From NCBI GenBank assembly GCA_013306675.1, contig JABLUY010000229.1:1-58170 (forward strand): a stretch of 58,170 nucleotides of DNA, read 5' to 3'. A program made the position numbers and the translations under genes. Source of the DNA: Thraustochytrium sp. TN22. Its lineage: Eukaryota > Sar > Bigyra > Thraustochytrida > Thraustochytriidae. Shown one piece after another: positions 1-58,170 of this stretch (position 1 is its first letter; every line of letters begins with the position of its first letter). The notes under the pieces were generated by a model. That model ran no database searches, was not told the origin of the DNA, and was given only the letters and a program-made list of their open reading frames with translations.

Positions 1-624
1 CCCCGCGCCGCCGCCGCCGCCGCCGCACCGCTGCCGCCGCCGCCGCCGCCGCCGCCGCCGCGCCCGGCCCCGCCGCGCGCGCTCACGGTCTGCCGCCCCG
101 CGCCTGCGCGCGCATCCAAGATGGCGCTGACTGCTGAGGCCGGCAGGCAGGCAGGCTCTGCACCGCTGCTGAGTCCGAGTCCGCGCGTGCGCCTCGCGGT
201 CGCGAGCGCCTCGCCGCCGCCGACCGCCGCGCGCCGGCGCACCCGGCCTCGGCGTCTGGGCGCGGCAGCGCGCCGGGGCTGGACGCCGCGCCCGCGGGCT
301 CCGCGCTCGCCTTGGCAGCCGTCCGAAATGGAGCCGCGCGGCGGGCTGCGTGGGAGTGGACTCTCGTTTTGCTCTTGATTGCTGCTGTGCACATCGGGCG
401 GCCGCGCCCGCGCGTTGCGCACGCCGCGGCGCGCGCGCGCGGCCTCGCCGCGGCGCGCGCAACGCGCCGCGGCCAACGGCTAGCTGTGCACGTGCGGCCG
501 GCGCTGACTCGAACTGCTGGCTGGGTCTGGGCGCATCCGCTGCGCGGCGAGAGCGCATCGGGCAGGGCAGGGCAGTCAGGCGGGTGGAGGCGACGAGCGC
601 GGCGCGGCGCGGCGCGGCGAGGCG
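1..624. other. GC-rich 5' edge of window, no gene seen
   Basis: The first ~70 bases are mostly CCG/GCC triplets; the rest is very GC-rich with CGCG runs and a short GGCGC repeat just before the ATG at 625. Open frames here have arginine/alanine-only composition and look like by-products of GC content. This stretch is probably the 5' flank and leader of the next gene. Confidence 0.6.
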
Positions 625-3216
625 ATGGCGGCGGCCGCGGCGCTGCCGCACGTGCGGCTCAAGGCGGACTTCGTGCGGAGCGAGGTGCGCACATGGGGCA
701 TCGAGGCGCTGGAGCGCGCGCGGGAGCGCTTCGAGGCGGCGGCGCCGCAGGGCGGGCTGACCATGGACGTGGACGCCTTCGTGGCGGCCTTCGACGGCAT
801 GTCCACGGTGGACGCCGTGCGGCACTTCAAGCAGTTCAGCGAGCGCGCGTCCGTGCGCGAGATGGCTCGCGCGCGCGCGCCAAAGGGCTCCTCGCTCACC
901 ATATTCACTGGCATGTGCCTGCTGTGCGCGGCCACGCCCCGGGAGAAGCTGCGCTTCCTGTTCTCGCTCTTTGACCTCAGCAAGAGCGAGGCGCTCTGGG
1001 CCGACGAGTGCGCCGTCTTCCTCACCTGCGTGCTGCGCGCCTTCGGCACGCTCGCCGACCAGGCGCCTGGCCTGCTCAAGAAGAAGCCCGAGGCGCTCGA
1101 CGCCCTCGTGCAGCAGCCTTTCCAGGAAAACGGCGTGCTCTACCTCTCCTGGGACATCTTCCAGCCATGGGCGCTCCGCGTCATTCAAGACCTCGTCATG
1201 GACGTGCGGCCGTCGCCAGCCTCGCCCACGGCTGCGCGCAAGCGCAGTCGCCCGGCAGCTGCGAAACCGGGCCGCAAAGCAGAGGCGAAAAAGAACAAGG
1301 ACGAGAGGGACGAGGAAGAGGAGTATCGGCGGGCCCGGGAGCGTCACGCCCGAGGCGGTTCTGGCCCCGAGGATGGAGGTTGCCACGAGGCCGACTCATG
1401 TCGGTCGTCCTCCGCGTCCAGCTTCCGGCAGCAGCGGCCTAGCAACCAGGGAAGCGAGGCGTCGCTGGACCTGGACGCTTCGGGGGGTATTACGCATGCT
1501 GGCGCCGAGCCAGCTATCTTTGAGCCGGCTGCAGAGGACGAGGAGGAGGACGAAGAGGAGAAGGAGGTGGTGGGAGCCTCACACGAGCACGACGAGTACC
1601 TTGATGAGGAGCAAGAGGACGGGAAAGGGGTCGGGGTCGGGGTCGGGGACGAGGACGAGGACGAGGACGGCTACCTGGACGCGGACCAGGCGATGGAGCA
1701 GATCTTGAGCTGCCTGCCGGAGATCGATGCAGGAGAGCTATCGAGTTTGCCGTGGCTGCTCAACGCAGCGCGCCTACTGGCAGACCACGACCAGTGCGCC
1801 ACGCTCTCGCGTATCGTGCCGAACATCTTACCCCTGGTGTGCAACGTGGCGGCCTGCGAGGACCCAGACCTGGCGGCACAGGCCTTCCAGCTGCTCAGCA
1901 TGGTGCTGGACGGCGCCCCCGACCGTGTCTGTGCGAGCAGTGACACGGTGAACGAGCGCGCGCTCATGGAGATGTGCCTGGTACGCAGCACGGACGCTGA
2001 CGCGCTCATTGCTGCGGCCGCAAACACTTGCCTGTACAGGCTCGCGGAGCGGCAGCCGTACGGCTTCGGGCGCACGCTGGCTGCGCTGCTCGAGGCGGGC
2101 GCCCTGCATGAGCTGCCGAGCGTGGTGCTTCAGTGCGCGGCGACGCTCGAGCACATGGTGGACCACCTGCCCGAGGACATGACGGTGGATTTGGACGATC
2201 GTCTCAGCTTGCTGCTGTCGGCGCTCTGTCTGTGGGCGCACGGCGGCTTGGAGGACTGCAAGCACAGCGCCAAGATTGTCGTGGTGAAGCTCGGCATTCG
2301 GTTTGGCGAGGAGCCCGAGTGGGACGCGGCAATCGCCAAGTCAGACTCGGCGCTCCTGCAGGCGTGGAACCAGGGCTTGGACCCGACCCCCGAGGAGGAG
2401 GCCGAGATGGAGCGCGAGCACGAGCAGCGGCGCCGTCGCGAGGAGATGATGGGCTCCATGGGGGGCAACGAGGAGGCGGAGGCCGGGCCTGAGCGCGAGG
2501 CCGCGCAGCGTGGCTGGCTCGTCCCGGCGGGTCGCGTCCCACAAGCCTGCGACCCGGACGAGTGCTGCATGTACCCGCAGGTCTTTGCGATGCTCGGCTT
2601 CCGTGGGCGTGGCGGGCCGTCCGTGGGCGTGCCGCAGTACACAAGCTTCGACCGCTCCGGCACCTTCCGGCGACGTGAGGTGGTTCGCGAATCCCGCACT
2701 GTGGAGTTCATGAAGGTGCTATGGAACGGGCGCGTTCAAGTCTGGGAGGAAACGGAGGAGACTGTCAAGGAGACCACGCATTTGGAGGCGGCCGACGGCG
2801 AGTTCGCGCGCCGCGAGAAGGTCAAGCTGCTCCAGCGCGAGCGCGTCAACGGCGAGGACGTCAAGTCTGAGACCTCCCGCCGCGACTACGTGCACCTCAA
2901 GAACGCCACTGGCGAGTTCTCCACCTACGTGGACTGTGCCTCGCCCAAGAGCCCGCAGCTCGCCTCGCCCAAAAGCCCGCAGATCACCTCGTCGGGCATC
3001 GCCAAGCCCAAGGAGGAGGGCCAAGGCACAGCGGCGGAGACGAAGAAGCAGCAGAATGAGCAGGGGGAGGAGGCGGCGCCCGTGTCGCCAACTTGGGGCG
3101 CCTTCGGCTTTGGCAGCGTGCCGCATATCGCGTCGACGCCAGGCTTTGTCACGGACACCGGCGGCGCCTACATCGTTCAGGAGCCTCTTTCGCCCGCTGC
3201 AGATGAATACCAGTAA
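625..3216 (+). CDS. EF-hand-like / helical-repeat protein of unknown function (863 aa)
   Basis: The start is the ATG at 625 in a gcgATGg context. Residues ~1-200 look like a calcineurin B/recoverin-type EF-hand region: the stretch around REKLRFLFSLFDLSKSEALW aligns with the helix-loop-helix pattern, but the loop lacks most calcium ligands. A charged linker follows (~200-350, with poly-E/D and a GVGVGVG run). An armadillo/HEAT-like alpha-helical region rich in leucine and alanine covers ~350-590. The C-terminal ~680-780 is rich in E, K and T with a repeating pattern (KVLWNGRVQVWEETEET, then EFARREK and DYVHLKNATGEFSTYVD). The tail carries SPKSPQ repeats that could be phosphorylation sites. I do not recognise the family. 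It is convergent with the TypA gene. Confidence 0.85.
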   Translation: MAAAAALPHVRLKADFVRSEVRTWGIEALERARERFEAAAPQGGLTMDVDAFVAAFDGMSTVDAVRHFKQFSERASVREMARARAPKGSSLTIFTGMCLLCAATPREKLRFLFSLFDLSKSEALWADECAVFLTCVLRAFGTLADQAPGLLKKKPEALDALVQQPFQENGVLYLSWDIFQPWALRVIQDLVMDVRPSPASPTAARKRSRPAAAKPGRKAEAKKNKDERDEEEEYRRARERHARGGSGPEDGGCHEADSCRSSSASSFRQQRPSNQGSEASLDLDASGGITHAGAEPAIFEPAAEDEEEDEEEKEVVGASHEHDEYLDEEQEDGKGVGVGVGDEDEDEDGYLDADQAMEQILSCLPEIDAGELSSLPWLLNAARLLADHDQCATLSRIVPNILPLVCNVAACEDPDLAAQAFQLLSMVLDGAPDRVCASSDTVNERALMEMCLVRSTDADALIAAAANTCLYRLAERQPYGFGRTLAALLEAGALHELPSVVLQCAATLEHMVDHLPEDMTVDLDDRLSLLLSALCLWAHGGLEDCKHSAKIVVVKLGIRFGEEPEWDAAIAKSDSALLQAWNQGLDPTPEEEAEMEREHEQRRRREEMMGSMGGNEEAEAGPEREAAQRGWLVPAGRVPQACDPDECCMYPQVFAMLGFRGRGGPSVGVPQYTSFDRSGTFRRREVVRESRTVEFMKVLWNGRVQVWEETEETVKETTHLEAADGEFARREKVKLLQRERVNGEDVKSETSRRDYVHLKNATGEFSTYVDCASPKSPQLASPKSPQITSSGIAKPKEEGQGTAAETKKQQNEQGEEAAPVSPTWGAFGFGSVPHIASTPGFVTDTGGAYIVQEPLSPAADEYQ

Positions 3217-3336
3217 CAACTTTCGAGAAAATGAAAAGGATTGCTTTTCTGGTTCGACAGGGATTCTCCCTTTCCCCCGGGATGGCAGGCAGCGCTGGTC
3301 GCCGCCTGTCCTATTCCAGCTTGCAAAGAAGCTAGC

Positions 3337-3388
3337 TAGCTAAGAGCGAGCTTGCTCCGAGCCTCCTAGCTAGCTAGCTAGCTAGCTC
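3337..3388. repeat. (AGCT)n palindromic tetranucleotide runs
   Basis: Two blocks of AGCT repeats (near 3338 and 3369) lie in the 353-bp gap between two convergent genes. A GAGA-rich stretch (about 3424-3460) follows. Similar AGCT blocks occur near 5925, 46390 and 54170. Confidence 0.8.
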
Positions 3389-3569
3389 TTTGAGCAAGAG
3401 TACCACTTCTGTAGCTCTCGTGGAGAGAGAGACAGACAGAGAGACAGAGAGAGAGAAACGAGATCAGAGCCAGTCAGAGAGTGACAGGAGAGGGAAAGGA
3501 TGGATGATGGGTGGGTCGGTGGAGGGTTGGATGAGTGGTGTGCAGGAGTGGATCGCCTGTATCCAGAAT

Positions 3570-4247
3570 TTAGTCGGCGCGCTTGCTGCCGGCCTTGCGC
3601 GTGGTGAGCAGGGAGCTCTTGCGCAGGCGAATGGCGTTGGGCGTGACCTCAATGATCTCATCCGAGTTGACGTAGCCAATGGCATCCTCGAGCGTCATGA
3701 CGCGGGGAGGCGTCAGGCGGATCGTCTCGTCCTTGCCGGCCGCGCGAATGTTGGTGAGCTTCTTGGTCTTGGTGAGGTTGATGTCCATGTCCTCGGCGCG
3801 CGAGTTCTCGCCGACGATCATGCCCATGTAGACCTCCTCGCCAGGGCCAATGAAGAGCTCGCCGCGGGGCTCGGCAGCGGCGCAGGCGTAGGACGTGGAG
3901 GTGCCCTGCGCCGAGGCAATGATGACGCCCTTGCGCGAGTCGCCGATCTTGCCCTTGTGCGGCTGGTACTCGAGGAAGACAGCGCTGACAATGACGTCGC
4001 CGCGGCAGAGGCGCACGAGCTCAGGGCGCAGGCCAACCATGCCGCGCGAGGGGATGTGGAAGGTCATCTTGCGGCGCGAGCCCTCGGCGTTGAGCGAGGC
4101 GTCGGTGAGCTCGGCCTTGCGGCCCATGGCCATCTCCATGGCCTTGCCGGCGAACTCCTCAGGCGCGTCGATGGTCATCTCCTCGACGGGCTCCAGGCGG
4201 TTGCCGTTCTCGTCCGTGGTGAAGAGCGCCTTGGGCGGCGAGATGGC

Positions 4248-4279
<32 letters not shown>

Positions 4280-5582
4280 CCAGGATGCCGAGCTGCATCT
4301 CGCCGCGGCCGTGCACCTCGTAGGACTCGCGGCCGTCGATGACGCGCGGCGTCTCCGAGACCTGGATGGCGATGTTGGTGAGCGCCTCGGCGCGCAGGCG
4401 CTCCACGAGCAGCGCCTGCGTGAGCTTGTTGCCGCCGCTCCAGTCCTTGTGGCCGGCGAGCGGGGAGTCGTTGACCGAGAAGAACATGCTGATGGTGGCC
4501 GGGTCCAGCTTGGGCGCCGGCAGTGGGCCCTTGGCAGCGGCCTCGGCCGAGCACAGCGTGTCGCCCACGCGGCCGTCCAGAATGCCGGCCACCGTGACAA
4601 TGTCGCCGGCCGACGCGTAGTCAATCTCGTAGCGCGCAGTGCCCAGGCGCTTCATGAGCTTGATGACCGAGGCGTTCGTGGAGACCGTGGTGCCGTCCGG
4701 GTTGATGATGTGCACCAGGTCGTTCGGCTTGACCGTGCCGGCCATGATGCGGCCGGTGAGCAGCAGCTTGCCAAGGTGAATGGTCGGGTCCGTTTCCATG
4801 ATGCTCACGAGCATGCGGAAGGGCGCGCTCGCGCCAGAGACGTCCGGCGCCGGCAGCGCGCGCACGATGGTGTCCAGCAGGGGCTTCATGTCGCCCTGGT
4901 AGCCGGCCTCCAGCGCCTCCTCCTCGGGCAGCTCCGTCGTGGCCCAGCCGTCCTTGCCCGACGCGTACAGCGTGCGGTACTCGAGCTGCGTGTCCGTGGC
5001 GTCCAGCGAGCAGAAGAGGTCGAAGACCTCGTTCTCCACCTCGGCCACGCGCGCCGTCGGCCGGTCCACCTTGTTGATGACGACCAGTGGCTGCAGGCCC
5101 AGCTCGAGGCCCTTGCTCAGCACGTACTTGGTCTGCGGCATCACGCCCTCCGTCGCGCACACCACCAGGATGAGACTGTCCACCATGGACAGAATGCGCT
5201 GCACCTCACCGGAGAAGTCCACGTGCCCGGGCGTGTCCACGATGTTCACGATCACGTCCTTGCCGTCCACCTTGTGCTTGAGCGAGGTCGCCTTGGACAG
5301 AATCGTGATGCCGCGCTCGCGCTCCAGGTCGTTGCTGTCCATGATGCGGTCGTTCAGGGCCGCCTTGGCGCCGCTCGACGCCAGCAGCGCGTCCACCAGC
5401 GTCGTCTTGCCGTGATCTACGTGCGCGCACACCGCCACATTCACGTAGTCAAACGTTCGCGGCGCGCTCGACAGCGCACGCAGCCCCGCCCCGAGCCCCA
5501 CGCGCGACGCGGCGCCCTCATGCGCCAGACCCGCACCTTGCGCCGCCGCGCGCCACCCGAATCGCAGTGCCCCGCGAAGCAT
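3570..5582 (-). CDS. typA: Organellar TypA/BipA translational GTPase
   Basis: This is a ribosome-associated GTPase of the TypA/BipA family (670 aa from the ATG at 5582). G1 is AHVDHGKT at residues ~53-60, followed by the switch region with RERGITI, G3 DTPGH and G4 NKVD. The EF-G-like domains and the TypA C-terminal domain follow (GRGEMQLGIL, then GMVGLRPELVR). Overall length fits bacterial TypA (~600 aa) plus a ~43-residue N-terminal extension that is rich in R, A and G and poor in acids, as in a mitochondrial presequence. The frame is open upstream to 5855, so a longer product cannot be excluded, but the Met at 5582 begins the presequence-like part. Mitochondrial matrix location is inferred; a plastid cannot be excluded from this gene alone. 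Confidence 0.93.
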
Positions 5583-5920
5583 TCTCGTCCAGAGCCAGGC
5601 AGAAAGGCCAGGCCGCCTCAGCCGCCACGCGCCGTGCCGCGCGAGCCTCCGCGCGCAAGCTCGCCTCTGCGAGCCCTGCACGCCCGCGAGCCCCTGCTGC
5701 GCCGCGCGAGCCGCGCGAGCTCCGTGTCTGCCGGACTTCTCGCCGGACTTGATGCAGTGCTCATCGTGGTCAATGTCCGCGAGTGCAGCAGCGCCGCACG
5801 TCACGGTCCCCCCACGCGGTACCGGGATGCGGGACCACGCCTTCTTTTGCGGCAATGCGGCGCGCTGGGGAGGGAGGAGCGGCTGCCAGTGCGCGAGGTC
5901 GCTCGGACCCTCTTTCTGTA

Positions 5921-7325
5921 GCTAGGTGAGCTAGCTAGCTCTACTAGCTAGCTAGGTCTCCTAGCACACGGACCGATTCTCCTGCGAGCGAGTTTCATGA
6001 TGACGTTGAAACCTTGCATCGCAAGCACTTGCGACAAGAAGAACGAAGTTCTTCTACAGCGTGGCAGCATCCTCACCTTCATCGTCCGTCCTCTGCCATC
6101 TCTATGAGGTCACCGTCGTCCATCATCGTTCGTCGTCGGAGAAAACTTCTCCGGAAGCCAGTCACTCTCTCCTTGTGCCGCTACGAGTCAGGTTCGCCTT
6201 AACCGGTCGGCCGCAACCTGGACAACGTCGACGACTCGGAATAGCTTATGCTTCACATGCGTACGTACGGAGTCTCGCAGCCGCAGCGCCGGTGCTGGGT
6301 GTCTACTAAAGGCCGCGCCTCAAGTCCGAGTTGTTGCGACCCACGCGGCAGGCCCTTCACGCCGTGGCCTGCCGGCGACGGGCTGCACAACTCCTCTCCC
6401 GCCCGCCTTGCTGGCTTGACTTGACCGTGAACAACGACTCGGATGAAAGCGCAGCAAGAAACCGCAAGCGCTTGGCGGCTCTTGGACTCATGCCACGTTA
6501 CCACTCACGCAAAGTTGCCCTCTCAGGCTGTCAGCCGGGAGCCAGCCAACGCCCAGCCGCGCCCAGCCGGCGTACCCGCCGTACCCGGCGTACTCGCCGT
6601 ACCCGGCGTACCTGCCGTACGCGCCGGGCACGCCGGTCCTTCAAGTTGGCTTGCGCAGCTTGCGTAGTTTGCGCAAGCCACATGTGCTGCAGGTCGCCAC
6701 AGTCGCGGCCATCGCGTACCCCCTTCTCGCTCGTCATGCTTTCAGTCATACGCCGCCATCAACCCGCCCTGGCCTCCGAGTCCGAGTCGGCCGGCAGTGG
6801 CTCTGGCTCGAGCCACCGCCGGTGCTCGCCACGTCTTCGTCGTTCTGCTCTCTCCGAGGCTCGTCTCGTCCTCCCTCCCCGACTCCTTGAGGTCCTAGTA
6901 GCTCGAGGCCACCTTGTCCTGTCCCGTCCGCCGTGCCGCGCCGCGCTCCCGGTCCGGTCCGCGCGCGCCGCCCGGCGCGGAGGGCCGTGGAAGCGGGCGG
7001 CGGCCGTGCGGCGCGCAGGGGACCCAGGACCAGCGCGTGCGCGGCGATGGCGCGGCAGCAGACGTGCATCGCGACGGTCCCTGACTCCGCTCGCGCGGCG
7101 GCGGCGGCGGCGGCGCGGCGGCGGCGGCGCGGCGACGGGGCGGCGGCAGGCGGCCTGCGCGCGGCCCTTGCTCTGCTAGTACGGTCTGCGCGGCGGCGGC
7201 AGGGTCCGGGGCTGCGTGGCGAGCACCGGGGGGGGGGTCCCTTGGCCCGCCTTGGCGCGTCCAGCTCGCTGCACAGGGCTGCAGCAGCTCGCTCGGGAGG
7301 ACGCTACGGCAGCGGCGGCAGAACG
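5921..7325. other. 1.4-kb intergenic region with simple repeats
   Basis: This is the divergent gap between TypA and the PqiA-like gene. It holds AGCT runs near 5921-5962, a 9/18-bp tandem array around 6570-6630 (units like CGTACCCGGCGTA) and a run of ten G at about 7228-7237. The open frames have arginine/alanine-rich composition with no recognisable domain. The array occurs in frames that would read RRT or PAVPGV repeats, but nothing else supports coding. Confidence 0.6.
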
Positions 7326-9158
7326 ATGGCGCCCGTGGTGAAGGTGAACGTGGATGAGAAGCACTCGCTGCACCAGGTTTACCCCAAGTCGGTGGGCCTG
7401 GTGTCGCTGGTCTTCCTCATTTGCAATGTTGGCCTGCAGGTGTACAGCCACGTCGGGCTGAGCGGCGTGGTGCTGTCAAGCATTGATCCGAACTCGGGCG
7501 GCTCGGTTACAATTGGGACGGAAGGTGCTGCGGTGAACGATACGGAGTTTCAGGTGTACTGGTGCGAGACCGCTCAGGACACGTACCCGGATGATTTCGA
7601 AACCTGCGCTCTTGCATCCGACCCAGCGGACTGCCTGAGAGGCGAGGGCTGGGAGGGCTCAGATGAGGCCATCGCGTGCGCTGCGACGGCAGCGGATTGT
7701 TCCGGGATCGGGCCCTGCACCTCCAGCTGCCTCTGCAAGTTGGTCAGCCCAGGTGATGACTGCGACGCGGCCTGCGACCCGTGCATCAGGACCAACTGCA
7801 TCGAGCCCATGGAGACGTGTCTGGGTTTCACGGTGGACGCTTTCGAGAGCGCGGACTGTTCGGCCATCGGCGAGACCCGCCGCGCTCTGCAGACCAGCGA
7901 GATCGGGCCCGACGACCTCTACGTGGTTTACGAGATCAGCTTCGTGGGCTCGCTCCAAGACGCGCTCAACGGTGAGGCCTATGGCATTTTCATCGTCATC
8001 ATGGTGTGCTCGGGCATCTGGCCCTACGCCAAGAACATCATCATGTTCGTCTGCTGGTTCGTTCCCATGACGGCCACCACGCGTAGTGTCATTCTGAAGA
8101 ACCTCACGCGCCTCGCCAAGTGGTCCCTGGTTGACGTCTTCGCAGTGGTCATCATCATCTGTGGCGTTAACATCTACGCGAACCTGGGCTCCCAAAACCT
8201 TGTTGTCGTCGCCGAGGCGCGCGTCGCCATCGTGACCTTCGCCTTCGCGGCCGTCTGGGACCTGGTTCAGGGCGAGTGGATGCGCAAGAAGCACCTCGAG
8301 CTGCTCGAGGCGTGCTCGGATGCCGAGGCATCCAAGACCGGGGAGCCGATGGTGCAGACCGTCCGCTTTGACGGTGCTGGCCGCACCGAGGCCTTCCTGT
8401 GCAGCTCGATTGGCAAGTTCGTCTGGCTCGCCGTTTGCGCGGTGCAGATTGCGCTCGCCGTGGCTGGCATCGTGCTCCCTAGCATGACCTTTATACAGAG
8501 CGGCTGGGCCGCCAATGATGAGCTCGAGTACTCCACCGCCAGCATCGTGTCTGACCTGTTTGGAGAGGACCGTGTCTCCATGATGCAGCAGCCCGGCATG
8601 ACCATTGTTGTCGTGATCTTCTTCCTCATCTTCACCATCCTCGTGCCGCTCCTCGAGTACGTCGCCATTGCGGCTGCGTCTTTCGTTCGCTGCAATCAGG
8701 TCTTCGCTACGGCGGTCGACATTGTCGGCGGCTTCGCCTGCCTCGATGTCTTTGTGCTCTCCTTTGGAGTCGTCATTGCTGAGTGGAACGCATTCATCAA
8801 CAGGGCTATTTCGTCCCAAGGTGGCGGCGTCTGCGACTCGTCCTGCCTTTCCATGTCTGCTGAGGTCAACGAGGGCCTCTGGATCCTCTTGGTCGCCGTC
8901 TTGCTCGGCTGGGTGGCCGAGCTCTTCTTCACCTACGCCTTTGCGCAGCGCTTTCACCCGGTGGAGCAGCTCTACCTCGCGCGCCGCTTCTTCGAGTTCG
9001 CGGCCGCTCCCTTCCGCCAGGCGCTCCCTGTCCAGGAACAGGCCGCTCAGGATTCGCATGGCTCGCAGCAAGGCAACCAGCAGACCATCGCGCAGGCCCA
9101 AGGCGTGCGTGAGACGCCCGCCGACGTGCCTGTCGCCAAGCCTGTTTCGGAGGCCTGA
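7326..9158 (+). CDS. PqiA-like multi-pass membrane protein (610 aa)
   Basis: The start is the ATG at 7326, directly before the first hydrophobic segment; the upstream open frame is low-complexity. Segments are seen near residues 24-44, 218-240, 262-285, 300-320, 365-385, 425-453, 462-485 and 517-540. The motif LAKWSLVDVFAVVIIICGVN (~263-282) matches the conserved core of paraquat-inducible protein A; a second weaker copy is ACLDVFVLSFGVVIAEW (~470-487), consistent with the two-module PqiA fold. Between the first two segments lies a ~170-residue extracytoplasmic loop with many cysteines (CDAACDPC, CTSSCLCK), likely disulfide-bonded. PqiA proteins in bacteria link to lipid transport between membranes; the role here is unknown. 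It is convergent with the exonuclease gene, 224 bp apart. Confidence 0.82.
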   Translation: MAPVVKVNVDEKHSLHQVYPKSVGLVSLVFLICNVGLQVYSHVGLSGVVLSSIDPNSGGSVTIGTEGAAVNDTEFQVYWCETAQDTYPDDFETCALASDPADCLRGEGWEGSDEAIACAATAADCSGIGPCTSSCLCKLVSPGDDCDAACDPCIRTNCIEPMETCLGFTVDAFESADCSAIGETRRALQTSEIGPDDLYVVYEISFVGSLQDALNGEAYGIFIVIMVCSGIWPYAKNIIMFVCWFVPMTATTRSVILKNLTRLAKWSLVDVFAVVIIICGVNIYANLGSQNLVVVAEARVAIVTFAFAAVWDLVQGEWMRKKHLELLEACSDAEASKTGEPMVQTVRFDGAGRTEAFLCSSIGKFVWLAVCAVQIALAVAGIVLPSMTFIQSGWAANDELEYSTASIVSDLFGEDRVSMMQQPGMTIVVVIFFLIFTILVPLLEYVAIAAASFVRCNQVFATAVDIVGGFACLDVFVLSFGVVIAEWNAFINRAISSQGGGVCDSSCLSMSAEVNEGLWILLVAVLLGWVAELFFTYAFAQRFHPVEQLYLARRFFEFAAAPFRQALPVQEQAAQDSHGSQQGNQQTIAQAQGVRETPADVPVAKPVSEA

Positions 9159-9382
9159 TGGGTCCTTGTCGCCAAGCCTGTTTCACGGTACACACGTACA
9201 CACCAAATAACCGATCGATGTCTTCTGTTGGAATCTGCGCCGTGCGGGGGAGTGGGCACCTAGCTAAGTTAGGCCGAAACTTCTTGCAGATGCGTCTCAC
9301 CGCGTCTCACCCCGCATCAACGAGTTCTGCGCAGTGGAGCTAAGTAGAGTTGAAACCGTCTTTCCGATGCTGCGACTCGACT

Positions 9383-12300
9383 TCACTCGTCCAGCATTGC
9401 TCCATTCTCGTTCTCGTCCTCATCCCGCATTGCGGCACTTGCGTTCTTCATGTCCTCCTCCTCCTCCTCATCGTCGTCGTCGTCTTCGCAGGCGTCGTCG
9501 TCGTCGCAAGCCGCGGCGTCAGCCATGACCAAATCGCCATCGTCGTCGTCGTCGTCGTCATCGTCGCCGTCCACACCAGGGGACGAGGCCTCCAGGTACG
9601 AATTTATGTCACGCAACTGGCGCGTCTCGTCCTGATACAGGCACTGGTACACGTCGCAGCAATGCTTGAACTTTGGCCCTTCCCAGTAGACACGGCGACA
9701 TCCCTCCTTCTTGCAGCGATAGAACATATCGACCGTGTCTAAGATCTCGTCCGGGACGGCCTCCACCGAGAGGTGGCCGTCGGCCTTGAGCTGGGCGATC
9801 TCGGCCCGAGTCACCAGTTCAAAGCCAGGTCCGTTGCACTTGATGCAGCGCGAGAGGAAGCCCTTCATGTCGGGCTTGAACGCAAAGCGCTCGCAGACCT
9901 CCTCGAACTGGCGGAAGCGGTTTGCCTGGTTGCGCAGCACGACAATGTCGTCGGCGCGATAGCGGTCCAACACCTTGCGGTCCGTGGTAAGGAAGACCCG
10001 GTGCTCGGCCCGCGCGGCCTCCAGCACCTTATCGAGCTCCTGATACCGCGAGCCACGCATGTTGCGCTTCTGGACCATGCGCTCCTCGACCGGGAGCGAC
10101 TGCAGACTGGGCGCAGCAGCCAGGGCGTCGTTGAGCTCCTGCACGCCCGGCACGTCCTGCGCGCGCACGCAGTCCATGCCGACGATGCGCATCATCTTGC
10201 CGAGCCGGCCCAGCATGTTGTCCACCAGGAACGTGGTGGTCACCTCCGAGCTGAGCCGCGGCGCCGGGGCAGCGCGCGCCTTGTTGGAGATGCCCGCCAC
10301 GCTGCCGCGCGCGCCGCACAGCCGAAGAAGCGTACCAGCGTCGGCGAAGTGAAGCAGGTGCCAGCGCGACCCCGCGCCCGTGTACACGGCGCCCTCAAGT
10401 TCCTCCACGGCGCTGTCACAGATCACCTCGAAGCGGGCCGACCCGCTCGCCACCGGTCCAAGCCCGCCCCCCGGCTGCGCAAAATGCTCCAGACACTCGG
10501 GCGCTGTAGCGCGCCGGATCAGCGCTTTGGACCACGCCGTGAGCCGCGCCTCCTTGACGCTCGAGTCGCCCCGCACAAGAACCAGCACGGGCGCCCACTG
10601 GTTCGCCTCGCGCCGCTGCATGTACGCCATGGATTTGAGTGTCTTGGCCACCGGGACGCCCACCTCCTTGGCCACGTCCTTGACCGAGGTCATGCTCGTA
10701 CGCATGCGTAGGAGCTGAATGCCGCCGTGCGGCAGCGGCGACGCTCCGCGCTCGGCAGGTTCTGGCGTCGAATTGAACGGGACCTGCAACGCGCTGCACC
10801 GCGCCTGGAGCTCCGCGCGCACCGCCTCGAAACACTCGGCGTCCTCCGGATCGATCTCATCTTGCCCGCCCTCGCCGCCCAGTGGCGCCAGCCCCTCACG
10901 GTGCAGGCGCATGTGGGCGCGACTTCCGCTGCGGTCCACGGTGACGAGGAAGTCAGCCGGGATGTGTCTTCCAAAGATGACATCTGCCAGGAGCGTCAAT
11001 GAGTAGGCATCCAGCGCGGCGTAGTGGAGCTGCGCAGGCCGCAGAGGCCGCGCCTCCCAGTCACTGAGCTGCTCCAGCTTGCAGAGCTCCTTGCCCAGCA
11101 CCTGTTCCACGACATGCTTGAGCCCACGTGTCACCTTTTTCTGGTACGTCGGGATCCAAACCGGCGTCGCCTGAGCCCCCTCGTCAACCTCCGCGCCGGG
11201 CGCGGCGCTCGTCGTCGTCGTCGTCGTCGTCAAAGAGGCCGGATCTTGCTCGAGCCGAACGTGCGCAAAGTCCAGTAACGTGTGCAGCTCACGCCAGCAC
11301 GTCTGCTTCGGGTACGACTTGGTAAGCACTTCGAGGTCGGAAGCAAAGCCAAAGGCAACCTTGACCACATCTGGTCGGCGAAAGAGGTGCTCGATATCCG
11401 CGCAGAGCGCGCGGCCGGCCTCGCAGGTGGCGCCCATGAGCCAAATGAGGTCGATGATGACGAGCTGCTGACGCGTGGCCAGCTGCAAGATACTGGCCAC
11501 GTTTGGGCCCTTGTCGAAGCTCGCCTTCCACTCGCCGTCCATGCCAACGATGTTATCCGGTCCCAGGGAGCGCAACCACGCGCTCGCGCGTCGCGCCTCC
11601 GCGTCCGCGCCGACAAACCAGAGAGCCTCCTCGAGTCGCTGTGGCAGCTGCAACTGCGTCGTTGCGCGCTCGCGTTCGCGCGCGTCCGCTGCCGCCTGAT
11701 CAATGAGCCCAAAGGCCTCCGCGTCGGAGGGTAGGTCCAGGCGTCGCGCCACGTAGCGCGCGACCCAGTGCTGACCGCGCTGTACAAGCTGCTCGACGAC
11801 CGCGCCCGTAAGGCGCGGATCGCGATACCGTTCAAGGCGGAAGAGCACCTCGGCGAGCTTGTCCTTTTCCAAAGAGGTCTTGAGTGCCGAGCGCCGGTAT
11901 GCTTGCACGAGCTCGGGGAACTCCCCCTCTAGCCGGTACTCCTTCATGCACGCGTGCGCCTTCCACATGTTCGGTGGGTCCATGCCGAGCGCCGTCCGAA
12001 TGTAGTGGCGCGCCAGCTCCCGAGTCGGGTCCGCCGCGACGAGCTTGCTCATATGCGAGTACCAATGCTGCTCTACGCCGCGGCGCACGAGCTCGGGCAG
12101 GTCTACGGCCCAGCTCGGATCGCCCACTAGCCCAAAGCCGACGGCCAGCTCCGTGATTTCCTTGATGCAGAATGCCTGCTCCTTTTGCCACACAGGTCTC
12201 TTCATCTCCAGGCGCGCGGCCAGGATACGGTAGAAGCGGCGCACCGAGGCGGTCGCCATGGCCGCGCCCGTGGCCGTGCTCACGTGCACGCGGAAAACCT

Positions 12301-12883
12301 GCATGATGCGCATCACCGAGACCGCGCTGAGCATATCCCGCGCCCTGCGCTCGTCACGCGCCTCGTACGCCGCCATGCGCTCGCGCAAGAGCGCCTCGCA
12401 TAGCGCCAGCGCGCGCACGCTAGCCATGTCGTCCGCGGTCGTCGACCCTGTCAACGCTGTCTTCGTCGTGGACGTCTGCGTCTGCGTCTGCGTCTGCTGC
12501 ACGTCCTGCGTTGCTACGGAGAGCGCGTCGATGCACAAGAACAGCAGGTCAGCGAACTCGCGCCGCGCCGCGAGCTCCTCGAAGAGCACCACGAGCTTCA
12601 GCCCCGGCAGCTTCGCAAAGCTCGCCGCCAGCACGTCCTTGCGTGCCTTGAACTCGCGGGACGCCTCCTTCTTGGACGGCGTCACGCTTGCCCCCTCCGC
12701 CGCCGCGTTGCTGCCCTCCAGCTCCTCGCGTCGCGCGCCCTGAAGCGCGCGCAGCACACGCAGCGCCGCGTCGCGCCCATCGGCGTCCGCGTCCCGCGCC
12801 GCATCCAGCACCGCCAGCGCCTCGGCGACGGCGCTCACGTCCGTGGGCTCGCGCTCCCGCGCCTGCGCCCGCCCGCCCGCCAT
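9383..12883 (-). CDS. EXD3/mut-7-like 3'-5' exonuclease with YbaK and Mut7-C domains (1166 aa)
   Basis: The ATG at 12883 is chosen; the frame extends slightly upstream only from a GTG. Residues 1-~430 are helical and TPR-like, as in EXD3/mut-7. A DEDDy exonuclease covers ~430-640: exoI motif GMDGEWK with the D-x-E pair, a middle aspartate in FASDLEVL, and the last motif YAALDAYSL. At ~731-870 there is a YbaK/ProX-type aminoacyl-tRNA deacylase-like domain (TSVKDVAKEVGVPVAKTLKS, later GLGPVASG and YTGAGSRWHLL). At ~882-1105 comes a Mut7-C PIN-like RNase domain (FLVDNMLGRLGKMMRI, FLTTDRKVLDRY) with a CxxC zinc ribbon. The tail is poly-D/E. Activity as an RNA exonuclease is inferred from the conserved catalytic residues. 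Confidence 0.9.
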   Translation of the reverse strand: MAGGRAQAREREPTDVSAVAEALAVLDAARDADADGRDAALRVLRALQGARREELEGSNAAAEGASVTPSKKEASREFKARKDVLAASFAKLPGLKLVVLFEELAARREFADLLFLCIDALSVATQDVQQTQTQTQTSTTKTALTGSTTADDMASVRALALCEALLRERMAAYEARDERRARDMLSAVSVMRIMQVFRVHVSTATGAAMATASVRRFYRILAARLEMKRPVWQKEQAFCIKEITELAVGFGLVGDPSWAVDLPELVRRGVEQHWYSHMSKLVAADPTRELARHYIRTALGMDPPNMWKAHACMKEYRLEGEFPELVQAYRRSALKTSLEKDKLAEVLFRLERYRDPRLTGAVVEQLVQRGQHWVARYVARRLDLPSDAEAFGLIDQAAADARERERATTQLQLPQRLEEALWFVGADAEARRASAWLRSLGPDNIVGMDGEWKASFDKGPNVASILQLATRQQLVIIDLIWLMGATCEAGRALCADIEHLFRRPDVVKVAFGFASDLEVLTKSYPKQTCWRELHTLLDFAHVRLEQDPASLTTTTTTTSAAPGAEVDEGAQATPVWIPTYQKKVTRGLKHVVEQVLGKELCKLEQLSDWEARPLRPAQLHYAALDAYSLTLLADVIFGRHIPADFLVTVDRSGSRAHMRLHREGLAPLGGEGGQDEIDPEDAECFEAVRAELQARCSALQVPFNSTPEPAERGASPLPHGGIQLLRMRTSMTSVKDVAKEVGVPVAKTLKSMAYMQRREANQWAPVLVLVRGDSSVKEARLTAWSKALIRRATAPECLEHFAQPGGGLGPVASGSARFEVICDSAVEELEGAVYTGAGSRWHLLHFADAGTLLRLCGARGSVAGISNKARAAPAPRLSSEVTTTFLVDNMLGRLGKMMRIVGMDCVRAQDVPGVQELNDALAAAPSLQSLPVEERMVQKRNMRGSRYQELDKVLEAARAEHRVFLTTDRKVLDRYRADDIVVLRNQANRFRQFEEVCERFAFKPDMKGFLSRCIKCNGPGFELVTRAEIAQLKADGHLSVEAVPDEILDTVDMFYRCKKEGCRRVYWEGPKFKHCCDVYQCLYQDETRQLRDINSYLEASSPGVDGDDDDDDDDDGDLVMADAAACDDDDACEDDDDDEEEEEDMKNASAAMRDEDENENGAMLDE

Positions 12884-13251
12884 CCTGCCGAGCGCGCCGC
12901 GCCGCGCGCCACGCGCCTCGAGCCCGAGCCTCGCCACCGAGCCTCGGCGCGACGGGGTCTGCGCCGCCGCGCCGCCTGCTTCGATCCGTGCCCGTGCCCA
13001 GCGCGTTCTTGCTGTCAGCCAGCGCAGGGTACGAGTGCCTGGGCATCAACCAAGCAAGGCCAAGCGAGGCCAAGCGAGGCCAAGCGAGAGCAGGTCCTGC
13101 GTACTTGCACTCCAGGTGGGGAGCGCATCTGCTTTTAGGCACACGTACATTTTATAGGCGGGGAAGGTCGTGCAGAGAGATGCGCAGAGGTTCTTCTTGG
13201 GGAAAGGCTGCGACGTGAACGGGAAAGTGGTTGAGGAGAGAGTGGCTCATC

Positions 13252-13908
13252 TTAGTTCATGTTATCGCTGTTGCCGTCAGGGTCGGTTGAGTCGGTGTGT
13301 TCGTAGGTGTCATCGTAGTCGTCATCGTAGTCGTCATCATCGTCGTTGCCTTCAAAGTTGCCGTCGTCGTCCTGGTTGTCGTCGTATTTGTCGTCAGAGT
13401 ACCATTCTTGCCTTAGTTCATCCATCCTTTGTCGCAGTTGCTGGAGCTCCATCGAGATACATTCGCGTTGTTGCTCAAGCAGATCTTGGATGTCGTATCG
13501 GTTGCCCCTTAGCTGCTGCTGGATGTTGTCACAAAATTCGTCATACCCGTCCACGCCGTTCGCCCCCCATTTGTAGTAGTCGTCGTAGTCGCCGTCATCG
13601 GAATCGCTATAGTAGTAGGTCTTGTCATTGTAGTAGTCTTCAAGGTCGTCGTTTTCAGAGTTGCTGTAGTCGATGTCTTCGTTGTAGTGGTGGTTTCCGT
13701 TGTAGTCGCCGTCGTCGTCATGGTACAGTTCTTCGATCATTCCTCGAAGGTCTTGAAGTTCCCTCAAGTAGTGTCTGCGTTGCATGTCAATTAAGGCTCG
13801 AATGCCAGATGTGTAGGACTCTAGTTGGGTTTTGACGTCGTCACAGAATTCAGCATACTCGCCCACGTCATCCGACTTCATATTATAGTACTGAATGTTG
13901 GTGCTCAT
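13252..13908 (-). CDS. Acidic two-repeat coiled-coil protein, orphan (218 aa)
   Basis: From the ATG at 13908 the protein has two related modules. Module 1 (~14-69) begins with EYAEFCDDVKTQL and ends with LQDLRGMIEELYHDDD. Module 2 (~117-175) begins with GYDEFCDNIQQQL and ends with LQQLRQRMDELRQEWYSDD. Each is a predicted helix pair followed by a D/Y/N-rich acidic spacer; the C-terminus is almost all D, E, Y and N. Base composition is visibly lower in GC than the flanking genes. The frame is open to an ATG at 14310, but the added part has no protein-like pattern. I know no family for it. It could be a young or transferred gene. Confidence 0.6.
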   Translation of the reverse strand: MSTNIQYYNMKSDDVGEYAEFCDDVKTQLESYTSGIRALIDMQRRHYLRELQDLRGMIEELYHDDDGDYNGNHHYNEDIDYSNSENDDLEDYYNDKTYYYSDSDDGDYDDYYKWGANGVDGYDEFCDNIQQQLRGNRYDIQDLLEQQRECISMELQQLRQRMDELRQEWYSDDKYDDNQDDDGNFEGNDDDDDYDDDYDDTYEHTDSTDPDGNSDNMN

Positions 13909-15003
13909 GGTCGCTGGGCCTCTTAGCTGGAGTGCAGATACAGAGCAAATGACGGAACGGGTGGTGAGGCCTCCTTCGTCGACGTCTACGTTGCAGGTTT
14001 GCTGCTCCAGCGCGCGAGGCCTCCGGGAGCTTGCGCGACCCAAGCGAGAGCCAGAGCTCCGGCACTCCCGCGAGGACGCGCCATTCCACTCGTGAGAGCT
14101 GCCGTGACGAGTCGATCCCGCCAGAATCGACTGTGAGCGCTGAAAGTGCAAGATCCGCTCAAGTTCCTCACAAGGAGCACATGTGATCGGAACGATTTCA
14201 GAACTTCTCCAGAACTCCGAGTTTGAAGTGCTGTAGGAAGGGGAAGCATTTGCGTGTGCCGGCCAATCGCCGCAATGCGCCTGCATCACCAAGACGGCGT
14301 CCAACGACATCGCCGTCACTCTTCTAATTCTGTGTTGCTGACCAGGCCTGCTTCACTTTTGAGCATCAGCATCGGCAAGAACCGAAGCAGGGCTCGCACA
14401 GTGCCCAATCTCTTGTCAGCGAGAGCTTCCAAGACAGCTCAACAAGCCGCGAGCGCCTTGCTTTTCACGTTCCGCTTCGAGGCGCCGGCGCTTGGGCTCT
14501 TCGATTCGACGATCGTTTTCGAGACTTCCACGATGCGGGTCTCCGTTGCAGGCTTTCGTCTCGGCACTGGCATCAAACAGGATTCTGCGCTAAAGCTGAG
14601 AGCTGGGACCGCATGCGCAAGCAAGCAGAGAGCAGAGCCTCTGAGAGCATACCGGCCAGCGCGAGCAGCCAGCGCGAAACACGTACGCGGCGCCTGACAG
14701 GGAGCCTGAACGGACAGAGAAGATGGTCTCAAGAGCAGCGGCATTTTCTGCGCGACAGTTCGCGGCGAAAAGCACGCTCACGTCAACACAAGCGGTCTTC
14801 TCTCGCGAGTATGCCTGTACAGATCGCTCTGCCTGTACGTCGGGCAATGTCGCTGGCGCCCTTCACTGGCAAAAGCGGCGTGATCTGGTAGCCGTTACAG
14901 TTTTGCGAGCCCGGCTCGACTCGGACCTTGCAGTCACGGTGACGGCGATCATGGCATGCATTGTCATCCAGAGCGGTGATGCTCGAGCGGCGATGAGGCG
15001 AGC
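13909..15003. other. Intergenic region, no gene supported
   Basis: This is a divergent gap between the acidic orphan and the IQ-motif gene. Composition is moderately GC-rich. The open frames are short, mutually overlapping and low-complexity. I see no RNA gene. It should hold both promoters. Confidence 0.5.
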
Positions 15004-16398
15004 ATGAGCGAGGCTGCGCGCGGGCGCTGGTTCGACTACGATGGGCAACGCGAGCGGTTCGAGGCGCGCGAGCTGGCGCAGTTGCGTGCGCGCAAGCGCA
15101 ACCTCGCTCGGTACGCGGCCGGCGACCTGGAGGAGGTGGCGCGGGCGCGGGACGCGGAGCTGCGCGAGCGGCTGCACCGACTGGCGCAGCGGCGCTGGGA
15201 GCTACTGCTAGAGACCAAAGGCGCCGCGGAGGAGATCCGCAACCTGGAGGCGGCGTTGACTACGAGCTTTCGCAACGCGGCGGCTGGCCCGGACCTGGCG
15301 GCGCTGCCGCCGGCGCACATCTCGCGCGGTGCCTTCGAGGACCTCGTGTCCGCGAGCGGCGCGGTGCGACGTGATGCGGCGCGCGAGATCTTCTTGGGCT
15401 TTGCCGCTGTGCAGCACCTGCGCGCGGACGTGGTGGTCTTCGAGCTGACGGAGGCGGACGCGCGCGAGGTGGTCGCGGCGGCGCAGTTCTGCCTTTTCCG
15501 GCCGGCGGCGGCGCGCGAGCGCTTTACGACGGACCTCTTCACGTGCTTCGGGGCGCGTGTCATGTCGCAGCGCGACCTGGAGGCGCTGCTGTCGCTGGGC
15601 GTGCACGAGGCCGAGGCCCTGCGGCAGCTCAAGGAGGTGGCCGAGGCGGCGTGGCGCGCCGCACCCTCGCTCTCAGACCGTGTCAAGGGCCACATCTCGC
15701 GCGACGGCCTGAGAGCCGTGCTGCACGCCGTGGGCGGGCCCTTGGAGGGCCTTTTTGCGCCGCCGCGCGCCGGCGTGCTGTGCGCGTGGGAGCGCGAGTA
15801 CCTGCCCGATGCGGTCGCGGACCGCGTGCTGCGCGCGAGGCGGCGCAAGACGGTGGACGACCGCTTCGCGAGGATGCGCACGCGCAGGACGCGCGCACAG
15901 TTGCACCGGCGGCTGCGGCACTGGCGCCGGGCGGCGCGCAGCCGCCGGCGACTGCGGACCGTCCTGGCGGCACGTGCGCGCGTGTGGGACGCCTCGGCCG
16001 TGGAGAACGCCTTCGCGGCGTGGTCTGCCTTCGCGGTGGCCGATATTCTCGTACGCCGCGCGCAGCGGTTCGCGCGCGTGGTGGTGGCGCAGGCGCGGCG
16101 CCGAGACCTAGCCCTGCGGCGCTGGGCTGTCTGGACCATTCAGCAGACGTGGCGCGGCTACCGGGCTCGCGAGGAGCTGGCCCGCTTCAAGCAGCGGCGC
16201 TTGGCTGCGGTCCGCGTGTTGCAGCGCTTCTGGCACGAGCGCAAGCGCGCATACGAGACCAAGATGGAGCTCTTCCGGTCGATCCGAGCCGGCTGGCAGC
16301 GTGAGCGCGAGCTGGCGGCGACTCGTATCCAGACGGCGTACCGCTGCCGCTTGTCGCGCCTTCGCGCCGCCTCGCGGCGTCAGGCTTTGGGTCGATGA
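15004..16398 (+). CDS. IQ-motif protein, probable calmodulin-binding (464 aa)
   Basis: The start is the ATG at 15004. The N-terminal half (~1-280) is helical and rich in R, A, E and L. The region ~120-290 has an EF-hand-like helix pattern without clear calcium loops (ISRGAFEDLV, MSQRDLEALLSLG, ISRDGLRAVL). The C-terminal third carries IQ-type motifs: TIQQTWRGYRAREELARF (~379-396), a weaker VRVLQRFWHERKRAYE, and TRIQTAYRCRLSRLRA near the end. IQ motifs bind calmodulin or centrin-like light chains. An axonemal or basal-body role is possible given neighbouring flagellar genes, but this is inference. It is convergent with the MazG fusion, 240 bp apart. Confidence 0.8.
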   Translation: MSEAARGRWFDYDGQRERFEARELAQLRARKRNLARYAAGDLEEVARARDAELRERLHRLAQRRWELLLETKGAAEEIRNLEAALTTSFRNAAAGPDLAALPPAHISRGAFEDLVSASGAVRRDAAREIFLGFAAVQHLRADVVVFELTEADAREVVAAAQFCLFRPAAARERFTTDLFTCFGARVMSQRDLEALLSLGVHEAEALRQLKEVAEAAWRAAPSLSDRVKGHISRDGLRAVLHAVGGPLEGLFAPPRAGVLCAWEREYLPDAVADRVLRARRRKTVDDRFARMRTRRTRAQLHRRLRHWRRAARSRRRLRTVLAARARVWDASAVENAFAAWSAFAVADILVRRAQRFARVVVAQARRRDLALRRWAVWTIQQTWRGYRAREELARFKQRRLAAVRVLQRFWHERKRAYETKMELFRSIRAGWQRERELAATRIQTAYRCRLSRLRAASRRQALGR

Positions 16399-16638
16399 AG
16401 AAGGCTTCGATCAATCGATCGTTCTCCAGACCGACCGACCGACTGAACGACCACCCAATGGCAAGGAAAGACTGAAGTCGACATGCAAGAAAGGGGGCTT
16501 CGGGGCTACGCTCGTTGCATGATGTGGCTGTCTCGCCCCTGTCCCTTACTTGTTTACATACGAGTGAGTAGGTGTATGTGTTGTGTTGTACTGCGATGTG
16601 ATGTGATGGTCTTTGTATGAGAAAACAACTTTGTCAGA

Positions 16639-17511
16639 TCAAATGAGGCTGCCAGGGTTGTTGTGCGGCTGGCCGGGCGGCATGGTGGGCTCAAACTCGG
16701 TGTACTTCTTGGTGTTGCCCATACTCTTGTCCTTGGGGTACTTCATGTCGTTCTTCTGAATCTTTTCAAGCGTGGCGTTGGCCAGGTCGATGCCGCAGCG
16801 GTCGGCCAGGCGCGTGACGTAGATGAGGATGTCGGCGAGCTCGTCGGCCACGCGCATGCGGTCCTTCATGCTAAAGTTGCCGAGCCCGGGCGGCACGCCC
16901 TCCTTCCACTGAAAGATCTCGGCGAGCTCGCCAACCTCGCCCATGAGCGCGAGGACGAGGTTGCGCGGCGTGTGGAACTGCTCCCAATTGCGCTCGTCGC
17001 TAAAGGCCTGGATGCGTTCGCGGATGCTCTCGAGCGTGACGCCGCCCGCGAACTGCGTGGGCGCGTACGGCATGACCGAAACCGGCGCGCCGGGCCCCAC
17101 GTCGCCCACCGAGTCCTTGTGCGTGCGCAGGCGCTTGTTGACGTTGTTCGGGTTGCGCTTCTTGCCCTTGGGCGGGCCGCGCTTCTTGGACAGCGAGTAC
17201 ACGCACTCCAGGCCCTTCTTGGCGCACCGCTTGCACGGCGTTTCGCCCGTGCACTTGACCTTGATCTGCGTGCACATGTCGCACGAGGTTTTCCTCACCG
17301 ACGTCAGCTGCGCCGTGTGCTGCGGCTCCGCCGGCGGCGGCGGCACCTCGTGCCCGTACGGCGGCGGCGGCGCCTGCCCGCCCTGCAGGTCGCCCTGCTG
17401 GTGCATCACGCCCTGCGCCATCATCATGTCCCCGTCCATCCCGTGCTGGTCTTCATCGTCCATCACCTTCCCGCCGCCCTCGCGCGCCTCCAGGTGGTGC
17501 CCGTGCTCCAT
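16639..17511 (-). CDS. Zn2Cys6 zinc-cluster protein fused to a MazG/dCTPase-type NTP pyrophosphohydrolase (290 aa)
   Basis: The start is the ATG at 17511. Residues ~1-75 are H/G/P-rich. At ~76-105 there is a complete Zn2Cys6 cluster, CDMCTQIKVKC then CKRCAKKGLEC, spacing C-x2-C-x6-C-x5-C-x2-C-x6-C, followed by a basic arm (KKRGPPKGKKR). From ~165 to 280 lies an all-alpha MazG-like domain of the dCTP pyrophosphatase (DCTPP1) type: RNLVLALMGEVGELAEIFQW gives the E-x-x-E pair and DELADILIYVTRLAD the E-x-x-D pair that bind Mg-NTP. DCTPP1 hydrolyses non-canonical dCTP analogues to the monophosphate. The zinc cluster is known mostly from fungal transcription factors, so nuclear or DNA-bound action is plausible but inferred. 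Confidence 0.92.
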   Translation of the reverse strand: MEHGHHLEAREGGGKVMDDEDQHGMDGDMMMAQGVMHQQGDLQGGQAPPPPYGHEVPPPPAEPQHTAQLTSVRKTSCDMCTQIKVKCTGETPCKRCAKKGLECVYSLSKKRGPPKGKKRNPNNVNKRLRTHKDSVGDVGPGAPVSVMPYAPTQFAGGVTLESIRERIQAFSDERNWEQFHTPRNLVLALMGEVGELAEIFQWKEGVPPGLGNFSMKDRMRVADELADILIYVTRLADRCGIDLANATLEKIQKNDMKYPKDKSMGNTKKYTEFEPTMPPGQPHNNPGSLI

Positions 17512-18675
17512 CCCGCCGCGGTCGTTAGCCTCCGCCGCGCCGCCCTCGTACGCCCGCCTCCTCTCCTTCTGCCCTATGCCAGCCAGCCGCGCCTTCGCGC
17601 AGCCCGGCCCGGCCCGGCCCGGCCCGGCCGCCGCGGCCGCGCCGCCGGGGGGGCGCCGGGCGCCGCCGGCCGAGCGCCGCCGCCGCGCAGGCCGTGCGCG
17701 ACCCGGAGCGCGCGCGGGGCGCGAGCGCGGCGCGCGGAGGCGAGCGAGCAGGCCGCGAAGCCGCCCTTGTTGTGGTTTGGTTTTGCCGGCGCGCTTTCGC
17801 CGCTTTCGCCGCGGGGGCGCGCGGGGAGTCCGCGCGCGCGCCCGCTAGCCGCCGCGCTGCCGGGGGCTAGCGGCTGTTGCGCGCGCCGCGCGCAGGCTAC
17901 CCCCCGGGGAGACCGCGCGCGAGGGGGACCTGCAGGAGGACCTGCAGGAGGACGCCGGGGAGGTGGACATCGACGGGGAGGAACGGGAGGAGGAGGAGGA
18001 GGAGGAGGGGGAGGAGGGGGGAGGGAGGGAGGAGAAGGGAGGAGGGGGAGGAGGGGGAGGAGGACGGCGCGGCGAGCGAGCGAGCGAGCGAGCGAAGTCG
18101 GGCGCGGGAGAGGAGGGAGAAGAGGGGTTGGGCCGAGGAGGCGGAGGCCGAGGCCGAGGAGGCGTCGCTGGGGTGGTGGGTGGTGGACGCGGGAGTCGTC
18201 GTGTGACTCCTTGGCGAAGAGAAGGTCACGAGCCGTGGAGGCGGGCGAAAGGCCGAGACGAGGGTGAAGGCGCAGCGCGGCAGTGGCTTGGGGGAGGGTA
18301 CAGGCGGGATTGCGCATGCGATCTGGGCTACTTGGGAGAATGCAGGCGACAGGACGTGAGGCGAGCGGCTGCTCGATGTTGTGTATCGGCGCCGGCCGGG
18401 CTAAAGCTTTCAATAAAATCATGCACGGCGAACGGAGCCTGACAAAGAAAAGGGCGTCGTGGGTCCGGTCGCCCTGGCGCGAGCTCGACTCGACTCGGAC
18501 GCGCGCACATGGTGGGCGTTGCGCGAGCGAGCTCGAGTGGGACCCGTGATCCCGCCGGCCGCGGCGCCGCCGTTAGTCGTGCTCGACCAAGCACTCACTT
18601 CAAGGCAAGCAAGCAAGCGAGCAAGCAAAGCAATCAAGATCGATCGGAGCGGCGCGCGGGCGACCGGGCAGGGCG
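17512..18675. other. 1.2-kb GC-rich intergenic region with purine tract
   Basis: This is a divergent gap. Around 17965-18065 one strand is almost pure G and A (GAGGAGG units), followed by GCGA tetranucleotide repeats near 18075-18095. Short CCCGG repeats occur near 17607-17630. No recognisable coding sequence; open frames are P/R/G-only. Confidence 0.55.
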
Positions 18676-19674
18676 ATGGCGGCGGTGGTGCAGTGCGGCG
18701 GGTGCCGTCGCATCGTGGGCCACGCGACCGGCGACGGCGCGCGGGCGGCCGGCGGGACGGTGGCGCTGGATGGCTTCCAGGGCGTGGCGCTCTCGGCGCA
18801 GACCTTCGCGCGGCAGACGGACGCGCGCGAGTGCCGCAAGGCGCAGTGCGCGGAGTGCGCGGCGCCACTGGGCGTACTGCTCGTGGACGACGAGCTGCTT
18901 GAGGTGCGCAAGGGTGATGTGATGCTGTACGAGCTGCCCGTGGGGGCGGCCACGGACGTGCCCGAGGAGGAGCGCCCTCGCCGGCGGCGCTTGCGGGAGC
19001 GCAGTGAGCGCGGCAGCGCGGCGGACGTGGGGCGCGCCGAGATCCGCGAGCTTGTGCGCCGCGAGCTGGCGGACGCGCGCGCGCGCTGGACCGCGGACCT
19101 TGCCACGGAGAAGAGCATGCGCGGACTCGTTGCGGACCTCATCGACGCGGAAATGGCCAAGGTCAAGTTCACGCTGCTGGCACTCAACAACCGCATGAAC
19201 AAGCTCGTAGACAACCTTAGCTTTCCGGACGATGATGGCGCACACGCAGACGCCAAAATGAACGATAAAGATGATGGCATACAGGACGGCGGCGGCGCCG
19301 GCGACAACGACGACGATGATGTCGTCGTCGACGACGACGACGACGACGACAACGAGGAGGATGGCAATGGAAACAACGATGGCCATGAGAACAACGAGGA
19401 CGAAGCCGACGAAGACGAGGATGACATACAAGACTTGCAGGACGATGCGAGGGCTAGGGCGAGGCAAAGGCATGGCCGCGATGAGGAGATCGAGAGCCAA
19501 TCGACGGTCGTTTCGCAGCGAGAGGAGCTCGTGTCTGGCGCGGAAGACAATGGAGAGGCAGCCTCACTACGAGGGAGGAGCGCAGCGAAGCGTACGAGGC
19601 AAGCTACTGCCCTCATCGGCCGGCGTCGGAAGCAACAGCGACGAAATGATCAAGATGAGTCCGACGAGAATTAA
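18676..19674 (+). CDS. Mis18-domain (Yippee/Mis18 fold) protein with acidic tail (332 aa)
   Basis: The ATG at 18676 is immediately followed by CGGCRRIVGH (~7-16), the first CxxC of the Mis18 domain. The second CxxC comes in CAECAAPLGV (~57-66), then LLEVRKGDVMLYEL, matching the end of the fold. Mis18 proteins license centromeres for CENP-A loading. A helical segment at ~110-180 (IRELVRRELADARARW, LIDAEMAKVKFTLLALNNRM) fits the C-terminal coiled coil used for oligomerisation. Residues ~185-265 are a long D/E/N stretch encoded by GAC/GAT repeats, absent from human Mis18, then a basic tail with KR clusters. Nuclear localisation is likely. Assignment to Mis18 is by motif spacing; other Yippee-fold proteins are the main alternative. 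Confidence 0.75.
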   Translation: MAAVVQCGGCRRIVGHATGDGARAAGGTVALDGFQGVALSAQTFARQTDARECRKAQCAECAAPLGVLLVDDELLEVRKGDVMLYELPVGAATDVPEEERPRRRRLRERSERGSAADVGRAEIRELVRRELADARARWTADLATEKSMRGLVADLIDAEMAKVKFTLLALNNRMNKLVDNLSFPDDDGAHADAKMNDKDDGIQDGGGAGDNDDDDVVVDDDDDDDNEEDGNGNNDGHENNEDEADEDEDDIQDLQDDARARARQRHGRDEEIESQSTVVSQREELVSGAEDNGEAASLRGRSAAKRTRQATALIGRRRKQQRRNDQDESDEN

Positions 19675-20159
19675 TTTCGAGAGACACTCTTCCGTGAAGA
19701 GACCCTGCTGATGCGGCTCTGCGAAAGACTTGCGAGCCAATCGACAGTCGCTCCGCTGCGAAGTCAGTCTCGGAAGCAACACCAACTGAACAATCAAAAG
19801 AAATCGCATTGCGTTGTGGTACTGCACACTAGTTTCGTAAAGGTGAAGCTGACGTGGCTGTGCAAGCGCCTGCAATCGGGACCACCACTTATGCCTGGGA
19901 CATGATTCTCGAGTTGGGCCTCTAGACTGAGACGAAACACGTAGCAACGAGAACAGGACAACCTCGTTGGGCGCGCTTGCTCCGATGAAATACTCTTCAA
20001 AGACGTAACAACGAAGGAAATATCGCATTGACGGTGATAAACCCTGTGAACATACCCTGACGCCGCATGCCGAGAGTACAAAATGCAAGCTTGGCGTTGA
20101 ACGAAGTGCGCCGGCTCCCCGCCCCCCCCCCCCCCCCCACCCCTCCTCCGCATGCGTCT
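19675..20159. other. Convergent intergenic region ending in a 17-C tract
   Basis: This 485-bp gap separates the 3' ends of the Mis18-like gene and RSPH3. It is less GC-rich than the genes. An uninterrupted run of 17 C lies at about 20122-20138, just downstream of the RSPH3 stop on the minus strand. No gene is seen. Confidence 0.6.
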
Positions 20160-21329
20160 CTACTCGGCGTCATCGGCCGGGGCCTCCTCGCTATCATCCG
20201 CCTCGGCGGCGGAGGCCGAAGCCTCCGCCTCCGCGGCGGCACGCGCCGCGGCCGCCTCCTCCTCGGCGACACGGCGAGCCTCGGCCTCCTCCGCCTCGAT
20301 CTTGGCGCGCTTGGCGGCCGCAATGGCATCCTTTCTTCGCTGCGTCAGCTCGCAACGACGCTCCAGTGCGCGCTGTAGGAGGTCGTCAGCGAGCGCACGG
20401 GCCTGCAGAGTGGCATCGGTGCGCGTCTGCACGGAGGAGACGAGCCAGGGAAGAAAGTCGTCCTCGACCTCCTTGATGACCGGGTCGTAAAAATCGCCGC
20501 TGGCCATGAGCTTGTCGAAGACGCTGTTGTGCAGATCCGACAGGTAGTCGCCCGCGAAGGCGCGCGCTGCGACCTTGTCGAGGACCTCAGCCTCGCGAAG
20601 CTTGCGCTCACGCTCCTGAGCAATGCGGCGCGTCTTCTCCTCGTTGCGCCGCATGGCCTCGGCCTCCAGCCGCTGCACCTGCGCGCGCTCCACGTTGCGC
20701 TGCTGCTCGAAATCGTCCTGGTGCGCGCGGATAGCGGCCATCTCCTCCTCCTCGAGCACCTCCATCATGGCATGCTCGAGCGTCTTGCCGACAAGGACCT
20801 CGAGGATAGGCTCCACCTCGGCGTCAAAGTCGAAGAGCTCGTCCACCTCCACCTGCGTGAAGGCGTCGATGCCGGTTTTGGACGGCACGAAGAGCGGGAG
20901 CGATGGTCGGTCCATGAACGGGTCCGTCTGGGTCTGCATCTCCACCTCGGGCACCTTGTCGGTGAGCTCCTCCAGGTATGTCTCGGTCTGCACATCCATG
21001 TCCTTGCGGCCCGGCCCGGGCGGCGGTGCCTCGGTGAGCATAGCGGCGGCGTCCGCCTCCTGCAGCGACGCCGAGGCGGCGGCGGTGGCGTCCGTGTGCA
21101 CCTTGGTCTTGCCGCGCGCGCCGCCGCCAGCGCCGCGCCCGCGCCTCAGGCCGTCCAGCTTGCCCTTGGTGTGGCTCGAGTACGTGCTCCCGCGGTACAC
21201 GCGCGGATCGTACATAATGTTCACGCTCTCCGGCGGCTCATCGTCCTGCCTATACCCACCGCGCGCCTTGCGCCCGGCCTGCACGGGGCTCGGCTTGGTC
21301 ACGAAAGTGTATGTCTGCTGCGAGGTCAT
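20160..21329 (-). CDS. RSPH3: Radial spoke protein 3
   Basis: This 389-residue protein matches the RSP3 family, the dimeric scaffold of the axonemal radial spoke. The family signature VNIMYDPRVYRGSTYSSHT lies at ~37-55. The conserved block around FVPSKTGIDAFTQVEVDELF and VEPILEVLVGKTLEHAMMEV (~145-190) covers the region that in other species carries the amphipathic helix binding RIIa/DPY-30 proteins. A long coiled coil follows (~185-260), then the family's DFYDPVIKEVEDDFLPWLVS segment (~280-300), and an alanine/glutamate-rich tail. The start is the ATG at 21329. Length is shorter than Chlamydomonas RSP3 (~516 aa) but complete over the core. Present only in organisms with motile cilia. Confidence 0.95.
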   Translation of the reverse strand: MTSQQTYTFVTKPSPVQAGRKARGGYRQDDEPPESVNIMYDPRVYRGSTYSSHTKGKLDGLRRGRGAGGGARGKTKVHTDATAAASASLQEADAAAMLTEAPPPGPGRKDMDVQTETYLEELTDKVPEVEMQTQTDPFMDRPSLPLFVPSKTGIDAFTQVEVDELFDFDAEVEPILEVLVGKTLEHAMMEVLEEEEMAAIRAHQDDFEQQRNVERAQVQRLEAEAMRRNEEKTRRIAQERERKLREAEVLDKVAARAFAGDYLSDLHNSVFDKLMASGDFYDPVIKEVEDDFLPWLVSSVQTRTDATLQARALADDLLQRALERRCELTQRRKDAIAAAKRAKIEAEEAEARRVAEEEAAAARAAAEAEASASAAEADDSEEAPADDAE

Positions 21330-22121
21330 CTTGGCTTACCTCGCTCGCTCGCTCGCTCGCTTGCTTGCCCGCTCGCTTGCTCTAGCTAGTTGGCCACGAC
21401 GACTGCTCCTGCTTGCTGCCGCTGCTGCTGCTACACGGCCGCAGCGAGCACGCGCGCCGCCACCCAGGCTCTGCAGAGCCGCGTCGACGTCAGCGCCGGC
21501 CTCGGCGCCGCGACAAGCTATGACTCGCGAGCCTGAGCGGAGCCTGAGAGCTGAGGCGCCAGACATACACACACACACACACACTCCGCTGGCCTGGCCT
21601 GCACCTCGTGGCTGGCTGGCCGCCGCTCCTGCCGGTGTGTCCAGGCAAATAATTAGGGCAAGCGAAGAAGAACCCTGCGCGCCGCGCGCGTGGACTCCCG
21701 CGGCGGTCTCCGCGCAGATGTCGGTTGGGTGAGGGTAACTCCGTCAGCGCACTTCGCCGCACGATGTACAGGGAACCAGCACAAGCGTAACTGCGCATCG
21801 CGCCCAGGGGAATGGACACAGGCGTCCCCTCGCGTTCCCGGCGGCGGATGGCCAGGTGCGGTGCGCGGCCCTGGGAATGCGAACCCTGGAGGATCATGTT
21901 GGGCCGCGGCATCCCGCGCGCGGGATGCTCGCGCGCGCGGGCCCTCTCTATCTCTAGCAACAGGCTGAGGGAGACGCAGAAGCAGGGCCGACGCTGGTGG
22001 TTCGAGGCGGCGCGCCCGCGCGCGTGCGCGCGAGGCGGCGGGCCAGGCTCGGTCTGCATCGTTCAGTCGCTCGGTCGCTCGGTCTCTGGCTGGCCCCGTG
22101 CGGCGCGACGACTTCGGCACG
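21330..22121. other. Divergent intergenic region with (CGCT)n and (CA)n repeats
   Basis: This probably holds the promoters of two flagellar genes, RSPH3 and the EF-hand/WD protein, transcribed away from each other. Tetranucleotide CGCT/TGCT repeats lie at 21340-21385 and a (CA)n run at about 21566-21584. No coding sequence is supported. Confidence 0.55.
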
Positions 22122-25100
22122 ATGGACGTCATGATGCGGCTGCCGCTGTCGTCGCTGGACGTCCTGCGGAGTAAGTTCATGTCGAGTGGGAACGGGAATG
22201 GCCTCTTGCTGGCGGAATTTGTGGACGCCATGCTGCACTACCTGCCGCGGCAGGCCACCGAGGAGGAGAATATTCAGCTCGTCATGGAGCTCGTGGACCT
22301 GTACCGGCAAGTCGACGTCAACGGAGACTGCTTCATGTCGTGGGACGAGTTCACCTCGCACTGCATCGAGGCCGGCATGCTGGCGACGCGCAAGGCCGAG
22401 GTGAAGGCGCTCTCGGTAAACTTCCGGCCAAGTGTGGACTTCGTGGACCCGCTCTCGCACCGCGTCATCCTGGACGTCCTGCGCCTGGAGAACCTTAACG
22501 CGCTGTTGGTCGTGGAGGCCAACGCGACGATGATCAAGGTAGTCAACCTGCGCACCTACAAGTTGGACCGCGTGCTGCAGCTCCGCAATGAGACGAACCG
22601 TTCGACCAGCGGCCCACGCAGCGAGGAGGCCTTGGCGCCCATCATTGGCGTCGCCTTTGCGCACGACCTCCAGGTGCTCGTCGTCTCTTGCGCCGACACT
22701 TCCATTTCATTCTACAGCTGGGACGACTTTCGGCCTCTCGGACGCACCACAGCGCGGTCCATCCGCAAGCTGACTTATGCGAGCAACTGCGCGCTGTACA
22801 CCACGGACGACACGGGTGTCGTCGCGATGTGGCAGCTGCGCATCAAGCACCCGCACGGCGCGCCGGCGCAGTGCGTGTGCATCCCGCATGGGCGGCTCGT
22901 GGGCCACAAGAGCATCGTGTCGGCCTTTGCGGAGGTTCCACGGTACGGCGTCTTTGTCACGGGTGGCATGGACTCGCAGATCATCCTGTGGGACCTCGAG
23001 ACGAACCGTCGCCGGGGCAACCTCTCGCGCCACCGTCGCGCCGTGTGCCATCTCGAGTACTCCAAGTCGACCGATCTTTTGCTCAGCGCGGGCTACGAGC
23101 ACGAGATCTACGGCTGGGACGTGTACAACAAGCAGATTGTGCTGGAGCTCATCGGCCATCACGCGCCGTGTATCGGCGTGCAGCTCACATACCTGCACGC
23201 CGAGGATCTCGAGGAGCACGCAGTAAGCTGCGACGCCTCGGGCGTGCTCAAGCTGTGGAAGTTGGGCGGGTCAACCAATACAGAAGTTGCTGCGTGCCAA
23301 ACCTTTGCAGCTGATCCTGACCAGGGCCTGTACAAACCGCGCTTCCTCGTGAGCTGCGGCCCGCGCAAAGTCTTGGCTGCCAGTCGCGAGCTGCGCCTCT
23401 ACGAGGCCGTCTCCACCTATGTGCAGGACTCCCTGCCCTTCGTGGCGCTCTTCAACAAGGTGCTCGACCGATTCTACGTGGCACTCGGCAAGCGCATTCA
23501 GGTCTGGTGCGCCATCACCTGCGAGGTGCTGGACGAGTGGTGCCACATGTCGGACAGCGAGATCACCTGCATGTGCTTCGATGACCGCGAGCGCAAGGTG
23601 CTCCTGGGCAACTTCAACGGCCACGTCATCGTGCTCAACGCGCTCAACGGTGCCATCATGAAGTCCGCACACCTATCCGAGATCGTGCCTTCGCCCGCTA
23701 TCCAGGCGCACTTTGGCGCGACATCGCAGACGAGCGCGCCGCCGGATCGCGCCGCGGAGCGCGCCAGCTTGGCCGTCGTCGGAATTCACTACAACAAGGC
23801 CGACAAGTGCCTCATCGCGGTCAGCGCCAAGTCCATCTACGTGTTCGACGAGGACGAGATCGAGGAGAAGGTGGACGGCGTCATCATCCCGCACTTTCGC
23901 GTCGCCTTCGATGTGCACGAGTACCAGGTTACCTCGAGCGCCTACAGCTACCAGCTCTCGCTCATCGCCACCGGGTCGGCGGATAAGAGTATCCGCATCT
24001 GGGACTTTCAACACCTGCGCCTCGAGGGCGAGTGCATCGGCCATACGGGCCAGGTCACGGCCATGGCATTTGCAGAGCCGCATGCGCTTCTCGTCAGCGC
24101 CGATGACGACGGGAATCTCGCGCTTTGGACCGTACGGCCCTCCACGCGGCCCTATATGCGCCTGGCCACCGTCCTGTGCCGTTCGCCGCGCGAGCGCGCG
24201 CCCGAGGGGGAGCTCACCTCCATCTTCAACAGCCGCGCGCGAGCCGCCACGCCGGAGCCTGACGCACCACAAGAGGCGGGCGCCACGCGCCTTCGCGCTG
24301 ACTCCGTGGAGATCCTGGTCGACACTCTGCCATCCCCAGCAGCAGCAGCAGCAGCTGCTGCTGCAGCAGCAGCCGGCAGCAAGGGCCTCTACGAGGATGA
24401 CGAGACTGATCCGGTCTCGGAGTCCGCCCCCTCGGGCGCCTCGCGCATCAAGAACATCAGTGGCAAGCGTTTTGCGCACCCAGACTCGCCCGCGCACAAG
24501 GCCGGGTCCTTTAGGTACCTGTCGCGGCGCGCTACGGTTGGGTCCTCCAAGAATCTCCCCGTTGTCGGGCCTGGCCCGGACCAACAGGAGGTGGTGCCCG
24601 TGAAGTGCATTGAGATCATTGACAACGGCAGCCTCCTTTTGTATACAGGCGACCGGCGTGGCGACGTCAAGGAGTGGAACCTGGGGCTTTGCATCAAGGA
24701 CCTCGACTTGGAGCCAGTCGACCAGTCGCGCCAGCCACCCAACCTGGAGGGCTACAATGCCTCACGCCGCTTGGAGTTGAGCTACCGGTACCTGTACGAG
24801 GACTTGGACGCAATCCTGGACATGGACGACCTCGAAGACGCGGTGGGTACCGGCCCGCTCGAGGAGAAGCGCCGCCAGCTGCTGCAGGAGCGCAAGGAGC
24901 ACAAGCGTAAACAAGACCGCATGCGCCAAAAGCTGCTTCGCATCCGCAACAACCACCACAACAGTGCTGCGGCCAAGGTCAACGCGCGTCTTCCAGTCTT
25001 GCGCATGTTCACGGCGCACGGCGAGGATCTCAACTCGGTGCAGATCATCGCGGACCCGCCAGCCGTGCTCACCAGCTCCACCGATGGCAATGTACGCATC

Positions 25101-27650
25101 TGGTCCCCGAATGGCAAGCGCATTGGAAACCTGACCATGAGCGAGGCCGAGGTCGCCGGCATCCAGCGCGGCTTCATTTTGCCGACGCGGTACACCTTCG
25201 AGCTCGACGTGCACATCAAGCTGCAGCAGCGCTACAATGAGGCCGCCGGGATTTTGCGAAGCGTTCGCCGCCAGTTTACGCTGCCGCGCCTCATCTCGCG
25301 TCAGAGCATCTCTACCACTGTTCCGCGTGACGCGGTCGTGGTCCCTGGCTTCGAGCCAAGACCAGAAAAGTTCACCGTTGACCTCTTGCGTCTCGGCAAC
25401 ACGCGCGTGGCCAAGGCCCTTGCGCACCTGCTCACGTCCGGCGTGGCGCCCCGTGCCGATTTTGAGCTCGCCGCCCGGACCTCAGAGACCGAGGACAGCA
25501 GCGACACGGACTCAATCTCCACGCCGTCGCTGAGCTTCGCCAGCCCCAAGCTGAAGAGCCAGGGCCCTGAGTTGACCGAGGTGCGGCGGGACGAAGGCGC
25601 CAAGGTGAAGAAGGACCACCATCAGACGCAGCGACGCAACGACGACGACGACGACTACCACGACGACGATCAGGGCAAGGGCGAAGGCAAAGGCAAAGGC
25701 AAAGGCAATGAGGAGGAGGAGGATCAGGGGGGGGTGAAGACCTATGATGACGACAAAGACGACGACAAAGACGACAAAGACGACGACGAGACGAAGGAGC
25801 GCGGCGAGAGAGGCGGCAACGAGGCCGAGACGCGGGTTCGACTTCCGACGGTCTCCAAGGGCACGGAGAAACCGAGCCACTTCTCCCCGCTGCGCAACAC
25901 GTATCGGTGCTACGCCACGGAAGAGCAGCGAAGGATGGTCTCGCAGGCCTCCGCACAAGGCCGCTTCCGCGATGCCAAGGTGAACACGACTCCTTCCCCG
26001 CTCATGCAGGCCCTCCTTGACGAACGCGAGGAAGAGGAGCGCGTGAAGCGCAAGCGTAGGCAGAAGGTGCGTAGGCTCACGCAGCAAGCAGCCAGGCAGC
26101 GGGGCCGGGCGCAGGAAGAGCAGCAGATGGCGGAGCAGGCGAACCTCGTACCCCGCATGCAGCGCTGCGTGTCGCTGCCAGAGCTCGAGACCTCAAAGCT
26201 TGGGGAGAGTGCCGAGACGGCGGCCTCTGTTTTTCCGCGCCGCGTATCCGTCATGGATCGGCCTCCGCGGCACGTAACTCAGCTGCCGCGGCAGAGCACG
26301 CACAGCCGACGCAGCGCCGCCTTCTTGGACGAATTGCAGGCCGCCATTGAGGTGGTGGCCAACCTGGAGGGCGATGAGGCGTGTGACGAACAGGTCAGGG
26401 TCCGCCGCGGAAGTGGAAGTAGCGCAGCGTCAAGCTCGAGCTCGAGCTCGAGCTCAAGCACAAGCTCAAGCTCGATTACAAACGACGACCGAGGGCTCGC
26501 CAGCGTTGTGGAGGGTGGCGCGGAGGACGCCGATGCGGAGGACGTGGCGACTTGTCTTGAAAAGGAGCACGGCGACGAGCCTGGCCCCTTGCTGGACATC
26601 GTCTACGTGGGAGAGGCGGAGGAGAACGGGGAGGGCGCCGGCATGGAGGAATCGGACACGCATGCGTCGACGTTCATGGGGCGGCGCGCCAGCAAGCGCG
26701 CGAGTCGGCGTGAGTCGTCGGTGTCAACGCTGCTGAGCGCCGCAAGCTTGGGCGCAGAGAGCGCCGTGTCGCTGCCCACGTACCAGCGGCGCACGTTGGA
26801 CCGCGTCAGCTTCCTCATGGGCGAGCAGGAGGGCGAGCGGCTGCGCGAGGAGGCCGTGGAGGAGGCAGTCATGGCGCAGCGCAGCGCGCCGCAGCTCTCG
26901 CAGCAGCGGAGGCGCACGCTGCGGAGCTCAGTCTCCGGGCCGGTAGGCAGCAATGTGCGGGCGACGGCCTCGCGCGGGAGCACCATCTCCGAAGCGACGC
27001 GCAAGAGCTTGCAGCGGCGGAAGTCCGCAGCCGCCATGCCGCGGCCCGCGACGAGGACGGCTCCCAACATCGGCGTCTACTCGAAGCGCGACATTCTCAA
27101 CCTCAAGATTATCTTCGACCAGATGGACGCGGACGGCTCAGGAATTGTGGAGCTGGAAGAGCTCATGGACAACGCCAGTCGGCTCAACACGAGTCCAGAC
27201 CAGCTCGCCTCCATGTTCTCCTCGCTCGACAGCGACCGCAGTGGCACTGTGACCTTTACAGAAATGCTGCGCCTCTTCTTCACAGGCGCCAGTCTCGAGG
27301 ATCTCGCTGAGATGACTGCCTTTATCGACGCCACCTCGAACTCGGCCGTCGCACCTGCCAAGCCGCGCATGTCACCGGCTGAGGAGGCCGAGTTACGCCA
27401 ACTCTTCCGTCTCTATGACGCGGACTCAGACGGTATGCTCTCCCTCGTCGAGCTCTTTGAGGCGCTCAACAAGCGCGAGTACAAGCCCCGCGACGAGTTC
27501 GGCTCTGATGACGACCTCGTCTTTTCTTTTGCCGACCTCGAGCACATCACCACCCGTTTCCACGTATCCATGCATCAAGATCTCTCCGAGAACGACTTCG
27601 TCCAGCTCATGTTCGACTTCCAGCACATTGACATTAGCCCTGTCAAGTGA
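22122..27650 (+). CDS. EF-hand / WD40 / EF-hand protein, WDR49/CFAP337-like (1842 aa)
   Basis: The ATG at 22122 is chosen; the frame extends only 8 codons upstream from a GTG. The N-terminus has an EF-hand pair with a canonical loop (DVNGDCFMSWDEF, ~64-76). WD40 repeats run from ~110 to ~710, e.g. GMDSQIILWDLETN, ATGSADKSIRIWDFQHL and SADDDGNLALWTV, and resume around 820-1010 (YTGDRRGDVKEWNL, TSSTDGNVRIWSP). A linker of poly-A, poly-D, GKGKGKG and poly-S follows (~730-750, 1165-1240, 1425-1455). The C-terminus has EF loops DADGSGIVELEE (~1668), DSDRSGTVTFTE (~1704) and DADSDGMLSLVE (~1767). EF-hand plus WD repeats defines the WDR49/WDR64/CFAP337 group of axonemal proteins. The poly-serine and C-terminal EF extension make it longer than those I know. 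A calcium-regulated flagellar role is inferred. Confidence 0.88.
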   Translation: MDVMMRLPLSSLDVLRSKFMSSGNGNGLLLAEFVDAMLHYLPRQATEEENIQLVMELVDLYRQVDVNGDCFMSWDEFTSHCIEAGMLATRKAEVKALSVNFRPSVDFVDPLSHRVILDVLRLENLNALLVVEANATMIKVVNLRTYKLDRVLQLRNETNRSTSGPRSEEALAPIIGVAFAHDLQVLVVSCADTSISFYSWDDFRPLGRTTARSIRKLTYASNCALYTTDDTGVVAMWQLRIKHPHGAPAQCVCIPHGRLVGHKSIVSAFAEVPRYGVFVTGGMDSQIILWDLETNRRRGNLSRHRRAVCHLEYSKSTDLLLSAGYEHEIYGWDVYNKQIVLELIGHHAPCIGVQLTYLHAEDLEEHAVSCDASGVLKLWKLGGSTNTEVAACQTFAADPDQGLYKPRFLVSCGPRKVLAASRELRLYEAVSTYVQDSLPFVALFNKVLDRFYVALGKRIQVWCAITCEVLDEWCHMSDSEITCMCFDDRERKVLLGNFNGHVIVLNALNGAIMKSAHLSEIVPSPAIQAHFGATSQTSAPPDRAAERASLAVVGIHYNKADKCLIAVSAKSIYVFDEDEIEEKVDGVIIPHFRVAFDVHEYQVTSSAYSYQLSLIATGSADKSIRIWDFQHLRLEGECIGHTGQVTAMAFAEPHALLVSADDDGNLALWTVRPSTRPYMRLATVLCRSPRERAPEGELTSIFNSRARAATPEPDAPQEAGATRLRADSVEILVDTLPSPAAAAAAAAAAAAGSKGLYEDDETDPVSESAPSGASRIKNISGKRFAHPDSPAHKAGSFRYLSRRATVGSSKNLPVVGPGPDQQEVVPVKCIEIIDNGSLLLYTGDRRGDVKEWNLGLCIKDLDLEPVDQSRQPPNLEGYNASRRLELSYRYLYEDLDAILDMDDLEDAVGTGPLEEKRRQLLQERKEHKRKQDRMRQKLLRIRNNHHNSAAAKVNARLPVLRMFTAHGEDLNSVQIIADPPAVLTSSTDGNVRIWSPNGKRIGNLTMSEAEVAGIQRGFILPTRYTFELDVHIKLQQRYNEAAGILRSVRRQFTLPRLISRQSISTTVPRDAVVVPGFEPRPEKFTVDLLRLGNTRVAKALAHLLTSGVAPRADFELAARTSETEDSSDTDSISTPSLSFASPKLKSQGPELTEVRRDEGAKVKKDHHQTQRRNDDDDDYHDDDQGKGEGKGKGKGNEEEEDQGGVKTYDDDKDDDKDDKDDDETKERGERGGNEAETRVRLPTVSKGTEKPSHFSPLRNTYRCYATEEQRRMVSQASAQGRFRDAKVNTTPSPLMQALLDEREEEERVKRKRRQKVRRLTQQAARQRGRAQEEQQMAEQANLVPRMQRCVSLPELETSKLGESAETAASVFPRRVSVMDRPPRHVTQLPRQSTHSRRSAAFLDELQAAIEVVANLEGDEACDEQVRVRRGSGSSAASSSSSSSSSSTSSSSITNDDRGLASVVEGGAEDADAEDVATCLEKEHGDEPGPLLDIVYVGEAEENGEGAGMEESDTHASTFMGRRASKRASRRESSVSTLLSAASLGAESAVSLPTYQRRTLDRVSFLMGEQEGERLREEAVEEAVMAQRSAPQLSQQRRRTLRSSVSGPVGSNVRATASRGSTISEATRKSLQRRKSAAAMPRPATRTAPNIGVYSKRDILNLKIIFDQMDADGSGIVELEELMDNASRLNTSPDQLASMFSSLDSDRSGTVTFTEMLRLFFTGASLEDLAEMTAFIDATSNSAVAPAKPRMSPAEEAELRQLFRLYDADSDGMLSLVELFEALNKREYKPRDEFGSDDDLVFSFADLEHITTRFHVSMHQDLSENDFVQLMFDFQHIDISPVK

Positions 27651-27841
27651 CTGTGAATGCGGCCAACACTGGGCGCGCCGCGCGCCGCACCGGCACGCTA
27701 TTATGGAAGGACATCCGCGCTACGAGGAAGCCTGCGGCGCTGCACGCTAACATGACCGCGGTGATGGACGGCGTCGTTCCACAATCGCTCCCGCTAGGCC
27801 ATGCGGCCCAGCGCGCTGTTCGCGCCCACGTGCAACTTTTG

Positions 27842-30310
27842 CTAACAAATCGAACAATGCTTAGGCCTATTGGCTTTGTGTGCGGTCTCGAGGGCTTCGC
27901 GGTGACCGGCCAGATTTTGTTGCGCGAATCGCGTGCTCGGATGCTCTGGTCCGAAGGCTTCCTTGTAGATCTCGAGCGCCTCCTCGTAGAGTGGGAGCGC
28001 CTCGGCGTAGCGGCCCTGCGCAGCGTGCAAGCTGGCGATCGCGTCGAGCGTGCTGGCCACTGAGGCGTGCCGGTCCCCGAGGGCTTCCTTCTCGATATCG
28101 AGCGCCTCCTCGTAGAGCGGGAGTGCCTCGGCGTAGCGGCCCTGATCAGCGTGCAAGTTGGCGATTGCGTAAAGCGTGGAGGCCACTGAGGCGTGCCGGT
28201 CCCCGAGGGCTTCCTTCTCAATCTCGAGCGCCTCCTCGTAGAGCGGGAGCGCCTCGGCGTAGCGGCCCTGCTGGTAGTGTATATTGGCGATCGCGTAAAG
28301 CGTGGTGGCCAGTGAGGCATGCCGATCCCCGTGGGCTTCCTTCTCGATCTCGAGCGCCTCCTCGTAGAGCGGGAGCGCCTCGGCGTACCGGTCCTGCTGG
28401 TAGTGTATATTGGCGATCGCGTAGAGCGTGGTGGCCACTGTGGCGTTCCGGTCCCCGAGGGCTTCCTTCTTGATCTCGAGCGCCTCCTCGTAGAGCGGGA
28501 GCGCCTCGGCGTAGCGGCCCTGCGCAGCGTGCAAGCTGGCGATCGCGTAAAGCGTGCTGGCCACTGAGGCGTGCCGGTTCCCGAGGGCTTCCTTCTCGAT
28601 CTCGAGCGCCTTCTCATAGAGCGGGAGCGCCTCGGCGTAGCGGCCCTGGTCAGCGTGCAATTCGGCGATCGCGTAAAGCGTGCTGGCCACTGAGGCGTGC
28701 CGGTCCCCGAGGGCTTCCTTCTTGATCTCGAGCGCCTCCTCGTAGAGCGGAAGCGCCTCGGCGTAGCGACCCTGCGCAGCGTGCAAGCTGGCGATCGCGT
28801 CGAGCGTGGTGGCCACTGAGGCGTGCCGGTCCCCGGGGGCTTCCTTCTCGATCTCGAGCGCCTCCTCGTAGAGTGGGAGCGCCTCGGCGTAGCGGCCCTG
28901 TTCAGCGTGCACCAGGGCAATCGCGTGCAGCGTGACGGCCACAGAGGCGTGCCGGTCCCCGAGGGCTTCCTTGGTGATCTCGAGCGCCTCCTCGTAGAGC
29001 GTGAGCGCCTCGGCGTAGCGGTCCTGCTCGTCGTGCACCAGGGCAATCGCGTGCAGCGTGGCGGCCACTTCGGCGTGCCGGTCCCCGAGGGCTTCCTTGG
29101 TGATTTCGAGCGCCTCCTCGTAGAGCGTGAGCGCCTCGGTGTAGCGGCCCTGGTCCAAGTGCAAGTTCGCGATCTGGCGGAGCGCTGTCCCCAAATCAGC
29201 CGGCTCCACGCCGCCGTCGTCTCGCCTCATTTCGTTGATAATGCCCATCCCCATTTCGAGGAGCCAGGCGCGCTGGCGGCCCTGGATGGCCATGTTAACC
29301 TCGGTATATCCACCGTCGAGGTGGTTGGCCACCGCCTTGTCGATCATGGCCTTGTCCTCGGGCTTCCAGCACTGGGCCTTGCGCGCGTCCATCTCGCGCG
29401 CCATGACGACCGCTATTTGGTCGGAGCCCTCGTCCACGTAATTGGTACCCTCGAGCAACTGGTCAAAGAGGGCTTTATCCTGGCCTGGCGCGTAGACGAC
29501 CTCGAGCGGCACGCGGGCGCGGATCGCGCCGTAGAACTCCCAGACGCACCAGGCACGCTTGAGGGGCGCGGGCTCGTCCCAGCGGTCAAAGAAGACGAGG
29601 GTCCCGCGGGTGAACTGCGCGATGGCGAAGTGGAGGCCGTGCGTCAGGAATCGATTGCGCGCGTCGACGACCTTCTGGGGGAGATCTTGGTCGGGCTTGG
29701 TGAGGAGCGGCTGGTTGGCGCAGAAGAGGTCGAGCCAGACGAACTGCTCGTGCTCGGGCACGTCGCTGAACTTGGCCCGGAGCGCGCCGACGAGGTCCGC
29801 GAAGCTGCAGCGGCGCGCCTGGCTGACGAAGTGGCCATGGAAGGGCTCGCCGATGTCGCTCGTTTCGGCGATGGTGCTGATGTAGAACTGGTTTGTGCGG
29901 AGGGGCAACGTGGCGGGCAGCACCACGTGCTCGGCGATGTCCTCGGTGGACCATTCCTCGCGCGGCTTGGGGCGGGCGTCGTCGCCCTCCTTGAAGCGGA
30001 CACTGTCGTCCACGTACGGCACGCGGCCGAGGATGGTGGTGCCGTCCTCGGCGCGGGAGAGGAGCGCGATCGTGGCGCCCTCCTTGACTTGTTCGCTGAT
30101 GTCGCGCGTCGCGACGAAGAGCTGGACTCCCGGCGCGAGCGACTCGTCCAGCACGCGTGCAAGCACGCGCTCGAGCAAGCGCATGCTGACGCTGCGGTAG
30201 TTGATGATCTTGCGCTCCTGCTCGAGGTAGCCGGCGGTGCGACGCTTCTCGAGGCTGCGGCGCAGGCTGTGGCGCAGGCTGCGGCCCACGCTGGGGGCGG
30301 CGTCCGACAT
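27842..30310 (-). CDS. HET/TIR-like N-terminal domain + ten 42-residue TPRs + CaaX box (822 aa)
   Basis: The ATG at 30310 starts the protein; upstream only a GTG exists. Residues ~30-330 form an alpha/beta domain with two hallmarks: FVWLDLFCANQ (~190), like the WIDALCINQ motif of HET domains, and LKRAWCVWEFYGAI (~256), like the L-x-R-x-W-x-x-E motif. HET domains are related to TIR domains and act in fungal incompatibility and cell death. Residues ~387-806 are ten TPRs of exactly 42 residues, consensus GRYAEALPLYEEALEI then GDRHASVASTL, kinesin-light-chain/nephrocystin type. The DNA repeat (126 bp) is strikingly uniform. The last four residues, CSIC, fit a CaaX farnesylation signal. Function unknown; a membrane-tethered signalling or incompatibility sensor is inference. 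Confidence 0.85.
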   Translation of the reverse strand: MSDAAPSVGRSLRHSLRRSLEKRRTAGYLEQERKIINYRSVSMRLLERVLARVLDESLAPGVQLFVATRDISEQVKEGATIALLSRAEDGTTILGRVPYVDDSVRFKEGDDARPKPREEWSTEDIAEHVVLPATLPLRTNQFYISTIAETSDIGEPFHGHFVSQARRCSFADLVGALRAKFSDVPEHEQFVWLDLFCANQPLLTKPDQDLPQKVVDARNRFLTHGLHFAIAQFTRGTLVFFDRWDEPAPLKRAWCVWEFYGAIRARVPLEVVYAPGQDKALFDQLLEGTNYVDEGSDQIAVVMAREMDARKAQCWKPEDKAMIDKAVANHLDGGYTEVNMAIQGRQRAWLLEMGMGIINEMRRDDGGVEPADLGTALRQIANLHLDQGRYTEALTLYEEALEITKEALGDRHAEVAATLHAIALVHDEQDRYAEALTLYEEALEITKEALGDRHASVAVTLHAIALVHAEQGRYAEALPLYEEALEIEKEAPGDRHASVATTLDAIASLHAAQGRYAEALPLYEEALEIKKEALGDRHASVASTLYAIAELHADQGRYAEALPLYEKALEIEKEALGNRHASVASTLYAIASLHAAQGRYAEALPLYEEALEIKKEALGDRNATVATTLYAIANIHYQQDRYAEALPLYEEALEIEKEAHGDRHASLATTLYAIANIHYQQGRYAEALPLYEEALEIEKEALGDRHASVASTLYAIANLHADQGRYAEALPLYEEALDIEKEALGDRHASVASTLDAIASLHAAQGRYAEALPLYEEALEIYKEAFGPEHPSTRFAQQNLAGHREALETAHKANRPKHCSIC
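27900..29160 (-). repeat. 126-bp coding tandem repeat (ten units)
   Basis: These are the TPR-coding units of the preceding gene. Internal units differ by few bases, for example in codons for E/K at EI(E/K)KEA and for SLHAAQ/NLHADQ/NIHYQQ at the end of the unit. The mosaic of a few alternating variants suggests recent unequal exchange or gene conversion within the array. Confidence 0.85.
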
Positions 30311-30519
30311 GGCGCGCGCGCCTGAGCCGGGCGGGCGGGATTGGCGCGCAGCAGCTTCGGGCTTTGCATGCGAGTGAGCGAGCAGGGCAGGAGGCCGCTT
30401 TCCTGCAAAACGCTCCACGCGCCCCACACGCAGCGCTGGTCCGGGGAAGTGGGGGGAACTTGAACCGGGCTAATCACTGGTAATCGGCACGCGCCGAACA
30501 GGCCCAACAGAACACCGGA

Positions 30520-30573
30520 GTCACGGTCACGGTCACGGTCACGGTCACGGTCACTGTCACGGTCACGGTCACG
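30520..30573. repeat. (GTCACG)n hexamer array
   Basis: About nine GTCACG hexamers, one with a CACTGT variant, lie between the HET/TIR-TPR gene and the helicase relic. They are noncoding as far as can be seen. Confidence 0.85.
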
Positions 30574-30599
30574 GCGGCCGCCAGAGGCCCGGGAGGAAG

Positions 30600-31211
30600 A
30601 GCTTGAGCTTGAACTCGAGGACGATCGAGGTCGAGCTTGAATTCTGGAAGCGAAAGCGCCGTAGTCGTTGCCGTCGTCGGCGACAGCGGTGGTGAGGTGG
30701 TTCTCGCTGGCGAGCTTGCGGAAGACTCCCTCCTCGAGCTCGTTGGCGAAGATTTAGATGTACTTGAGCGGCTCGCGCCGCCGATGCGGCTGATGCGGGT
30801 CTCGCACTGGGAGAGACCCGACGAGGTCCAAGTCAGCTCGGCGAAGAGCATGCAAGTCACGGGCGACATGTTGAGCCCCGTGACGCAGATGCCGATGAGG
30901 ACGTTCGCTGCGCCGTGGCACTCTTCGCCGAGGAAGCCGCGGATGAGCTCGGGGCGGTCCGCGATGGGCGTTTTGCCCGAGATGGTGATGTGATCGAAGA
31001 AGCCGTCCTCGGCGAGCATACCGGCCGCGATGGCACCGGGCACAGCACGAGGTCGCGCGCGGTTCTTGCGAAGCGCCACGAGCGCGCACAGCGCCTGGAA
31101 GGCCTTGCAACAGCTCATGCTGTTCGCGCTTAGACAGAGCTGCGCGCGCACCATCCGGCAGACGACTTCGCGCTGGAATGGGAAGATGGCGCGCGCGACC
31201 TTGGCGTCCAT
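30600..31211 (-). pseudogene. Decayed SNF2-family helicase fragment
   Basis: In one frame (start at 31211) the sequence reads PFQREVV, then CKAFQALCALVAL where a Walker A (GLGKT) would stand in SNF2 helicases but is lost. It then jumps to the C-terminal helicase lobe: FFDHITISGKTPIADRPELI, then GICVTGLNMSPVTCMLFAEL and a degraded QCETRISRIGG in place of the motif VI arginine finger region. These match SMARCAL1/ZRANB3-type helicases. Motifs II to IV are missing. After RIGG, similarity continues in another frame behind a stop (FANELEEGVFRKLASENHL). The missing motifs, frame change and stop indicate a dead copy. Its C-terminal end runs into the hexamer repeat. Confidence 0.6.
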
Positions 31212-31223
31212 GAAGGACGCCAC

Positions 31224-31643
31224 GTGCGTCGCCCATTACGCCTCCGGGTCCGGCAGCGGCGCGCTCACCTCGGTGCCGGATTACTCAGAGAAGAACTTGT
31301 TACCTGCGCGCTCGTGGGCGTGTCGCCGCTGGTAAGTGTCCCGCAGAACTCCAGGTAGGAGGCCTGGCCGACTCGTCCTCTATCACGTGCTTCTCGTCCT
31401 CGGCGAGGTACGGCGCGGACGAGTTCGCTTTCGTGTACTAAACACGCACGCGCTCGCCGCGGCCGTAGACGTCGCGGACGAGGCCATGGTATGGTGAAGT
31501 AACACGAGAGAGAAAACGAAGAAAGCAAGCCAACAAGCAAGAAAGCTTGCGGGATCTGCTGCCTGCCTTCCTGCCGACCGATGCCGGCGCAAGCTTAACG
31601 GACTGCTCCGCATTTTTGAGCTATTCCCGTTGCTGCTGCTGCG
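31224..31643. other. Noncoding stretch between helicase relic and hexamer array
   Basis: No recognisable domain on either strand. Some of it may be further decayed 5' part of the helicase relic, but I could not align it to anything. Confidence 0.4.
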
Positions 31644-31832
31644 GACCTCGACCTCGCGACCTCGACCTCAACCTCGCGACCTCGACCTCGACCTCGACCT
31701 CGACCTCGACCTCGACCTCGACCTCGACTTCAACCTCGACCTCGCGACCTCGACCTCGCGACCTCGACCTCGCGACCTCGACCCCGCGACCTCGACCTCG
31801 CGACCTCGACCTCGACCCCGACCTCGACCTCG
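31644..31832. repeat. (GACCTC)n / (CGACCTCGCGACCT) hexamer-based array
   Basis: About 190 bp of imperfect GACCTC hexamers, some separated by CGC, lies 170 bp upstream of the mitochondrial uS17 start. It reads as an R-S or D-L dipeptide repeat in spurious frames. Confidence 0.85.
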
Positions 31833-32001
31833 GAGTTGATTGGGCCCGTGGCGGGCGCTGCTGGGTGGGCCGGGCGCGGCCGCCACAGACCGGGAGTGGA
31901 GGGCGCTGCGCGGCGGAGCGCGGCGGGCGCGTTTGGGCGCGGCGGAGCGCGGCGCGGGGTGGAGCGGCGGCGGCGGCGGCGGGCGCGGTTGACGCGGCAG
32001 G

Positions 32002-32445
32002 ATGGCGGCGCGGCTGCTGCGCGTGGCGCCGGGCCCACGCAAGTTCATGGGCAAGGTGGTGTCGACCAAGATGGAGAAGTCGATCGTGGTGGACGTGGAG
32101 CGCTTCGTGCGGCACCCCAAGTACGACAAGTACGTGCGGCGCAACAAGCGGTTCATGGCGCACGACGAGCTCGGCCTCGCTCAGGAGGGCGACATGGTGC
32201 GCATCGTCAGCTGCCGCCCCATCAGCAGGCACAAGGCCTTCAACCTCATCGAGTTCGTGCGCACCTTCGACGGCCGCGACGTGGAGACGCCGCCGCCGCT
32301 CAAGCCGATCGTGCGGGACCCGGCCGCCAAGGAGGCGCGCCTCGAGCGCCAGGCCAAGCGCAAGGAGCGCAAGAAGAGCAGCAAGGCCTTCAAGGAGCGC
32401 ATGCTCGCTGCCGACAAGGCCTTCGATGAGGCCAACCAGCAGTAG
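32002..32445 (+). CDS. MRPS17: Mitochondrial small-subunit ribosomal protein uS17m
   Basis: The 147-residue product contains the uS17 OB-fold: FMGKVVSTKMEKSIVVDVER (~15-34), HPKYDKYVRRNKRFMAHDE (~38-56) and GDMVRIVSCRPISRHKAFNL (~63-82), the pattern binding 16S rRNA helix 11 in the family. Length exceeds bacterial uS17 (~85 aa) through a basic K/R/E-rich C-terminal tail (~100-147), as in mitochondrial forms. The very short N-terminus with R-L-L-R residues could be a minimal import signal. The start is the ATG at 32002 (gATGg). It is the only clearly intact gene in a 4.5-kb repeat- and relic-rich interval. Confidence 0.92.
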   Translation: MAARLLRVAPGPRKFMGKVVSTKMEKSIVVDVERFVRHPKYDKYVRRNKRFMAHDELGLAQEGDMVRIVSCRPISRHKAFNLIEFVRTFDGRDVETPPPLKPIVRDPAAKEARLERQAKRKERKKSSKAFKERMLAADKAFDEANQQ

Positions 32446-32470
32446 AGAGAGGGACGCGCGGCGGCAAGGC

Positions 32471-32525
32471 GAGCTATGCTGAGCTGAGCTGAGCTGAGCT
32501 GAGCTGATCTGATCTGAGCTGAGCC
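32471..32525. repeat. (GAGCT)n pentamer array
   Basis: Pentamers GAGCT/GATCT lie immediately 3' of uS17m. Beyond it, around 32655-32720, are CAA- and GAAAAC-type repeats and an A-rich run, marking a shift to less GC-rich sequence before the transposon relic. Confidence 0.8.
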
Positions 32526-32933
32526 CGCTCGAGACCAGGTGAACGCGCCTGGCTGCAGCGGCAGCGCCCAGCCTTGCGTTTTTAGCGCATGATCGCGTCG
32601 CGCGCCGGGAAGCGTGACGGCGCGAGCATCTGCCTCGGCGTGCTGGCGGAGAAATAACAACAACAACAACGAAAACGAAAACGAAAACACCAACAACAAA
32701 GAAAGAGAGAAAAAAAAGGAAAGATATCCCAATCCCATCGCCCTAGACGGAGTTTAATCAGGATAGCCATATTATCCCTAGTAAATCGGCTCTCCTGCTT
32801 GCGCTCGACTGACCTGTTGCTATCATGATTCTAATCATTTTTGGAACTTTCAACTACTGGGTTTGTATGGAAGCGTAAAGTGTTGGTCACTTCCGACTGG
32901 CCTGTGCGGATGCTGAGGCCAACTTGGGCTGCA

Positions 32934-34612
32934 TCAAGGGCACGATGGACTCGTGCTGAGGCTGCTGCGAGAGGATCTTGAACTATGGCTTGATGGGGTG
33001 TCGGTGTAGCTGGCTTGGGCTACGTGGTCGTTCCTGCTCTGCGCTGTAGGGGTACCGGACGAGGCACTGGCGCTGCTCGAATCGACATGATCGAGGCAAA
33101 TGGGCGAAGGTGTTCCGTTGACGTTTGTCTTGCGCTTCTTGAAGCCTTCGTGAGGCTCGACGCGCACGCGCGTGTGCCACTTGGAAAAGCAGGTTGTGCG
33201 TTCATTCTTTCTCATGAACACGTGCAGAGGCACACCGCAGATGGTGCAACGACGGTGCGTTTGCTTGCCGCAGATGACGCAGAGCCGCTTGGCGGGAATC
33301 CTCTTGTTGTTGGCGTTGAAGGATGCCTTTCCCGCTGCCTCTGAGTCATGTTGCAGTGCGGCATCGAGGCGGATGTCGCGGGCTTGGCCGTGGTTGAAGA
33401 ACTTCTGCAACTCGGGGGTTCGCTTGCGCTTACCGGCGGTCACGAGGTCCCTCGCCGCTTCCCTGGTGAGCCCAGTGGGCTTGGGCATGCTTGGCTGCAT
33501 GTTGAACTCCACCTGCGCCGTATCGAGCTGCCTGCTCCTGTAGACGTGACGGACCATGTCGACAGTGAGGCGGAACGAGACAGTGCTGAGCGCTTCAGAG
33601 CGGTTCACCTTGTCGCGGAGGGCCTTTAGCCCGTCGCTGTCTTCGAGGTTGCTCTTCCTCGCAGCCTGTAAGTAGCGGTAGACCACGATGGCGTTGACAA
33701 CGAGCTGCTTGTACGTGCGCAACGCGATGTTCTGGTCGCAGCTCAGATTCATGCACTGCGTGTTGGTGATCTGCTCCACGTACTGTGTGCTTCCGTCGAC
33801 GCCGCCCTTTGCGACGTTGTATAGCTCCTGCGGTAAGCACTTGATGACATGCACGGGCCGCATGGGCCCCTTCAGAGCGACAAGCTTGCGCATGGCGCGC
33901 CACAGCCGGAAGTGCGAGCTCAGCACCGCCCCCTCCTCCTCGCCGAAGATGGCAGGTGGCTTGGGCGGCGCACCCGCTGTCGATGCTCTGGTGCGCCCAT
34001 GTCGTGAGCTTGTCCGCCCACGGTTTCAGAGCGCGCTCCATGGCGAGCCGGGCGTCCGGAGGCACTTCAACGAGGCAGGCGTACAAACACGAACTCGTGC
34101 TGGCAGCAACGTAGAGCACGTGATCGATTTGGAGGACCACAGCTTGGTGCAAGACTTGCGCGCGGTGCTCGGCAGGTATGGCCTTCCACCAAGTCTCGTC
34201 CCCCACGTGTTCATCTGGGTGCTCACGATACGTGCGTCTACCGCGCCTCCAGGCGCGACGCGCGTCTTGATCTCGACGCTGCATAGTACTGACGATGCGT
34301 CGCACTCCGCGCCTGGAAGCCGGACGCGAGCGACTCCATCCGGCGAGACTGCGAGCCCCGGAACGGTCTTGTGCTGAATGAGGCCGACCTCGAACATGCA
34401 CTCGCACCACGCGTCGGTTCGTCGACCAACGCAAGTATGTCTTCGAAGTCTTGCTGCGCAGCGGCCTCAGCACGAGCATCCTCGTCGCCAAGCTCCTCTC
34501 CTTCTTCGTCTTCGTCCCCTGTGTCCCGCTTGTCCAGGGGCACGAACTCGCTGTCGCTGTCGCTGTCGCTGTCGTCCTCCACGCGGTGGTTAGGCCTCGC
34601 CGATGCCATGAT
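32934..34612 (-). pseudogene. Degenerate transposon gene: acidic N-terminus, YqaJ-like nuclease, PiggyBac-type C-terminus
   Basis: Reading the minus strand, an ATG at about 34612 begins MASARPNHR and a D/S/E-rich acidic segment typical of PiggyBac N-termini. In another frame (around 34370-34240) comes GLAVSPDGVAR and CSVEIKTRVA, the G-x-SPDG and E-I-K motifs of YqaJ/lambda-exonuclease nucleases. The match continues after a one-base frame change (around 34240-33960) with WWKAIPAEHRAQVLHQAVVL and QIDHVLYVAAS. A further frame change near 33950 leads to the C-terminal part of a PiggyBac-like DDE protein (YNVAKGGVDG, then YKQLVVNAIVVYRYL) ending in a cysteine-rich finger (CVICGKQ, CTICGVPLH, CFSKWHT). 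The DDE catalytic region is missing, so the copy appears dead. Confidence 0.68.
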
Positions 34613-35191
34613 GTCGCAGTGCGGGCCCGACTCCACGTCCAAGCGCTGCGGCAGGGGCGTGCGAGCTGAGAGCAGGCACAAGGCACCCGCCAGGGCCGCC
34701 TGCAGCCGCGCGCCGCAGCGCCTGCGGCTCCAGCGCGCTCCGCGACGAAGTCGCGCGCGAGCTCCCCCCAAAGCCGCTCTGGGCGAACTGCCGAGCTCAT
34801 CTCATCCTAACCACCACGCCTTCGGCCAAAATGAATAGGGGGCAGGAGCCTTGGGTCGCTTCGAGTGGGCCTCTTCAAGCTCGGCCCCATCGCTGCGTTT
34901 TTGATCGAATGCGGAACTAACTTCGCCAGACTCTAGGCCACTTTTTTGGAGCAAATCGGGAGTAAAGTACCCTCTTAATACGCTTTAGTGCCCCCTGTGC
35001 CGGGCGTCACCGAGGGACCCCCGCGTGGTAGGCGGATACGAGTAAGCATAGAGGTGTGATTGGGATATAACCGACGTGGCTCTGTGCAATGGACTCGCTC
35101 ATTCGGCGGCCGTCGGCGAGAGCTTGCGCCAGCGCATCGCCGCCGCCACCGCCCGGCCGTGGCTCTGTGCAATGGACGAACTTATTCTTTG
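34613..35191. other. Intergenic region with local direct duplications
   Basis: From ~34830 to 35060 the sequence is less GC-rich and contains a TTAA at ~34975. From 35075 two direct repeats occur: a 20-bp unit CGTGGCTCTGTGCAATGGAC at 35075 and again at 35158, and a ~40-bp unit starting CGTCGGCGAGAGCTTGCGCC at 35111 and 35246. The second copy of the longer unit lies inside the 3' coding end of the next gene. Confidence 0.6.
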
Positions 35192-36452
35192 TCAGCGCAG
35201 GCCCGCCGCTGCGGCGGCCGCAGCCGCCGCGGCTGCGCCGGCGGACGTCGGCGAGAGCTTGCGCCAGCGCATCGCCGCCACCACCGCCGTGGCCGCGTTG
35301 CGCATGTCAAAGCGACGCAGCTGCTCGCCGATCGCATCCATGCGCTCCAAACATCGCGTAGCCGCCTCGTCGATCTTGTGGAAACCCTGTTCCGGCAGCA
35401 CCAGGTCCGACGGCTTGAGGCCTTGCCGGCGCATGGCGCGCGCGTGCGACCGCAGCGCTTCGAAGCCTGCGTGCAGACGCCCGCCCGTCGTGTACCAGCG
35501 CTGCAGCGACTTGATCACAATGCGGGAGTCCTCCTCCTCCCGAATAGCCTCGTAGTCGAACCCATTCAGGTCCCGGAGGCCCGCCGCGAATGGCGACGCC
35601 TCCGCGTCATCATCGCGCGCCAGCAGCACCAGCGTCGCGGCCAGCAGGGTGTACAGGCGGTGCGTGTCGCGCATGAGTCGCGCCCATAACTCTCGACATG
35701 CCGGTGCGGCCGCCTTGCGGGGCCGCTCCTGCGCGAGGTCCTCAAGCTCGCACAGCCTTTCCGATAGCACCAGGAGAACGCGATCGTATGTGTTGACCAC
35801 GCCATCCAGTGCGCTGCCGTGCGCAGGCTGCGCTGCCAACGACGCGAGCTGCAGCATCGAAGAGGACGAGAAGGACGAGGCCGCCTGCGCGCGGCGAGCC
35901 GCGGGCGCCCGCGCCGTAGCCCCGGTCTTGCTCGTGTCTTCGGCATTTGTGCTCGGCGCCAACGTCACCAGCGTGGGGTCGTGCGACCGTAGCCGTAGGT
36001 CGCTCTCGCGGCCCGAGATGCTCAGATCATACGTCTGACAGCGCAACGCGCTGGGCGATCGCGGCGCCTCATCCTGCAGTAGCCGCCACGAGTCTTGCTT
36101 CAAAACAGTCTTTGGCCGCAGCAGGTCCAACGATCTGCGCGTTCGCTCGTTCGTTCGCTCCCTCGCGGGTCAGCCTCCGGGCTTCGCGGTCACAGCGGCT
36201 CCGCCCAAGGCCCTCAACTTACGCGTCCTCGCGGCCTTCGTGGCGCAGGTGCTCGTACGAGTTCGTCTCTGGGCTCTCTCGCGGCGGCCTCAGCGCCTCG
36301 AACAGGTCGCTGGCCCGATTCCGCGACGGCCGCAGCCTCTCGAACGGGTCGCTCTCCTCAGCACGCCACCCTCCGTCCGTTTCCTCCATCTTGCTCACGG
36401 TCAAGTTCTGGCGCTCGCTGAGGTCCACCTCGATCAGCGCGCCGCGCGCCAT
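35192..36452 (-). CDS. Two-exon gene of unknown function (390 aa after splicing)
   Basis: Exon 1 is 36452..36223 and exon 2 is 36134..35192, joined across an 88-bp intron. Exon 1 begins at the ATG at 36452 (MARGALIEVDLSERQ) and contains a repeated pattern DPFERLRPSRNR / DLFEALRPPRES. The joined frame continues directly as SLDLLRPKTVLKQD, a third copy of the LRP pattern, which supports the splice. The remainder is mostly helical: ~130-330 has long amphipathic helices (VVNTYDRVLLVLSERLCELE, RLYTLLAATLVLLARDD). The C-terminus ends in a poly-alanine run. I recognise no family. The last ~40 residues come from a sequence duplicated just downstream of the stop. Confidence 0.7.
36135..36222 (-). other. 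Spliceosomal intron (88 bp)
   Basis: The donor is GC^GTAAGTTGAG, the acceptor GCGCAG^ATCG, with a branch-like GCTGAC about 40 bases before the acceptor. Exon 1 would otherwise stop within the donor (TAA in GTAAGT), and splicing keeps frame in phase 2 (GC+A). Confidence 0.8.
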
Positions 36453-37318
36453 CGCGCGCCAGAGCCCAAAGTGGCCCAACGCCTCTTTTTCTGTAGTCTC
36501 ACTGTCAGTGCGGTGACTGGGCCATCGCCTCCGTCACCGCGACGGTCGCCGCGGCCGTCCCAGGCGCACGAGACACGCCGGAGGTAACGTAGCTGCCATC
36601 TTTGTCGACGCCGTTGGTCTGTGGTGTGGCGCAGCAGCGCCCCAAATGGCCTCGGCTATTCGTTTGCTCTGCGCGGCCCTGAGCCTCCAGTACACGCGAG
36701 GCAGGCAGCCGCCTCAATCATGCCGTCACCTCCGAGCCACTCCTCAACAACAAGCTCGCGGCCTGCAGCACCCAGCTCCAAGGGCTCGGAGAGCTCCCCA
36801 CGGCCCCGAACTGCCCTCGCTGTCATCTTTCGCAGCGCAGCTTCGGCCGCTTTGCCACAAGATCGAAGCGCCCTTGCTCGGATAGCGCGGGACGACCGAC
36901 TTGCAGCGAGACCCCTTCGTTGCCTTGTCAGGCCTTGCCTTGCCAGGCCTTGCCTTGCCAGGCCTTGCCTTGCCAGGCCTTGCCTTGCCAGGCCTTGCCT
37001 TCGCCTTGCCTTGCCTTCCTTGCCTTGCCTTGCCTGCGACGCCCTGCGACTCGGACTCGGGTGAAGGATGAGGATGAGGATGATGGACAGGTCGAGCTCG
37101 TACCAGCGCACCAGGTACCACGAGCACCGCCGCGACGCGCGCGAGGCATCCATCCTTCGACCTGCGCCGCGCGCGGCAAAGCCCCGAGGCCGGCGGCGCG
37201 GCGCGCGGGCGCGGCGGCGGCGGCGCGGCGGCGAGCGGCGGCGGCGGCGAGCGCGCGGGCCGCGGCGGCGGCGAGGCGGGCGGCGGCCTGCGCCTCGGGC
37301 GCGCCCGCCGACGGCGTG
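36453..37318. other. Divergent intergenic region with 15-bp array
   Basis: At 36930-37000 a 15-bp unit (AGGCCTTGCCTTGCC) is repeated about five times and then degenerates into (CCTTG)n to ~37040. From ~37190 the sequence is GCG/GGC-rich up to the AVL9 ATG. No independent gene is seen; the long open frame upstream of 37319 is low-complexity. Confidence 0.6.
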
Positions 37319-40300
37319 ATGGCGGCGACCGTGGACGAGGGCGAGGCGGCGGCGCAGCTGGAGGGCGGCGAGGCCGCGGCCGCGGCGGCCTGGGACTGCG
37401 AGCCGGAGGTGGCGGCCGCGCCGCCGGCGCGCAGGCTGCGGTCGTCGACGCTGTCGCCGAGATCCATGACGCCGCCACCGCCGGCGATGCGCGAGGCGGC
37501 GGAGCGCGCCGCGCGCAGGGAGGCGGGCGGCGAGGCGGCCGTCGTCATGGTGAGCATGGTGGAGTTCCACGTGCGCGAGGGCCCGTCCGTGCAGCAGGTG
37601 TTCCCGGAGGGCATGGACATCTTCGACCCGGACGCGAGCGCCATGCAGCGGCGCCGCGCGGCCGGGGCCGGCGGCGCCGGCGCCGGCATGCTTCGCTCGC
37701 GCAGCAAGTCGGACCTGGCAGGGCTCGCCTCGGTGCCGACCGCCTCGGCGGCACGCGCCGTGGTGGCGGCAGCCGCGGCGGCCGCGAGCGCGGCCGGCGG
37801 CGGCGGCGGCGGCGGCGGCGGGAACGCTGGTGCCAGCGGGATTTCGACGGCCGCATCTCCTGCGGGCCAGCGCCGCGCCGCAACACTCAAGCTAGAGCAA
37901 GACCTGCGGTCGCGCCTACCGTTCCTGGCGCTGCCAGACCGCGCGGACGCCCAGGACCACGGCTTCAGCTTCTTCGTGCTGCGGCAGGCGCCAGAGCTGG
38001 TCATGGGCGTCTCGTGTTTCCGCCAGGTGGAGTCGCACGAGGCGGTGCGCGGCAAGCACCAGCGCGCGCTGGTGGTGCTGTGCAATCTGCCTGTCTTCGA
38101 CTTCGTACGCCGGCTCATGGACGCGCATGCGGATGACATCCTGTGGGCGACGAGCGCCGACCTGCGGCTGGCGCGCATGCGCGCGCTCCACGTCAAGCTG
38201 ACGACCCTCGTGCGGCCTACGCTCTGCCGCGAGCCGGCATCCATCCAGGGCCCGACGTCGCTGACGCGGTCGCTGCGGGTGCTGGGCGGCGCGCGGCCTG
38301 CGCTCGTCATGCTCAAGTGCCTTTTGCTGGGCAACACGGGTGTCATGGTGACCGGGCCGGCCGCCGCGTTGGTGAGCCAGGTCGTGCTGAGCCTGTCGGG
38401 CGTGCTGCCGCGGCGCGGCGGCATGCTGGGGCCTTCAGTTGGCGAGGATATGCGGCACTCAGCCAAGTGCCGCGAGCTCGTGGAGCTCGCCATGGCCGTG
38501 CTGCCGCCGCGCCTGCAAGGTTTCGCGGCCAGCAAGCAGCGCCGCTTCAAGAGCAAGCTGCTGCTCATGCCGTACTGCAGCCTGCTGGAGATGGACGATC
38601 TCCGCGAGGTGTACACTCCGCGCGTGCAGGCCAAGTCGGAGCGTGCCTCCGAGCTCTCCGGCCGCTGCGGGTACCTGGCCGGGACCACCAACCCGGTCAT
38701 GGCATCCACAATCCGCAACGGCCTGGGCGACCTCATCGTAGAGCTGGACGATTCTGCGCTGGCGGCACTGGAGCTGCCAGCCGCGGCCCAGACCGACGCG
38801 GACGCGGAGGAGGCAGCAGCTGCAGCAGCCGCTGCGGCGGCGGCGGCGGCGGCGGCGGCCGAAGCGGCGGACGGCCAGAAACAGGGCGCGGGTGCCCTGC
38901 TTGGCATGCAGCTGGAGCGCTTCGGGTCGCGTGCCGCGCGCTTCATGCGCGAAAAGACGGACGAGATGGTGGCCAAACTGCAGCAGCTCAACACGAACGC
39001 CGTGAGGGTGACGCCACTGACGCCTGCCGGCCGACTGTCGGGCGACCTGGGCGGCAAGGACCGCGCCTTCGCGCGCCAAATTGACCGTATCCTCTTCGGG
39101 CGGCCCAAACCCGCGCGCAAGCCGCAGGCGCGCCCGCGCTCGCGCAGCCCGCGCAAGGGCGCCAAGCCGGCGGCGGCGACACCCGCTCCGAAGCGGTCGA
39201 GCGGTCCGTCCACCGCGTCCTTTTCGAGCTTCATGAGCTCTCTGGCGCAGCAATTCGGCGATGCGGACGCGCGCGAGCAAAAGCAAAAGCAGCAACAGCA
39301 ACAGCAGCAGGAGCAACAGCAGCAGCTGCTGCGACAGGGCGCCACACCGGACGCGCTCCTGGTGAACGACGCCAATCACCCGTACGCGCCGCTGGCCGGC
39401 GGCATGGGCGAGGGCGACGAGGACGAGCACACGGACGAGGAGGCCCGCGCGGCGGCCGAGGACGCCGCGGCGGACGCAGCTGTGGCGGCCGCGGTGGGCA
39501 GCAGCAGCGCAGCGCCCTCGACCGAGGATGGAAGCGATGCGGGCTGGAGCGAGGAGGACGTGGAGGCCAAGGTGCAGGAGCTCTTCGTGAAGTGGATGAA
39601 CAGCCTCTTCGCGGAGGTGAGCCACTTCATCGACCACGGCGCGCTGCCGAACGCACCGCCCGGGTCGATCCAGGGCCTGGCGCCCTCACACAGCCAGGAC
39701 TACCTGCGCGAGTGGGCGCGCCGCACGCAGACCACGCGCGAGAAGAACACCTGCAGCGAGATCATCCAATTCTCGAACGGTGACGAGTACCGTGGCGAGA
39801 TTTTGGTGAGCGATGCCGATGACGGCTTTGTCGACCTGAACCGCGACACGTCCGCTGCCTCTGTGCGCGTGGAGCGGCAGGGCCACGGCGTGTACCGGTG
39901 CGTGCGCGCGGGCTGGCGCTACGAGGGCGCTTGGGAGAATGATCGCCAGCACGGCAGCGGCGTGGTGACGCGCGAAGACTCCGGCTACATCTTTGATGGT
40001 TCCTGGGAGCACGGGCGCCGCAGTGGCCGTGGCACGTGCATTGTCAAGGGCAAGGGCCAGATCTCTGGTGTTTGGGACGCCGGCGTGCTGCGGCAGGGCA
40101 TCTTCTTCGACGAGGCGGGCAACAAGCTCGACGCCGTCTTCGACGATCAGGGCCGCGTCGAGGAGGGTCTCATCTCGGACGCCGCCGGCACCTCCTCGTA
40201 CAAGGGCCGCTTCGACCAGGACGGCCGCCCGCACGGCGTCGGCAACGCCTCCTACGCGGACGAGTCCAAGTACTCGGGCACCTTTGTGCACGGGCAGCGT

Positions 40301-40699
40301 CAAGGCCAGGGCGCCTGGTCGCAGTCACCGCTGCGTTGGTACGCCGGCGGCTGGAAGGCCGACGTCTTCCATGGCGACGGCATTTTGGCCTTTGCGCTGC
40401 CCGAGGAGAAGCGGCCGGTCGAGCTCGAGGCCGTCTGGACGGCCGGCCAGCTCACCCCGGCCCAGGCTTGCGTCGTGCGCGACGCTGTCTCCCGCGAGCC
40501 CGTCTACGCCGGCCGCCTCGCGGACTGGCCGCAGCTCGCGGCCATCCCGACACTGTCCCCGCCGGTCCTTGAGACCTCCTCGCGCTACGTCCCGGCTGAC
40601 TTTGCGTGCGACCTCGCGCCGCAGCCCAGCGCGCTCGGCAAGGTGCTCTTGGCGCTTCCTTCCGACGCCGAGTATGACACTGAAGAGGAGGAAGTCTGA
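37319..40699 (+). CDS. AVL9-family DENN protein with C-terminal MORN repeats (1126 aa)
   Basis: The start is the ATG at 37319 (gATGg). After an A/G-rich leader the longin-like start VMVSMVEFHVREGPSVQQVF lies at ~77-96. AVL9 signatures follow: LPFLALPDRADAQDHGFSFF (~200), VMGVSCFRQVES, and LLLMPYCSLLEMDDLREVY then GYLAGTTNPVMAS (~420-465). DENN proteins act as Rab GEFs or in late secretory transport; AVL9 is needed for exocytic traffic in yeast. Low-complexity poly-A and poly-Q linkers (~500-520, 655-672) precede about five MORN repeats at ~860-1010 (YEGAWENDRQHGSGVVTRED, FDGSWEHGRRSGRGT). MORN repeats bind lipid or cytoskeletal partners and are not part of fungal or human AVL9 as I know them. 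Confidence 0.88.
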   Translation: MAATVDEGEAAAQLEGGEAAAAAAWDCEPEVAAAPPARRLRSSTLSPRSMTPPPPAMREAAERAARREAGGEAAVVMVSMVEFHVREGPSVQQVFPEGMDIFDPDASAMQRRRAAGAGGAGAGMLRSRSKSDLAGLASVPTASAARAVVAAAAAAASAAGGGGGGGGGNAGASGISTAASPAGQRRAATLKLEQDLRSRLPFLALPDRADAQDHGFSFFVLRQAPELVMGVSCFRQVESHEAVRGKHQRALVVLCNLPVFDFVRRLMDAHADDILWATSADLRLARMRALHVKLTTLVRPTLCREPASIQGPTSLTRSLRVLGGARPALVMLKCLLLGNTGVMVTGPAAALVSQVVLSLSGVLPRRGGMLGPSVGEDMRHSAKCRELVELAMAVLPPRLQGFAASKQRRFKSKLLLMPYCSLLEMDDLREVYTPRVQAKSERASELSGRCGYLAGTTNPVMASTIRNGLGDLIVELDDSALAALELPAAAQTDADAEEAAAAAAAAAAAAAAAAEAADGQKQGAGALLGMQLERFGSRAARFMREKTDEMVAKLQQLNTNAVRVTPLTPAGRLSGDLGGKDRAFARQIDRILFGRPKPARKPQARPRSRSPRKGAKPAAATPAPKRSSGPSTASFSSFMSSLAQQFGDADAREQKQKQQQQQQQEQQQQLLRQGATPDALLVNDANHPYAPLAGGMGEGDEDEHTDEEARAAAEDAAADAAVAAAVGSSSAAPSTEDGSDAGWSEEDVEAKVQELFVKWMNSLFAEVSHFIDHGALPNAPPGSIQGLAPSHSQDYLREWARRTQTTREKNTCSEIIQFSNGDEYRGEILVSDADDGFVDLNRDTSAASVRVERQGHGVYRCVRAGWRYEGAWENDRQHGSGVVTREDSGYIFDGSWEHGRRSGRGTCIVKGKGQISGVWDAGVLRQGIFFDEAGNKLDAVFDDQGRVEEGLISDAAGTSSYKGRFDQDGRPHGVGNASYADESKYSGTFVHGQRQGQGAWSQSPLRWYAGGWKADVFHGDGILAFALPEEKRPVELEAVWTAGQLTPAQACVVRDAVSREPVYAGRLADWPQLAAIPTLSPPVLETSSRYVPADFACDLAPQPSALGKVLLALPSDAEYDTEEEEV

Positions 40700-40809
40700 C
40701 ACTGACAGTGAGTGAGCGGAGAGTGGTTGGTCGTCGGGACTGATCTGTTTGTCTATGCGTGCGTGTGCTCGCGCGCCATTCTGTGAAATACATTTGGCTT
40801 TCCTACACC

Positions 40810-41334
40810 TCACTTATCGAACTTGCGCTGTAGCCGCTGCGCCGTGTAGGCCGAGTTCCAGCCCTCATGGTCCTCGGTGCTCACGTTGCGCCGCTTGGAG
40901 CGCACCTGCGGCGGCACGAAGCCGGACGCTGACGGCACGCTTCGCACCACGGCTGGTGCCGGCTGCACGCCGCGCTGCACCGCCGGCGTCGAACGCTCGC
41001 CGCGCTGCTCGCCAAACTTTGGCAGCTGCACGCGTGGCTTCTTGACCGGCTGCTGCGCGGCCTCCGCCGCTACCGCCGTGGTGGTCGTCACCTCGTCCGG
41101 CTGGGCGCGCTTCTTGGCTTCAGGCGCAGCCTGCAAGGCCTGCGACTGCTGCTGAGTCTGCGTCTGCGTGGTCGTCTGCTGCGCTGGCTGCTGCTGCGCT
41201 GGCTGCTGCTGCTGCTGCTGCTGTTGCTGCTGCTGCCGCTGCTGCGCCCTCGCCGCGGGCAGCCCGTCGTCCTGCTCCATGGCGTCCTCCTCCTCCCCCT
41301 CCTCCTCCGACGAGGAGAAGTACATGGCCAGCAT
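40810..41334 (-). CDS. Small acidic/polyglutamine protein, conserved basic C-terminus (174 aa)
   Basis: The start is the ATG at 41334 (MLAMYFSSSEEEGEEED). A poly-Q/A stretch (~30-70, CAG/CTG repeats) follows, then a K/R-rich region with VKKPRVQLPKF resembling a nuclear signal. The C-terminus (GFVPPQVRSKRRNVSTED, then WNSAYTAQRLQRKFDK) looks like a conserved motif block and is probably the functional part. I cannot name the family. It is convergent with AVL9 (111 bp) and divergent from the TMEM53-like gene (432 bp), which likely shares its promoter region. Confidence 0.7.
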   Translation of the reverse strand: MLAMYFSSSEEEGEEEDAMEQDDGLPAARAQQRQQQQQQQQQQQPAQQQPAQQTTTQTQTQQQSQALQAAPEAKKRAQPDEVTTTTAVAAEAAQQPVKKPRVQLPKFGEQRGERSTPAVQRGVQPAPAVVRSVPSASGFVPPQVRSKRRNVSTEDHEGWNSAYTAQRLQRKFDK

Positions 41335-41766
41335 CGTGCGCGCGTGCGTGCGTGCGTGCGCAGCCGCAGCCGCAGCCGCAGCCGCTGCCGCCGCAGCCGC
41401 AGCCGCCGCCACGCAAGCGAATGGATACTGCCAACTGCCTCGGCGCTCTCGCCGCGCGCGGCGTGGCGTGGCGTGGCGCGCACGCAGTCCGCGCAGGACC
41501 AGGCCGCGAATGCAAAGTCACCAACCCGCGACCAACCCCAGCCAGCGCGGGTCCGACGGCGCCCTGCGGCCCCGGCGCCGGTCCGCGCCGCGAGCCGCAC
41601 CCGCCTGCGCCGCAGATGCGCAACGCCGGGCGGAGCTCAGGCCGGAGCTCGGGCTGGGGCTGGTGACGACAACCTCGACCTCGACCTCGACCACGGCGAG
41701 GTCCTTGACGGCGGCGGCGACGGGGAGAAGCTCTCCGCAGTGCAGCACGGCGAGGCGACGGCCGCC

Positions 41767-42555
41767 ATGGAGGACCGCGTCGTGGTGATTGTGCTGGCGT
41801 GGTGGGGCGCGACCGAGGCGCAGGTGGCCAGGTACACGGCCATGCTGGAGGCGCTGCCGACCGTGGCAGCGGTGGAGAGCGACGTGCTGTCGTCGGCAGA
41901 GATCGTCATGTACCGGACGTTCGACGCTATGCCGCGCTTGTGCCGTAAGGTGCGCGCGGCGTGTGCGGCGACGGGCGTCAAGCGCGTGGTCATCTACGCG
42001 CTCAGCAACGGCGGCGCGCGCGCGGCGTCGAGACTAGCGCCCGTGATCGATGCGGAGGACCTGAGCATTGAGATCGTGGGCTTCATCCTGGACTCTGCGC
42101 CGGGAAGGTGGAACGCCAGCGAGTTTGTAAGCGCCCAGAGCGAGCCAGTTCAAAGGGGCATGGCCGCCTCTGCGGCGCTGGCGCTTGGGCTTTGCGCCCG
42201 CGCCGTGTCTCGTCGACCGCCTGGCAAACACAAGGGCCTCGTTGCCGCCAGCGTGCTCGCACTCGGGGCCGTGTACCTGCTCATCCGCCCGGAGAAGTTC
42301 CAGTCGACGGTCAGCCGCGCCACGGCGAGTCGGCCCATCCTCTTCCTCTACTCCAAAGAGGACAAGGCCGTGCCGTATGATGCCATCGAGTACTTTGCAG
42401 CTTACCTCAAGGTCGGCGGCGACGACGTCACCATGAAGTGCTTCGACGGCTCCCCACACGTCTCGCACCTGCGCGTCCACCCGGAGGCCTATACGCAGTC
42501 GGTGTCCACCTTCCTCGCCACGAAGTGCTGCGCTCCTCCGGCGAGCCGACTCTGA
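41767..42555 (+). CDS. TMEM53/DUF829-like alpha/beta-hydrolase-fold protein (262 aa)
   Basis: The start is the ATG at 41767 in gccgccATGg, a strong initiation context. VVVIVLAWWGATEAQVARYT (~4-23) is the family's first strand with the GW/WWG motif. A serine in the nucleophile-elbow position (VIYALSNGGARA, Ser ~80), an acid in YSKEDKAVPYDA (~199) and a histidine in DGSPHVSHLR (~231) give a plausible triad. A hydrophobic segment near ~165-180 (LVAASVLALGAVYLLI) could anchor it. Human TMEM53 (277 aa) sits in the nuclear envelope; similar length and motifs support orthology. Enzymatic activity is not established for the family. Confidence 0.85.
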   Translation: MEDRVVVIVLAWWGATEAQVARYTAMLEALPTVAAVESDVLSSAEIVMYRTFDAMPRLCRKVRAACAATGVKRVVIYALSNGGARAASRLAPVIDAEDLSIEIVGFILDSAPGRWNASEFVSAQSEPVQRGMAASAALALGLCARAVSRRPPGKHKGLVAASVLALGAVYLLIRPEKFQSTVSRATASRPILFLYSKEDKAVPYDAIEYFAAYLKVGGDDVTMKCFDGSPHVSHLRVHPEAYTQSVSTFLATKCCAPPASRL

Positions 42556-42977
42556 CTGAGAGTGAGCCATCCATCCCTCTCGTGGCGCAAGCGGTCTTCA
42601 AGTTCCGCTTTATAAGTTATTCTTGAGTTCTCTCTGCCCGTCAGGGCCGGGCCCCGGCCACGTGTGCACAACCTTCACGATCAGCCATCCGCATCCAGCG
42701 CAGCGTAACCCGGGCTTTGCTGCACCGGTTGCGAGCAATGCACGTCGCTGGCCTCGACGCAGTCACTGACCTCGATGGATTCGGCGACCTTGATGTCGTA
42801 GTCCGCGGCCTCGATCTCGATCGAACTCGAAGCGGCCCAACAGCGATAGGCCCGTTCGCGGAGCTGGACGTCGCCGAGGTCTCGGACCTGGACATCCATT
42901 CCGCCATTCACCGCCCGGCCGGCCGGCGACCTCGCGCTCGGCGGCGGCGCGCGGCGGCGTCTCCTCCCCGCCCTCTT

Positions 42978-43024
<47 letters not shown>

Positions 43025-43213
43025 CGCCTCGCTCACACCCGGCGGTCGACGACGTGGCACGGCGCGCTGAGCAAGGCCAGTACGGGCGGGCCAACGCAGG
43101 ACGCCGGGGCGCAGCGGCGGGCGCCGCGGCGGCGAGGGCTGGAGAAGAAGAACGAGGACGAGGACGAGGACGACCTGCTCGGCGCCTTCGTGGCGTTTGT
43201 AAAGGCCGCCGTG
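42556..43213. other. Intergenic region with (GGC)n tract
   Basis: The gap between two plus-strand genes contains a long GGC/GCG triplet run at about 42976-43022. The frame of the next gene is open upstream to ~43030 and reads EKKNEDEDEDDLLGAF before its first ATG, so part of this region may be coding through an unseen upstream exon or start. Confidence 0.5.
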
Positions 43214-44284
43214 ATGGGGCTCTTCGGGATGGTGGCCGGCATGGTCATCACGGTCCTGCCGCTGGTGTCGGTGGTGGCGCTGTGGATCGCGTCGCTGTAC
43301 GACCAGCGGTTCGCCAACATCGTGTACAAGCTGCACCTGCTGCGACTGGGGTTGAGCCACATGATCTTCTCCAAGGATAAGCGGTGGCCGCGGCAAGCGG
43401 ACTCGGCCGGCCTGCTGGAGACCGTGGACGGTACCAAGCAGATCATCTTCGTGCGCCACGGCGAGAGCAGGTGGAACGAGGTCTTCAACAAGGGCTTCGG
43501 CCCGTCGTTCCCGGGCCGCCTCTTTCGCGCGGTGCGCGATGAGCTGTGGCAGGCGTCGACGCTGGACTCGACCTTTTTGGACTCTCCGCTGAGCGAGGAG
43601 GGCTCCGAGCAGGCATTGGGCCTGGCCAAGTTCGTGGAGTCGAGCGAGGAGGGCCTGGGCGCCGTGCTGAGCGGCAAGGAGGGCGAGTCTGTGCTCGTGT
43701 CGAGCAATCTGCGCCGCGCGCTGTCCACCGCCACGATTGGGTTCTGGTCGCGCCTGGAGCGCACGCAGGAGAAGATCCACATTCTGTCCTGCTTGCAGGA
43801 GGTCTCGGTGAACGTGGACTGCGTGGCGCTCGCCAAGCCGCAGGGATACCCGGAGCTGTCCACGGAGGAGCTGCACGCCATTAGCATGAAGAAGTCCACC
43901 TGGACGCCGGAGCGCTACTTTAATGGACTCGAGAACGACGGCGACAAGCCCGTCAGCTCGCGTGGCATCCACCGCATCAAGGACTTTGCCGCCTGGGCCT
44001 TTGAGCACGATGAGCCCACCATCATCGCCGCTGGCCACAGTCTGTACGCGCGCCACTTCTTCAACACCTTTTTGCCGCAGGCTTCGCAGCACGTCGCGCG
44101 CACGAACAAGATGCGCAACTGCGCCGTGGTCTCCTTTACTCTCGAGCGCGGCAAGCTCAAGAACGGCAAGACTTGGTACCGGATTAAGGAGGACTCGATT
44201 GAGCCTCTTTACCTGGGCTTCGAGGAGAAGAAGAAGAAGAAGTCCTCTTCCTCCTCCAAGCGCGAGTCTGGCAAGCGCGAGTGA
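43214..44284 (+). CDS. Membrane-anchored histidine phosphatase superfamily protein (356 aa)
   Basis: From the ATG at 43214 a hydrophobic anchor (MGLFGMVAGMVITVLPLVSV, continuing into VALWIA) is followed by the phosphoglycerate-mutase-like domain. The catalytic histidine is in IIFVRHGESRWNEVF (~77-91). A second motif region is LVSSNLRRALSTATIGFW, with the family arginine, and the second catalytic histidine is in IIAAGHSLYARHFF (~272-285). The C-terminus is a lysine/serine-rich tail encoded by AAG repeats. Substrate unknown; phosphatase activity is likely since both histidines and the arginine are kept. The coding frame may begin further upstream, because the preceding ~60 codons are open but lack an ATG. 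Confidence 0.85.
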   Translation: MGLFGMVAGMVITVLPLVSVVALWIASLYDQRFANIVYKLHLLRLGLSHMIFSKDKRWPRQADSAGLLETVDGTKQIIFVRHGESRWNEVFNKGFGPSFPGRLFRAVRDELWQASTLDSTFLDSPLSEEGSEQALGLAKFVESSEEGLGAVLSGKEGESVLVSSNLRRALSTATIGFWSRLERTQEKIHILSCLQEVSVNVDCVALAKPQGYPELSTEELHAISMKKSTWTPERYFNGLENDGDKPVSSRGIHRIKDFAAWAFEHDEPTIIAAGHSLYARHFFNTFLPQASQHVARTNKMRNCAVVSFTLERGKLKNGKTWYRIKEDSIEPLYLGFEEKKKKKSSSSSKRESGKRE

Positions 44285-44609
44285 TGATCATCAGCAACTT
44301 TTTTTTGCAGTTTCTCAGCCTGGCTGCGGGCAGCGCTTCGTCGTCGCCCTCGGCTTGCAAAAGCGCGCACAGCACCGTTGGCTAGGGTCCGCACGCGTAC
44401 GGTCACAGCACGGCACACGCTCGTTGGACTTGGGCGCGCGCAGGAGATCAGAGCAACCACCGCAATTTTACAAAGCATGAAAAAAAAAAAAAAGCATGAA
44501 ACGTTCGTATGGCTGGGAGACAGTGATCAACAAGGCTTGTCTCGCCTCCAGCCGGCCTGAATTCCGCAATCCATTCAATTTGTCAGGCTCCTCGATTTCT
44601 CTCTTACTG
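44285..44609. other. Convergent intergenic region
   Basis: A 325-bp gap between the histidine phosphatase and SBDS 3' ends contains a T7 run and an A13 run near 44479-44491. No gene is seen. Confidence 0.55.
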
Positions 44610-46004
44610 TCAGTTGGCATAGTCAAGCAGGATCGCGTCGCGCTCCGCGGGCCCGAGCAGGTCAAACTCCTCCTGCGTCATGCACGGCAGCTGCTTCATG
44701 CTGAGCTTGAGGTTAAGCCGGTGCAGGTCAGTCTTGTAGTGCTCGCGCTGCAGACCGCGATCCGACCCAAAGGACACGCCGCAGGTGCGGCAGCGCAGGC
44801 CGCCCAGGTCCGCCTGTGCTGGCGCCGCCGGCGCCGGCGCTGGCGCCGCGGGCTGCGGTGTTGGCGTCTCCGCGGGCGGCTGCGGCGCGGACGCCTCGGC
44901 CTTGGCCGGCTCGCTCGTGGACTGCTGGTCGTCCTCAGCATCGCGCGCGAGGCGGCGCATCTCCTTCTTCTTCTTCTTCTTGTCCTTCTTCTGTTGCAGC
45001 CGCAGGTTCTGCATCGACTGCGCCGCTTCCTCGTACTCGTCGAGCGGAGACTCATCGTCCTTGTTGCCGTCCTCCTCGTTGTTGCCCTCCTCGTTGTCAC
45101 CGTCATCGTCGTTGTCGTCGTTGTCGTCGTCATCATTGTCTTCCTCCTCGTCGTCCTCGTCCTCGTCCTCGTCATCCTCATCATCACCCTTGCGATTGGA
45201 GGCCTTGGCAGCCGCAGCCGCTGCGCGCGGCTTGGCGCCGGCGGCTTCGACGTCCGCCTCGGTGTCGTCTTGGACGCTAAAGTCCTTCACTTCGATGGAA
45301 CCGGGCGGCTCGAGCGCGGCCACAAACTCGGAGAGCGAGCGGTAGTGGCCCGGGTCAATGTACAGCAAAAAGACGGCGTTGCCGGCGGCCGCCTCAGAGC
45401 GCGAGACCGTGGCGTGAATGGACTCGACATGCTCGGAGAGCGAGTCGCGGTACGCCGTGACCACCGAGACACGCACGAACATCTGTGCGCGCTTGATGGG
45501 CATAACCTTCTCGAGCTCGCGGATGACCTCGAGCGCCTGCTGCTTGGCGCTGCGGTTGGTGACGGCCGCGAAGTGAATGGTCTCTCGCATTGCGGTCTCA
45601 ATCGTGCTCACCGGGTAAGGGCGCAGGTTGTCCGGGTTGATGCACTTCTCGCTGACGATGGTTGCCACGTTCCGGAAGCGGTTCTGGATCTGCATCGCGC
45701 GCTCGCCCTCGCTCACCTGCGAGGTGCCCTTGCTGAGGATGATGCGGCAGACCGCCTCCGTGTCGGACGTGCCAAAGGCCTTCTCCAGGTCCTTGGTCTT
45801 GGCCACCACGCCCTTGGACACATTCTCGAAGACGCGGTCGATCTGCAGCACCTCGTCAATGTCTTCCTCCAGCCCGCTGCGCCAGTTCTCGATCTTGTTG
45901 CGGTAGCACGCCACCTCGAACCGCTTGCCGTGCCGCTTCAGCCGCACCACCGCCACGTTCGTGAGCCGCACCTGGTTCACGGCCTGCTGGATCTTCTGGC
46001 TCAT
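44610..46004 (-). CDS. SBDS: Ribosome maturation protein SBDS with C-terminal C2H2 zinc finger (464 aa)
   Basis: From the ATG at 46004 the three SBDS domains are recognisable. The FYSH domain spans ~1-100 (VRLTNVAVVRLKRHGKRFEV, VFENVSKGVVAKTKDLEKAF). The middle helical domain spans ~105-170 (CINPDNLRPYPVSTIETAMR). The ferredoxin-like C-domain spans ~175-250 (PIKRAQMFVRVSV, LLYIDPGHYRSLSEFV). SBDS with EFL1 evicts eIF6 from the 60S subunit. A D/E/N-rich linker (~275-335) and K-rich segment lead to CRTCGVSFGSDRGLQREHYKTDLH reduced to the pattern C-x2-C-x12-H-x5-H (~405-430). Human SBDS (250 aa) lacks this; extended SBDS with zinc fingers is known from plants and some protists. The upstream open frame is a repeat-derived artefact. 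Confidence 0.93.
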   Translation of the reverse strand: MSQKIQQAVNQVRLTNVAVVRLKRHGKRFEVACYRNKIENWRSGLEEDIDEVLQIDRVFENVSKGVVAKTKDLEKAFGTSDTEAVCRIILSKGTSQVSEGERAMQIQNRFRNVATIVSEKCINPDNLRPYPVSTIETAMRETIHFAAVTNRSAKQQALEVIRELEKVMPIKRAQMFVRVSVVTAYRDSLSEHVESIHATVSRSEAAAGNAVFLLYIDPGHYRSLSEFVAALEPPGSIEVKDFSVQDDTEADVEAAGAKPRAAAAAAKASNRKGDDEDDEDEDEDDEEEDNDDDDNDDNDDDGDNEEGNNEEDGNKDDESPLDEYEEAAQSMQNLRLQQKKDKKKKKKEMRRLARDAEDDQQSTSEPAKAEASAPQPPAETPTPQPAAPAPAPAAPAQADLGGLRCRTCGVSFGSDRGLQREHYKTDLHRLNLKLSMKQLPCMTQEEFDLLGPAERDAILLDYAN

Positions 46005-46107
46005 GGTGGAGCGCGCGCGCTGCAGGGGCTCGCTCGCCGCCGCCGCCACCACCACCAGGAGAACCGGCGAGGCGGGCGCCGCGCGCCGCGCGCCTCTGCC
46101 TGTCTGT

Positions 46108-46150
<43 letters not shown>

Positions 46151-46588
46151 CCGCCGCCGCCGCGCCGCCGCGCGCGTTCTGTGGACTGGCGCTGCGCAGA
46201 GCGTCGTCGCGGAGCCTTTCTTCTTCTTTGCCTTCACCGTGACATACGTATGGCCGCGCGGCTGAGGACTCGCCGCAGAACTCACGGCGCGCGGAGCTCT
46301 CGTCCACTGGCATCGATCGTCAGGCCTGCCAGAGAAGCATGTTGGGAGCCAGCTCAGTCGCGTCGCCCTCTGCCTGCTGACGGGGAGCTAGCTAGCTAGC
46401 TAGCTAGCTCGCCGTTCTGTTGACCTGCCTCGAGGACTTGCCTCGGGTCGACCGGAGGCCACACGGCAGCAGCACCTGACGCAGCTCCACTTTTGGGGGG
46501 ACCAAGATCTCGGAGCAAGCAAGTTCTCTTGTTGGTCAGGCAACACATGAACAGATGGGTCTCGTTTGGGACTGGCAAACGCACGGCA
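46005..46588. repeat. SBDS leader with (TGCC)n and downstream (AGCT)n runs
   Basis: A (TGCC)n tetranucleotide run of about 12 units lies at ~46100-46150, 100 bp upstream of the SBDS ATG. An (AGCT)n run lies at 46388-46409. Nothing else in this 580-bp stretch looks coding. Confidence 0.75.
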
Positions 46589-47785
46589 TCAGAGGACAGG
46601 CTGGCCGTGCTGGAAGGATACGACTGTGGAGCTGTTGAAGGTCGGATCGTGCTCGTCGACCTCGGCGTTGGTGGCGAGCCTGGAGGCGATGGCGTGCTTG
46701 GCGCGAGCGGATTGGAGGATGTTGTAGCTGACGTAGTAAAGCGTAAAGTACAGGGAAAAGCCAATGAAGAAGGGCACGCCCTCGTTGAAGAGCACGACCA
46801 GGTGAACCGGGTCGCCCTCGTGCATGGTGGAGCGCTGGCCAAGCTCCGGCACAACGGTGTAGTACGTGTAGACACCGGCGCAGACGAAGGTGAGTATGAG
46901 ACAGATCGAGACGCGACGCGAGGTGTGCTTGATGAGGCGGAGGAGCTTGTTGTAGCGCTGCGAGCCCATGGTCGTCGCCCTCGTGGGCGCCGAGCCTTTG
47001 GTGGGTGGCCGCGTGGACGGCTCGCTGCGAACCTCTGGTCGGTCCGAGGAGGCGAGCGCATCCGTGAGGAGTGTGGTCATTTTGCTGGAGCCGTACGTGA
47101 AGGACAAGACGACAAAGACAAGAAAGGGTAGCGCGAAGAAGGTGATGTAGCCCGTGAAGCCTAGGCTGTTGAGCACGACGAGGCCGATACTCCAGATCGC
47201 CTCGAAAGCGTACACGAGCCGGCTGTACTGCGTGAGACCGCGCGAGAGCGAGTGCGTCATGCGCTTGGACTGCTTCGCCACCTGCACCCAGACGAGCGAG
47301 ACATTGAGCAGCGCGAGTGTGCCGAAGAGCAGCGTGACGCTGATAATGGCGCGTTCCACGGGCGCGAGCTGTGTGACGCGACCCTCGTCGTTGGCCTTCA
47401 TCTCGAGCGTGTTGTCCTCGGGATGCAGCACCTTGGCGATGACCACGCCCCGCCAGGCGACGTGCGCGGCGACGGCCAGCATGAGCATGAGCAGCGTGGC
47501 GGCCTGAACATGGATTCTGCAGCCCTGCGTGCGAAGGTGCTTGCCCAGAACGAAGACGGCCACGCCAAAGGCCACGAACGAGAGGCTGCCTTGCACGGCG
47601 GCTGAGACGATCTGAAAGATGCCGGGCCCGCCAATCTGCATGCAGTCCTCCCCGTACCACCCGTACCACTTGGCGCACCCGCACAGGCCATGGTCCACGG
47701 CGTCTAGGTTGCACACAAAGGGTGCCACGCAGCCGACGCCCGGCGCGCCCACGTCTGTGGTACAGTTGCCGCCGTTTGCCGACAT
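46589..47785 (-). CDS. Seven-hydrophobic-segment membrane protein, tandem paralog 1 (398 aa)
   Basis: The start is the ATG at 47785, matching the start of its paralog. The N-terminus (~8-52) is cysteine-rich, EGF-like (CTTDVGAPGVGCVAPFVC, CGCAKWYGWYGEDC), without a signal peptide. Seven hydrophobic segments follow (e.g. AATLLMLMLAVAAHVAWRGV, ISVTLLFGTLALLNVSLVWV, FFIGFSLYFTLYYV), with charged loops and a serine-rich C-terminal tail ending SFQHGQPVL. Topology resembles a seven-pass receptor but no GPCR signature motif is seen, so I do not name a family. It is 63% or so identical by eye to the next gene; function unknown. Confidence 0.85.
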   Translation of the reverse strand: MSANGGNCTTDVGAPGVGCVAPFVCNLDAVDHGLCGCAKWYGWYGEDCMQIGGPGIFQIVSAAVQGSLSFVAFGVAVFVLGKHLRTQGCRIHVQAATLLMLMLAVAAHVAWRGVVIAKVLHPEDNTLEMKANDEGRVTQLAPVERAIISVTLLFGTLALLNVSLVWVQVAKQSKRMTHSLSRGLTQYSRLVYAFEAIWSIGLVVLNSLGFTGYITFFALPFLVFVVLSFTYGSSKMTTLLTDALASSDRPEVRSEPSTRPPTKGSAPTRATTMGSQRYNKLLRLIKHTSRRVSICLILTFVCAGVYTYYTVVPELGQRSTMHEGDPVHLVVLFNEGVPFFIGFSLYFTLYYVSYNILQSARAKHAIASRLATNAEVDEHDPTFNSSTVVSFQHGQPVL

Positions 47786-48301
47786 GATCGCGCCGGCCTC
47801 GGCGTCTCCGGTTTGCCTTGCGTTGGGCACTGCCGCTCTCTGGCTGGGACGTGAGATACTTCCCCTCGCCGCCCTCGCCTTCTCCTGTTCCCACCTAACT
47901 ACTGCTAACTGCTGCGCGCGCTGACAGAATCTGGCGACCAGATCAAGGGCGCAAATCCATCCATCTGAGCGATTCCACCCTCCACTGCAAAGATTCGCTT
48001 TCGGACCGGGCCGGGTTGACAGCCTGCCTGACAGGACCCAGGTCCGTGACACGGGCCGGACGGCGCCCCCCTGCAGCCCGCACTTTGGACACACACGGAG
48101 CGATCTCGACGCCGCGGACACACACACGCACACCTCTTGGCGGCAGCGCGGAAGCGCAGAGCAGTGCAGGGCAAAGTGGCCAAGCGCACGGCACCACTGG
48201 CAGGACTCGTCGAGCGTCGAGACTCGTCTCATCAAAATAGGTTCAAAGTTAGCAAAATGGTCCGCCAAGGCCAAGTCGTCTTGAGAGCACAGCGGTCAGC
48301 A
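47786..48301. other. Intergenic region between tandem paralogs
   Basis: This 516-bp gap should carry the promoter of paralog 1 and the 3' end of paralog 2. An open frame extends from paralog 1 upstream to 48274, but its composition is not protein-like. A (CA)n-like stretch lies near 48115-48135. Confidence 0.5.
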
Positions 48302-49483
48302 TCATAGGCCCGGATTGGAATGCTGGAAAGAGGCGACGGATGACGGACTGAAGGAATAGTCACCCGTGTTGGAGAGCTCTTCGGAAGAGATCTTGGCATC
48401 GCTGGACTTCTTGCGCGCACTCCACGAGAGGATGTTGTTCGTCACGTAGTAGAGCGTAAAGTAGAGCGCGAAGCCGATGAAAAACGGAATGCCCTCGTTG
48501 AAGAGCACGACGAGATGGACGTCGTCGTCCTCGTCCATGGTGGAGCTCTGGCCGAGCTCGGGCACGATAGTGAGGTACGTATAAACGCCTGCGCAGACGA
48601 AGGTGAGCATGACGCAGAGGGAGACGAGGCGCGACGTGCGCTTGATGAGGAGCAAGAGCTCGTTGTAGCGGGCCGCGTTGAGGTTGGAGCGGTCCTTGGC
48701 CCGCGCCGCGGACGAGCCATCGCCGGGCGTCTGGTCCTTGTCGGACGAGGAAACAGCCTTGGCGAGAAGTGCCGACATCTTGCTGGAGCCGTAGAGGAAG
48801 CTGACGACGATGAAGATGAGGAACGGCACCGCAAAGATGGTGATAAAGCCCGTGAAACCGAGGCTGTTGAGGATGATGAGGCCCAAGCTCCAAATGACCT
48901 CAAAGACGTACACGACACGCCGGTAGGCGTCGAGCCTGCGCGAGATGGAGCGCGTCATGTACCTGGACTGCATGGCCACCTGCACCCAGAGGAGCGACAC
49001 ATTGAGCAGCGCGAGAGTGCCAAAGAGCAACGTGACGCTAAGCATGGCGCGCTCCACGGGCACCAGCTGCGGGACGCGGCCCATGTCATTGGCCTTGATC
49101 TCCAGCGTGTTGTCCTCCGGGTGCAGCGTCTTGGCGATCACCACGGCGCGCCAGGTCACGTGCGCTACAAGCGAAAGAGCAATGAGCACCAGCGTCGCGG
49201 CCTGCACGTGCACTTTGCAGCCGTTCGTTCGGAGGTATTTGGCGAAGACGACCGTGGCGACGGCGAAGGCCACCGCGGACAGAGACCCCTGCACGCCGGC
49301 CGAGGCTATCTGAAAGATCCCCGAGCCGCCGATTTCCATGCAGTCCTCGCCATACCAGCCATACCACTTGGCGCACCCGCATTCGCCTTGGCCCACGGCG
49401 TACAGGTTGCACACATACGGCGCCACGCAGCCCACGCCCACCTCGCCCACGTCCGTGCTGCAGTTCGCCCCGTACCCGGACAT
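48302..49483 (-). CDS. Seven-hydrophobic-segment membrane protein, tandem paralog 2 (393 aa)
   Basis: This is the paralog of the gene at 46589-47785, same strand, head-to-tail. The start is the ATG at 49483 (MSGYGANCSTDVGEVGVGC). Conserved blocks between both include CGCAKWYGWYGEDCM, LHPEDNTLE, LLFGTLALLNVSL, VCAGVYTY and VVLFNEG-PFFIGF. They differ in the long loop (~265-290) and in the C-terminal tail (here SNTGDYSFSPSSVASFQHSN). The conserved LHPEDNTLE(M/I)KAND loop and VPELGQ(R/S)STM loop are likely functionally important. The pair arose by local duplication; divergence of loops suggests different partners. Confidence 0.85.
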   Translation of the reverse strand: MSGYGANCSTDVGEVGVGCVAPYVCNLYAVGQGECGCAKWYGWYGEDCMEIGGSGIFQIASAGVQGSLSAVAFAVATVVFAKYLRTNGCKVHVQAATLVLIALSLVAHVTWRAVVIAKTLHPEDNTLEIKANDMGRVPQLVPVERAMLSVTLLFGTLALLNVSLLWVQVAMQSRYMTRSISRRLDAYRRVVYVFEVIWSLGLIILNSLGFTGFITIFAVPFLIFIVVSFLYGSSKMSALLAKAVSSSDKDQTPGDGSSAARAKDRSNLNAARYNELLLLIKRTSRLVSLCVMLTFVCAGVYTYLTIVPELGQSSTMDEDDDVHLVVLFNEGIPFFIGFALYFTLYYVTNNILSWSARKKSSDAKISSEELSNTGDYSFSPSSVASFQHSNPGL

Positions 49484-51105
49484 CTTGCGGTGCGTTCCTC
49501 CACGTGCTCCAGACGCCACTGGCAGCCGACGTCGACCGCGCTAACCTCAAAGTCCTCCTATGCGCCGCGGTCGTCGCGCCCTGCCGAGCGCCAAAGTCCT
49601 CCTATGCGCCGCGGTCGTCGCGCCCTGCCGGCGCTCGGACCTTGGGTCCGGGCTTTGCTCGCCGCGCCGCACCGCGCCGCGCGCCCGCGCCAGTGCTGAC
49701 GTCTGTAGCTTGCTTCCTCTCTCGGCCCGCGCCTTGGTGCAACTTGCAGGGTGCTCCGTTGCGCTCTCTTGTGCACGAGTTCTACAACCAACAACTTTGT
49801 GCAATCTCGCTCGCGTTACAAGGCCTTCTCCAAAGGCAGTCCCGTGCGTGCGGGCGGCTCCCGCACGCACTACGGTCAACGCCCGTGGGCCGGACCGGCA
49901 CACAGGTGCCGCGCGCCGCCGCGCGCTTCAAGCTCGCCTGGAGCGCGCGCGTTGCGAGACGGCACGCCTGCTCCCCCGCCGGCTTCGCGGCCTGGCTGCT
50001 CCTGTGTCGCTTGCGAAGCCTTGCTCGCTCTCGCTCTCGTCGTCGCGCCGCCGCGCGCTCATGATCATGATGTGCTGCCAGTGCCAGTGTCAGGCAGCGA
50101 GCGTCATCTGTGCACAGCTCGGGTCCGATCCGCAGGCTCCACAGCACGGCTGCTGCGGTTGCTCGGATGACGACGCGCCGCCTGGCACGCGCCACAGTAA
50201 AGCTTTCGCGGCGCCACGCGCTGCGTAACTACGTTCGAAGTTCAAGTTCTGTGCTGTCTCGCGTTGTCTCTCTGACTCCGACTCTCTCTCACTCTCGCCC
50301 TCTCTCACCGTGGTGGCTCCGAGGCTGCTGCAGCCTGCTGGCAAGCTGGCAAGCGCTGGCAAGCTTTTGCGGGGTGTTGGTTGGTTAGTAACACAACACT
50401 GCGAGGTCGACGACGCTGGCGCTCGTCGCCGCGCTCTTAGACGCCGCGCTCCGACTTGGAGTCGCGGCCCGGAGGTTTGGGCAGTTTCCGAATCGCGGCC
50501 CGGCCGCCGCGCTCCGGGCGCCAACGCAGCAGCGCAGGGCCGCAGGCCAAGCCTTGCGTTATGACTCACTTGGAGGGAGTATGTTACGATCCGCGGAGCC
50601 TGACAGTGAGTGGCGTGCTGGACAGCGGCCGTGGCCGTGTTGTTCGTGGCCGTCGTGGAGGAAATCAGGCATTGCACCCCAGGCTGCGAGCCTGGGGAGA
50701 ACCCGGCGAACTCCGAGTCGCTCCCTCTCTCTCTCGCTCTCTCTCACTCCAAGTTTTTCTCTCGCTCTCGCCCGGGTCTCGCTCGGGCCCGAGTCTCGCT
50801 CGGGCTCCGAGTCGCTCGGAGACACCGGCAAGGCGCGTGTGCGCAACGCGAAACCGAAGCGCCCGCGTTGCGTTGCGCAGACCGCGGCGAGGATTCAACG
50901 TCTTGCTGCCGCAGCGAGGCGACGACGGTCCTGACCCCGCCACCAGAGCCGTGGGCTCGCGCGGCGCGCGGCTGCGCGGCGCGGAGAGCGCGCAGAGCGA
51001 GGGCCTCCCTCCCTGCCTTGCTTCCTCTCCCTCCCTCCCTTTCCCCTTCGTCGCCAGCCTGCCGGTCTGCCCGTGCGCAGCACGGCTACGAGCTGCGCAA
51101 GAACC
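49484..51105. other. 1.6-kb intergenic region with 44-bp duplication and CT-rich tracts
   Basis: Two tandem copies of a 44-bp period unit begin at 49548 and 49592 (CAAAGTCCTCCTATGCGCCG). CT-rich stretches (CTCTCTCGCTCT) occur at ~50255-50310 and ~50725-50780, and a CCCT-rich stretch at ~51005-51050. Open frames are R/A/S-rich and overlap each other; none is convincing. Confidence 0.55.
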
Positions 51106-53982
51106 ATGGACGCAGGAGCATCAGCAGCGACGGCGGCGGCGGAGGACGGCACGCCGAGGCTGCCGTCGGGCTTCGGCGACCGCAGGAGGCTACGGTCGAT
51201 CCGCGACCGGTGCCGCGCCAGAGTGCTCGTGGACAAGGTGGACCTGTGGCGCGCGCTGCAGGACGCAGACCAGCGCGACGCTGGCGCGGTCCGGCTGCTG
51301 GCGACCGAGGACTTCGTTCGAGTGCTGGCGGAGCAGGGCGTGCGCTTGCAGGACAAGGATGTGGACCTCGTGTAAGTTGACGTCGCTTGGTTTGTCCCGT
51401 TCCGTCGAAATGGCTCTGGCGTCGCTAACGTATGAAAGCATGGCAGCGTGGCCAAGTTTGCGAACTTTCGCGGCATGGTGGACTTGCGCAGGTTCTACCG
51501 CATGCTGGACGTGCTGCCGCCCGCGGACCATGTGGACCCGGCGCTGCGGCGCGACAGATTGCCGCAGCCGTACCGCATGCTGGTGAAGCTCCTCGACGAG
51601 CACATCGTGGACGCCGCCTGGGAGCTGATCGCGACGCGCAACTTGGCGAGCGCCGCCGGCGCGGGGGACGCGTCGGCGCGCACGCAGGACTCGCAGCGCA
51701 CGAGCGAGACGCCAACGCACGCGATTCAGGCCAAGCGCGCGATGAACCAGTCGGCCGTGGCGCTGCAGCACCAGCTGGAGACGCTCAAGACCATGAAGAC
51801 GCGGCCGCGAACGATGCGCAAGTGCCGGCCGCTGGCCAGCGTGCCGCTGACAACGCGCGTGACCTGCCGCGCGCGCGCGGCCGACGGCGCCGCGTGCTGC
51901 CTAGGCACCGAGGACGGCCGTGTACTCGTGCTGAGCGACGATACGAGTCTGGCGTCCGAGGCCATGACGGCCGTGCCCTTCCAGGGCGGCGTCATCACCG
52001 GCCTGGCCTGCTCGCGCTTCGGCGCCGACGGCCTCGTCATCATGGCGCTGCATCAGGCGCCGCCACCAGAGCCCGGGGACGAGGAGGCCGCCGAGGGTCA
52101 AGTCTCGTCGCGTGCGGCGGCGGCGGCGGCGGCGGCGGCGCCCGCCAAAAAGGCGGCGGCGGCGGCGGTGGCGGCGCCCTCAGACGCCGCGCCCGAGGCG
52201 ACACAGCCCACGCTGGCGCAGCTGCTCGTGGTGGCGCCTGGATCTGGCGAGCTGGCGTGCCTGGGTGAGCCGCACAGCGTGCCGTCGACCGTTCACGGTG
52301 TCTGGCTTGAGGCCGGCCGCTGGGAGGAGGCGCGCACGCTACTATGCGCCTGCGCGAAGCGCATGCCAGGCTCCGAGGTGGCCGTAGCCGAAGACGGCGC
52401 AGAGGCGCCCGCGACGGCCGAGGTGGCCCGCGCGCTGGACGTCTTCGAGGTGCGGCACGTTGACCCGGGGCAGGGGCACACGCTGGACGGCATGCCAGTT
52501 CTGGAGGAGGTCGAGGGCCAGAATGACCAGGAGGACGAGGACGCCGACGGCGCTGGCGACGCCGAGGCGCGGCGGGCGAGGCGCGCTCCCGGTGTGACGT
52601 GGGAGCTGGTGCGCGGCGACGCGAGCGTGGCCTCGGCGACCGGCGAGGTGCGCGGGTTCTTTGGCCTGCGCGGCGCAGTCTTCTTCGTGTACGTGGACGA
52701 GGACAACGAGGTGCACGAGCACGGGCTGCGGTCGGGGCGCAGCACGGTGTCGTGGATGCCGTCGAGCATCCTGTGCACCGCCCAGCACGCAACGGCGAAC
52801 GGCGTGGAGCTGTGCGCCTTTGGGCTCAGGGACGGCTGCGTCGTGGTGTGGAACGTGTGGGCCGGCGTGGTGCGCGCCGTGCTGCGGTACCACCAGTGCG
52901 CCACACAGGCGGTCTGCTTTTTGCGCGGGAGCAGTGAGGACGCCACGGACACGGACGGACCGGCCTCTGCGTCGGCCGCCGGCTCCAACGTGCAGATCCT
53001 GGCCGGTTGCGCCGACGGCAAGCTGCGACTCTTTCGACTCTCGTCGGACGCGCCGTCGGCGGCGGCGATTCGGCCGCGTGAGGACGCCAACGACGCCGTG
53101 CCAGTGTCGCTCGCTGACCTGGACTTTGCGGCGGCGCTCACCGGCGGCCTCTTCTTGACGGAGTTTGATAACGCGCGCACCTCGTCGGCGCGGGCTGTCG
53201 AGGCGGATCGCGGTGTGCGCAGCCTCCAGGTCGTGCCGGACACGCCGCTGGTTCTGGCGTGCACGGCGACCGAGGTGCGCGTGTACGACTCGGAGGCGGG
53301 CGCACAGGTGGGCAAGCTGCTGGCGGCTGAGAAAGAGGGCGAGGAGGGCGGATCGGCGTGGCGCGAGCCGCTGGCGCTTGAGCTCTCGGAGCACGACGTT
53401 TTCGTTCGGGAGGCGGACCGCGTCTCGACGTTTCCCTCGTTTTTGTACATGACCACATGTTACCCGTCGCTGGCGCGCGCGGTGCATGTGGGCGACGCCT
53501 CGCAGATCAGGATCAAATCTGTGAAGCGCCGCGTGACGGCCGAGTGCTTGCGTCTCTTCGCGTCAACGACGGCGGAGCAGCGGCTGAGCCCGGACGCGGC
53601 GCTCAATTCGCGGTCTGGGGCGCACCAGGCGTCCACCTCCGGGCTCGTGTCGCTGGGCTCGCGTGCGCTGTCGCCGAGCACAACGCGAGGTGGCCTGGGC
53701 ACGGCGGCACTGACGCTACCGCCGTCGGCGGGTGCTTCGCCACTGCTCACCTTCTCGCACGCGGGCATGGTGGCCTCCAAGCTTCGTGCGCGCAAACTGC
53801 AGGCGTCCAAGAACGTGCTCAACCCGACGAGGCTTAGCGAGTCGCTCGTGCGCACCTTGCCGAGCGAGCGCCTTGCCGAGTTCGAGGACCGCCGTGTCAA
53901 CACGCGCGCCGACCGCGAGAAGATGCTTGCGGACAAGTTTCAGCACTGGGCATCGATCTCGAGTGTACCAGCGTCACGATGA
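51106..53982 (+). CDS. Two-exon WD-type protein, possibly axonemal (933 aa after splicing)
   Basis: Exon 1 is 51106..51371 and exon 2 is 51447..53982, separated by a 75-bp intron. The start is the ATG at 51106 in ccATGg. Exon 1 plus the start of exon 2 form a helical domain with an EF-hand-like pattern (LLATEDFVRVLAEQGVRLQD, then FANFRGMVDLRRFYRMLD) lacking calcium ligands. From ~250 onward WD-like beta blades appear: CCLGTEDGRVLVLSDD, CAFGLRDGCVVVWNVWAGVV, ILAGCADGKLRLFRLSS and VLACTATEVRVYDSE. Poly-A and D/E linkers interrupt them. The C-terminus is helical (RRVNTRADREKMLADKFQHW). The layout resembles WDR93/CFAP297-type axonemal proteins, but this is tentative. Confidence 0.75.
51372..51446 (+). 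other. Spliceosomal intron (75 bp)
   Basis: The donor is CTCGT^GTAAGTTGAC, the acceptor CATGGCAG^CGTGG, and GCTAACG about 20 bases before the acceptor is a good branch site. Exon 1 would otherwise end at the TAA inside the donor. Phase 2 splicing gives continuous coding ...DLV-VAKFANF. Confidence 0.85.
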
Positions 53983-54202
53983 CCATCTCATCTCATCTCA
54001 TGTCATCCCATGTCATGTCATCTCATGTCGACTTAGAATTAGGTTACTCTCGCCTGCCTGCTTGCCCGTTTGCCGGCCCGCCCGCCCGCCTGCCTGCCTG
54101 CCTGCCTGCCTACCCGCCTGTCTCGGCATGCGTCCCGTAGTAGCTACTAGCCAGCTAACTCACATGTCAGTAGGTAGCTAGCTAGCCAGGCCAGGGAGCG
54201 GC
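53983..54202. repeat. Convergent gap with TCATC, CCTG and AGCT repeats
   Basis: The 220-bp gap is almost entirely simple sequence: CATCTCATGTCATCC-type pentamers (53985-54035), (CCTG)n/(CCCG)n (~54060-54120) and AGCT units (54141-54186). Confidence 0.75.
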
Positions 54203-54952
54203 TCACGCAGAGCCGGAGACGGACTTGAGAAACTTGTCGAGGTTCTGGCCCTGATACTTGAGAAAGGCGACCTCGTCCTTGCGCTTCTTCTCGGAGATGG
54301 CCTTGACCTCGGCCTCCCGCTTCTCCATAATCTCGACGCGGTTGCGGAGCTCGAGGACCTCGTTCTCGCGGCTCTTGCACTCCTCCTCGAGCTGCTTGAT
54401 CTCAGCCTCCATATCAGACATGCCCTGCTCGGCCTGGAGCTGCTTGCGAATGCCAAAGACGATGCTGCTGTCGTAGAGTGTCTTATAGGCGTCGACAGTC
54501 ATGCGCGCCTCGTCGCGCGTGCGTAGCAGCAGAAGACCGCGCTCCGGCTGGTTGAGCGTGACCTGGCGGATGATCTCGTCGAACGCCTGGCGGTAGAGGT
54601 CCTCGCGCACCGGGCAGATGCCGCTGTCGCGCGCCTGACGCTCGGCCAGCTTGCGATCGAGCTCCTCCTGCACCTGGATGACCTCGAGGCGCGTGGCGGG
54701 CTCCTTGGACGTGTACTGCATCCACTTGGACTGGTCCTTGAGCGTGAAGGTGCGCGGTGGCAGCACCGAGTTCACGATCTCATCCGTCTGCGCGCTGCCC
54801 GAGGTCGTCTTGGTCGACGCGCCCTGGCCGCCGCCGCCGTACTCCTTGCTCTCCGCCTCCGCCTCCGCCTCGTTGTTGCTGCGCGCCGGCGCGCTCACCA
54901 GCAGCGGCTCCTCCAGCCGCAGCAGCGACTCGGGCACTTCCGTGCTCGCCAT
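54203..54952 (-). CDS. DNALI1: Axonemal dynein light intermediate polypeptide (inner-arm p28)
   Basis: The 249-residue protein from the ATG at 54952 closely follows the p28/DNALI1 family (human 258 aa). Seen: EIVNSVLPPRTF (~57-68), LEVIQVQEELDRKLAERQAR (~88-107), then GICPVREDLYRQAFDEIIRQ (~110-129) and RGLLLLRTRDEARMTVDAYK (~138-157). A C-terminal coiled coil follows (~170-245). It binds single-headed inner-arm dynein heavy chains with actin or centrin. The ATG context is ggATGg. Divergent from the ankyrin gene by 370 bp. Confidence 0.96.
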   Translation of the reverse strand: MASTEVPESLLRLEEPLLVSAPARSNNEAEAEAESKEYGGGGQGASTKTTSGSAQTDEIVNSVLPPRTFTLKDQSKWMQYTSKEPATRLEVIQVQEELDRKLAERQARDSGICPVREDLYRQAFDEIIRQVTLNQPERGLLLLRTRDEARMTVDAYKTLYDSSIVFGIRKQLQAEQGMSDMEAEIKQLEEECKSRENEVLELRNRVEIMEKREAEVKAISEKKRKDEVAFLKYQGQNLDKFLKSVSGSA

Positions 54953-55322
54953 CCTGCTGGTCCTCGGCGCACCAGCTGCGCTCTCGCTCACTCGCTCGCT
55001 CGCGCGCTGGCTGGCTGACTGGCGGAGCACGGGCGCGCGGGGACCGGGGCCGCTCGCCGCGAGCGCTCGAAGACGGACTGCGTCGCGCGCCGGCGGCGCC
55101 GCCGGCATGCTGCGCGCGCGGCGCCGGCATGGCGAGCCAAAGCCGTTGAGCGCCCTAGGCCGCGGCAGCGGAAACGCTAGCACTTGTGACGCAGCAGACG
55201 CAGCAGACGCAGGCAGGCGGGCACGCAGGCAGGCAGGCAGGCAGGCAGGCGCGGCGCGGCGCGGCGCATAACCGGAGCGAGGCCGGGCGCGGCGGCGAGC
55301 GCGGCAGCGCGGCGTCGGCAGC
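54953..55322. promoter_or_regulatory. Divergent promoter region, DNALI1 / ankyrin gene
   Basis: This 370-bp gap must hold both leaders and core promoters. It contains GCGAG/CTCGCT repeats near 54985-55005 and a (GCAG)n run at ~55205-55250 close to the ankyrin ATG. No TATA-like box is evident. Confidence 0.45.
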
Positions 55323-56048
55323 ATGAGCAAGAAGAAGGGCGGCGAGAAGGAGCAGGTGCCGGAGATCGAGAGCAACCCGTGGAAGCTGGCCGGCATCGGC
55401 GACCTGGGCGGCCTGCGGCTGCTCGTGGAGCGCGAGAAGAACCCGGTCGACGTGAACGAGAAGGACGCCTACGGGTGCCAGCCGATTGTGTGGGCGGCGC
55501 GCAATGGCTACGGCGAGGCCGTCACGTACCTGCTGGACCAGGGCGCCGACATTGAGTCGAGCGGCTTTGGCGGCATGCGCCCGCTGCACCACGCGTGCAA
55601 CCAGCTGCACGACAGCGTGCTGGGCAAGCTACTGGAGCTCGGTGCCAACGTGCACGCTACGGACGACAGTGGCAACACGGCGCTGCACTTCGCGGCGGAG
55701 CGCGGCGTCATGGAGCCCGTCGAGACGCTCATCGGCGCCGGTGCCAACGTGAGCGCTGAGAACGCAGCCAAGGCCACGCCGCTGCATAAGGCCGCCAATG
55801 ACGGCCATTTGTCCATTGTGCAGAAGCTCATCGCCAAGGGCGCCGATATCAACCAGCAGGACGGCAAGGGCAACACCGTGCTGCACATTGCCTGCATGAA
55901 CCGCTTCCAGCTCATGGCCACTTGGCTGCTCGACCACGGGGCCAACGCCAAGCTCAAGAACAAGTCCTCCAAGTTGCCCTCGGCGCTCTGCGGCCCCGCC
56001 ATGGCCGCGGCGCTCTTCGAGTCCGAGGCCAAGCAGGACGAGGAGTAG
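55323..56048 (+). CDS. Ankyrin-repeat protein (241 aa)
   Basis: The start is the ATG at 55323, followed by a basic leader (MSKKKGGEKEQVPE). About six ankyrin repeats fill residues ~18-225: e.g. QPIVWAARNGYGEAVTYLLD, MRPLHHACNQLHDSVLGKLL, NTALHFAAERGVMEPVETLI, ATPLHKAANDGHLSIVQKLI and NTVLHIACMNRFQLMATWLL. The repeats cover nearly the whole protein, so it is a pure ankyrin adaptor, similar in size to PSMD10/gankyrin. Its partner is unknown. Divergent pairing with DNALI1 makes a flagellar role possible, not shown. Confidence 0.9.
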   Translation: MSKKKGGEKEQVPEIESNPWKLAGIGDLGGLRLLVEREKNPVDVNEKDAYGCQPIVWAARNGYGEAVTYLLDQGADIESSGFGGMRPLHHACNQLHDSVLGKLLELGANVHATDDSGNTALHFAAERGVMEPVETLIGAGANVSAENAAKATPLHKAANDGHLSIVQKLIAKGADINQQDGKGNTVLHIACMNRFQLMATWLLDHGANAKLKNKSSKLPSALCGPAMAAALFESEAKQDEE

Positions 56049-56756
56049 ATGTTGTCGTGCGGCGACTTTGATGAGAGCCAGCTCTACCTCTAGCTGGGGC
56101 TGGAGCGTGTGTTTACTTACCACAGGGCCACGTCGGGCTCTTTCATGTTGTAGGATAGCAAGGAGTAGCGAAGAAAAAAAGAAGAAGACCATGTTCGAGT
56201 TCGCGGCCAAGCAAAGCCCAAGCATGCGTGAGTCACGTTCAAGGCCAGTTTTTTTCTTTGTTGCTGCAATTTGACAGTTTTCTTTTCTTGCAGTCAGCAG
56301 TGTCGTCATCGACGTGATCGATGACCCTTTTCCTGGCTGCAATTGGACAGTTTTCTTGCAGTCAGCAGTGTCGTCATCGACATGATCGATGACCCTTTTC
56401 CTGGCTGCAATTTGACAGTTTTCTTGCAGTCAGCAGTGTCGTCATCGACGTGCTCGATGACCTTTTTCCTGGCTGCAATTTGACAGTTTTCTTGCAGTCA
56501 GCAGTGTCGTCATCGACGTGATCGATGACCCTTTTCCTGGCGCCGGGCACTCTGACCTGACAAACAATGCAAAAGGAGAAAGAGACAAAGTACGTTGAAT
56601 TGATGATGATCATCAAAAGTCAGATTCTACTTGGTTGGCGAGACGCCAGGACGCCCGAGACGGGGCGCCGAGGCGCAAGTCGCACGGTGCTTGGCGGCGA
56701 AAAAAAGTAAAGTCAAAGAGGAAAAGTCAGAGGGCCATGGACTCCGGCAGAGGTCG
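56049..56756. other. Convergent intergenic region with 68-bp tandem repeats
   Basis: About 700 bp between the ankyrin and carrier gene 3' ends. It is markedly less GC-rich than the coding sequence. Besides the 68-bp array it contains A-rich runs (56173-56190, 56698-56710). No gene is seen. Confidence 0.6.
56263..56541. repeat. 68-bp tandem repeat, four units, each with a hairpin
   Basis: CAGTCAGCAGTGTCG recurs at 56291, 56359, 56427 and 56495, an exact 68-bp period. Each unit includes GTCATCGA and its inverse TCGATGAC separated by five bases (CGTGA, CATGA, CGTGC, CGTGA), and a pyrimidine-rich TTTTCTTGCAG. Confidence 0.9.
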
Positions 56757-57683
56757 TCATGGCTTGGTGGACGGGCCCGCCACGACCGCCGCCGCCTTGG
56801 CAGCGACGGCCGAGGCAGAGAGGTCGGCGTGCGCGAACTGCGCGACGAGGAGGTTGTAGATCTGGCTCGACAGAGCGATGCCAACGGAGACGCGGAGCGT
56901 GCCCCAGCCAATGGTGAGGCGCTGCGCGAGGAAGAGCGCGCGGCTCTCGCGCGTGGCGGCGCGGTGCTCGTTGGCCTCGCGCCAGAGGTCACGGAAGACC
57001 GTCGAGGTGCGCAGGTGGCCGCGCGAGAGGTCGTGCGCGTACTGCAAGTTGCGAGCGTAGTTGAGCGGGGAGGAGATGACGGTGGCAACGGCAGCCGCCA
57101 GCACGTTGGAAAAGAAGGACGCAGCGCCGGCGAGCTGCACGCCGGTGGCCGGGTCGACGACCGGATCACTGCCGGCGAAGTGCTTGGGCAGCTCGTGGCG
57201 AAGGCAAGAGAAGGCACCGCCCCAGAGCAGGTCGCGCGCCAGGGTGGTGAAGATGGCGCGGTTGAAGCAGGCGATGCCGCCGGTGCGCCACATGACCGAG
57301 GCCACGCGGAGCATGCCGCCCGGGTGCTGCGCGCTCCACTTTTGAAACGTGATGCTGGCCAGCGGGTTGGTGGCGACCGCGATGAGCGAGCCGGACACCG
57401 TGCCGGACACGAAGTTGTGCGTGAAGGAGCCGCGCTCGCCCACCGGGCAGTGCCGGCGCACGGCGTCTTCCAACGGGAAGCACATGCCGGACGAGATGAC
57501 GCGCTGCAGCATCACCATGTTCACGCCGTGGAAGGGCTTGTCGAAGTTGGACCCGCACAGGAAAGGCCGCTTATGTACATGCGCCAAGAAGAGCGCGCGG
57601 TCCACGGGGGAAAACACAATGGAGCTCGTCATGCCGGCCACGAGGCCGGACCCGAAGGCGCCCAGCCCTGCGGCTTCGCCCAT
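56757..57683 (-). CDS. Divergent mitochondrial carrier (SLC25-like) family protein (308 aa)
   Basis: From the ATG at 57683 the protein has the length and threefold layout of SLC25 carriers. Each third has a degenerate P-x-[D/x]-x-x-[R/x] signature: FSPVDRALFLAH (~25-36), TNPLASITFQKWS (~105-117) and SSPLNYARNLQYA (~200-212). Glycine-rich helices precede them (GSGLVAGMTSSIV, VSGTVSGSLIAVA, FSNVLAAAVATVI). Only the first keeps the acidic residue, so the salt-bridge network is incomplete and the substrate cannot be inferred. The C-terminal alanine stretch is low-complexity. Inner mitochondrial membrane location is likely. Confidence 0.78.
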   Translation of the reverse strand: MGEAAGLGAFGSGLVAGMTSSIVFSPVDRALFLAHVHKRPFLCGSNFDKPFHGVNMVMLQRVISSGMCFPLEDAVRRHCPVGERGSFTHNFVSGTVSGSLIAVATNPLASITFQKWSAQHPGGMLRVASVMWRTGGIACFNRAIFTTLARDLLWGGAFSCLRHELPKHFAGSDPVVDPATGVQLAGAASFFSNVLAAAVATVISSPLNYARNLQYAHDLSRGHLRTSTVFRDLWREANEHRAATRESRALFLAQRLTIGWGTLRVSVGIALSSQIYNLLVAQFAHADLSASAVAAKAAAVVAGPSTKP

Positions 57684-58170
57684 GGTCGCTTGCCCTACCG
57701 CCTGCTGCTGCTGCTGCTACTGCTGCTGCTGCTGCCGCGCCCAAATCGGCGCTCGCACCGCGCCGCGCCACGCCGCGCTGGCGGGCGGGGCGCTGCGCGC
57801 TCGCAGGCCGTGGCGGCGGCGCAGAGCCTCGCACCACGACGCCCAGGACGACCGCAGCGAGCGGCGCGCCTGACGGCCGCCTCCTCCTCGAAGTGCCGCA
57901 GCTCGCCGCTCGGCTCCTCGGCCTCCAGCTCTTCCCGCGTCACGCTCTGCGCCGCGCTCGTACCTGCCGCCTGCGTACCTCGCCGAGCCCTGGCACGAGC
58001 CTCGTGCGAGTGCGCGCGCGCGCTAGCTCAGCAACAGCGCCAACAAGCACAACAACGGCCGCTGTCCGTCCACCTGGCCCGCCTCGCCCGCGCCCGCTGG
58101 CCGCGGGGCCGCTGCCTCGCGCGCCTGGGCGCCGCCTCCGCGCCGCGCCCGCCGCGCCGCGCCGCCGCCG
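57684..58170. other. GC-rich 3' edge of window with CTG repeats
   Basis: A run of CTG triplets interrupted by one CTA (about 57700-57735) lies just upstream of the carrier ATG. The remainder is very GC-rich up to the end of the window. No recognisable coding region; a gene beyond the edge cannot be excluded. Confidence 0.5.

Follow-up and report, generated by a model that had tools for sequence, protein, structure and literature searches.

A dispersed, partly recombining family of TPR-array genes with a probable TIR-type fold in Thraustochytrium sp. TN22

Plant TNPs are TIR-NBARC-TPR proteins, and a maize TNP kills cells via its TIR NADase site and P-loop (excerpts of PMC9806590). The fungal HET domain exhibits remote similarity to TIR domains, with which it has a functionally important Glu in common (excerpts of PMC9153377 and PMC10197012). 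Fungal HET families are large and variable, and the excerpted text of PMC10197012 gives an allorecognition role as known for a small part only, which calls for caution in reading incompatibility from copy number. In brown algae, TPR and LRR receptors have been diversified by exon shuffling, as excerpted from PMC11378527. A gene of the thraustochytrid Thraustochytrium sp. TN22 has the effector-plus-TPR idea in common with plant TNPs and fungal HET-NB-TPR proteins. It resembles TNPs in pairing a probable TIR-type module at the N-terminus with C-terminal TPRs, but TNPs possess a nucleotide-binding domain that is missing here, and the TIR fold of this gene comes from a model only. Copy number also differs, with one TNP in Marchantia and four in N. 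benthamiana in the source excerpts versus about 98 places here. Fungal HET-domain and HET-NB-TPR proteins likewise form big lineage-expanded families with a TIR-related module, whereas HET-NB-TPR proteins contain a nucleotide-binding domain (PMC9153377, as excerpted) and the present gene has neither an NTPase nor a Pfam HET match. The NB-ARC-TPR and LRR-ROCO candidate receptors of brown algae are also stramenopile proteins with shuffled and diversified repeats, but in the excerpts of PMC11378527 those repeats are exons that are shuffled and spliced, whereas here the array lies in one unbroken frame and neither NB-ARC nor ROCO is present. Of the NLR and TNP layout, the central NB-ARC/NACHT is thus absent and the C-terminal repeat array, a putative sensor of ten TPRs, is present.

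The window, which is the whole stretch of 58,170 nucleotides analysed from contig JABLUY010000229.1, contains the features listed in Table 1. The coding frame runs uninterrupted from an ATG at 30310 to a stop codon at 27844-27842, and a hexanucleotide simple repeat of the CGGTCA type, at approximately 30520-30575, precedes the start codon by about 200 bp. The R-x-S-L-R pattern in the N-terminal basic stretch is the consensus over 44 paralogues. An initial annotation, made from the letters of the window, had placed FVWLDLFCANQ, LKRAWCVWEFYGAI (residues 250-263) and a terminal CSIC in this frame, and all of these strings are present with correct coordinates. The ten near-identical TPRs that it described are borne out by pairwise protein identities of 62-93% between units and by a Pfam TPR_12 match (E 4.6e-117); among the best 25 of the 43 matching Pfam families, TPR matches start at around residue 380. 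Neither these 25 families nor a Pfam search with residues 1-375 contain an NB-ARC or NACHT domain, in agreement with the lack of an NTPase described there. The annotation overlooked the SH3-like barrel at residues 61-116, the family expansion, the mosaic copies, and the focused repeat variation. PADLOC returned no match, and no Rfam family matched the window at the gathering threshold.

Table 1. Positions of features in the window, with strand and basis.
Feature	Position	Strand	Remark
3'-5' exonuclease, aminoacyl-tRNA editing domain and Mut7-C RNase domain in one frame	9383-12937	-	
WD40 and EF-hand protein	22098-27650	+	
Whole coding frame	27842..30310	-	822 aa, without a visible intron
N-terminal basic stretch, residues 1-32	30215..30310	-	low-confidence helix in model
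SH3-like barrel, residues 61-116	29963..30130	-	model only
TIR-like alpha/beta domain, about residues 153-345	29276..29854	-	model only
FVWLDLFCANQ, residues 190-200	29711..29743	-	W192, D194, F196, Q200 invariant in 44/44 paralogues
RAWCVWE, residues 252-258	29537..29557	-	R252, W254, C255, W257, E258 invariant in 44/44 paralogues
Ten 42-aa TPRs, residues 371-790	27941..29200	-	Pfam and repeat comparison
CSIC, possible CaaX end, last four residues	27845..27856	-	sequence
Avl9 and MORN protein	36920-40699	+	
Axonemal dynein light chain	54203-55396	-	

The initial annotation had assigned the N-terminal half to a HET/TIR-like domain on the basis of two HET-type motifs. No Pfam family matched residues 1-375 at E values up to 10, the HET profile (PF06985) matched one of the 44 paralogues (E 0.081) amid other chance-level matches, and a profile comparison of the family with a HET-like set gave 20% over 23 columns. 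The likeness to HET is therefore one seen by eye, and Pfam HET identity was rejected on the Pfam search and the profile comparison. Membership of the TIR family at the sequence level likewise found no support: no TIR profile matched the family significantly, ThsB_TIR appeared once only (E about 0.05), and a profile-profile comparison gave 0.4-0.5% with a TIR profile made of 15 of 20 extracted TIR_2 stretches, the five with extended flanks crossing a stop being left out. The structure prediction proposed in the initial annotation was carried out for the N-terminal half. A fold search with the model of residues 1-368 returned a match list filled by the SH3-like barrel, which adjoins the alpha/beta domain in the model, and the second half was then modelled alone; no HET structure is named among the fold-search matches listed for it. 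The TIR side of the original assignment is supported as a probable TIR-type fold in the modelled N-terminal half.

The catalytic Glu of TIR domains is presumably carried by helix C. E258 sits on the matching helix of the model, within R252-A-W254-C255-V-W257-E258, and R252, W254, C255, W257, and E258 are invariant in external alignments too; E258 is the candidate catalytic Glu. In the excerpts of PMC9153377, a Cys adjoining the catalytic Glu is important for the synthesis of 2',3'-cNMP, and the C255/E258 pair may be a parallel to this arrangement. Nucleotide cleavage via E258, taken as catalysis alone, is by analogy possible at somewhat less than an even chance.

The gene belongs to a large and dispersed family whose copies have partly recombined, and is not the single-copy housekeeping gene named in the initial annotation as the case that would speak against its reading. 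Residues 1-375 match at least 115 stretches of the 37.9-Mb assembly at E <= 0.001, and these merge to 98 places on 75 contigs when pieces less than 500 bp apart on one strand are counted as one place; 78 places span at least 850 bp. Because these stretches and 33 distinct external proteins match residues 1-375, the N-terminal region is real far beyond chance. The nearest relatives of the window gene within the assembly are copies broken over several frames. A predicted lipid anchor, proposed from the terminal CSIC, is present in the window copy as a motif but was discarded as a family feature, given that CaaX-like ends occur in only two of the 40 paralogues whose frames begin and end within the locus, namely the window copy and one other. 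Six of the external relatives come from Hondaea fermentalgiana, a thraustochytrid of the Labyrinthulomycetes. On a FastTree tree of 76 sequences, a type of tree that mosaic genes blur, five of the Hondaea proteins group together within a set of window-assembly copies, the joining nodes having modest support (0.75-0.78); 39 of 44 window-assembly copies lie in the same part of the tree, the other five cluster elsewhere, and 22 environmental proteins separate from the rest. A peptide pattern matched 11 stretches of viral contigs and 36 stretches of one-per-species prokaryotic genomes, with no confirmed relative in either set. No paper on the family was found by title in the open-licence PMC literature, outside which most subscription journals lie.

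Paralogue statistics refer to 44 ORFs with a near-complete N-terminal region, taken from loci L001-L050 and not from all 98 places. Median identity over 903 pairs is 49% in the N-terminal region and 39% in the rest. Third-position identity was followed along the codons of eight hand-picked pairs, and several copies are mosaic: in L002/L024, L004/L016, and L006/L016 it lies at 0.42-0.58 within the first 180 codons and at 0.80-1.00 from around codon 245 onwards, TPRs included (falling to 0.30 at the very end of L006/L016), and in L002/L003 it is 0.87-1.00 before dropping to 0.58 over the final 60 codons. No break is seen in L003/L006, and none that is sharp in L007/L019, L015/L022, and L047/L050. 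For the pairs with sharp breaks, exchange between dispersed copies would be the simplest reading. The idea that copies share only the gene was not quite upheld, as the best DNA match of 12 close pairs (searched with flanks of up to about 1.5 kb) covers the gene and a further 10-655 bp past the delimited frame, suggesting a copied unit the size of the gene plus short flanks.

Array length also varies, with 4-12 TPRs in 42 of the 44 ORFs. A further copy, L072, has about 29 TPRs, including a run of 16 that do not differ at the protein level, reflecting either recent growth or an assembly artefact. L073 and L074 are TPR-only frames with family-like repeat units, the tail of L073 being nearly the same as those of L002 and L024, and are either fragments or donor cassettes. 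Among 166 repeat pairs of at least 85% DNA identity, drawn from 13 of the 44 ORFs, canonical positions 9, -1, 12, 31, 13, and 2 show the most amino-acid change, followed by 5. The groove positions of a TPR are presumably 2, 5, 9, 12, 13, 33, and 34, so that -1 and 31 vary yet stand outside the groove list. The set 2, 5, 9, 12, and 13 has a pN/pS of 1.25 weighted (bootstrap over arrays 1.00-1.56) and 1.24 pooled, a list chosen after the variable positions of the window copy were known and from which 33 and 34 were left out once found to be hardly variable (1.27 pooled with them). Positions outside the set have a pN/pS of 0.58 (0.46-0.77), and the pN of the groove set was reached by 21 of 100,000 random five-position sets. 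Codon bias lowers pS in this test, which has no control array from outside the family, the units of L073 and L074 being family-like. The repeat positions that are likely to face a ligand vary most, and the array looks like a variable sensor.

That the family is a repertoire of intracellular sensors, each with a TIR-type module and a TPR array, is assigned an even chance, and by analogy its role is perhaps in defence or self-recognition. A variable ligand would bind in the groove of the TPR array and thereby free or cluster the divergent TIR-fold module beside the SH3-like barrel; the module would then cleave NAD+ or a related nucleotide through E258, as in TIR-repeat proteins, and this cleavage would start a defence, cell-death or self/non-self response. 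The fuller proposal is less likely than not: a labyrinthulomycete, NTPase-free repertoire of about a hundred TIR-fold/TPR genes, with grooves diversified by array growth, gene conversion, and dispersed-copy exchange, that serves intracellular immune or self/non-self recognition in parallel to NLRs and fungal HET families. Were this true, the TIR-type receptors of a single-celled stramenopile would form a large and diversified repertoire that lacks the NTPase switch by which NLRs are defined. It would then become testable whether repeat-groove diversification and a TIR-fold module suffice for recognition, and whether protists hold a third branch of the TIR and HET systems. The family could instead serve ordinary signalling as non-enzymatic TPR scaffolds or adaptors, with a TIR-like protein-binding module and a groove diversity that reflects many endogenous partners. 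TPRs are common scaffolds, an SH3-like barrel adjoins the alpha/beta domain in the model, the enzymatic role of that domain is putative, and not every TIR has the catalytic Glu or shows detectable NAD+ hydrolysis (excerpts of PMC9153377). This reading is nevertheless rather unlikely, as mosaic copies and repeat variation of this kind are unusual among housekeeping adaptors and the invariance of W254, C255, W257, and E258 points to either an active site or a strict interface.

Neutral or near-neutral expansion, in which arrays homogenise, copies convert each other, constraint on the groove is weaker, and most copies play no part in recognition, would account for the broken copies (L009, L010, and L012 are broken across three frames and L027 and L031 across several, while L026 and L028 lack an in-frame TPR), the run of 16 identical units, and a groove pN/pS barely above 1. 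It is judged improbable, however, given that 42 of the 44 ORFs are open through the N-terminal region and TPRs and that 32 alignment columns are invariant over the 44 copies, which point to function. The N-terminal median omega of 0.66 over 239 pairs (pS <0.45; maximum 1.49, in a pair with very few changes) also argues against it, though omega is inflated by codon bias and hence hard to read.

In kinesin light chain, the N-terminus forms a heptad coiled coil, through which it binds to kinesin heavy chain. The label kinesin light chain is attached to five of the six Hondaea relatives, and a Durusdinium trenchii fragment among the external relatives is labelled nephrocystin-3. That the genes encode kinesin-light-chain-like transport adaptors, as these labels and the KLC-type 42-aa TPR array would have it, is very improbable, since it is the TPRs that the labels reflect, the model has a barrel and an alpha/beta domain in the N-terminal half in place of the coiled coil, and the family occupies about 98 divergent places. 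If the sensor reading is true, both labels can mask something else in these organisms.

The assembly contains a second expansion, separate from the family of the window gene, in the form of 123 TIR_2 matches (114 over the cut-off; for example L051-L054 and L056-L071), some of which are tandem repeats of one unit, so that the 123 are not all genes. One checked TIR_2 protein has a COR-A domain and is of the ROCO type. The TIR_2 proteins share a genome with the window family and have the TIR fold that is probable there, but their sequences match Pfam TIR_2 clearly and could not be profile-aligned to the family. NB-ARC matches number two and NACHT matches eight (seven over the cut-off), and with so many TIR_2 matches the organism looks TIR-rich and NLR NTPase-poor. 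The sole HET match of the assembly (L055:1273-2721, + strand) belongs to a different protein, where it is joined to MORN repeats, a layout also seen in environmental relatives.
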